A DNA stretch of 33,551 bases from Occallatibacter sp. (lineage in GTDB: Bacteria; Acidobacteriota; Terriglobia; Terriglobales; Acidobacteriaceae): NCBI GenBank assembly GCA_017883405.1, contig JADGNO010000089.1, positions 1-33,551 on the forward strand, read 5' to 3'. The notes beneath the pieces were generated by a model that was not told the origin of the DNA, ran no database searches, and saw only the letters and a program-made list of their open reading frames with translations. Of the stretch, positions 1-33,551 are shown piece by piece. The first letter of the stretch is position 1. Every line of letters begins with the position of its first letter. Both the position numbers and the translations under genes were made by a program.

Positions 1-686
1 CCGAGATTCCGCTGATCGCAATAGATGTGCCGCATCCGAACTCGACCTATTTTGGTGTGGACAATTTTGACGCAGGACGCGAGATGGGCACCATTCTGGC
101 TCGTTATGCGCAGCACCACTGGAATGGTGTAGTGGACCGCGTGATTGGCGTGGGATTTAGAGAAGCCGGCAGCTTTGTGCAGAGCCGCATTACCGGCGCA
201 TTCGAGGGTATCCGCGAATTGCTGCCCAATATTGGCGCATCCCAGTTCACCCAGGTAGAAGGCCGCGGTATGAGAGAAGCGAGCTACAAGGCTTTGCTTG
301 ATGTTCTGAAGGACCACCGGGGAGGCGAGCACATTCTGGTGGCTGCGGCAACGGATTCAAGCGCCCTGGGTGTTCTTGATGCAGCGCGCGAACTTGGATG
401 CGAGTCGGATTTAGCGATTGCCGGACAGGATTGCATCCCTGAGGCGCTGGAAGAGATGCGGTCCGGCATGAGCGCTTTGGTGGGATCGGTTTCGCATGAG
501 GTGGAAACCTACGGACCTCGCCTGATTCAACTGGGAATCGCGCTCCTGCGGGGTAACATTGTTCCGCCGTATAACTACGTGCAACACCGCGGAGTTACGC
601 CGGAATTGCTGGCGGCGGAAGCAAGTTTTGCGGCGACCGGACGGCGGGTGCTGCCCGAACGTGATGTTGAAGCTGAAACAGCCTGA
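1..686 (+). CDS. Sugar-binding (LacI/periplasmic-binding-protein type) domain protein, C-terminal part
   Basis: The reading frame is already open at base 3, so the start lies outside the window and about 228 residues of the C-terminal part are visible. The sequence has the pattern of the second half of a type I periplasmic-binding fold: 'IPLIAIDVPHP' near the left edge, 'GVDNFDAGREMG', then 'LVAAATDSSALGVLDAARELG' split over a strand and helix, and 'AIAGQD', as seen in LacI/GntR-type regulators and in sugar-binding proteins. No DNA-binding or signal sequence can be judged because the N-terminus is missing. It lies 70 bp before a rhamnose aldolase and kinase on the same strand, so a rhamnose-responsive regulator or rhamnose-binding protein is the likely role (inference). 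The tail 'HRGVTPELL' fits a regulator slightly better than a transporter component. Confidence 0.7.
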   Translation, partial: EIPLIAIDVPHPNSTYFGVDNFDAGREMGTILARYAQHHWNGVVDRVIGVGFREAGSFVQSRITGAFEGIRELLPNIGASQFTQVEGRGMREASYKALLDVLKDHRGGEHILVAAATDSSALGVLDAARELGCESDLAIAGQDCIPEALEEMRSGMSALVGSVSHEVETYGPRLIQLGIALLRGNIVPPYNYVQHRGVTPELLAAEASFAATGRRVLPERDVEAETA

Positions 687-756
687 AAAGGCCATTTTCA
701 ATGGGAGCGGGCAGGAGCCTTGGTCGGAGCCGTTCAGTTCCCATAAACTGGATACT

Positions 757-2976
757 ATGAACAAGACGGCCCTATCTTCCCCGGCGCTGGCTTTTCTTGA
801 GGACCTCTGGGATTCAAGCATCGCCGACACACTCGACGAACCGGAATTGCTGCGCTATCGCTCCAATCTTCTTGGCTCGGATTTGCGGATCACCAACTTT
901 GCTGGCGGCAATACCAGCTCAAAAGTTTCTGAAATTGACCCACTCACCGGCAAACCGGTGGAGGTGCTTTGGGTAAAAGGTTCGGGCGGCGATCTGGGCA
1001 GCATCAAGCGCGGCGGCTTTGCAACCCTGTACCAGGAGAAGTTGCTGGCGCTCGAAAAAGTTTACAAAGGCGTGGACACTGAAGACGCCATGGCGGACCT
1101 TTATCCGGTTTGCTCGTTCCGCGCGAACCCCGTAGCGGCTTCGATTGATACGCCGCTGCATGGCTTTCTTCCGTTCAAGCACGTGGACCATCTGCATCCC
1201 GACTGGGGAATTGCACTGGCCGCCTCTGCAAACGGCCAAGCCAAGATGGAAGAATTCAATCGCGAGTTCGATCACTCGCTGGTGTGGGTGCCGTGGCAAA
1301 GGCCGGGCTTTGAACTGGCTTTGATGATGAAGCGCGCCGTCGAGGCGAATCCCGTATGCAACGGCATTGTGCTGGGCGGCCACGGACTATTTACGTGGGG
1401 CGATACGCAGCGCGAGTGCTATCTGAACACCATCACGCTCATAGACCAGATTGGGCAATTTATTCATCGACACGGGCAGGCCAAAGGGAGGATACGCTTT
1501 GGTGGCGAGCTAGTGCCGGCACGCGCTGACCGCAGGGAACTGGCGGTTGCGATCGCGCCTTATCTGCGCGGTCGTCTTAGCGCGCAGCGACGCTGGATTG
1601 CGAGCTTTACCGATGCGCCGGATGTGCTGCAGTTTGTCAATTCGGCTTACGCAAAGGATCTGGCTTTTCTGGGTACGAGCTGCCCAGATCACTTTATCCG
1701 CACCAAAATCAGGCCGCTGTTTGTGCAGTGGGAAGCGGGCGACGATATCGACGAACTGCGGAAGCAGATTGCCGTGGCGCTTGCGCAGTACCGCAAGGAA
1801 TACCGGGCTTACTACAAAACATTTGCCACTCCCGAATCGCCGGCGATCCGCGACTCAAGCCCGACGGTAGTTCTGATTCCCGGGCTGGGCATGTTCAGCT
1901 TTGGCAAGAACAAAACGGAAGCGCGCATTGTGGGTGAGTTCTATACGAACGCGATTCACGTGATGGAAGGCGCAAGTCTGCTCTCTGAGGGAGAGGTAAG
2001 TGGGCCAGTGCCGCAGTGCGGTGAAGGCATGGATCCGGCGAGCTTCAAGGTATTTACCAACTACGTAGCGCTGCCGGCGATTGAAGCTTTCAAAATTGAG
2101 TATTGGGCGCTGGAGGAGGCCAAGCTTCGCCGTCAACCGCCGGAGAAGGAATTCAGCCGGCGCGTTGCTTTTGTTGTAGGCGGAGCAAGCGGCATCGGCC
2201 GTGAGGTCGCGCATCTGCTGGCCCAACGCGGCGCACACGTAGTGGTCGCTGATCGGGACCATGTGGGCGCGGCCAAGGTCGCAGCCGATTTAAAATCTGT
2301 GGCTCCAGCGGAAGCGCTGACTAGCGCAGCGGTTGATGTCACCAGCCGCGAATCGATTGCCGATGCGCTGAAGGTCGCAGTAGGCGCGTTTGGCGGCGTG
2401 GACATCCTGGTGAATACGGCCGCTCTGTTTCCCTCGTCGCCTGATCCAGTGCTCCCTGACCGCTTTTGGGCGGCCACGCTGGAATTGAATGTTACCTCAA
2501 ACTATGTGCTGGCAACTGAAGCTGCAAAGATTTTCAACGAGCAGGGCCTTCACGGCACCATCGTGTTTACGAGTTCGGCAAACGCCGTAGTAGCGAAGAA
2601 GGGAAGCGAAGCCTACGACATCAGTAAGGCGGCGCTTTCGCACCTGATTCGCGAACTGGCCGTGTCACTCGCGCCCGACGTGCGTGTAAACGGCATCAGC
2701 CCTGCCACCGTGGTAAAAGGTTCCACGATGTTTCCCCGTGATCGCATTATCGCTTCGCTCACCAAGTACAAGATTCCGTTTCAGGAGTCGTTCAGCGATG
2801 ATGAGTTGCGCGGGCGTTTGGCGTCGTTCTATGCCGAGCGTACGCTTACGCACAAGACGATTGATCCGATTGACTGCGCAGAAGCGATACTGTTTTTGGC
2901 CAGCCCCAGGTCGCGTTGCACCACGGGCCATCTGATTCCCGTGGACGGAGGTCTTGCTGACGCGTTTCTACGATGA
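757..2976 (+). CDS. rhaD: Bifunctional rhamnulose-1-phosphate aldolase / short-chain dehydrogenase
   Basis: This 739-residue fusion has an N-terminal class II aldolase/adducin-like domain (about residues 1-420) and a C-terminal short-chain dehydrogenase. The aldolase part shows the 'FAGGNTSSK' phosphate-binding motif and the 'GGHGLFTWGD' metal-site region. The dehydrogenase part shows the nucleotide motif GGASGIG at about 474-480 and the catalytic Tyr-x-x-x-Lys (YDISK) starting at residue 620. Architecture and length match the RhaD_aldol-ADH type (RhaEW of Bacillus). That enzyme cleaves L-rhamnulose 1-phosphate to dihydroxyacetone phosphate and L-lactaldehyde and oxidises the lactaldehyde. 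The frame is open upstream to 559, but that stretch overlaps the preceding gene; the ATG at 757 begins the family-like sequence. No strong ribosome binding site is visible there. It is probably cotranscribed with the kinase 37 bp downstream. Confidence 0.9.
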   Translation: MNKTALSSPALAFLEDLWDSSIADTLDEPELLRYRSNLLGSDLRITNFAGGNTSSKVSEIDPLTGKPVEVLWVKGSGGDLGSIKRGGFATLYQEKLLALEKVYKGVDTEDAMADLYPVCSFRANPVAASIDTPLHGFLPFKHVDHLHPDWGIALAASANGQAKMEEFNREFDHSLVWVPWQRPGFELALMMKRAVEANPVCNGIVLGGHGLFTWGDTQRECYLNTITLIDQIGQFIHRHGQAKGRIRFGGELVPARADRRELAVAIAPYLRGRLSAQRRWIASFTDAPDVLQFVNSAYAKDLAFLGTSCPDHFIRTKIRPLFVQWEAGDDIDELRKQIAVALAQYRKEYRAYYKTFATPESPAIRDSSPTVVLIPGLGMFSFGKNKTEARIVGEFYTNAIHVMEGASLLSEGEVSGPVPQCGEGMDPASFKVFTNYVALPAIEAFKIEYWALEEAKLRRQPPEKEFSRRVAFVVGGASGIGREVAHLLAQRGAHVVVADRDHVGAAKVAADLKSVAPAEALTSAAVDVTSRESIADALKVAVGAFGGVDILVNTAALFPSSPDPVLPDRFWAATLELNVTSNYVLATEAAKIFNEQGLHGTIVFTSSANAVVAKKGSEAYDISKAALSHLIRELAVSLAPDVRVNGISPATVVKGSTMFPRDRIIASLTKYKIPFQESFSDDELRGRLASFYAERTLTHKTIDPIDCAEAILFLASPRSRCTTGHLIPVDGGLADAFLR

Positions 2977-3013
2977 AACGCATTAACCGGGATCGGGAGA
3001 ATTCACTGCGGTC

Positions 3014-4435
3014 ATGCAAGAACCTGCGCGTGTTGCCATTGATCTTGGAGCTGAAAGCTGTCGTGTCTCCCTGCTTCGCTGGGAAGGCAGTCAACCCAAA
3101 ATAGAAGTCGTCCACCGCATTCCTAACGGACCTGTTCATCGCGGTGATTCACTGCATTGGGCGCTCGACACGATTTTTGCCGGGCTCGAAGAAGGTTTAC
3201 GCAAGGCGGCGCAAGCCGCTCCGGAAGGCATCGCTACAATTGGCGTTGATAGTTGGGGAGTAGATTACGTCCGTGTCGGCCCGGATGGCCGCGCACTCCA
3301 CGAGCCATTCTGTTATCGCGATGAGCGCACCGTGGCCAGCAAAGAGGTTGCGGACAAGATCATTCCACCCTTCGAGTTATATCGGCGCACCGGTGCCCTT
3401 CCCACGCGGATCAACACCATGTATCAATTGTTGGCCGATCCCGCGGCCGGCATCGATCCCGGTGTGCGCTGGGTGATGATGCCGGAATTTGTGCTGACCT
3501 GGCTTGGTGCGCAGCGCGTTTCAGAGTATACGCACGCCACGCATACAGGCTTGGTGGATTTGAAGACCGGCGACTGGTCACGCGACCTGTTCAGCGAACT
3601 GGGCCTCTCTATCGAAGCAGCGCCGCCGATTGTTCGCACCGGCACGTTTGTTGGAAAAGTGCAGGGGCCGCTCGCTGCATTGGGTGCGTTCAGGAAGACA
3701 CAACTTGTTGTTCCTGCTTGCCATGACACGGCGTCGGCAATCGCGGGCATCCCGAAGGATATGAGTTCATCTGCTTACATCAGTTCTGGAACGTGGTCTC
3801 TCGTTGGTGCATTGACGGCTGTGTCGGTAACCACACAAGCCGCGTTCGATGCGGGATACACAAATCTGGGTGCAGCTACCGGCGACCTTATGTTTCACAA
3901 CCTTGTGAACAGCATGTGGGTTTTGAAGCAGTGCATGGATGGCTGGGCTGCGCAGGGCAGGCAGTGGAAGATAGAAGACATTGTGAAGGCAGCCGGCGAA
4001 TGCGGCGCGCCAGTCGGCCTGTTGAACATGGATGCCGAGTCGTTGTTGCTCGATACCGAGATGCCTCGACGCATCAACCAAGAGTTGTCGCGGCAGGGGC
4101 AGAATGAGATTGCCGATGTGCCGTGCAATGAGCCGATGTTTGCAAGGCTGATTTTTGAGAGTCTTGCCGCGCGCTATGCACAGGCCCTGGCAAGCCTGGA
4201 GACAATGCTTGGCCGCAAGCTCACGTCGATCCACATGTTGGGCGGAGCAAACCGGAACAAGCTGCTGGTGCGGCTAACGGAACAGCGAACTGGGCTGCCC
4301 GTTGAGATCGGCGAAACGGAAAGTACGACAATTGGCAATTTCGCCGTTCAACTGGCCGCGAGCGACGCCGATGGAGAGCTCATTCGGCCCGAAAGCATCC
4401 ACGAATGGGCGCATCGACTTTGTCAGCGCGTTTAA
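3014..4435 (+). CDS. rhaB: Rhamnulokinase (FGGY family)
   Basis: This 473-residue FGGY carbohydrate kinase phosphorylates L-rhamnulose with ATP and feeds the aldolase encoded just upstream. The N-terminal phosphate-binding segment reads 'AIDLGAESCRVSL'. The second motif 'IGVDSWGVDY' is at about 76-85. The substrate/catalytic motif 'CHDTASA' has Asp238, at the position of the catalytic Asp237 of E. coli RhaB. The nucleotide motif 'SSGTWSLVG' and the C-terminal 'LGGANRNKLL' segment are also present. Length is normal for RhaB (about 480-490). The ATG at 3014 follows a GGGAG about 16 nt upstream, so the ribosome binding site is loose. The stop lies only 4 bp from the stop of the convergent lactonase gene. 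No isomerase (rhaA/rhaI) is visible; it may lie outside the window. Confidence 0.93.
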   Translation: MQEPARVAIDLGAESCRVSLLRWEGSQPKIEVVHRIPNGPVHRGDSLHWALDTIFAGLEEGLRKAAQAAPEGIATIGVDSWGVDYVRVGPDGRALHEPFCYRDERTVASKEVADKIIPPFELYRRTGALPTRINTMYQLLADPAAGIDPGVRWVMMPEFVLTWLGAQRVSEYTHATHTGLVDLKTGDWSRDLFSELGLSIEAAPPIVRTGTFVGKVQGPLAALGAFRKTQLVVPACHDTASAIAGIPKDMSSSAYISSGTWSLVGALTAVSVTTQAAFDAGYTNLGAATGDLMFHNLVNSMWVLKQCMDGWAAQGRQWKIEDIVKAAGECGAPVGLLNMDAESLLLDTEMPRRINQELSRQGQNEIADVPCNEPMFARLIFESLAARYAQALASLETMLGRKLTSIHMLGGANRNKLLVRLTEQRTGLPVEIGETESTTIGNFAVQLAASDADGELIRPESIHEWAHRLCQRV

Positions 4436-4439
4436 TTTT

Positions 4440-5675
4440 CTAAAGGAACGCGAGAATCGCGGGACTTCCTATAGACGTGTACTTACCCGTGAACTTCAAC
4501 ATTCCTGTGGCGCGATTCACGGCATAAGACGTGATGCAGTCACTGCGCTGATCGCATACGTAGATGAAATTGCCGCTGGGATCAAAGCAGAAATAGCGCG
4601 GATAATCGCCCATGGTGGAGACTTCGCCGATACGGGTGAGGCGGCCATCGCTTGCGATCGAGCAGACGGCGATGGTGTCGTGCAGGCGATTCGCACTATA
4701 TAGAAATTTCCCATCGGGCGAGATTGCGATTTCCGAAGCAAAGTTGCTGCCTGCGAACTCGGGCGGAAGCGCGGAGATGGTCTGCTGTGATGCGAGAGCT
4801 CCAGTCTTCGGATCATAGTGAAAGAAGACGATCGCGGATGCTTCCTCTTCAAGATGATAAAACCAGTGTCCATTTGGATGGAAAACAAAATGACGTGGAC
4901 CGTCGCCCGTAGGAACAGAGACGAACGGTGTCGCTGCGGGAGAGAGCTTGCCGCTGACCGCGTCGAATTTGTAAACGTAAATGCGGTCCTGGGCGAGATC
5001 GGTGGCGAGAACGAACTTGCCGCTTGGGTCGGGCAGGATCATATGCGCGTGCGGCGCTTCATGGCCGCTGATTGAAAAGTTGCCGCGCGGTCCGTTCGTA
5101 GGGCGCCTGGAGCCGATCTCATCGGTATCGCGATGTACATCGACAGCTTTGCCAAGCGAGCCGTTTTCGTGGATGGGAAGCACGGCGATGGTTCCGCCCG
5201 CATAGTTAGCAACAAAAACGAACTTGCCTTGAGCATCGACGCTCATGTGCGCGGGGCCGGCACCCTCGGAACTAACTGAATTCAGTTCCTTCAGATCGCC
5301 GCTTCCTGCGTCGATTGCGAACGCAGTAACCGAGCTGCGGGCGGAGTCTGGCCCGGTCATCTCGTTGGCGGCGTAGAGATATTTCCTGGAAGGGTGAAGC
5401 GAGATCCATGCTGGGTTTGGAGTCTTTGCCACCACACGCCCGTGCAATAGCTCGCCTGTGGTTGGGTTAGCTTCGAAGAGATAGATGCCTTCGCCGTGTG
5501 CACTGCCATCGGCAGCAGTAGTGTAGGTTCCTGCGTAGACCAGCGACTTGTCGCTCTTGGCGTTTTGCGCTGCGCTGGTGGTTATGCCGATTGCGGAAGT
5601 CGCGAATGCAAATGCCGATGCTGAATTGAGAAAGCTGCGGCGTGAAAGTGTTGCGGAGAAGCATTGATCGGGCAT
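4440..5675 (-). CDS. Tat-exported lactonase, seven-bladed beta-propeller (YbhE/Pgl-like)
   Basis: This 411-residue protein belongs to the lactonase family related to the YbhE-type 6-phosphogluconolactonase. Repeated propeller-blade signatures are visible, such as 'AWISLHPSRKYLYAANE', 'GPAHMSVDAQGKFVFVANY', 'PRHFVFHPNGHWFYHLEEE' and 'PRYFCFDPSGNFIYVCDQ'. The N-terminus has a twin-arginine export signal (SRRSFLNS, Arg12-Arg13) followed by an Ala-rich hydrophobic stretch and 'SAAQ', so it should act in the periplasm. I chose the ATG at 5675 because AAGGAGG lies 9 nt before it; the in-frame ATG at 5684 abuts the same sequence and is too close. It follows the GntP permease by 19 bp in the same operon. 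Because it is exported, a free sugar lactone is a more likely substrate than 6-phosphogluconolactone (inference). Confidence 0.85.
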   Translation of the reverse strand: MPDQCFSATLSRRSFLNSASAFAFATSAIGITTSAAQNAKSDKSLVYAGTYTTAADGSAHGEGIYLFEANPTTGELLHGRVVAKTPNPAWISLHPSRKYLYAANEMTGPDSARSSVTAFAIDAGSGDLKELNSVSSEGAGPAHMSVDAQGKFVFVANYAGGTIAVLPIHENGSLGKAVDVHRDTDEIGSRRPTNGPRGNFSISGHEAPHAHMILPDPSGKFVLATDLAQDRIYVYKFDAVSGKLSPAATPFVSVPTGDGPRHFVFHPNGHWFYHLEEEASAIVFFHYDPKTGALASQQTISALPPEFAGSNFASEIAISPDGKFLYSANRLHDTIAVCSIASDGRLTRIGEVSTMGDYPRYFCFDPSGNFIYVCDQRSDCITSYAVNRATGMLKFTGKYTSIGSPAILAFL

Positions 5676-5694
5676 GAGATTCATCCTCCTTGTA

Positions 5695-7044
5695 TCAGGC
5701 GAAATGCCAGGCCAGTGACGCAAAAGCCAGAGCAGTGACAGAAATGATGGTCTCGCAAACCGACCAGGTCTTCATGGTCTGCACGACGGTCATGTTGAAG
5801 TATTCCTTGATCAGCCAAAAGCCGGCATCGTTAACATTCGAAAAGATGAGCGAGCCCGCTCCCGTCGCGATAGCAAGCAGTTCCGGATGGACGCCGCTTG
5901 AGTGCAGTGCGATGGGCGCAACAATACTTGCCGCAGTGGCCATGGCAACAGTTGCCGATCCGGTCGCCAGGCGCAAAGCAGCAGCAAGTGACCAGGCCAG
6001 CAGCAGAAGCGGAACATGGCTTTTGAGCGCGACTGCAATGATGGCAGTGGAAACGCCGCTATCCTGCAGAATGCGCCCGAAGCCTCCGCCAGCGCCAACC
6101 AGCAGCGTGATGGCTGCGGTGGGGCCAAGGCACTCAGTGCTGAAGCGCAGAACCGTGTCGCGCGAAAATCCTCGCATGACGCCAAGCGTAATAAAGCTGA
6201 GCAAAACGCCGATGAGCAAGGCCAGGTCGTCGTTGCCGACCAGGCGCAGAATGCTGTTGGCAGAAGTGCCGGGTGCGGTGAACGCATCCGCCCAACTGCC
6301 GGCCAGCATCAGCAGTACAGGAAACAGAATGGTGAACACGCTGATCCAGAATCCCGGCAGGCCGTGGCTCGGATCGCGCGTAGTCAACTGGTCGGCGATT
6401 GGATTCTCATTGCTGAGGACCACGTGGGGAGCAATGAGCCTCGCATATAACGGGCCCGCAATAACGGCAGTCGGCAACCCAATCAAAAACCCATAGAAAA
6501 TGGTGCGGCCTACGTCCGCGTGATACGTGGCGACGGCAAGCATTGCGGCGGGATGCGGAGGCACAAGGCCATGCACGACAGAGAGGCCTGCGACCATCGG
6601 GAGTCCTGCCATAATAAGCGACGTATTTGTACGGCGGGCAACTGTGAACAGGACCGGAACGAGCAATACGAAAGCAACTTCAAAAAATGCGGGCAGGCCG
6701 ACAATGAGGGCGATAACGACCATCGCCCAGGGTACGTTTTTCTCGCCGAACACGCGAACGAGTGTGTGCGCGATTTGATCGGCGGCACCCGATTCGGCCA
6801 TCATCTTGCCGAGCATGGTGCCTAGCGCAAGGATGATGGCGATGTGCCCGAGAGTTCCGCCGACTCCTGATTCAAACGAATGTACGATAGCGGGCAGCGG
6901 CATCCCGGCAACGATGGCAAGCCCCAGCGCTGTCACGAGCAGCGTGATGACCGGGTTGAGCTTGACGATGGCGATGAGAACGATGAGGCTGACGACCGAC
7001 ACAAACGCCGCGACGAGTAGGAACATGCTGTGCGAGTCGATCAT
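5695..7044 (-). CDS. gntP: Gluconate:H+ symporter, GntP family
   Basis: This 449-residue, very hydrophobic protein has about a dozen membrane segments. It shows hallmark GntP sequences: 'LNPVITLLVTALGLAIVAGM' near the N-terminus, 'GTLGHIAIILALGTMLGKMM', 'GLPAFFEVAFVLLVPV' and 'GLVPPHPAAMLAV'. GntP permeases import gluconate or related sugar acids with protons. The ATG at 7044 has GGAG about 10 nt upstream. The gene is followed 19 bp later by the exported lactonase, so a lactone could be opened in the periplasm and the acid taken up by this protein (inference). A -10-like TATACT about 90 bp upstream suggests its own promoter. The exact substrate cannot be told from sequence. Confidence 0.92.
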   Translation of the reverse strand: MIDSHSMFLLVAAFVSVVSLIVLIAIVKLNPVITLLVTALGLAIVAGMPLPAIVHSFESGVGGTLGHIAIILALGTMLGKMMAESGAADQIAHTLVRVFGEKNVPWAMVVIALIVGLPAFFEVAFVLLVPVLFTVARRTNTSLIMAGLPMVAGLSVVHGLVPPHPAAMLAVATYHADVGRTIFYGFLIGLPTAVIAGPLYARLIAPHVVLSNENPIADQLTTRDPSHGLPGFWISVFTILFPVLLMLAGSWADAFTAPGTSANSILRLVGNDDLALLIGVLLSFITLGVMRGFSRDTVLRFSTECLGPTAAITLLVGAGGGFGRILQDSGVSTAIIAVALKSHVPLLLLAWSLAAALRLATGSATVAMATAASIVAPIALHSSGVHPELLAIATGAGSLIFSNVNDAGFWLIKEYFNMTVVQTMKTWSVCETIISVTALAFASLAWHFA

Positions 7045-7138
7045 GTAGGTCTACTCCGGCGGGGATGCGTGACTGAATCCATTCGGTCTTGGCAGGTGGC
7101 AGACAACATCCCGCGCCGGCCTCGTGGCTCCTTGAGAA

Positions 7139-7144
7139 GTATAT
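7139..7144 (-). promoter_or_regulatory. Candidate -10 element for the gntP-lactonase operon
   Basis: On the minus strand the hexamer TATACT lies in the 128-bp gap between the aldo/keto reductase and gntP. It would start a transcript with a leader of roughly 90 nt before the gntP ATG. No convincing -35 hexamer is visible at the normal spacing, so this is a weak call. Confidence 0.3.
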
Positions 7145-7172
7145 GAGAGCACGCCTTTGACCTGCACGCCGG

Positions 7173-8147
7173 CTACGCGTAGACAGCGACCTTGCCCACC
7201 GCATCGTCCACGCATTTAATCACGTCGTCCGAAAGCCTGACTCCGATCGCTCGAATGTTGTCGGCGATCTGCTCGGGCCGTGAGGCTCCGATGATTGCGG
7301 ATGAGACCTCAGGGCGGCGCAGGACCCATGCCAATGCGAGTTGCGGCATCGTCAGGCCATGGTCGGCTGCGATGGGCTTTAACTTTGCTACGGCTTCGAG
7401 CAAATAGTCGGAGCGGTAATGACGACCTGCGGACTCCATGAATTTGTTCATGTCATCACTTGCGGCGCGTGTTCCGGGCGGGGGCGGCTGGCCCGGCGCG
7501 TATTTGCCGGTCAGCACGCCGTGAGCCAGCGGAGAAAATGCAAGGTTACCAATGCCATGGCGGGCGCATGTCGCGAATACATTAGCCTCCGGCTTGCGCC
7601 ACAGCATTGAATACTGCGGTTGGCTTGAACAGAAAGCGGTCAGGGCGTTCGCCCGGCAGATCGCTGCCGCCAAGTCGATTTGCTCGTAGGTCCACTCGCT
7701 GAATCCGATGGCACGTACTTTGCCCGATTTAACCGCGCGATCGAGGGCAGCAAGTGTTTCATCGAGCGGTGTGTCCTTATCGAAACGGTGGCATTGATAG
7801 AGGTCGATGAAATCGACACCCAGGCGCTGGAGCGAACGGTCGAGCTGCTTCTGAATTTGCCTGGCTGAAAGTCCGTGATCAGGTTCGTCGCCTACAGGGA
7901 AGTAGAGCTTGGTGGCGATCAAATAGCGATCGCGCGGATAGGCGCGCAGTGCTTCGCCTAGAATCTGCTCGGCGGTTCCCGCGCCGTATTGGTTGGCTGT
8001 GTCGAAAAGAGTGATGCCGTGATCGAGTGCGGCGTGGATACAGCGGATTGCCTGGTCCTGAGCGATTCCGCCAGCGACTGTGAGCCATGTGCCGAAGCTC
8101 AACTCTGAGACTTCAAGCGGTCCATTGCCGAGGCGGCGAAACTGCAT
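7173..8147 (-). CDS. Aldo/keto reductase (voltage-gated K+ channel beta-subunit-like)
   Basis: This 324-residue NADPH-dependent aldo/keto reductase has the complete catalytic tetrad: Asp49, Tyr54 (in 'FDTANQYG'), Lys80 ('ATKLY') and His120 ('YQCH'). The conserved 'GFSEWTYEQI' and the C-terminal cofactor segment 'AIIGASRPEQIADN' are present. The N-terminus 'RRLGNGPLEVSELSFGTW' is typical of the AKR branch that includes Kv-beta-like and YghZ-type enzymes. AAAGGA lies 5 nt before the ATG at 8147. It starts 41 bp after dnaE on the same strand and may be read through from it. The natural aldehyde or ketone substrate cannot be inferred; proximity to rhamnose and gluconate genes hints at sugar metabolism only weakly. 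Confidence 0.9.
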   Translation of the reverse strand: MQFRRLGNGPLEVSELSFGTWLTVAGGIAQDQAIRCIHAALDHGITLFDTANQYGAGTAEQILGEALRAYPRDRYLIATKLYFPVGDEPDHGLSARQIQKQLDRSLQRLGVDFIDLYQCHRFDKDTPLDETLAALDRAVKSGKVRAIGFSEWTYEQIDLAAAICRANALTAFCSSQPQYSMLWRKPEANVFATCARHGIGNLAFSPLAHGVLTGKYAPGQPPPPGTRAASDDMNKFMESAGRHYRSDYLLEAVAKLKPIAADHGLTMPQLALAWVLRRPEVSSAIIGASRPEQIADNIRAIGVRLSDDVIKCVDDAVGKVAVYA

Positions 8148-8188
8148 GGATTCCTTTCAGCGATTTGCTAGTTGAAAAAGCAACCCGA

Positions 8189-11100
8189 CTACCCAACCAC
8201 CTGAACCGTACCCTTGCCGACAATATCTTCGATGCGCGCGACCCATGTGCGATCCGCGGCCACGTTCATCCCGTCCGGCTCGAGGACGACGGAGTACTCA
8301 CCTTTTTTATCGAGACAGAGCATTACCTTGCTGGGGCCCGGCGCTGCGTCGGCGGCCGATTTAAGTACAGCCAGCATTTCCTCAGTCGCGCGATCGAGAT
8401 TGATACGGATACGCACGCCGGCGGGCATTTTTACCTGCACGTCGTCGAGGGCCTGCACCATATTGATTGAAACTTTTGGCGCGGCGTCTTCGTCGCCCAT
8501 CAGCACGCCGCGAATAAGCACCGGCGCTTGAATCTTGAGTTGCTCCTTCAATTTCTCATACTCTCGCGAGAAACAGATGACCTCCATTTTGCCGCTTGCG
8601 TCTTCAATCGTCCCTTGCGCGTAGGTCTTCTGATCGCGCCTGCTCTGGCGCGGGGTCATTCCTGCTAAGTTTCCAGCGACTAGGAGTTCGTCGGCGGGGT
8701 CTGCCTGTTGGCCCCAGCGGCGCTCGGGGGGCTTGCGTTCGAGCGCTTCAGCAATGGAGATAACGCCGGTAAGATTACGCAACTTGTCGGCGTACTTGTC
8801 GAGAGGATGGCCTGAAACATAGTAGCCGAGCACTTCTTTTTCATTCGCCAGACGAACGCTCTCTTCCCAGTCGGGAACGTCGGGTAAGTCGTCGCCGTCG
8901 CGGCCTGCAGCAGGTGACTCATTGAACAGTCCGAACAGGCCCACCTGGCCCTGCGCCGCGTCTTTCTGCGTTTTCTGTGCGCGCTCAATGGCCTTGTCAA
9001 CGGCGGCCATCATCGGGCCGCGCTTGCCGAGCGAGTCCAGCGCGCCGGACTTGATGAGCGATTCGATGACGCGCTTGTTCATCACGCGCAGATCAACTTT
9101 TTCGCAAAACTCCCAAAGGCTCTTGAAGCGGCCACCGACCTCTGCCCGCGCCTTGATGATGGAATCGATAGCGTTGCCGCCGACGTTCTTCACGGCAGCG
9201 AGGCCGAAGCGGATATTTTTCCCATGCGGCGTAAATTGCGCGCCGGATATCTGCACGTCGGGCGGTTCCACCTTGATGCCCAGCTCGCGGCACTCGCCAA
9301 TGTACTTGACCACGCTCTCAGGTTTTGAAGTTTCAGAGGTGAGCAGCGCGGCCATGAACTCGACCGGATAATGCGTCTTGAGATAGGCGCTCTGGTAAGC
9401 GAGCAGCGCGTAGGCGGCTGAGTGTGACTTGTTAAAGCCGTATCCGGCGAACTTCTCCATCTGGTCAAACAGTTCGCCGGCAACATCCTTGGGGTGGCCG
9501 AGAGCCGCAGCGCCGCTCATAAATCGATCACGCTGCTTCGCCATTTCCTCCGGCTTCTTTTTACCCATGGCGCGACGCAGCAGATCGGCTTCGCCCAGCG
9601 AGTAGCTGGCGACGACGTTGGAAATCTGCATGACCTGTTCCTGATAGACGATGACGCCGAGCGTCTCTTTGAGAATGCCTTCAATCTCAGGGAGCATGTA
9701 CTCGACTTTTCTGCGGCCGAGTTTGCGCTCAATAAAGTCGTCAATCATGCCGCCCTGGATGGGGCCGGGGCGATAAAGCGCGTTCAACGCGGTCAGGTCT
9801 TCAACAGTGTCCGGCTTGTAACGTCGCAGCACGTCGCGCATGCCGCCCGATTCAAACTGGAAAACGCCGGAGGTTAGAGCCGCATGGAAAACTCTACGGA
9901 AGGTTTCTTCGTCGGCGGGCGGAATGGTTTCAAGATCCAGCTTTTCGCTGCGAGTCCGCACAATGAGCTTAAGGCAATCGTCGATCACCGTGAGCGTCGT
10001 CAGGCCGAGGAAGTCCATTTTGAGAAGGCCCATTTTGTCGATGGCCTTCATGTCGTAAGCGGTCACGATTTCGTCGTTTTTGGTCTTGGCAATGGGGACG
10101 AGATCGATGAGCGGTGTAGGCGCAATCACCACCGCTGAAGCGTGCACGCCGGAGCCGCGTACCAGTCCCTCAAGCTTTTTTGCGGTGTCAATGAGCTCGC
10201 GGATAGTCGCGTCAGTGTCGTAGGCCTTGCGCAGGTCGGGAACTTCTTCGAGAGCTTTGTCGATCGTCATGCCAACGGTTGCGGGCACCAGCTTGGCAAT
10301 GCGGTCCACATCGCCGTAAGGCATGTCGAGAGCGCGGCCGCAATCCTTGATGGACGCCTTGGCCGCCATGGTGTTGAACGTGATGATCTGCGCCACCTGG
10401 TCGCGCCCGTATTTGCGGGTGACGTAGTCGATCACCTCGCCGCGCCGATTCATGCAGAAGTCCACGTCGATATCGGGCATGGACACGCGCTCAGGATTGA
10501 GAAAACGCTCGAACAGCAGCGCGTTTTGCAACGGATCGACGTTGGTGATCTCCATGCAGTAGGCCACCAGCGATCCGGCGCCCGAGCCACGGCCGGGGCC
10601 AACAGGGATGCCGTGATCGCGTGCGTATTTGATGAAGTCCCAGACGATAAGAAAATAGCCTGAGTACTTCATCTGCTTGATGATGCCGATTTCGAAGCTG
10701 AGCCTGGCCTCGTATTTGTCGAGTGAGTTGCGCAGAACGCCGCGCAGTTCAAGCTGGCGGACTTGTGTTTCCAGGCGCTTTCTCAGGCCCTCGCGGCACA
10801 CTTGCTCGAAATAGCTGTCGATGGTGTGGCCATCAGGGACGCCAAATTCGGGGAATGGATTTTCGACCTTGCTGAGCTTCAGGTTGCAACGCTCGGCAAT
10901 CTCCATGGTCCGCTGCACCACGGCGGGATTTTCTGGGAAGATGCGGCCCATTTCTTCGGCGCTCTTTACAAAAAACTGGTCGCTATCGAAACGAAAGCGC
11001 TCCGTGTCATGCACCTTTGCTCCGGTTTGCACGCAGAGCATCACATCGTGCGCGTGCGAGTCCTCACCGCAAAGGTAGTGCGAGTCATTGGTGAGTACCA

Positions 11101-11698
11101 TAGGGATATCGAGTTCGCGCTCCAGCCGGAACAGCGCTTCCTGAATCTTCTTTTCCTGCTCCAGTCCCTGGTCCTGAATTTCGAGGAAGAAATTACCGCG
11201 GCCGAATATGTCCTGATACTGCGCGGCCGTTGCCTTGGCCTTTTCGTATTCGTTGGCCACCAGGTGCTCGCAGAGTTCGCCGCTCAGGCAGCCTGAAAAG
11301 CCAATGAGCCCTTTGGAGTGTTCGGCCAGAAACTTTTTGCTGACGCGGGGTTTGCGATAGAAACCGTAAAGCGAAGCCTCAGAGGTGATGCGGATGAGGT
11401 TGCGGTAGCCTTCTTCGTTCTGTGCCAACACCAGCAGGTGGTTATTGTCGTCGCCCTCGCCGGGCGCGCGGTGGTCTTCGTTTTTTGAGATGTACAGTTC
11501 GCAGCCAAGGATCGGCTTGACGCCATTTTCTTTGGCGGCATCAAAAAAATGCACTGCTCCATAGATATTGCCGTGGTCGGTCATGGCGACGGATTTCTGC
11601 CCGAGAGCCGAGACGCGGTCGACTAGCTTCTGGATGTCGCATGCTCCGTCGAGCAGGGAATACTCGGTATGTAGATGCAGGTGGGTAAATTCGGACAT
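8189..11698 (-). CDS. dnaE: DNA polymerase III subunit alpha
   Basis: This 1169-residue protein is the catalytic subunit of the replicative polymerase. The N-terminal PHP domain keeps its metal ligands (His6, His8 and His10 in 'THLHLHTEYSLLDG'). The palm domain has the catalytic aspartates in 'PDIDVDFCMNRRGEVIDY' near residues 405-411. 'NALYRPGPIQGGMIDDFIERK' and the helix-hairpin-helix region follow, and an OB-fold near the C-terminus contains 'TIEDASGKMEVICFSREY'. Length is that of full DnaE1. The start follows family sequence exactly; no Shine-Dalgarno is seen before it, but a TAAAAT hexamer ends 10 nt upstream, so the leader may be only a few bases long. It is an ordinary core gene, apparently intact. 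Confidence 0.97.
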   Translation of the reverse strand: MSEFTHLHLHTEYSLLDGACDIQKLVDRVSALGQKSVAMTDHGNIYGAVHFFDAAKENGVKPILGCELYISKNEDHRAPGEGDDNNHLLVLAQNEEGYRNLIRITSEASLYGFYRKPRVSKKFLAEHSKGLIGFSGCLSGELCEHLVANEYEKAKATAAQYQDIFGRGNFFLEIQDQGLEQEKKIQEALFRLERELDIPMVLTNDSHYLCGEDSHAHDVMLCVQTGAKVHDTERFRFDSDQFFVKSAEEMGRIFPENPAVVQRTMEIAERCNLKLSKVENPFPEFGVPDGHTIDSYFEQVCREGLRKRLETQVRQLELRGVLRNSLDKYEARLSFEIGIIKQMKYSGYFLIVWDFIKYARDHGIPVGPGRGSGAGSLVAYCMEITNVDPLQNALLFERFLNPERVSMPDIDVDFCMNRRGEVIDYVTRKYGRDQVAQIITFNTMAAKASIKDCGRALDMPYGDVDRIAKLVPATVGMTIDKALEEVPDLRKAYDTDATIRELIDTAKKLEGLVRGSGVHASAVVIAPTPLIDLVPIAKTKNDEIVTAYDMKAIDKMGLLKMDFLGLTTLTVIDDCLKLIVRTRSEKLDLETIPPADEETFRRVFHAALTSGVFQFESGGMRDVLRRYKPDTVEDLTALNALYRPGPIQGGMIDDFIERKLGRRKVEYMLPEIEGILKETLGVIVYQEQVMQISNVVASYSLGEADLLRRAMGKKKPEEMAKQRDRFMSGAAALGHPKDVAGELFDQMEKFAGYGFNKSHSAAYALLAYQSAYLKTHYPVEFMAALLTSETSKPESVVKYIGECRELGIKVEPPDVQISGAQFTPHGKNIRFGLAAVKNVGGNAIDSIIKARAEVGGRFKSLWEFCEKVDLRVMNKRVIESLIKSGALDSLGKRGPMMAAVDKAIERAQKTQKDAAQGQVGLFGLFNESPAAGRDGDDLPDVPDWEESVRLANEKEVLGYYVSGHPLDKYADKLRNLTGVISIAEALERKPPERRWGQQADPADELLVAGNLAGMTPRQSRRDQKTYAQGTIEDASGKMEVICFSREYEKLKEQLKIQAPVLIRGVLMGDEDAAPKVSINMVQALDDVQVKMPAGVRIRINLDRATEEMLAVLKSAADAAPGPSKVMLCLDKKGEYSVVLEPDGMNVAADRTWVARIEDIVGKGTVQVVG

Positions 11699-11708
11699 GG
11701 CTGAGATG

Positions 11709-11714
11709 ATTTTA
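11709..11714 (-). promoter_or_regulatory. Candidate -10 element for dnaE
   Basis: TAAAAT on the minus strand ends 10 nt before the dnaE ATG, implying a leader of only about 4 nt. No good -35 is seen. No ribosome binding site lies between it and the start, consistent with a near-leaderless mRNA. Confidence 0.3.
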
Positions 11715-11823
11715 TGCGCTCGGCAGATACCGAAGATGGAAGTGAAAACGTGCGAATCTCGGTCAACTGAGGAAAAGGAGGACTAGACTGGGTGCAAGCT
11801 TCGCTTCGTGGAGGAGAATGGCC

Positions 11824-12054
11824 ATGTTTGAAATTGGTCAGGCAGTACTTGTGATCACCGATAAGGGAGTTGCATATAACGGCTTTGTGCTAGCCAGGGC
11901 TACGGGCGACAACGGCGGACCGCCGGCCTACCAGATCACTCCTCACGGCGCCAGTCAACAGAGTAGCCAATGGCACCGCTCAGCCGACGTGTTTCTGCCG
12001 GAAGAAGCCCCGCTTGAAGATCCAAGCTCCATTGCGAACTTCCTGAAGAAGTAG
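11824..12054 (+). CDS. Small protein of unknown function, possibly a small beta-barrel
   Basis: This 76-residue protein begins 'MFEIGQAVLVIT'. I chose the ATG at 11824 because GGAGGAG ends 7 nt before it; an in-frame ATG at 11818 sits almost on that site. The sequence alternates hydrophobic residues ('AVLVITDKGVAYNGFVLAR', then 'PAYQIT', then 'WHRSADVFLP') as in small SH3-like or KOW-like barrels, and ends with a short charged helix 'SIANFLKK'. There is no signal peptide, membrane segment or Cys cluster. It stands alone between dnaE (divergent) and ispH, with a TAGACT -10-like hexamer at 11784-11789. I do not recognise the family. The strong ribosome binding site and clean composition argue that it is real. 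Confidence 0.65.
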   Translation: MFEIGQAVLVITDKGVAYNGFVLARATGDNGGPPAYQITPHGASQQSSQWHRSADVFLPEEAPLEDPSSIANFLKK

Positions 12055-12146
12055 GCCCTCCGCTGCGCGCCGGGGTGGGCTATTGCCGAGGTCTGTTCCC
12101 GGGCGAGAGCGGGGTGGGTTCTATTCCGCCGCTGGAAGCGACTGAT

Positions 12147-12155
12147 TGGTATACT
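12147..12155 (+). promoter_or_regulatory. Extended -10 promoter element of ispH, implying a leaderless start
   Basis: TGG followed by TATACT makes an extended -10 (TGn-TATACT). It ends 7 nt before the GTG start codon at 12163, so transcription would begin at or next to the start codon. No -35 match is found at the usual spacing, as expected for an extended -10 promoter. No ribosome binding site exists between this element and the GTG. Confidence 0.55.
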
Positions 12156-12162
12156 TAAGGAT

Positions 12163-13185
12163 GTGACCACATCTGTCGTTGAATCCATCCCAAACGGTAA
12201 CGCCGCCGGGACTTCCCCCAGCCAGAAGAGGGTGTTGTTGCTGAAGCCGAGAGGCTTTTGTGCCGGAGTGGTGCGCGCGATCGACATCGTAAAGATCGCA
12301 CTTGATACCTTTGGCGCACCCATCTACGTGCGCCGCGAAATTGTGCATAACCGCTATGTTGTGAACGAATTAGCGGAAAAGGGCGCGATCTTTGTCCATG
12401 AAATTGACGACGTTCCCGATGGGCAACGCGTGATTTACTCGGCCCATGGCGTTTCGCCTGCTGTTCGCGAGATGAGCAAAGGCCGGGGACTGAAGGTGAT
12501 CGACGCTACCTGCCCGCTGGTGACCAAGGTCCACATTGAGGCTGTAAAGTTCGCCAAGCAAGGCTATTCGCTGGTGCTTATCGGGCATCGCGACCACGAC
12601 GAGATTGAAGGCACACTGGGCGAGGCGCCTGAAGTGACCCAAGTGGTTTCAAACGTGGCTGAAGTGGCGGAACTTCAGGTTCCTGACCCGAACCGAGTTG
12701 CATATCTGACGCAAACCACGCTTTCGCTCGATGAGGCACGCGACATTATTCACGCGCTCAAAGAAAAATTTCCTAACATTGTGGGGCCGCACTCACAGGA
12801 CATCTGCTACGCAACCGAAAATCGACAGGTTGCGGTGCGCAATGTGGCTCACGATGCGGGTCTTGTGCTGGTAGTGGGGTCGACCAACAGTTCCAACTCC
12901 AATCGCCTGGTTGAAGTTTCGCGCAATCTGGGGACTAATGGCCATTTGATTGACAACTCGCAGGCTATAAACCCGGAGTGGCTTGAGGGAGTCAAAACAG
13001 TAGCCGTTACAGCGGGCGCTTCGGCTCCCGAAGTGCTGGTGGAAGATGTCGTTAATTATTTGCGTCGCAATGGATTTACGAGCGTCGAAGAAATAGAAGT
13101 AATGCCGGAAAATGTGCGTTTTGGATTGCCACCTGAGATTGTGCAGGCAATTGGGACCGCCGGCGGCGAAAGCATCCCTGTCTAA
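12163..13185 (+). CDS. ispH: 4-hydroxy-3-methylbut-2-enyl diphosphate reductase
   Basis: This 340-residue enzyme (IspH/LytB) makes the last step of the MEP pathway, reducing HMBPP to IPP and DMAPP with a [4Fe-4S] cluster. The three cluster cysteines are all present: Cys33 in 'PRGFCAGVVRAID', Cys117 in 'DATCPLVTK' and Cys215 in 'DICYATENRQ'. The substrate-binding 'TNSSNSNRL' and 'TAGASAPE' motifs follow. The GTG at 12163 gives an N-terminal extension of about 23 residues before the usual start ('VLLLKPRGFC'); a GTG at 12232 would be the short alternative. The extended -10 just before 12163 favours the long form as a leaderless transcript. It lies about 100 bp before squalene-hopene cyclase on the same strand, supplying precursor to the hopanoid genes. 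Confidence 0.96.
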   Translation: MTTSVVESIPNGNAAGTSPSQKRVLLLKPRGFCAGVVRAIDIVKIALDTFGAPIYVRREIVHNRYVVNELAEKGAIFVHEIDDVPDGQRVIYSAHGVSPAVREMSKGRGLKVIDATCPLVTKVHIEAVKFAKQGYSLVLIGHRDHDEIEGTLGEAPEVTQVVSNVAEVAELQVPDPNRVAYLTQTTLSLDEARDIIHALKEKFPNIVGPHSQDICYATENRQVAVRNVAHDAGLVLVVGSTNSSNSNRLVEVSRNLGTNGHLIDNSQAINPEWLEGVKTVAVTAGASAPEVLVEDVVNYLRRNGFTSVEEIEVMPENVRFGLPPEIVQAIGTAGGESIPV

Positions 13186-13221
13186 GCGATGATGTTCTGG
13201 GGAATTAGAAGCACAGTGCGT

Positions 13222-13250
13222 TTGACGGCACGGTGGGTGCGCTAGAAGAT
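13222..13250 (+). promoter_or_regulatory. Candidate promoter before shc
   Basis: TTGACG at 13222-13227 is a good -35. Seventeen bases later GAAGAT (13245-13250) is a poor but correctly placed -10. The transcript would start about 13257, giving a leader of roughly 30 nt to shc. It could alternatively be read-through from ispH. Confidence 0.3.
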
Positions 13251-13291
13251 ATTTTAGTTTTTTGAGGGAGCACTGAGGCGTTTTGAAGCGT

Positions 13292-15313
13292 ATGAGTCTA
13301 GAGGAAGTTAAGACGCAAACTGGGGCGCCCAGATTTGGCCGTATCGACGCGGATCTGGCGGATGTTGATTCTGCTACAGTCCGTGCGCGGGACTTTCTAT
13401 TCTCATTGCAGCATCCTGACGGCTACTGGTCAGGTGAACTCGAAGCGGATTCGATGCTCGAGGCCGATTATATTTTTTTGCACACACTGCTCGAGAGCGG
13501 CGATCCGGGCAGGCTGAAACGCGCATTCACCGAGATGATGCGCTACCAAAACGAGGACGGAAGCTGGAGTCTTTATCCGGGCGGTCCCGGTAATGTTTCT
13601 CTTTCGGTCAAGTGCTACTCTGCCGGAAAGATCATGGGGCTTACCGCGGGCGATCCGCGCCTGGTTAAGTGCCGTGAATGGGTTCTAGCCAACGGCGGCG
13701 TGGTTGCGTGCAATACCTTCACCAAGATGTATTTGTGCGCGCTGGGCCAGTATGACTACGATGCTGTACCGGCCATTCCTCCGGAGATTGTTTTATTTCC
13801 GAACTGGTTCTACTTCAACATCTACGAAATTTCTTCGTGGTCGCGCTCGATTCTTGTGCCGCTGGCAATTATTTACGCCAAGAAGCCGTACAAGAAGCTT
13901 CCACCGGATCAGGGAATCGACGAACTTTTTGTAGGCGGCCGCGCAAACGCTGTATTGCGGCTGCGCCGTGATCGCAAGCGGCTCTTTTCGTGGCGAAACT
14001 TTTTCATCGCGCTCGACAGGTTGGCGCACTGGGCTGAGGCAGTACATCTACGGCCAGTGCGGAAAATTGCGATGCGCAAAGCAGAGAAGTGGCTGCTGGA
14101 GCGGCTCGAACTGACCGATGGTCTGGGCGCAATTTATCCGGCCATGCTGAATGCGATCATTGCGCTGCGGTGCCTTGGCTACTCCGAAGATGATCCGCAG
14201 GTGATTCGTGCGCGCGATGAGTTTGAAAAGCTCGGTATTGAAGAGCCGGCGAGTGAAGTGATGCCGGAGCCAACCTTCCGCATGCAGCCTTGCATGTCGC
14301 CGGTATGGGATACGGCGCAGGCTATCTACGCGCTGGGTGAAGCGGGTGCATCGCGTACCGATCCGCGCATGATCAAGGCGGCAGATTGGCTGCTGTCGAA
14401 GGAAGTGCGTCACAAAGGCGACTGGGCGGTGAAGGTTCCCAACACCGAACCGGGCGGCTGGTACTTTGAATTCAACAACGAATTTTATCCCGATACGGAC
14501 GACACCGCGCAGGTTCTGATGGCGCTGAACAAGGTGGACAATCCCCGCGAGCGCTATCAACACCAGGTGTGCCAGCGCGCAATCGACTGGGAGTTCGCCA
14601 TGCAGTGCCGCAACGGTGGCTGGGGCAGCTTCGACAAAGACAACACGAAGATGATTTTCCAGTACATTCCGTTTGCAGATCACAACGCCATGCTTGATCC
14701 GCCCACGGTGGATATAACCGGGCGCATGCTTGAGATGCTGGCCGCGTACGGCTATACGCGCGACGACAAGCGGGTTGAAAAGGCAATCAAATTTATTTTT
14801 CAGGAACAGGAACCCGACGGAAGCTGGTTTGGCCGATGGGGTGTGAATTATCTCTATGGCACGTTCTTGGTATTGCGCGGGCTTGAGGCCATTGGCATCG
14901 ATCATCTGGAGCCGCAGATTCAGCAAGCGGCCGAGTGGATCCGCATGGTGCAGAATTCCGATGGTGGCTGGGGCGAGTCTTGCGGAACCTACGACGACCC
15001 GAACACACGTGGGATCGGCGTGAGTACGCCCTCGCAAACTGCGTGGGCCATGCTTGGATTGCTGGCCGCCGGCGATGACCGTTCGGACTCAATCGCCAAA
15101 GGCGTGCGCTGGCTGCTTGATCGCCAACGGCCCGATGGCAGTTGGGATGAGTCGATGGGTGAAGGCGCGACGCGTCAGAGCATTATCACCGGGACGGGCT
15201 TCCCCAAGGTGTTTTACCTGGCCTACACGATGTATCGACAGTACTTTCCGCTGATGGCGCTCACTGGCTATCGACGGGCAATGGAGCGCGCCGCTAACGG
15301 CGTTGGAGGTTAA
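13292..15313 (+). CDS. shc: Squalene-hopene cyclase
   Basis: This protein of about 673 residues cyclises squalene to hopene/hopanol at the inner membrane. The catalytic DxDD motif is intact ('FYPDTDDTAQVL', near residues 401-404). Several QW repeats that brace the alpha-barrel are visible: 'QHPDGYWSGELEAD', 'QNEDGSWSLY', 'QCRNGGWGSFDKDN', 'QEPDGSWFGRWGVNY', 'QNSDGGWGESCGTYDD' and 'QRPDGSWDESMGEG'. The start is uncertain: ATG 13292 is 13 nt after a GAGG, while an in-frame TTG at 13283 is 4 nt after it and would add three residues. Length is normal for bacterial SHC rather than for sporulene or terpene cyclases. Its stop overlaps the ribosome binding site of hpnH, so the two are translationally linked. 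Confidence 0.96.
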   Translation: MSLEEVKTQTGAPRFGRIDADLADVDSATVRARDFLFSLQHPDGYWSGELEADSMLEADYIFLHTLLESGDPGRLKRAFTEMMRYQNEDGSWSLYPGGPGNVSLSVKCYSAGKIMGLTAGDPRLVKCREWVLANGGVVACNTFTKMYLCALGQYDYDAVPAIPPEIVLFPNWFYFNIYEISSWSRSILVPLAIIYAKKPYKKLPPDQGIDELFVGGRANAVLRLRRDRKRLFSWRNFFIALDRLAHWAEAVHLRPVRKIAMRKAEKWLLERLELTDGLGAIYPAMLNAIIALRCLGYSEDDPQVIRARDEFEKLGIEEPASEVMPEPTFRMQPCMSPVWDTAQAIYALGEAGASRTDPRMIKAADWLLSKEVRHKGDWAVKVPNTEPGGWYFEFNNEFYPDTDDTAQVLMALNKVDNPRERYQHQVCQRAIDWEFAMQCRNGGWGSFDKDNTKMIFQYIPFADHNAMLDPPTVDITGRMLEMLAAYGYTRDDKRVEKAIKFIFQEQEPDGSWFGRWGVNYLYGTFLVLRGLEAIGIDHLEPQIQQAAEWIRMVQNSDGGWGESCGTYDDPNTRGIGVSTPSQTAWAMLGLLAAGDDRSDSIAKGVRWLLDRQRPDGSWDESMGEGATRQSIITGTGFPKVFYLAYTMYRQYFPLMALTGYRRAMERAANGVGG

Positions 15314-15320
15314 CCCCAGG

Positions 15321-16439
15321 ATGGCAATTCCTATTTCTCAGATGTGGACGGTGTCGACTTACGTGCTGAAGAAGCAACTCTCAGGCGTCAAGCGATACCC
15401 GCTTGTGCTGATGCTTGAGCCGCTCTTTCGCTGCAACCTTGCGTGCGCCGGCTGCGGCAAAGTACAGTACCCTCCGCATATTCTGAAGAAGCAGTTAACC
15501 CCCGAAGAATGCTTCAAGGCCGTGGATGAGTGCGGTGCGCCGATGGTATCAATCCCCGGCGGCGAACCATTGCTCCATCCGCAGATTGTTGAGATCGTCA
15601 ACGGGCTCATTGCGCGCAAAAAGTACATTTATCTCTGCACCAATGCGCTGGAGCTCAAGCGCAGGCTGCCGGAGTTTACGCCGTCGAAGTACCTCACCTT
15701 CTCAGTGCACCTTGATGGCGAGCGCGATCACCACGACTACTCCGTTTGCCGCGAAGGTGGATGGGACATCGCTGTCGAAGGCATCAAGGAAGCGGTGAAG
15801 CGTGGCTTCCGCGTGACGACTAACGCCACCTTCTTTGACGGCACCGATCCGAACAGCGTCCGCCGCTTCTTTGACGAAGTAATGGGGATGGGCGTTGAAG
15901 GCATCGTGCTTTCGCCGGGATATAGCTACGAGAAGGCCCCCGACCAGACCCACTTCATGGGCCGCGCCCGCGTGCGCAAGTTGTTCCGTGCAATCCTGTC
16001 GAACCGGAAGCCTACCTGGAAATTCAATATGTCGCCGCTGTTTCTTGAGTTCCTGATGGGCGACCGTAACTACGATTGCATTCCGTGGGGTATGCCGGCT
16101 TACAACATTTTTGGCTGGCAAAAGCCCTGCTACCTGCTGCAGGACGGCTACACGGAAACCTACAAGGAACTGCTCGAAACTACAAACTGGGATGAATACG
16201 GCGTTCCCAGCGGAAACCCCAAATGCGCCAACTGCATGGTGAGCTGCGGATATGAAGCTCCGGCAGTGATGGATGGGTTTGGCACTTTGAAGGGATTTCT
16301 TGCCATGATTCGCGGCACATTCTCGAGCTATCCTGACCAGCACGCGCTGAATCTGTTGAACGAGCCTGCGCCGCACGGCCCGGCGTCACTGGTGCAGATC
16401 GAGAAGACCGATCGCGCACTTGAGGAGACACGCGCATGA
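15321..16439 (+). CDS. hpnH: Adenosylhopane synthase, radical SAM protein HpnH
   Basis: This 372-residue radical SAM enzyme joins the 5'-deoxyadenosyl group of SAM to hopene (diploptene) to give adenosylhopane, the first step of C35 hopanoid side-chain building. The cluster-binding CxxxCxxC is 'CNLACAGC' (Cys38, Cys42, Cys45). The 'SIPGGEPLLHP' motif follows, and the typical N-terminus 'MAIPISQMWTVSTYVLKKQL' is present. A C-terminal cysteine region ('GNPKCANCMVSCGYEAP') agrees with the HpnH subfamily. I chose ATG 15321 because GGAGG (15305-15309), inside the end of shc, lies 11 nt before it; a TTG at 15303 overlaps shc and precedes that site. The stop overlaps the next start as ATGA. Confidence 0.96.
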   Translation: MAIPISQMWTVSTYVLKKQLSGVKRYPLVLMLEPLFRCNLACAGCGKVQYPPHILKKQLTPEECFKAVDECGAPMVSIPGGEPLLHPQIVEIVNGLIARKKYIYLCTNALELKRRLPEFTPSKYLTFSVHLDGERDHHDYSVCREGGWDIAVEGIKEAVKRGFRVTTNATFFDGTDPNSVRRFFDEVMGMGVEGIVLSPGYSYEKAPDQTHFMGRARVRKLFRAILSNRKPTWKFNMSPLFLEFLMGDRNYDCIPWGMPAYNIFGWQKPCYLLQDGYTETYKELLETTNWDEYGVPSGNPKCANCMVSCGYEAPAVMDGFGTLKGFLAMIRGTFSSYPDQHALNLLNEPAPHGPASLVQIEKTDRALEETRA

Positions 16440-16864
16440 CGGCTGAAGTTCTAAAGTACACACGCGAGCAGGTTGAAGCGCTTGAACTGGCTCCCGGCAC
16501 CGAGCATCAAAAGCTTGAAGGCTGGATTCCGGCCATGGCCAGCGATGAAGAAGTTCGCAGCGCGCTCGAGAAGGCATTCGACTATCGCGGCGATGTGAGC
16601 ATCACGCTCAAGAGCGGCGAGAAAGTTGACGCGTACATCTTCAACCGGCACACCGGTGCTTCGCTGGCGGACTCGTGGGTGCAGTATTTCGCAGCCAATG
16701 CGCCAGACAAGCGCAAGGTGAGCTACGCCGACATCGCGCGGCTCGAGTTCAGCGGCAAGGATCGCGCTGCCGGCAAGCATTGGGAAGACTGGGTGAAGGC
16801 CTACAACGAGAAGAAGGCCGCCGGCGAAAAGAATATCGCCCTGCATCCGGATGCGCTGGAATAA
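16436..16864 (+). CDS. Unknown protein coupled to hpnH (orf142), possible Sm/SH3-like barrel
   Basis: This 142-residue protein starts inside the hpnH stop (ATGA overlap), so the two are translationally coupled. It has no signal peptide or membrane segment, no Cys residues and a strongly charged composition. The N-terminal third ('YTREQVEALELAPG' to 'DEEVRSALEKAFDY') looks helical. The middle ('DVSITLKSGEKVDAYIFNR' and later 'KVSYADIARLEFSGKD') has alternating strands of the kind found in Sm or SH3-like barrels. The tail 'HWEDWVKAYNEKKAAGEK' is helical and basic. I do not recognise the family. A perfect terminator follows 24 bp after the stop, so it is the last gene of the shc operon. Its place argues for a role linked to hopene or adenosylhopane formation (inference). 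Confidence 0.8.
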   Translation: MTAEVLKYTREQVEALELAPGTEHQKLEGWIPAMASDEEVRSALEKAFDYRGDVSITLKSGEKVDAYIFNRHTGASLADSWVQYFAANAPDKRKVSYADIARLEFSGKDRAAGKHWEDWVKAYNEKKAAGEKNIALHPDALE

Positions 16865-16888
16865 TCTCCTTCTCTTTCTCAACTATCG

Positions 16889-16921
16889 AACGCGCGGTAT
16901 CGAACCGCGCGTTTTGTTTTT
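16889..16921 (+). terminator. Rho-independent terminator after shc-hpnH-orf142
   Basis: AACGCGCGGT (16889-16898) and ACCGCGCGTT (16904-16913) form a perfect 10-bp, GC-rich stem with a 5-nt loop. It is followed by TTGTTTTT. This is the clearest terminator in the window. It separates the shc transcription unit from the hpnA unit that begins 70 bp later. Confidence 0.9.
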
Positions 16922-16962
16922 GGCGCCATATCATCGAGAACATGAGCGCTGTTCCGGCGCTA

Positions 16963-16968
16963 TAGAAT
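16963..16968 (+). promoter_or_regulatory. Candidate -10 element for the hpnA operon
   Basis: TAGAAT (within TATAGAAT, 16961-16968) lies between the terminator and hpnA, where a promoter is required. Predicted start is about 16975, giving a leader of about 15 nt. The -35 region is poor. An AGCGC/GCGCT inverted pair lies just upstream and could be incidental. Confidence 0.45.
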
Positions 16969-16989
16969 AAGAATTCGCCCAGAAACTTT

Positions 16990-18000
16990 ATGAAAGTCTT
17001 TCTTACAGGCGCAACCGGTTTTGTCGGTCATCACGTGGCCAAGGCATTAGCTGCCGAGGGTGCTGAGCTTCGCCTGCTTACGCGCAAGAGCAGCAATCTG
17101 TCTAATCTCGAAGGCATTAAGGGAGACTCGCATGTGGGCGATCTGGGTCAGCCAGAATCGCTCAGGCCCGCGCTTGAAGATTGCGATGCGGTGGTTCATG
17201 TGGCGGCTGATTACCGGCTTTGGATTCCCGATCCTGCGGGCATGTATCGCGCCAATGTTGAAGGCACACGCGAGCTGCTGCGCATGGCGCGCGAGGCTGG
17301 AGTGCCGCGTTTTGTGTATACGTCGAGCGTGGCCACCATGCACTTCCGCACCGACGGCATTGTGATCAATGAGGACACGCCGGTTTCAATTGCCGACATG
17401 GTGGGGCACTACAAGCGCTCGAAATTCATGGCGGAGCAGGTGGCAATTGAGGCAGCGCAGGCCGGCCAGCAGGTGATCATTCTGAATCCGACCACGCCTA
17501 TTGGACCGAACGACCGCAAGCCGACACCGACGGGCCGCATCTTCGTTGATTTCTTGAATGGCAAATTTCCGGCCTATGTCGATACCGGCCTGAACCTGGT
17601 TGACGTTTCTGAAGTAGCGCGCACGCATGTACAGGCGCTTGTAAAGGGCGCGCCGGGCCGCCGTTACATTCTTGGCGGAGAAAACCTGACGCTGAAGCAG
17701 ATTCTGGACAAGATGTCGGCCATCACGGGAATTCCATCGCCGACTGTCAAGATTCCGTTTGCCGTGGCAGCGACCTATGCGTTCTTCGAAGAGTGGATTA
17801 CCGGACGCATCCGGGGCAAAGAACCGCGCGCCACGCTTGAAGAAGTGCGTATGGGGCGGAAGAAGATGTTCGCTTCAAGCGCGCGCGCCGAACAGGAACT
17901 TGGCTTCCGCATTATGCCCGTCTATCCTGCCATGCGCACGTCGATTGAGTGGTTTCGCGCCAATGGTTACGCGCCCGCAGAACCGCGCGCAAAAGCATGA
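16990..18000 (+). CDS. hpnA: Hopanoid-associated sugar epimerase/dehydrogenase HpnA
   Basis: This 336-residue NAD(P)-dependent extended short-chain dehydrogenase has the Rossmann motif GATGFVG at residues 7-13 and the catalytic Tyr141-x-x-x-Lys145 ('HYKRSK'). A typical HpnA N-terminus ('MKVFLTGATGFVGHHVAKAL') and the 'ILNPTTPIGPNDRKPTPTG' segment are visible. HpnA proteins are found in many hopanoid loci, but the exact reaction is not established; a role in modifying the sugar-derived side chain is usually assumed. There is no clear Shine-Dalgarno before the ATG. The stop overlaps the next start as ATGA (17997-18000), so it heads a seven-gene operon that ends with hpnE. Confidence 0.93.
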   Translation: MKVFLTGATGFVGHHVAKALAAEGAELRLLTRKSSNLSNLEGIKGDSHVGDLGQPESLRPALEDCDAVVHVAADYRLWIPDPAGMYRANVEGTRELLRMAREAGVPRFVYTSSVATMHFRTDGIVINEDTPVSIADMVGHYKRSKFMAEQVAIEAAQAGQQVIILNPTTPIGPNDRKPTPTGRIFVDFLNGKFPAYVDTGLNLVDVSEVARTHVQALVKGAPGRRYILGGENLTLKQILDKMSAITGIPSPTVKIPFAVAATYAFFEEWITGRIRGKEPRATLEEVRMGRKKMFASSARAEQELGFRIMPVYPAMRTSIEWFRANGYAPAEPRAKA

Positions 18001-18722
18001 CCCGCATCGCCATCATTGCCGCGTTGCCCGGTGAACTGAAGCCGCTGGTGCGCGGTTGGCAGCATGAGCGCCATCTTAGCGTTGACGTCTGGCAGACACG
18101 GCACAACAATGTAGAGTGCTTTGCGGCCTGCCGCGGAATGGGGACGGCCGCCGCTATACAGGCATTTTCCGTATTGGAGAAGAAGGGCAAACTCGACATG
18201 GTCATCTCCGCCGGCTGGGCGGGCGCGTTGCATGCTGACTTTGAAGCAGGGAAGGCTTATCGCGTGGCCGGAGTTACTGACCTTCGAACCGGCGAGCGCT
18301 ACGTTGCGGCGGACGCAACGGACAACGATCCCTGGCTGGTGACAAGCCCCCGCGTCGCCGACTCTGCGGAGAAGCGCCGCCTGGCTGCCGAGTACGGCGC
18401 TGGGCTGGTGGATATGGAAGCCGCCGCCATTGCGCGACTGGCGGCCATGCGCGGCATTCCCTTTGAATGCGTCAAGGGCGTCAGCGATGGTTTCGGCGAA
18501 AATCTCCCTGATTTCAATCGCTTTATCTCAAGGCAGGGGCAGCTTAGGCTGTCCCGGTTGCTGCTTTTTGTACTTCCGCGGCCCTGGTGCTGGCCTGCGC
18601 TCATCCGGATGGGCGAGAATAGTAAGAAGGCTTCCCAAAACCTTGCGGGACTCCTGCTCGAAAATATAGAAATCCCTGGAGATCAATCGAATCAGAATGG
18701 CGACTCAAACCTCTCGCGCTGA
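17997..18722 (+). CDS. hpnG: Adenosylhopane nucleosidase/phosphorylase HpnG
   Basis: This 241-residue protein belongs to the nucleoside phosphorylase/MTA-SAH nucleosidase superfamily. In hopanoid loci HpnG removes adenine from adenosylhopane and leads to ribosylhopane. The start 'MTRIAIIAALPGELKPLV' matches the superfamily. The ribose-binding Met140-Glu141 ('LVDMEAAAIARL') and the purine-site Asp164 ('KGVSDGFGENLPDF') are present, as is the glycine motif 'VISAGWAGAL'. The ATG at 17997 overlaps the hpnA stop; a GTG at 17949 lies deeper in hpnA and is unlikely. The C-terminal 50 residues ('LLLFVLPRPWCWPALIRMG') are hydrophobic and basic, as could suit a protein handling a membrane lipid. It overlaps the next gene by 26 bp. 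Confidence 0.88.
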   Translation: MTRIAIIAALPGELKPLVRGWQHERHLSVDVWQTRHNNVECFAACRGMGTAAAIQAFSVLEKKGKLDMVISAGWAGALHADFEAGKAYRVAGVTDLRTGERYVAADATDNDPWLVTSPRVADSAEKRRLAAEYGAGLVDMEAAAIARLAAMRGIPFECVKGVSDGFGENLPDFNRFISRQGQLRLSRLLLFVLPRPWCWPALIRMGENSKKASQNLAGLLLENIEIPGDQSNQNGDSNLSR

Positions 18723-19827
18723 AAGACGCATCGAGCCTAAAGTTCCTTCAACTATGCGCGCCGTTGTTTATCGCGGCATTAACGACATGCGCGTGGAAAC
18801 TGTTCCCGTGCCCGAGATCGGCCCCGGTGAGCTGCTGATTAAGGTTGCGACGTGCGGCATCTGCGGTACGGACTTGAAAAAGATCCACATGGGGTCGCAC
18901 TCCGCGCCTCGCATCTTTGGCCATGAGATGGCCGGAACTATTGTGAAGGTAGGCGACGGCGCTCAAGGCTACGAACTGGGCTACCGCGTAATGACTTTTC
19001 ACCATGTTCCGTGCGGCAACTGCTATTACTGCCGTAAGCAGATTCCCACCCAGTGCCCTCTCTATTTACAGACCGGTGTGACGGCTGGGTTTGCGCCGTC
19101 GGGCGGCGGGTTTGCGGAGTACATCCGCGTGATGGATTTTGTAGTGAAGAATCGTGGCGTGGTGCGCATTCCTGACGATGTTCCGTTTGAGCAGGCCGCA
19201 TTTATTGAGCCGCTGAATACCGTTTTGAAGGGCGTGAAGCTGCTGAACCTTGCGCCGGACGACACGGTTCTGGTCATCGGCCAAGGGCCCATCGGATTAA
19301 TGCATGCCGCGCTGGCAAAGCGTACCGGCGCGCGCGTGCTTACTTCCGACCTGTTCCCGGAGCGTCACGCGATTGCGGCGCGATTTGGGCTGACGGACCC
19401 GATCTTTGCGGCCACCGAAAATGTAGTGGAGCGGGTGAAGGCGGAAACCGAGGGCCGGGGTGCCGATGCGGTGATTTTGGCGGTTGGCGGCAATGCGCTC
19501 ATCAAGACAGCTATTGATGCGGCGCGGTACGGCGGAAAAGTAATGTTGTTTGCGCAGACGCAGCACGGCGAGGCCACCTTCGATCCGGCGGCGGTTTGTG
19601 TAGACGAAAAGACGTTGCTGGGGTCATACTCATCTTCGTTCGAAATTCTGGATGAAGTGACTGATATTGTTTTGAATGGATACCGAAAAGGTTTTGATCT
19701 AACTCAACTGATTTCGCACCGCTTTCCGATTGAGCAAGCGGTCGAGGCCATCGACATAGCATCCCACCCTCAACCAGGTTCGATGAAGATTATGATTGAG
19801 CCTGAATCAGGAGCGGGGGCAGAGTAG
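18697..19827 (+). CDS. Zinc-dependent medium-chain alcohol dehydrogenase 1
   Basis: This 376-residue medium-chain dehydrogenase resembles sorbitol, threonine and idonate dehydrogenases. Catalytic zinc ligands are Cys53 (in 'CGICGTD'), His76 and Glu77 ('GHEMAG'). The structural zinc loop is complete: Cys106, Cys109, Cys112 and Cys120. The Rossmann turn reads 'VIGQGPIGLMHAALAKRTG'. The N-terminus may be shorter: ATG 18754 begins the usual 'MRAVVYRG', and the 19 residues before it are polar and not family-like. I keep 18697 because it overlaps hpnG within the operon, with a distant GGAG. It lies between hpnG and a second dehydrogenase. Reduction of ribosylhopane to a bacteriohopanepolyol is an attractive but unproven role. 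Confidence 0.88.
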   Translation: MATQTSRAERRIEPKVPSTMRAVVYRGINDMRVETVPVPEIGPGELLIKVATCGICGTDLKKIHMGSHSAPRIFGHEMAGTIVKVGDGAQGYELGYRVMTFHHVPCGNCYYCRKQIPTQCPLYLQTGVTAGFAPSGGGFAEYIRVMDFVVKNRGVVRIPDDVPFEQAAFIEPLNTVLKGVKLLNLAPDDTVLVIGQGPIGLMHAALAKRTGARVLTSDLFPERHAIAARFGLTDPIFAATENVVERVKAETEGRGADAVILAVGGNALIKTAIDAARYGGKVMLFAQTQHGEATFDPAAVCVDEKTLLGSYSSSFEILDEVTDIVLNGYRKGFDLTQLISHRFPIEQAVEAIDIASHPQPGSMKIMIEPESGAGAE

Positions 19828-19837
19828 GAGGGTCTTG

Positions 19838-20035
19838 ATGGCGGGTACCGTGAAAGACGCGCTCCTCCGGGGCCGCAAGACGATGGAGGTTGTCGTCGAA
19901 GGAGGCTTGAACACAGTTGAGACTGTGGTTGAAGCCGGCCTGAATACCGTCGATATTGTGGTCGATAAGGGCCGCCAGACGGTCGAATCCGCTGTAAGCC
20001 TGGGACGCAGGACAGTTGAGCATACGCTTCTGCAG
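19838..20035 (+). repeat. Six tandem 33-bp units encoding 11-residue amphipathic repeats
   Basis: Each 33-bp unit encodes the pattern G-[RL]-x-T-[VM]-[ED]-x-x-[VL]-x-x. Units two to six begin GRKTMEVVVEG, GLNTVETVVEA, GLNTVDIVVDK, GRQTVESAVSL and GRRTVEHTLLQ. The first, MAGTVKDALLR, also fits. Thr is at position 4 in all six units and Val/Met at position 5. The DNA units have diverged, so the pattern is held at protein level rather than being a recent DNA duplication. Confidence 0.9.
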
Positions 20036-21082
20036 GGAGGACACAGCACCATGCGTGCCGCAGTCCTCCACGGTCGTGAAGATATACGAATTGAGCAGGT
20101 TCCTGTACCTGAAGCAGGGCCGGGAGAGATCATCGTTCAGGTGGGCGCGGCGCTCACTTGTGGGACCGATTTGAAAGTCTTTCGCCGCGGTTATCACGCA
20201 CGCATGATTGTGCCTCCGGCGCTGTTTGGCCACGAACTTGCCGGAACGGTGGTTCAGGCGGGCGAGGGTGTTACTGATTTCGCATCGGGCGATCGCGTTG
20301 TGGCGCTTAATTCCGCTCCCTGCGGGGAATGTTACTTCTGCAGCCGCGGGCAGGAAAACCTGTGCGACGATCTGCTCTTCAACAACGGCGCCTATGCAGA
20401 GTTCATCCGCATCCCAGCCCGCATCGTCGCAAAGAATACTCTGAAGATTCCAGATCATGTGGCGTTGGAACATGCGGCGCTGACTGAGCCGCTTGCGTGC
20501 GCTGTCCATGGCTTTGAAGATTCGCGCCCTCGCAAAGGCGATACTGTCGCGGTGATCGGCGGGGGGCCACTGGGTTTGATGATTCTGCATGTGGCCGCGC
20601 TTGCGGGCTACGAAGTAATTGCGATTGTGAAGCACGACGGCCAGATGGAAGCGGCGCGGCAACTGGGCGCTGCTCATGTTGTGCAAACGGCCAGCATTCG
20701 CAAAGCGATCCGCGATACGCGCGCGCTGACACCGAAGGATCGCGGCGTGGATATCGCGATTGAGGCGGTTGGCGTGCCCGAGGCTTGGCAGGAAGCGGTG
20801 GAACTTGTGCGTAAGGGCGGTACCGTCAACTTCTTCGGAGGTTGCGCCGCGAACACGCACGTAACGCTCGACACCAACCGCATTCACTATAGCGACATTA
20901 CGCTGCGGGCTACGTTCCATCACACGCCTGCAATTTGCCGCAAGGCGCTTGACCTGATTGCCGGCGGCCGATTCCAGGCAGGAGCATTCATTACCGGCCG
21001 CGCTCACCTCTACGAACTCAACCGCGTCTTTGAGAAGCTGATGAACCGCGGCAGCGAGATCAAGACCGCCATTGTGCCATGA
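19838..21082 (+). CDS. Zinc-dependent alcohol dehydrogenase 2 with N-terminal 11-residue-repeat helix
   Basis: This 414-residue protein has two parts. Residues 1-66 are six tandem 11-residue repeats predicted to form one long amphipathic helix. From Met72 on it is a normal medium-chain dehydrogenase. The catalytic zinc site has Cys108 ('TCGTDLK'), His132 and Glu133 ('GHELAG'). The structural zinc loop has Cys162, Cys165, Cys168 and Cys176, and the Rossmann turn is 'VIGGGPLGLMILHVAAL'. ATG 19838 follows GGAGGG by 5 nt and is a strong start; the track-like upstream TTG at 19796 overlaps adh1. A second GGGAGG (20035-20040) lies 10 nt before ATG 20051 (Met72), so a short form without the repeats is possible. 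It sits in the hpn operon directly before hpnC. The helix could dock the enzyme on the membrane that holds its lipid substrate (inference). Confidence 0.9.
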   Translation: MAGTVKDALLRGRKTMEVVVEGGLNTVETVVEAGLNTVDIVVDKGRQTVESAVSLGRRTVEHTLLQGGHSTMRAAVLHGREDIRIEQVPVPEAGPGEIIVQVGAALTCGTDLKVFRRGYHARMIVPPALFGHELAGTVVQAGEGVTDFASGDRVVALNSAPCGECYFCSRGQENLCDDLLFNNGAYAEFIRIPARIVAKNTLKIPDHVALEHAALTEPLACAVHGFEDSRPRKGDTVAVIGGGPLGLMILHVAALAGYEVIAIVKHDGQMEAARQLGAAHVVQTASIRKAIRDTRALTPKDRGVDIAIEAVGVPEAWQEAVELVRKGGTVNFFGGCAANTHVTLDTNRIHYSDITLRATFHHTPAICRKALDLIAGGRFQAGAFITGRAHLYELNRVFEKLMNRGSEIKTAIVP

Positions 21083-21091
21083 GGTGAATGA

Positions 21092-22090
21092 GTGACTGCG
21101 GCCACGGAAAATAATGCGCTGGAGAGAGAAGCCGCGCCCGCGCGGAATGCTGACGAACTGATTGCTCGCGGCTGGGCCGCGCTGCCGGTTTCGTATCGCT
21201 TTCCCGACATGGCTCCAACGCTGGATGAAGCGCGAGCATGGTGCAGGCACCTGGCAGAAACGCATTACGAAAATTTCCACGTCGCCACATGGTTTCTACC
21301 GGAAATGCTGCGGCCGCATTTCCACTCGATTTATGCGTACTGCCGCGTTTCCGACGATCTGGGCGATGAGGTTGGTTCGAAAGAATCCGCGCTGGCGCTG
21401 CTCGATTTGTGGGGCCGTGAGTTGGACGCGTGCTACGAAGGGCGGAATCGGCATCCCGTATTTGTGGCTCTGGCTGAATCCATTCGAGTCTGCGGGATTC
21501 CAAAGGAACCGTTTGCGGATTTGTTAACGGCGTTTCGTCAGGACCAGACAGTGACCCGCTACGCCAACATGCATGAAGTGCTTGGGTATTGCCGCTACTC
21601 GGCTAACCCGGTGGGGCGGCTTGTACTTTACGCGTGCGGAGAAGCAAGCGAAGAGAAGTTCAAGCTTTCAGACGCAACGTGTTCGGCGTTGCAACTGGCG
21701 AATTTCTGGCAGGATGTCCGCGTGGACTGGGGCAAAGATCGCGTATATCTACCGCAGGACGAGATGCGGCAGTTCGGCGTGAGCGATGCAACGATTGCGG
21801 CGGGCGTTGCAACGAAAGAATTTCAAGCATTGATGCGCCACGAGGTTAACTATGCGCGTTCGCTGTTTGCGGAGGGTTTGCCGCTAATCGGTATGGTCAG
21901 CCGCGACCTGGCGATCGATCTCGATTTGTTCAGCCGCGGCGGCCTTGAGATTTTGCGCGCCATTGAGCGGTGCAACTACGACGTGCTTGGCGCGCGTCCG
22001 GCGATCTCAAAAAGCAGCAAACTCGCCCTTGGTTTTCGCGCGCTTTGCGCAAAGATGTTTCCATTTCTCCGCCTCGGCACGGGCTTTTGA
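21092..22090 (+). CDS. hpnC: Squalene synthase subunit HpnC (hydroxysqualene synthase)
   Basis: This 332-residue member of the squalene/phytoene synthase family converts presqualene diphosphate to hydroxysqualene in the HpnCDE route to squalene. The first Asp-rich motif is 'YCRVSDDLGDE' (Asp88, Asp89, Asp92) and the second is in 'FWQDVRVDWGKDRVYLP'. The segment 'ENFHVATWFLPEMLRPHF' is typical of HpnC and separates it from HpnD. GAGGTG lies 5 nt before the GTG start at 21092, 9 bp after the dehydrogenase. The first 30 residues are polar and variable. Gene order hpnC-hpnD-hpnE is the standard one. Confidence 0.94.
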   Translation: MTAATENNALEREAAPARNADELIARGWAALPVSYRFPDMAPTLDEARAWCRHLAETHYENFHVATWFLPEMLRPHFHSIYAYCRVSDDLGDEVGSKESALALLDLWGRELDACYEGRNRHPVFVALAESIRVCGIPKEPFADLLTAFRQDQTVTRYANMHEVLGYCRYSANPVGRLVLYACGEASEEKFKLSDATCSALQLANFWQDVRVDWGKDRVYLPQDEMRQFGVSDATIAAGVATKEFQALMRHEVNYARSLFAEGLPLIGMVSRDLAIDLDLFSRGGLEILRAIERCNYDVLGARPAISKSSKLALGFRALCAKMFPFLRLGTGF

Positions 22091-22101
22091 GAGAAGGCGG
22101 C

Positions 22102-23028
22102 TTGACGCAAGAACTCCCATCGAACGGACCCACTCTCAGCCACTCCTACGCAGTGTGCCGCGAGATCGCCAGGCGTGAAGCCAAGAACTTCTACTACGCT
22201 TTTATTGCGCTGCCTCCGGCGCGCCGCAATGCCATCTGCGCCATCTATGCCTTCATGCGCAAGGCTGACGATCTTTCCGACGACGAAAGCATTTCGCGCC
22301 AGGAACGGCGCAACCGGTTGAATGTCTGGATCAGCGACTGGCGTTCAGCAATTCAGGGAGCGCCGACCAGCGATCTCGTGTTCATTGCCGTGCGTGATGC
22401 AACTGCGCGGTTCGCCATTCCGCTAAGTCTTCTCGATGAACTGGTGGCGGGCGTCACCATGGATCTGGATCGTACGGAGAGCGGCGAGCCCGATACGTAC
22501 GCCACCTTTGCCGATCTTTATGGTTACTGCTACCTGGTGGCTTCGGTTGTGGGCCTGGTTTGCATACGGATCTTCGGATATACGGATATGCGCGCGGAAA
22601 AGCTAGCGGAAGAGACAGGAATTGCTTTCCAGTTAACCAACATTCTGCGCGATGTGGCTGAGGATGCGGAGCGCAATCGAGTCTATTTGCCAATTGAGGA
22701 CCTGAAGAAGCACGATGTGGCTCTGCAGTCGCTGCTTCATCGCGCTCAGGGCAAGCCGCCCTCGGAAAATGAACGCGCGCTGCTGAAAGAGATTGCCGAG
22801 CGCGCCGAGAAGTTTTACCGCTCGGCTGAACAATTGATGCCGTATATCGATGCGGAAAGCAGGCCGGCATTGCGCGTCCTCGTAGACATTTATCATGCGC
22901 TGCTCAAGCGAATTGAGGCTGCGGACTACGACGTATTTTCGCATCGCGCGTCGGTGCCGCTGTGGCAAAAGCTGCGGATATTGATGATTGGCCTCGCCCG
23001 CATGACGCTGGCGCGGCTATTTGCGTAA
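22102..23028 (+). CDS. hpnD: Presqualene diphosphate synthase HpnD
   Basis: This 308-residue squalene/phytoene synthase homologue condenses two farnesyl diphosphates to presqualene diphosphate. It shows 'KNFYYAFIALPPARRNAICA', the Asp-rich 'RKADDLSDDES' (Asp56-Asp61) and the second motif 'NILRDVAEDAERNRVYLP'. The frame is open upstream to 21970 inside hpnC. I chose TTG 22102 because AGAAGG ends 4 nt before it and the sequence after it matches the family; no ATG or GTG is better placed. The start is therefore only moderately certain. It lies 11 bp after hpnC and 7 bp before the likely hpnE start. Confidence 0.93.
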   Translation: MTQELPSNGPTLSHSYAVCREIARREAKNFYYAFIALPPARRNAICAIYAFMRKADDLSDDESISRQERRNRLNVWISDWRSAIQGAPTSDLVFIAVRDATARFAIPLSLLDELVAGVTMDLDRTESGEPDTYATFADLYGYCYLVASVVGLVCIRIFGYTDMRAEKLAEETGIAFQLTNILRDVAEDAERNRVYLPIEDLKKHDVALQSLLHRAQGKPPSENERALLKEIAERAEKFYRSAEQLMPYIDAESRPALRVLVDIYHALLKRIEAADYDVFSHRASVPLWQKLRILMIGLARMTLARLFA

Positions 23029-23035
23029 TGCAGGC

Positions 23036-24475
23036 ATGGGAGAACGCTTGAGCGAATCGCTCGACAACTCGAGGTCTGTTACCGTGATTGGCGGCGGCGT
23101 GGCCGGCATGAGCGCTGCCTGCGCGCTTGCCGAGGCGGGCCTGCGGGTGGCGCTTGTCGAGCGGCGCGGCTATCTCGGCGGGCGCGCGAGCTCGTATCTG
23201 CATCCCGGCGTGAACGAAGTCATCGACAACTGCCAGCATGTTCTCTTCGGCTGCTGCACCAATCTGGTCGGGTTCTATCGACGGGTCGGCGTTGCTGATC
23301 GCATCCACTGGACAAGCGATATGACGATGATTGAGCCGGGCGGACGGCGTTCGCATCTGGGCCCGTCGAAGTTCGCCGGAATCGAATTGCCCGCGCCTTT
23401 GCACGGCTTGCCCAAGCTTCTTTCAGCGCATGCTTTTTCGCTTGCCGACAAAATTGCACTGGCACGGGCGTTTTCAGCGTTGATGCGGCCAGTGCCGGCG
23501 TATTCGCGCGAGTCGCTCGATGCATGGCTACGACGGCATGGGCAGACGCGCGGCGCAATGGAACGCTTCTGGCGACTTGTGATTGCCAGCGCACTGAACG
23601 CAGATCTCGAAGCGATCTCGCTGCCGTATGCCGCAAAGGTGATTCGCGAGCTGTTCATGAATTCGACCTTCGCAGGAAGCATGGGCATGAGCCCGGTTCC
23701 GCTCAGCGAATTGTATGTGGGCGTTGCGCCGTTCATTGAAGGGCGCGGCGGCTGTGTTCACCTGAATACATTTCTTGAGGGTGCAGAGTGGGACGAAGCA
23801 GCCGGGCAATGGCGCATCCGCACACGCGCCGGAGAGCTTGTATCAGATTTTCTGGTTTTCGCGTTGCCATTTGAAGCTACAGAGCAACTGCTCCCGCAAA
23901 TGCCCGCGGTAGAAGGGAAGCCCGAACTCGAGCGCAAGATCGAGCATCACGAACACTGGCCCATCTGCAGTGTGCATCTCTGGTTCGATCGCGAGATTAC
24001 CGAACTGGAACACGCCCTGCTCCTCGATCGCGAAATTCACTGGATGTATAACCAGTCGCGCCTGCAGCATCGCGGCGGGCACTATGTCGAACTGGTCGTG
24101 TCGGCTACGCGGGCCTTTGCGGCACTTTCAAGAGAAGACGCCATCCGTCAGGCACTCGCGGAGCTTGCAGAGTTTTTTCCGGCGGTCGCATCGGCAAAGC
24201 TGGAGAAGGTGGCGCTGGTAAAGGAAGTGCGTGCGACGTTTGGCGTTCCACCCGGAATCGACGAGTGGCGGCCCCACGCAGTTTCGCCTTGGCCCAACTG
24301 CTTCCTCGCCGGCGATTGGGTTGCAACTGGTTGGCCCTCGACGATGGAAAGCGCAGCACGATCGGGACATCTAGCAGCAGAGGCGCTGTGCCACAGCCTC
24401 GGAAAACAGCGTGCATTTTTAGAGCCTGACCTGAAACCGGAAGGGCTGATGACGTTCTTACCTATTAGCTCCTAG
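23036..24475 (+). CDS. hpnE: Hydroxysqualene dehydroxylase HpnE (FAD-dependent)
   Basis: This 479-residue flavoprotein of the amine-oxidase/phytoene-desaturase superfamily reduces hydroxysqualene to squalene. The FAD-binding GGGVAG is at residues 19-24, followed by 'VALVERRGYLGGRASSY'. The C-terminal FAD motif is 'CFLAGDWVATGWPSTMESAARSG'-like, with 'AGDW' and 'ESAARSG' clearly visible. ATG 23036 is chosen over an in-frame TTG at 23021 that overlaps hpnD; neither has a strong ribosome binding site. The last few codons (LPISS and stop) lie inside the left arm of a heptamer repeat, so the C-terminal tail may have been altered by that element. It ends the hpnA operon. Confidence 0.94.
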   Translation: MGERLSESLDNSRSVTVIGGGVAGMSAACALAEAGLRVALVERRGYLGGRASSYLHPGVNEVIDNCQHVLFGCCTNLVGFYRRVGVADRIHWTSDMTMIEPGGRRSHLGPSKFAGIELPAPLHGLPKLLSAHAFSLADKIALARAFSALMRPVPAYSRESLDAWLRRHGQTRGAMERFWRLVIASALNADLEAISLPYAAKVIRELFMNSTFAGSMGMSPVPLSELYVGVAPFIEGRGGCVHLNTFLEGAEWDEAAGQWRIRTRAGELVSDFLVFALPFEATEQLLPQMPAVEGKPELERKIEHHEHWPICSVHLWFDREITELEHALLLDREIHWMYNQSRLQHRGGHYVELVVSATRAFAALSREDAIRQALAELAEFFPAVASAKLEKVALVKEVRATFGVPPGIDEWRPHAVSPWPNCFLAGDWVATGWPSTMESAARSGHLAAEALCHSLGKQRAFLEPDLKPEGLMTFLPISS

Positions 24476-24595
24476 CTCATCCATCTGAAGATCAACTGCC
24501 TCGCGTTTCATTGGATACGAAAATCAGCTAATGAACGAGGCGCAAGGTCGGGCGCAATCGAACTGATAGCTAACAGCTAAAAGCTAATAGCTGCT
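24462..24595. repeat. Heptamer repeats (AGCTAAN) in inverted arms between hpnE and a DMT gene
   Basis: The right arm (24568-24595) is four tandem heptamers: AGCTAAC, AGCTAAA, AGCTAAT and AGCTGCT. The left arm (24462-24477) is the same motif inverted; read on the minus strand it contains AGCTAGG-AGCTAAT. TATTAGCTCCTAGCT pairs with AGCTAAAAGCTAATA at 13 of 15 positions. Inside lies a second inverted pair, GCCTCGCGTTTCATT (24498-24512) and AATGAACGAGGC (24530-24541). The element fills the whole gap between two convergent genes and touches both stop codons. It may act as a bidirectional terminator or be a small non-coding mobile repeat (inference). Confidence 0.75.
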
Positions 24596-24997
24596 CTAAT
24601 GCGCCAGGAAATAAACGCCAATGCACACCAGCACGGCTGCTATCCAGCGGCGGCGATCCACATTTTCTTTGAGGAAGATTTTGGCTCCTGCGGCGTTGGT
24701 GACCAGAGTCAGCGAGGCTGAGGCGGGGGCCACCAATCCGAGCGGCAGATGGTTGAGCGCGTACAGCAACGAGAAAAATGCAAGCGCGAGAAATGTGACT
24801 CCGCCAAAGAATAGCGGGCAGGTAAGCACGGCGCGAATCGCTCCGGGCAGGCCGGAGTGCGCACGGATTTCATCGAGGTCGCCGATGGATTTCATGGCTG
24901 CCGCAGTCAAAATCTCTCCCACACTCGAGGCCAGAATGATGGCGGCGATCATGCCCGCGGCAGGCCAAAAGCCAACAGTTGAAGCAGGAACGATCAT
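24596..24997 (-). CDS. Half-size DMT/EamA-like membrane protein 1
   Basis: This 133-residue protein has about four membrane segments: around 'GFWPAAGMIAAIILASSVGE', 'FFGGVTFLALAFFSLLYAL', 'LGLVAPASASLTLVTNAAGA' and 'WIAAVLVCIGVYFLA'. It looks like half of a DMT/EamA transporter, in the size range of EmrE and ArnE/ArnF. The 'PLGLVAPASASLTLVTNA' and 'LKENVDRRRWIAAVLVCIGV' segments are typical EamA signatures. Its start overlaps the stop of the partner gene (ATGA at 24994-24997), so the two halves are probably made in equal amount and form a heterodimer. It ends directly at the heptamer repeat. It is downstream of hpnJ, so moving a hopanoid or its precursor across the membrane is plausible (inference). 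Confidence 0.85.
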   Translation of the reverse strand: MIVPASTVGFWPAAGMIAAIILASSVGEILTAAAMKSIGDLDEIRAHSGLPGAIRAVLTCPLFFGGVTFLALAFFSLLYALNHLPLGLVAPASASLTLVTNAAGAKIFLKENVDRRRWIAAVLVCIGVYFLAH

Positions 24998-25440
24998 CGC
25001 GCTTGCTCCTCTTCTGCCGGGACGGTGACTTGAGTAGCGGGGGGTGGGTGCTCGGTAAGCGATGGGCCCTGCGCGACAAATCCTACGCCAATGGTGATAA
25101 GCAGGCAGCCAAGCCAGCGTTGCACTGAGACGGCCTCATGCAAGGCAAAGCGCGAAAGCATCTCGACGATCATGTTGCCGAATGCCGTTGCCGGAAGTAC
25201 ATACGTAAGATCGGCCCAGGAAAGGGCAGTAAGGTAGCTGGCAAAAAATCCGATAAGCAATGCGATGCCAAGCGCGATCCATGGCGTGAACACCGCTGCA
25301 ATGAGCGAGGCCGGATGCGCGAGCGACACATTGGGAACCTGTTTCATCCCCATTGACAGGCAGGTATCGCCAAGTGGAGCGCAGACCGAAACCAGTCCCA
25401 GGATGGCATATTGGCGCGGCGAGAGTTTTTGGTGGGCCAT
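24994..25440 (-). CDS. Half-size DMT/EamA-like membrane protein 2
   Basis: This 148-residue protein has about four membrane segments ('ILGLVSVCAPLGDTCLSMG', 'TPWIALGIALLIGFFASYL', 'LTYVLPATAFGNMIVEML', 'WLGCLLITIGVGFVAQG') and a short acidic, Pro-rich tail. It pairs with the following gene through a 4-bp overlap. The two are similar in layout but clearly different in sequence, as in ArnE/ArnF-type heterodimers. The ATG at 25440 has no recognisable ribosome binding site. It lies 83 bp after hpnJ with a hairpin between them. No substrate can be read from the sequence. Confidence 0.85.
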   Translation of the reverse strand: MAHQKLSPRQYAILGLVSVCAPLGDTCLSMGMKQVPNVSLAHPASLIAAVFTPWIALGIALLIGFFASYLTALSWADLTYVLPATAFGNMIVEMLSRFALHEAVSVQRWLGCLLITIGVGFVAQGPSLTEHPPPATQVTVPAEEEQAR

Positions 25441-25465
25441 GTTTTAACGAACTTGAATTGATGCT

Positions 25466-25502
25466 GAAAGAAATTGAGGGCGGACGCCATAGCGCCGCCC
25501 TC
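25466..25502 (-). terminator. Hairpin between hpnJ and the DMT pair, possible terminator/attenuator
   Basis: GAGGGCGG (25476-25483) and CCGCCCTC (25495-25502) form a perfect 8-bp GC-rich stem with an 11-nt loop. On the minus strand the hairpin is followed by AATTTCTTT, a partly U-rich tail. It lies 21 bp after the hpnJ stop. It could end part of the hpnJ transcript and lower expression of the two membrane proteins. Confidence 0.55.
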
Positions 25503-25523
25503 GATTTGACGAAGCGGCCGTGG

Positions 25524-27002
25524 TTACGCGCCCGCGCTGACCGGCTTATTCGGATCGACCTTCTGGCTGCGCGAAACTTTAACCGCCTTGTTGCGCTGAG
25601 CGCGCAGCTTCATGAACGCTTTGGCTTCAACGTAGAGCCGCGGAATATCGCGATTCACTATTGCCTTCCACACCACGCGGAATGCAGCCTTGGGACGGAA
25701 GTAGTACTCGTCGTAGAAACGGTGAACCATTTCCATCACGTAGTCGGTAGGCAGGCCGGGGTACTCGATGTGCGCCATCTGGTGGCCGCCGCCATCTTCC
25801 ATCTTTTCGTTGGTGATGAACCCGTTCTTGGCGGCGTACTCATAGAACTCAGTGCCGGGATAAGCGTGGGCAACCGAGACCTGGATGGTCTCGCAATCAA
25901 GCGACTTGGCAAAGTTGATCGTGTTGCGGATCGATTCCTTTGTCTCGCCAGGTAAACCGAGAATAAAGTCGGCATGAATCGTCAGGCCGAGCGAGTGGCA
26001 GTCGCGCGCAAAGTCGCGTGCGCGTTCAACAGTGGCGCCCTTCTTGATGTTCTTGAGGATCTGCGGATCGCCAGACTCGAAGCCAACGATGAGCAGGCGG
26101 CAACCGGCTTCGCGCATGGCCTTCAAAGTGTCATAATCCGTGGTCACGCGCGACGTGCAGCTCCAGGTAATTCCGAGCGGCTTCAACTTTTCGCAGAGCT
26201 CGATGGTGCGGGCCTTCTGGATATTGAAGGTGTCGTCGTCAAAAAAGAACTCCTTCACCTCAGGGAAGTTCTCTTTGGCCCATTTCATTTCAGCAGCCAC
26301 GTCGTCGGTAGAGCGCTTGCGCCATGCATGTCCGCTGAGTGTTTGCGGCCACAGGCAGAAGGTACACTGCGCAGGGCAGCCGCGCGTGGAGTAGAGAGCG
26401 ATGTATGGATGCAGCAGGAAGGGCACGTTGTAGCGTGTCACGTCCATGTCGCGCTTGTAGATCTTGGTTGCCCACGGCATCGCGTCCAAGTCTTCAACCT
26501 GCGGGCGGTCGGGGTTGTGGACGATCTTGCCGTCCTTTTTGTAGCTGATGCCGAGAATTTCATTCAGCGGCTTGCCCTGGGCAAACTCAACCACGGAGAA
26601 ATCGAATTCGCGGCGACAGATGAAGTCCAGCACCGAGCACTCGTTCAGAGCGCGATCCGGATCGGTGGTTACCGGCGGGCCGACGAAAGCAATGCGGATA
26701 GAAGGATTGGCTTCCTTGATCGCCTCAGCCAGCCTCTGATCGCCTTCCCAGCCTACCGTCGAGGTAAACAGCACCAGGAACTCGTAGTCTTTGCAGATGT
26801 TAATGGTTTCTTCTGCGGAAACGTGGTGAGGCGGCGCATCGAGCACGCGGGAGCCCTCAAGCAGGCCGGCGGGGTAGGTGAGCCAAACCGGGTACCAGTA
26901 GGATTCAATTTCGCGCGTAGCGGGCCAGCGCGAACTCGCGCCACCGTCGAAATTTTCAAACGAAGGCGGGTTCAGTAAGAGTGTTTTCAGGGGCATAGAC
27001 AT
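25524..27002 (-). CDS. hpnJ: Hopanoid radical SAM protein HpnJ (B12-binding)
   Basis: This 492-residue protein has an N-terminal cobalamin-binding-like domain (from 'LLLNPPSFENFDGG' through about residue 150) and a radical SAM domain. The cluster motif CxxxCxxC is 'CPAQCTFC' (Cys209, Cys213, Cys216). Further radical SAM segments are 'EFFFDDDTFNI', 'IVGFESGDPQILK' and 'HADFILGLPGETKESI'. In Burkholderia HpnJ is needed to form the cyclitol ether head group of composite hopanoids. The annotated start at 27002 directly abuts GAAGGG; the ATG at 26996 is 6 nt after it and equally possible (490 residues). A TAGAAT hexamer ends 7 nt before 27002. HpnI and HpnK, its usual partners, are not in the window. 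Confidence 0.94.
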   Translation of the reverse strand: MSMPLKTLLLNPPSFENFDGGASSRWPATREIESYWYPVWLTYPAGLLEGSRVLDAPPHHVSAEETINICKDYEFLVLFTSTVGWEGDQRLAEAIKEANPSIRIAFVGPPVTTDPDRALNECSVLDFICRREFDFSVVEFAQGKPLNEILGISYKKDGKIVHNPDRPQVEDLDAMPWATKIYKRDMDVTRYNVPFLLHPYIALYSTRGCPAQCTFCLWPQTLSGHAWRKRSTDDVAAEMKWAKENFPEVKEFFFDDDTFNIQKARTIELCEKLKPLGITWSCTSRVTTDYDTLKAMREAGCRLLIVGFESGDPQILKNIKKGATVERARDFARDCHSLGLTIHADFILGLPGETKESIRNTINFAKSLDCETIQVSVAHAYPGTEFYEYAAKNGFITNEKMEDGGGHQMAHIEYPGLPTDYVMEMVHRFYDEYYFRPKAAFRVVWKAIVNRDIPRLYVEAKAFMKLRAQRNKAVKVSRSQKVDPNKPVSAGA

Positions 27003-27009
27003 CCCTTCT

Positions 27010-27015
27010 ATTCTA
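27010..27015 (-). promoter_or_regulatory. Candidate -10 element of hpnJ
   Basis: TAGAAT on the minus strand ends 7 nt before the hpnJ ATG at 27002, so the mRNA could begin at that codon. No -35 hexamer matches at the normal distance. The 260-bp gap from here to the TolC stop otherwise shows only a weak GGGGA/TCCCC hairpin (27071-27087). Confidence 0.35.
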
Positions 27016-27262
27016 GCATTCAGGCAGTTTTTCCCACCGAATTCTAAGGGTTGTTTCGCATCCCGGTTCCGGGGAAGATACGTCCCCCCGCGGCCTTGGC
27101 AAGTTGTTGAAAAAAAGTCAGATACAGCCGACCGAAATGGCAGAGTGATTCAACCGAGCAGGCGGAGCTCGTCTCTTGTTTTTAGACGCGACTGAGCACC
27201 GGGTGGGTTCAATATGAATGCAGCTTGGCATTAGCGCGGGTTAGCTTCAATGCAATTCGACC

Positions 27263-28627
27263 TTAGTGGAGCTCGTCGAGCCAGTCCTGCATGTGACCCA
27301 GCGCTCGCAACAGGTTCAGGCGCGCTTTGCTCAGGTTCAGATCGGCGTCCAGGGATTCCTGATAGTTCTGACGCTCGTCGATGCGGGCTTGTTGCTCGGC
27401 TTTGGGTGCCAACTGTGCGGGCGCACCCGGACCTGCGCCACCGCCATTTCCAAGTTCAAGCTGTGCCTCTATGGTCTTTAACTGTTCATCGGAGATCTGC
27501 TTCTTCAGGCTGGCGACTTCTGCCTGGGCGTCGAGTTCGCGCAGTGTTCCGTTAAGGGTCGCAATCTGGACGTTGTTTTGCTGCTCAGTCTGTTCGGCCT
27601 CAACTTTGGCGCGCAGTGCTTCAGCGGTAGACTGTAGGGCCTTGTCGCGGGCACCCCAGTCAAACAGCGGTACGCGGATGGAAAAACCGGAGCTGAAGTT
27701 ATTTGCGGGAAGCGGCTGCGCGTAGTACTTGTTGATGTTGTTCAACAGCGTAGTGTTGCGGTTGTACTGAATGCCAAAGCCGACTTCCGGATACATCCGC
27801 TTGTGTTGCCGATCGCCTCTGGCAACGAACTCTTTTGATAGCGCCAGGAAGTTTGCAGATTGAATGCCGGCGAGTTGTTTTGCTTCACTCGCTTTCACGG
27901 CCGGAATGGCGGGAATGCTGGCGTGATCGGTGACGATGGCGGCGACGGGCATTCCAGTCAGGGCAGACAATTGTTGCGCAACGGTGCTGGCGCGCGTCTC
28001 AAGATGCAGGCGCTTGAGTTTTAATTGGGCGGCTGTGAGCTTTGCCTGCAAAAGTTCGCTGAGCGGATCAACGCCTGCTTCCGCGCGCTGCTGCTCAATG
28101 TCTGTAAGCCGGTTGGCGAACGATTCCTGCTGCTTTACCGTAGCCAACTCCTGGTTCAAGGTGTCGAGTTCTATGTAGGCCGTTGAAGTATCGAGAGCAA
28201 CCTGCTCGTGAGCATCCTTAAGATTAGCGAGCGCGGCATTCACCCCGGCTCGCGCAGCATGGATGAATTGAACCTGGGGCAGGCTGAAGACCAGTGACGT
28301 TACATTTGCTTCCCATATAGTCGGCAAATTTCCTGTGAAGCCAATGCTCGGGAATGCGGGGAGACCTGAACCGAAAGCGATGGTCGGAATGAACGCGTCC
28401 CGGCTTTGTGCCAGCGCTGCGCGCGCTTTGTCGAGATCCGCCTGCGCTGTCTTAACTTGTCCGCAGTTCTTTGACGCCATGTCGACCAGCGTGGCAAGCG
28501 ATACCTGGGCCGGCAACAGATCAGGCGCGACAGTAATTGCAAGTCCAGCGAGTATGAGCGTCAAAACTCTGCGCTGCGCGGTCCGCCGATATTTAATCCA
28601 GGTCTTCAATACATTTATTCCGATCAA
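27263..28627 (-). CDS. TolC-family outer membrane efflux protein
   Basis: This protein of about 454 residues has the long alternating-helix pattern of TolC-type channels. It begins with a hydrophobic signal segment ('RVLTLILAGLAITVAPDLLPAQ'). Two repeated coiled-coil halves are visible, with segments such as 'QADLDKARAALAQSRDAFIP', 'IELDTLNQELATVKQQESFA', 'GFSIRVPLFDWGARDK' and 'ADLNLSKARLNLLRALGHM'. It forms the outer-membrane duct of an export complex. The TTG at 28627 overlaps the stop of the TPR gene by 3 bp; a TTG at 28609 is another option, and neither has a good ribosome binding site. It is the last gene of the HlyD-TPR-TolC operon. Confidence 0.9.
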   Translation of the reverse strand: MIGINVLKTWIKYRRTAQRRVLTLILAGLAITVAPDLLPAQVSLATLVDMASKNCGQVKTAQADLDKARAALAQSRDAFIPTIAFGSGLPAFPSIGFTGNLPTIWEANVTSLVFSLPQVQFIHAARAGVNAALANLKDAHEQVALDTSTAYIELDTLNQELATVKQQESFANRLTDIEQQRAEAGVDPLSELLQAKLTAAQLKLKRLHLETRASTVAQQLSALTGMPVAAIVTDHASIPAIPAVKASEAKQLAGIQSANFLALSKEFVARGDRQHKRMYPEVGFGIQYNRNTTLLNNINKYYAQPLPANNFSSGFSIRVPLFDWGARDKALQSTAEALRAKVEAEQTEQQNNVQIATLNGTLRELDAQAEVASLKKQISDEQLKTIEAQLELGNGGGAGPGAPAQLAPKAEQQARIDERQNYQESLDADLNLSKARLNLLRALGHMQDWLDELH

Positions 28628-29622
28628 CGATTGAATTCGAGCGCTGGTTTGTAATCGTGCGCGAGCGCCAACGCCGCGGCAATTTCCTGTTGAGCCCCGC
28701 TTGAATCGCCGAGTTGCTTTTTTATTTTCGCTAGCCGCACATGCGCTTCAAAGGCCGGCCCTTCCTCGGTCATTGTAGGGCTGGCCAGGTATTCCTCAAG
28801 CAGCCGCGCGGCTGTTCCCGGGTCAAGCTTGCCATCAATCAGCACGCCCGCGCCGTCGTACAGGGCAATGGTTGCGCGTGGGTCTTTGCGCGCCAAGCCT
28901 TCAGCGCTATGGAGTGCCGCCTGCATGTCGGCGTAACGTTTGCGCGTGCGATAGAAGCTGGCTAGCACGGTCCAGCGCAGAGCGGGATGAGTGGCTGTTG
29001 CGATGGCTTCTTTGTATTCGCGTTCTGCGGTGTCGTAGTCGCTGCGCGATTCTGCAATGCGCGCGCGCAACTGGTGTGCCCGGGACACTTCAACGCTATC
29101 TAGCTGCTGCGCGACTTTCTCAGCCTTATCTAGACCGCCGCCGATCATGCCGGGGGCCGACTTGTAAAATTCGCCAAGATCCATCAGCGCTTCACCGCTG
29201 TGTGGATTGAGCCGTGCAGCCGCTTCAAATTCCACCAGCACGCGCTTGCCCAGGCCGTAGGCACTGGTGAAAATCACGTGTTCCGCCTTCAGCCCCAGCG
29301 CTCGGCCGAGCCACATGTGATACGCGGAGTTTTGACTGTCGAGCTGCGTTGCCTGCTCGCACTCCGCCACGGCTTTGTCCCACTGCTGCAGCGCGAAATG
29401 AACACGGCAGGCAAGGTTCTGCGCGTCGGCTGTCGCGCCGCCGTTTGCGGGCAGGGAACTAATCTGCTGCAGCGCCTTGTCGGCTTCGCCAGCTTGAAAA
29501 ACCTGGTCGGCCTGCACAAGCGACTGGGTGACGGTGGCTCCGTATGCGTGGCACGGAGCTACGATTGCTGCTGCCAGCAACCCAAATGCGAGACTCGCGA
29601 ATTGCGCTAACCGTTTTCTCAC
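28624..29622 (-). CDS. Exported tetratricopeptide-repeat protein
   Basis: This 332-residue protein has a signal peptide ('RLAQFASLAFGLLAAAIVAP', likely cut after CHA). Several TPR-like helical pairs follow, for example 'ADQVFQAGEADKALQQISSL', 'VHFALQQWDKAVAECEQATQ', 'LRARIAESRSDYDTAEREYK' and 'RLAKIKKQLGDSSGAQQEIA'. TPR proteins are protein-binding scaffolds. Its gene lies between the adaptor and the outer-membrane channel with overlaps at both ends (GTGA and TTGA). A periplasmic role in assembling or stabilising the export complex is therefore likely (inference). The GTG start at 29622 has AAGG about 7 nt upstream. Confidence 0.85.
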   Translation of the reverse strand: MRKRLAQFASLAFGLLAAAIVAPCHAYGATVTQSLVQADQVFQAGEADKALQQISSLPANGGATADAQNLACRVHFALQQWDKAVAECEQATQLDSQNSAYHMWLGRALGLKAEHVIFTSAYGLGKRVLVEFEAAARLNPHSGEALMDLGEFYKSAPGMIGGGLDKAEKVAQQLDSVEVSRAHQLRARIAESRSDYDTAEREYKEAIATATHPALRWTVLASFYRTRKRYADMQAALHSAEGLARKDPRATIALYDGAGVLIDGKLDPGTAARLLEEYLASPTMTEEGPAFEAHVRLAKIKKQLGDSSGAQQEIAAALALAHDYKPALEFNR

Positions 29623-30863
29623 CGCACGACCTTGATGGGAACGCCTTCCTGCAAAGGCTGCGCGCTAAGTGAAGCGGTCGCCACTTGATCGCCGTCTTTC
29701 AAGCCGCTCAGAATAGCCACTCGCGTCAGGTTCACAATTCCAGTTACAACGGGCGCCCGCTCCAGGGTGTTGCCTGAGACTTTGAAAACGTAAGGCTGAC
29801 CGTTCTGTGAAAACAGCGCCTCACGCGGAATGCTCATCACACCCGGTTCGCTGGAAGTGGTCACCGTTACATTCACGTTCGTATCGGGCAGCAGCGTTCC
29901 ATCGGCGTCGTCGATGGATATGAGCACCTGGCCCACGTGACGTGTGCCGTAAGTGACGACCGTGATGGGAGGACGATCAACGTGTCCGTGCCATTCCTTG
30001 CCGGGCTTGGCGTCCCATTTGATAACGATCTTTTGACCCGCAGCAAGGCGACCGATATCGGGTTCGTCAAAGTAAGCGCGAACGCGTTCCTTGGTCAAGT
30101 CAGCCATTTTGAGAATCAGTTTGCCCTGCTCGGCAAATTCAGTCCGAGACACCTCAACGTCGAAGACGGTGCCGGCAGCCGGAGCGCGAGGAGCCATCTT
30201 TTCCACCACACTGCGAGCCGCTGCAAGATTGGCTTCAGCGTCGGCAAGGGACGCGCGAGCCCTTTCCACGTCGGCCTGCGAGTAGCGGTTGGTGGAGGCA
30301 ATCTGAGACGCGTTCAGGCTGGCTTCGGCCGTTTGCAATCGCGAGCGCGCTGCCGCCACTTCGCCGGCGGAGGCTGCGCCGGTGGAGTTGAGGCGCGTTA
30401 GAGCGTCGAGATCGCGCTGTGCCTGGTCGCGGTCAAGTTTGGCGCGAGTCAGGTCGGCGGCTGCCATCTGCTGCTGTTCCTGGGTGCCATTGTGCAGAGC
30501 GGCATCGAGCGCAGCCTGGGCCGTTTTTACACCCGAAAGTGCGGTTGCTTCATGCGCGCGGGCGTCAACATCATCGAGGGCAAGCAGCAACTGGCCGGGT
30601 TTTACCGTGTCGCCAGGCATAACGTTTACGGACTTTACAGTGCTGGAGAGGGGGCTGTAAAAGTCGTATTCGGCGTTCGGTTCTACGTGCCCATTAGTGC
30701 TGATGGTCATGCGCAGCTCTTCGTGCCCTACCTCAGCAACGCGCACTGTGAGCTGTTCTCTGAGAAGGTAGCGCGTTACGAAGAAAACGATGACGAGAAT
30801 GAGGCCGAGACTTCTCCACAACCAAAGCCGGAGCCGGTTCGAGCGATTTTTGTCTTCTGCCAT
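29619..30863 (-). CDS. HlyD/RND-type periplasmic adaptor (membrane fusion protein)
   Basis: This 414-residue adaptor has one N-terminal membrane anchor ('LWRSLGLILVIVFFVTRYLL'). A split lipoyl domain follows ('VKSVNVMPGDTVKPGQLLLALDD' pairs with 'GTVFDVEVSRTEFAEQGKLI'). A long coiled-coil hairpin of about 110 residues is rich in Ala, Gln and Asp. The beta-barrel and membrane-proximal parts follow ('DTNVNVTVTTSSEPGVMSIP', 'ALFSQNGQPYVFKVSG'). Such adaptors join an inner-membrane transporter to TolC. The first gene of its operon, it is followed by the TPR protein and TolC. No RND, ABC or MFS pump gene is in this operon. A TATACT -10-like hexamer lies at 30880-30885. Confidence 0.9.
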   Translation of the reverse strand: MAEDKNRSNRLRLWLWRSLGLILVIVFFVTRYLLREQLTVRVAEVGHEELRMTISTNGHVEPNAEYDFYSPLSSTVKSVNVMPGDTVKPGQLLLALDDVDARAHEATALSGVKTAQAALDAALHNGTQEQQQMAAADLTRAKLDRDQAQRDLDALTRLNSTGAASAGEVAAARSRLQTAEASLNASQIASTNRYSQADVERARASLADAEANLAAARSVVEKMAPRAPAAGTVFDVEVSRTEFAEQGKLILKMADLTKERVRAYFDEPDIGRLAAGQKIVIKWDAKPGKEWHGHVDRPPITVVTYGTRHVGQVLISIDDADGTLLPDTNVNVTVTTSSEPGVMSIPREALFSQNGQPYVFKVSGNTLERAPVVTGIVNLTRVAILSGLKDGDQVATASLSAQPLQEGVPIKVVR

Positions 30864-30879
30864 TTAGCTAACCAAGGTC

Positions 30880-30885
30880 AGTATA
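30880..30885 (-). promoter_or_regulatory. Candidate -10 element for the HlyD-TPR-TolC operon
   Basis: TATACT on the minus strand ends 16 nt before the adaptor ATG. Expected leader is about 10 nt. A weak -35-like TTAAAC lies about 18 nt upstream. It lies in the divergent gap shared with queF. Confidence 0.35.
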
Positions 30886-30986
30886 TAAGACTCGCAAACA
30901 TGGGTTTAAGAGTCAAAAAAATACCGCGTCGGCATTACTTTGCGTATTCCCGCCGTCGGGGCTGCGGGGCCGGAACTGGCCCTGAG

Positions 30987-30992
30987 TACAAT
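30987..30992 (+). promoter_or_regulatory. Candidate -10 element of queF, implying a leaderless start
   Basis: TACAAT ends 6 nt before the queF ATG at 30999, and there is no ribosome binding site between them. The -35 region is GC-rich without a consensus match. Confidence 0.4.
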
Positions 30993-30998
30993 ACAGAC

Positions 30999-31409
30999 AT
31001 GGCCGCAGGAACCACGAACGATCCCCGCTATACCGACGAACACGCCAAGGCGGGTCTCGACTTTAAATTTCCAGCAATCGAGACCTGGCAAAACCAATTT
31101 CCGGGGTACGAAATACTTATTGATGACCCGGAGTTGACCTCTGTGTGTCCCAAGACCGGCTTGCCCGACTTCGGAGTTCTCACCATCCGTTATATGCCGC
31201 GCGAGCGCTGCCTGGAATTGAAATCGCTTAAGGAATACCTGTTCTGCTATCGCAACCTTGGAATTTTTCAGGAGAACATCGTTAACCAGGTGCTGGAAGA
31301 TGTGGCGAAAGCCTGCGATCCGGTTTGGGCTGTGGTCCGCGGAGAGTTCAGGCCGCGCGGCGGCATTGGCACTACGGTTGAGGCTCGCTGGCCGCGGCCG
31401 ACCGCTTGA
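30999..31409 (+). CDS. queF: NADPH-dependent 7-cyano-7-deazaguanine reductase
   Basis: This 136-residue enzyme reduces the nitrile of preQ0 to preQ1 in queuosine (tRNA modification) synthesis. It is the short, unimodal QueF type of the T-fold family. The active-site Cys50 and Asp57 are in 'TSVCPKTGLPDFGV', and the family motif follows as 'ELKSLKEYLFCYRNLGIFQE'. The frame is open far upstream to 30492, but that stretch lies antisense to the adaptor gene and lacks family similarity. ATG 30999 gives the normal size. No other queuosine gene is nearby, so its location here seems unrelated to the hopanoid genes. Confidence 0.95.
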   Translation: MAAGTTNDPRYTDEHAKAGLDFKFPAIETWQNQFPGYEILIDDPELTSVCPKTGLPDFGVLTIRYMPRERCLELKSLKEYLFCYRNLGIFQENIVNQVLEDVAKACDPVWAVVRGEFRPRGGIGTTVEARWPRPTA

Positions 31410-31502
31410 GAGCGGACGCAACTCGGTCTGCCATCGGTTCGAAGTTTTAACTCGATTTGATATTCGTTGTAGCGCCAGCGGATTTTAGCGGGAAAGATCT
31501 GA

Positions 31503-32747
31503 TTGCCCACTACCACCTCATTGACTCGAGACCGCTTCAGTCCTGCAATGGGCACCTTTCTGTTGCTCATCGGGCTCAATCTGCTGAACTACATTGATCG
31601 ATACATCCTGCCTGGGGCGCAACCGCTCATCCAACGTGAATTCCACTCTACCGACGAGCAGATGGGCGCTCTGACCACGGCAATGTTTTTCGTCTACATG
31701 CTTGCCGCACCGGCCACCGGTTGGCTGGGCGATCGCATGAGCCGCAAGCCGCTCATCATCGCGGGCGCTGTTTTGTGGAGCCTGGCCACGCTGGCCACCA
31801 TTTGGGTGCATAGCTACTGGATGTTCTATCTGCGGCAGGCGTTCGTCGGCATTGGAGAAGCGACGTTCGTGGTTTACGCGCCGGCAGTGCTTTCAGATTT
31901 TTACGCCGAGAACGAACGCAATCGCATCCTGTCGATCTTTTATGTCGCGATCCCGGTGGGAGCGGCGCTCGGTTACGTTGCCGGCGGAGCCATGGGGTCA
32001 GCGTGGGGGTGGCGAGCGCCGTTTCTCATCTGCGCGATTCCAGGATTGGTGATCGCTGCGCTTTACATGGCGTTTGGACGCGAGCCGGTGCGTGGTTCTT
32101 CAGACCATTTGCACGCCACTCCGAACCGATCAACCGTATTCGGCCTGTTCAAGAATCCTGCGTTCCTTACCGGCACCATGGGGCTTGCTATGCTGACCTT
32201 CGCCATGGGCGGAATTTCTGCATGGATGCCCACGTTTCTGCATCGTAACGCCGGCTTGTCCGTAGCCAACGCCAGCCTGACCGTCGGGGGCGTCACCGTC
32301 ATCGATGGGATCGCCGGAACGCTTATCGGCGGCTGGCTGGCGCAGCGATGGCTGCGCACGAACCATCGTGCGCTTTATTTGCTCTCATTCTGGAGCGTGG
32401 TGCTGACGCTGCCATGCGGCGCAATGGTATTTTTCGGGCCGAAGGCGTTTGCGATCCCGGCGTTGTTCGCGGCGGAGTTTTTTCTTTTTTTGAACACGGG
32501 GCCGCTGAACACGGCGATTGTAAATTCCGTGTCGGCGCCCGTGCGAGCCACTGCGATTTCAATTAATTTGCTGTGTATTCATTTCTTCGGCGACACATTT
32601 TCGCCGCAGATCATCGGCGCCATTTCAGACCGGACTAATCTCGCCATAGGGCTCGGCGCAACGCTCGTCTTCCTGGTCGTCTCGGCGGTAATCCTGATAG
32701 CAGGAGCCCGCTTTGCGCCTCCATTGGAAGAAACTTCCGCCGTCTAA
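31503..32747 (+). CDS. MFS transporter, Spinster-like
   Basis: This 414-residue major facilitator protein has about twelve membrane segments. Motif A is 'GWLGDRMSRKPLI' between segments 2 and 3. The stretch 'RQAFVGIGEATFVVYAPAVL' followed by 'RILSIFYVAIPVGAALGYVAGG' closely resembles the Spinster (Spns) family, whose animal members export sphingosine 1-phosphate or lysophospholipids. 'NYIDRYILPG' after the first segment also fits. The TTG start at 31503 has GGGAAAG 6 nt upstream; ATG 31548 is the alternative. It stands between queF and a lipid-type glycosyltransferase. A lipid-like substrate is suggested by the family resemblance and place, not shown by sequence. Confidence 0.88.
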   Translation: MPTTTSLTRDRFSPAMGTFLLLIGLNLLNYIDRYILPGAQPLIQREFHSTDEQMGALTTAMFFVYMLAAPATGWLGDRMSRKPLIIAGAVLWSLATLATIWVHSYWMFYLRQAFVGIGEATFVVYAPAVLSDFYAENERNRILSIFYVAIPVGAALGYVAGGAMGSAWGWRAPFLICAIPGLVIAALYMAFGREPVRGSSDHLHATPNRSTVFGLFKNPAFLTGTMGLAMLTFAMGGISAWMPTFLHRNAGLSVANASLTVGGVTVIDGIAGTLIGGWLAQRWLRTNHRALYLLSFWSVVLTLPCGAMVFFGPKAFAIPALFAAEFFLFLNTGPLNTAIVNSVSAPVRATAISINLLCIHFFGDTFSPQIIGAISDRTNLAIGLGATLVFLVVSAVILIAGARFAPPLEETSAV

Positions 32748-32804
32748 TTTTGATTCTATGAAGACAGCGATCTCCACGGCAGTCGAATCTGCGCGCGCTT
32801 CAGC

Positions 32805-32810
32805 GATACT
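32805..32810 (+). promoter_or_regulatory. Candidate -10 element of the terminal glycosyltransferase
   Basis: GATACT ends 6 nt before the ATG at 32817, the same spacing as at queF. No ribosome binding site is present. The match to the consensus is modest and the -35 is unclear. Confidence 0.3.
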
Positions 32811-32816
32811 GGCACT

Positions 32817-33551
32817 ATGATCACAGTCAACGCGGCCATAGAGATCATCACCGCTCTAAGTTGGCTGCTTGCCGTGGTGTGGCTTGTGCACGCCATCACG
32901 GTGGTGAAGGGGATGGCCACGCTGCCCGATGTGTCCTCAAGCGAGGAGCCAAAATCGTTCACAACGGACGAAGATCAAATCACGGTTATCGTTCCAGCGC
33001 GAGATGAAGAAGCTGCAATAGGGGCCACGCTGCGCTCGCTGCTTGCTTCCAAGGGAGTGCGCCTGCAGATCATTGCGGTGAATGATCGCTCGACGGACCG
33101 AACCGGTGTGCGCATGGAGGATATGGCAGCGGAGACAGCGGCCAATGGAGGACGCCATACACTGCAGGTTCTGCATGTGGACGCGTTGCCAAGCGGCTGG
33201 CTGGGAAAGCCCCATGCCATGGCAATGGCTGCGAAACATGCCCGATCACCATGGCTGCTGTTCACCGATGGCGATGTGTTGTTCCAACAGCAGGCTCTTG
33301 AGATTGCGCTTCGCGCTGCTGAAGCGCAAAACGCAGACCACCTGGTGCTAACGCCCACGGTCATCATCACTACCGCGGCGGAGAGAGCCATGCTCGCAAC
33401 CATGAATGCACTGTCGCAATGGATGATCCGTCTATGGAAGGTTTCTGATCCGCGCGCGAAGGACTACATCGGCGTGGGCGCGTTCAATCTGATTCGGCGC
33501 GATGTTTATGAGAAGCTTGGCGGGTTTGAAGCGCTCAGGATGGAAGTGCTC
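32817..33551 (+). CDS. Family 2 glycosyltransferase, HpnB/CrtQ-like, N-terminal part
   Basis: The frame runs off the right edge, so only the first 245 residues are seen. One N-terminal membrane segment ('IITALSWLLAVVWLVHAITVV') precedes a GT2 domain: 'ITVIVPARDEEAAIGATLRS', 'IIAVNDRSTDRTG' (Asp90), 'SGWLGKPHAMAMAA' and the nucleotide-sugar DxD as Asp151-Gly-Asp153. 'GVGAFNLIRRDVYEKLGGFE' is near the edge. This layout is shared by hopene-associated HpnB and by carotenoid glycosyltransferases such as CrtQ, which add sugars to isoprenoid lipids. Given the hopanoid locus a hopanoid glycosyltransferase is likely, but the subfamily cannot be settled without the C-terminal half. Confidence 0.8.
   Translation, partial: MITVNAAIEIITALSWLLAVVWLVHAITVVKGMATLPDVSSSEEPKSFTTDEDQITVIVPARDEEAAIGATLRSLLASKGVRLQIIAVNDRSTDRTGVRMEDMAAETAANGGRHTLQVLHVDALPSGWLGKPHAMAMAAKHARSPWLLFTDGDVLFQQQALEIALRAAEAQNADHLVLTPTVIITTAAERAMLATMNALSQWMIRLWKVSDPRAKDYIGVGAFNLIRRDVYEKLGGFEALRMEVL

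Follow-up and report, generated by a model that had tools for sequence, protein, structure and literature searches.

A zinc-dependent dehydrogenase gene in the hopanoid cluster of the window (the whole 33,551-nucleotide stretch analysed, from Occallatibacter sp.) opens with six 11-residue units, which make up residues 1-66 of the 19838-21082 product when it is read from the upstream ATG. We read this array as an optional helical extension at the N-terminus of an MDR dehydrogenase from hopanoid clusters, a reading that as a whole is the best explanation of the data at a probability of roughly one half. The 11-residue array is real and unusual, while its host, the ug2 gene, was already known. 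What is new is the likely origin of the array within the gene itself, its all-or-none length, and its cassette-like exchange. An earlier, sequence-only reading of this DNA missed both the origin and the exchange.

The catalytic part is a typical member of its family. The product carries both MDR zinc-dependent dehydrogenase domains above their curated cut-offs, with PF08240 (ADH_N) at 89.2 bits against 23.5 and PF00107 (ADH_zinc_N) at 82.2 bits against 31.8. Residues C108, H132, E133, C162, C165, C168 and C176 are invariant in 40 aligned sequences, and we take them to be the Cys, His and Glu of the catalytic zinc and the four Cys of the structural zinc. The best sequence match of the catalytic part is 4ej6/4ejm, a putative zinc dehydrogenase of Sinorhizobium meliloti (E 1.5e-44), and 4ejm is also the first fold match, at 32% identity over 355-357 columns of 414. 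Neither match gives any sign of the array, the sequence query being the core alone.

Squalene-hopene cyclase, hpnH, hpnA, hpnG, hpnC, hpnD and hpnE surround the gene, and hpnJ lies in the same cluster on the opposite strand, so its placement in a hopanoid operon by the sequence-only reading was right. Its position directly before hpnC, as in the portion of PMC5462960 (Front Microbiol 2017) consulted, identifies it as ug2, described there as a Zn-binding alcohol dehydrogenase of ~350 residues and unknown function that often precedes hpnC. Position and family are the same, and the reported length fits the catalytic part. That portion of PMC5462960 makes no mention of a repeat or an N-terminal extension in ug2, and one of the genomes it treats, Terracidiphilus gabretensis S55, supplies an array-less locus of our set (L102). 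The features are collected in Table 1.

Table 1. Features of the array-bearing dehydrogenase gene and the genes around it (positions in the window).
Feature	Position	Strand	Remark
Squalene-hopene cyclase and hpnH	13283..16439	+	
hpnA and hpnG	16990..18722	+	HpnG below curated cut-off
Second MDR zinc dehydrogenase, paralogue without array, 'ug1' by its place after hpnG	18697..19827	+	
Shine-Dalgarno AGGAGG, 6 nt before first ATG	19826..19831	+	sequence
MDR zinc dehydrogenase, 'ug2' gene of acidobacterial hopanoid clusters, 414 aa	19838..21082	+	PF08240, PF00107
Array unit 1	19838..19870	+	resembles N-terminus of array-less orthologues (MATTMKAAILHGR)
Array unit 2, GRKTMEVVVEG	19871..19903	+	
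Array unit 3, GLNTVETVVEA	19904..19936	+	
Array unit 4, GLNTVDIVVDK	19937..19969	+	
Array unit 5, GRQTVESAVSL	19970..20002	+	
Array unit 6, GRRTVEHTLLQ	20003..20035	+	
Linker GGHST, five residues	20036..20050	+	then core Met72 at 20051
TMRAAVLHGRE, residues 71-81, beta-strand 1 and turn of catalytic domain, presumed source of the unit	20048..20080	+	strand 71-79 (model)
First 30 core codons, whose tree tracks array presence most closely (all sites, third codon positions)	20051..20140	+	
hpnC, hpnD (below its cut-off), hpnE	21092..24475	+	

Six 11-residue units behind the start codon, with the core beginning at Met72, had been proposed from the sequence, and the open reading frame, its phase and its coordinates are correct (ATG at 19838, units over 19838-20035). 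Thr at position 4, Val or Met at 5 and a charged residue at 6 do recur in all six units (position 6 being K, E, E, D, E, E). At lag 11, 24 of 59 positions are identical over residues 1-70, a value reached by 0 of 20,000 shuffles at that lag. Tandem Repeats Finder returns 0 rows for the array on the window DNA because the DNA units are too diverged; the orthologue L055, which has another unit type, displays a clear DNA tandem period of 33. Across 104 distinct internal units from 39 genes, Gly at position 1 is kept in 89% (pseudocounts included), Val at position 5 in 92% and Glu at position 6 in 84%. Off-register indels in the family fall, by eye, nearly all in the linker, and the window gene itself has one extra residue at the joint between array and core.

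Translation starting only at Met72 was rejected. Shine-Dalgarno-like matches of at least 5 nt favour the first ATG, which they precede in 24 of 40 array genes; one such match precedes the core ATG in just 1 of the 40, the window gene itself. In this sole case a GGAGG match lies 10 nt before the core Met, within 20036-20050, so an additional internal start at the core Met of the window gene is possible.

For the window protein, AlphaFold2 (40 sequences) predicts a single low-confidence helix (residues 5-66, pLDDT 51-59); the catalytic domain behind it is for the most part confidently modelled, and its first strand comprises residues 71-79. In the seven-unit orthologue L055 the predicted helix covers residues 5-78; pLDDT is 76-81 for residues 11-60 and falls to 56-68 towards either end. 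Structure prediction, suggested earlier as a check, therefore returns a continuous helix over the array in both proteins. Of 40 arrays, 34 have their hydrophobic-moment maximum at 97-100 degrees; in the remaining 6 it falls at 163-164 degrees, which is a strand-like harmonic. The apolar strip is formed by positions 8, 1, 5 and 9, and Leu at position 2 widens it in about a quarter of distinct units. The apolar face assigned by the sequence-only reading is thus the right one (8-1-5-9, with 2 adjacent), but Gly 1 sits in the middle of it. Net charge is -1 in the window array, with a median of +1. A HeliQuest-type score exceeds 0.68 for the best 18-mer in 40 of 40 arrays; this is a best-of-many value driven by charge and was given no weight.

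The six arrays with strand-like periodicity would suit a short beta-solenoid in place of a helix. Units that probably come from a strand and turn point the same way, as do 4 of 25 arrays that weakly match the YdcK beta-solenoid repeat model (best E 0.0067). We nevertheless regard such a fold as highly improbable, since the AlphaFold2 models show an unbroken helix in either unit type and are fairly confident for the one that most favoured strand.

How widespread is the array? In the protein collection, the array is present in all of the best 120 listed relatives, though a few are truncated at the start. The array segment has matches at E <= 0.001 in 31 of 398 family genomes. Of these 31, 30 belong to the window's genus (window genome included); the sole match outside the genus is one weak hit in another open reading frame (E 7.9e-4), and at least 20 genomes of the genus do not match. 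A 91-residue query finds matches at E <= 0.01 in 33 of 297 phylum genomes; only in the window's genome is the match full length, and matches elsewhere are weak (E 8.9e-6 to 0.008). Six phylum genomes (L027, L035, L038, L040, L041 and L043) reach the array part at 32-43% identity (E 6.5e-4 to 0.0067); on reading, these are unrelated stretches with no 11-residue array. The other phylum matches begin at query residue 43 or later and cover the core start. With array-bearing matches confined mostly to the window's genus, the array as a general feature of hopanoid dehydrogenases was rejected.

We then compared 77 distinct genes whose start could be read: 40 have the array and 37 do not (26 close orthologues and 11 outgroups). 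The set comprises the loci of a six-pattern search, three loci from an array-segment search and the window, with identical proteins counted once; L001-L043 are unused, and L115-L117, L119, L120 and L122, in which the script motif was unmatched, are left out. The array is absent from 26 of 66 close orthologues, a proportion that is not an unbiased frequency because L133, L135 and L150 were found by the array search and one of the six search patterns lies in the array. The 26 array-less cores are 82-91% identical, and hpn gene order is the same in every close locus listed, with or without the array, as far as the flanks reach. Hence, the array is not needed for the enzyme as such. Orthologues lacking the repeat and otherwise unchanged, which the sequence-only reading had set against itself, are largely what is found, but the adjoining ~30 codons differ too. 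Where orthologues carry the array, unit number varies and the 11-residue phase is kept, as that reading had proposed to check.

Two members of these collections stand apart. L044 (JARLJU010000370.1), binned as the gammaproteobacterium Rudaea, bears an array gene that is 91% identical and flanked by the same hpn genes, and it is probably a misbinned acidobacterial contig. P0127 (362 aa), a listed array relative, joins the array and ADH_N to a PF03699 domain and is perhaps a chimeric assembly.

Comparison of the units with the gene's own core makes it very probable that the array grew through tandem duplication, in frame, of the initial 33 bp of the gene, that is, the start codon and beta-strand 1. 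The first line of evidence is a length rule. The distance from start Met to core Met is 4 residues in 24 of the 26 close genes that lack the array and 5 residues in L083 and L095 (the start Met of L095 being the script's choice). In array genes the same distance is 70, 81 or 92 residues (4+11n, with n=6, 7 or 8) in 33 of 40; the other 7 deviate by 1-4 residues, and the deviation sits in the linker except in L150, where it is in the first unit. Distances of 70, 81 or 92 recur in 231 of 266 counted clusters of the protein collection (11 of 277 proteins left out), and the rest are 69, 71, 73, 79, 80, 84 or 91. No array of one to five units was seen in the 66 close loci or in the protein collection, whose lists favour query-like lengths.

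The second line of evidence is the likeness of the units to the start of the core, for which, as in the unit-profile, dN/dS and unit-table analyses, L150 was left out. The first unit (e.g. MAPTMKAAILHGRK in L050 and L113) is nearly identical to the N-terminus of array-less orthologues (MATTMKAAILHGRE). When the first unit is compared with ~321 in-frame windows of the core, the core start ranks first by protein in 29 of 39 genes and by DNA in 28, and DNA identity reaches 91% in L113. By protein the core start does not rank first in the remaining 10 genes; nine of these have GRATVE-type units, and in several genes of that type (e.g. L068 and L071) internal units, not the first, match the core start best. 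Of 181 internal units in all, 84 have the core start as top match by protein (median rank 1) and 48 by DNA (median rank 6). In L055 (five internal units) and in L068 and L071 (four each), every internal unit matches it best by both measures. In the window gene the core start is the best match for 1 of 4 internal units by protein and 0 of 4 by DNA, so the duplication signal is diffuse in the window's unit type. A profile of the internal units ranks the expected N-terminal window of close array-less genes 1st-6th of ~337 in 25 of 26 genes and 20th in the other; in the six outgroups having an N-terminal window it ranks 43rd-77th, and scores are overall mostly negative. No signal came from a comparison of unit 2 with the second 11-mer of the core. 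In-frame copying of the gene's own first 33 bp would turn a strand-coding segment into a helical repeat, because 33 bp encode three helical turns.

Acquisition of the array from another protein, spliced before the enzyme, would explain why internal units of the GLNTVE type bear only a weak resemblance to the core start. The 4+11n rule and the likeness of the first unit to the core start argue against it. So do the best 120 of 416 matches to the window array and the best 120 of 271 to the L055 array, all of which carry an alcohol dehydrogenase N-terminal domain (candidates in both searches being proteins of 0.55-1.75x query length), and the 398 family genomes, with the single out-of-genus match given above. 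A foreign source is therefore very unlikely.

Self-duplication would explain how the array formed; its patchy presence may have a further cause. From the gene trees, and with less certainty than for the origin, we suggest that the distribution stems largely from exchange of the gene's 5' end among species, and not only from repeated gain and loss. The 5' end, comprising the array and ~30 core codons, would pass among species as a cassette. On a tree of the catalytic domain (L063 and L109 left out as short) array state changes 9 times, and supported branches force 1 of these changes. On a tree of five operon genes it changes 14 times, with 12 changes forced by well-supported branches; this tree of 69 rows was made by a quick method with SH-aLRT only, and genomes with fewer than 4 of the five genes were left out. 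A single gain followed only by independent losses was rejected, given the 14 changes on the five-gene tree and a linkage to codons 1-30 that it leaves unexplained, though the core tree by itself is compatible with it.

This linkage emerged from trees of short segments along the alignment (55 genes, those of other core length left out). Array state changes 8 times on the tree of core codons 1-30 and 7 times with third positions only. Codons 16-45 give 9 changes, and 15 at third positions. Segments from codon 31 on give 13-19 changes against ~18 for shuffled labels, and those in the last 390 nt of the preceding gene give 11-19; a second set of such trees yielded similar counts. With all sites, two upstream segments (11 and 12 changes) and codons 121-150 (13 changes) likewise have fewer changes than any shuffle. 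Ordinary kinship would produce as much, so the linkage peaks at codons 1-30 without being exclusive to them. Low counts of 5-7 changes at the ends of the downstream alignment were taken for artefacts and not used, because that alignment is gap-stretched from ~890 to >1,700 columns. Since the linkage holds at third positions, it points to exchange of a 5' block rather than selection on core residues alone.

The core residues next to the array differ in charge as well. Residues 1-20 are less basic in array genes (mean -0.70 vs +0.52), and in ten pairs with and without the array their charge is lower in 6, higher in 1 and equal in 3; the shift was noticed after a column scan, and the tests ignore relatedness. 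It is not peculiar to the N-terminus, as residues 221-345 are also less basic in array genes (1.33 vs 2.28). A scan of the ten pairs for per-residue changes tied to the array yielded no significant column, with 160 of 342 label swaps reaching the observed maximum.

The units are under constraint. Inter-unit dN/dS, computed in 7 of 39 genes, is 0.10-0.29 in 6 of them and undefined in L055 through synonymous saturation (pS 0.77, pN 0.11). In the genes tested, synonymous change between units is several-fold greater than amino-acid change. Gly 1, Val 5 and Glu 6 are kept although all four Gly codons, all four Val codons and both Glu codons are used. Between orthologues, array pN/pS is 0.33-0.40 against 0.13-0.15 in the core (two groups, 105 pairs each). 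That relaxation relative to the core, together with the 26 close orthologues that lack the array, would fit a nearly neutral repeat expansion, tolerated because the N-terminus is free. We find this improbable in view of the low inter-unit dN/dS, the G, V and E kept with varied codons, the confinement of off-register indels nearly always to the linker, and the 66 close loci without any 1-5-unit array.

What does the helix do? Slightly less assured than the helix reading as a whole is a docking role, which the residue pattern suggests. The Val/Gly/Leu strip of a 60-75-residue helix would rest on the cytoplasmic membrane, and the docked dehydrogenase would stay close to a hopanoid-pathway lipid, either substrate or product. 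One candidate for its reaction is the reduction of ribosylhopane to bacteriohopanetetrol, for which the enzyme is still unassigned in the portions of PMC12583986 and PMC5462960 consulted. By gene neighbourhood alone, the ug2-type dehydrogenase is a candidate ribosylhopane reductase, and the array would fit a reductase that docks on the membrane to act on the head group of a lipid. Several observations weigh against docking: the hydrophobic strip is narrow with Gly in its middle, net charge is about zero, 26 of the 66 close orthologues manage without the array, six arrays peak at the strand-like angle, and the window helix is modelled at low pLDDT. Val 5 is also kept more strictly than a lipid-facing site seems to need. 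Because the array is optional, docking, if real, would tune rather than enable the enzyme.

The strict keeping of Val 5 and Gly 1 makes coiled-coil association a serious rival and the main one, though less likely than docking. The array would then be a hendecad coiled coil, in which two to four dehydrogenase chains, or the dehydrogenase and a partner enzyme, associate through their helices into a larger assembly or metabolon. V5, V/A8, V/L/I9 and G1 fall at core positions a, d, e and h, and the 11-residue phase is exact over 6-8 units. Moreover, the best solved-structure matches of the array profile include designed helical proteins (4uos, E 0.003; 7rdr, E 2.6e-10, the latter weak, since its score adds up eight nearly identical repeats that contribute no more than 7 bits apiece). 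Against packing, Leu at position 2 of central units lies outside a-d-e-h. Positions a, d and e are apolar but h is Gly, which is unusual in a coiled-coil core; the structure models are of single chains. Docking joined to the origin and the exchange gives a fuller and more tentative picture, in which a self-duplicated strand has become a synuclein-like docking helix of 6-8 units, carried on a mobile 5' cassette that would switch a hopanoid enzyme between soluble and membrane-docked forms.

Alpha-synuclein and the exchangeable apolipoproteins combine an 11-residue (three-turn) period with an amphipathic helix and a Val-rich nonpolar strip. The array is like them in all three respects. It is unlike them in sitting on an enzyme, in having Gly in the strip, in its near-neutral charge and in having no convincing sequence match. 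Searched against Pfam at E <= 10, with filters that drop most matches above E 0.1, the window segment has one hit listed, the unrelated PCC_BT (E 0.042); the synuclein family PF01387 and the exchangeable apolipoprotein family are not listed. Among 25 arrays, PF01387 is touched by 1 (E 0.0021), and plainly unrelated families match as well or better (e.g. HHH_5, 8 of 25, E 0.00047). Exchangeable apolipoprotein is not among the best 25 of the 54 weakly matching families. The models for the amphipathic repeats of perilipin (PF03036) and phasin are each weakly touched by 5 of the 25 arrays (best E 0.032 and 0.031), which is noise level, with unrelated families higher in the same scan. The likeness to synuclein and apolipoproteins drawn by the sequence-only reading is one of period and amphipathic pattern. 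The array does not count as a synuclein and is apparently bacterial and of separate origin.

Among the open-licence papers listed, titles and abstract openings contained no report of such a repeat on a hopanoid dehydrogenase. The array offers a traceable case for the rise of an 11-residue amphipathic helix, with presumed source, copies and array-less relatives in one bacterial group. If the proposed origin holds, the same coding sequence is a strand in one place and a helix in another. Because close relatives carry the enzyme without the array, its role is open to study through natural forms, for example Occallatibacter savannae AB23 (L074) with the array and Terracidiphilus gabretensis S55 without it. 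The array also draws attention to a dehydrogenase that may fill the ribosylhopane step.

Other genes of the locus have features of their own. The paralogue at 18697-19827 has an N-terminal extension of ~19 residues with no repeat. The hpnG product (17994-18722) scores 91.6 bits against the HpnG curated cut-off of 187.1 and so looks like a diverged member, and the hpnD product (21970-23028) is below its cut-off as well (242.3 against 278.6). HpnA (16990-18000) also matches SdmB, a sterol demethylase protein, at 205.5 bits, short of the 600-bit cut-off. An antisense open frame of 496 codons (19790-21280, minus strand) overlaps the array gene and is probably a shadow frame, since the synonymous pattern fits the plus-strand gene.
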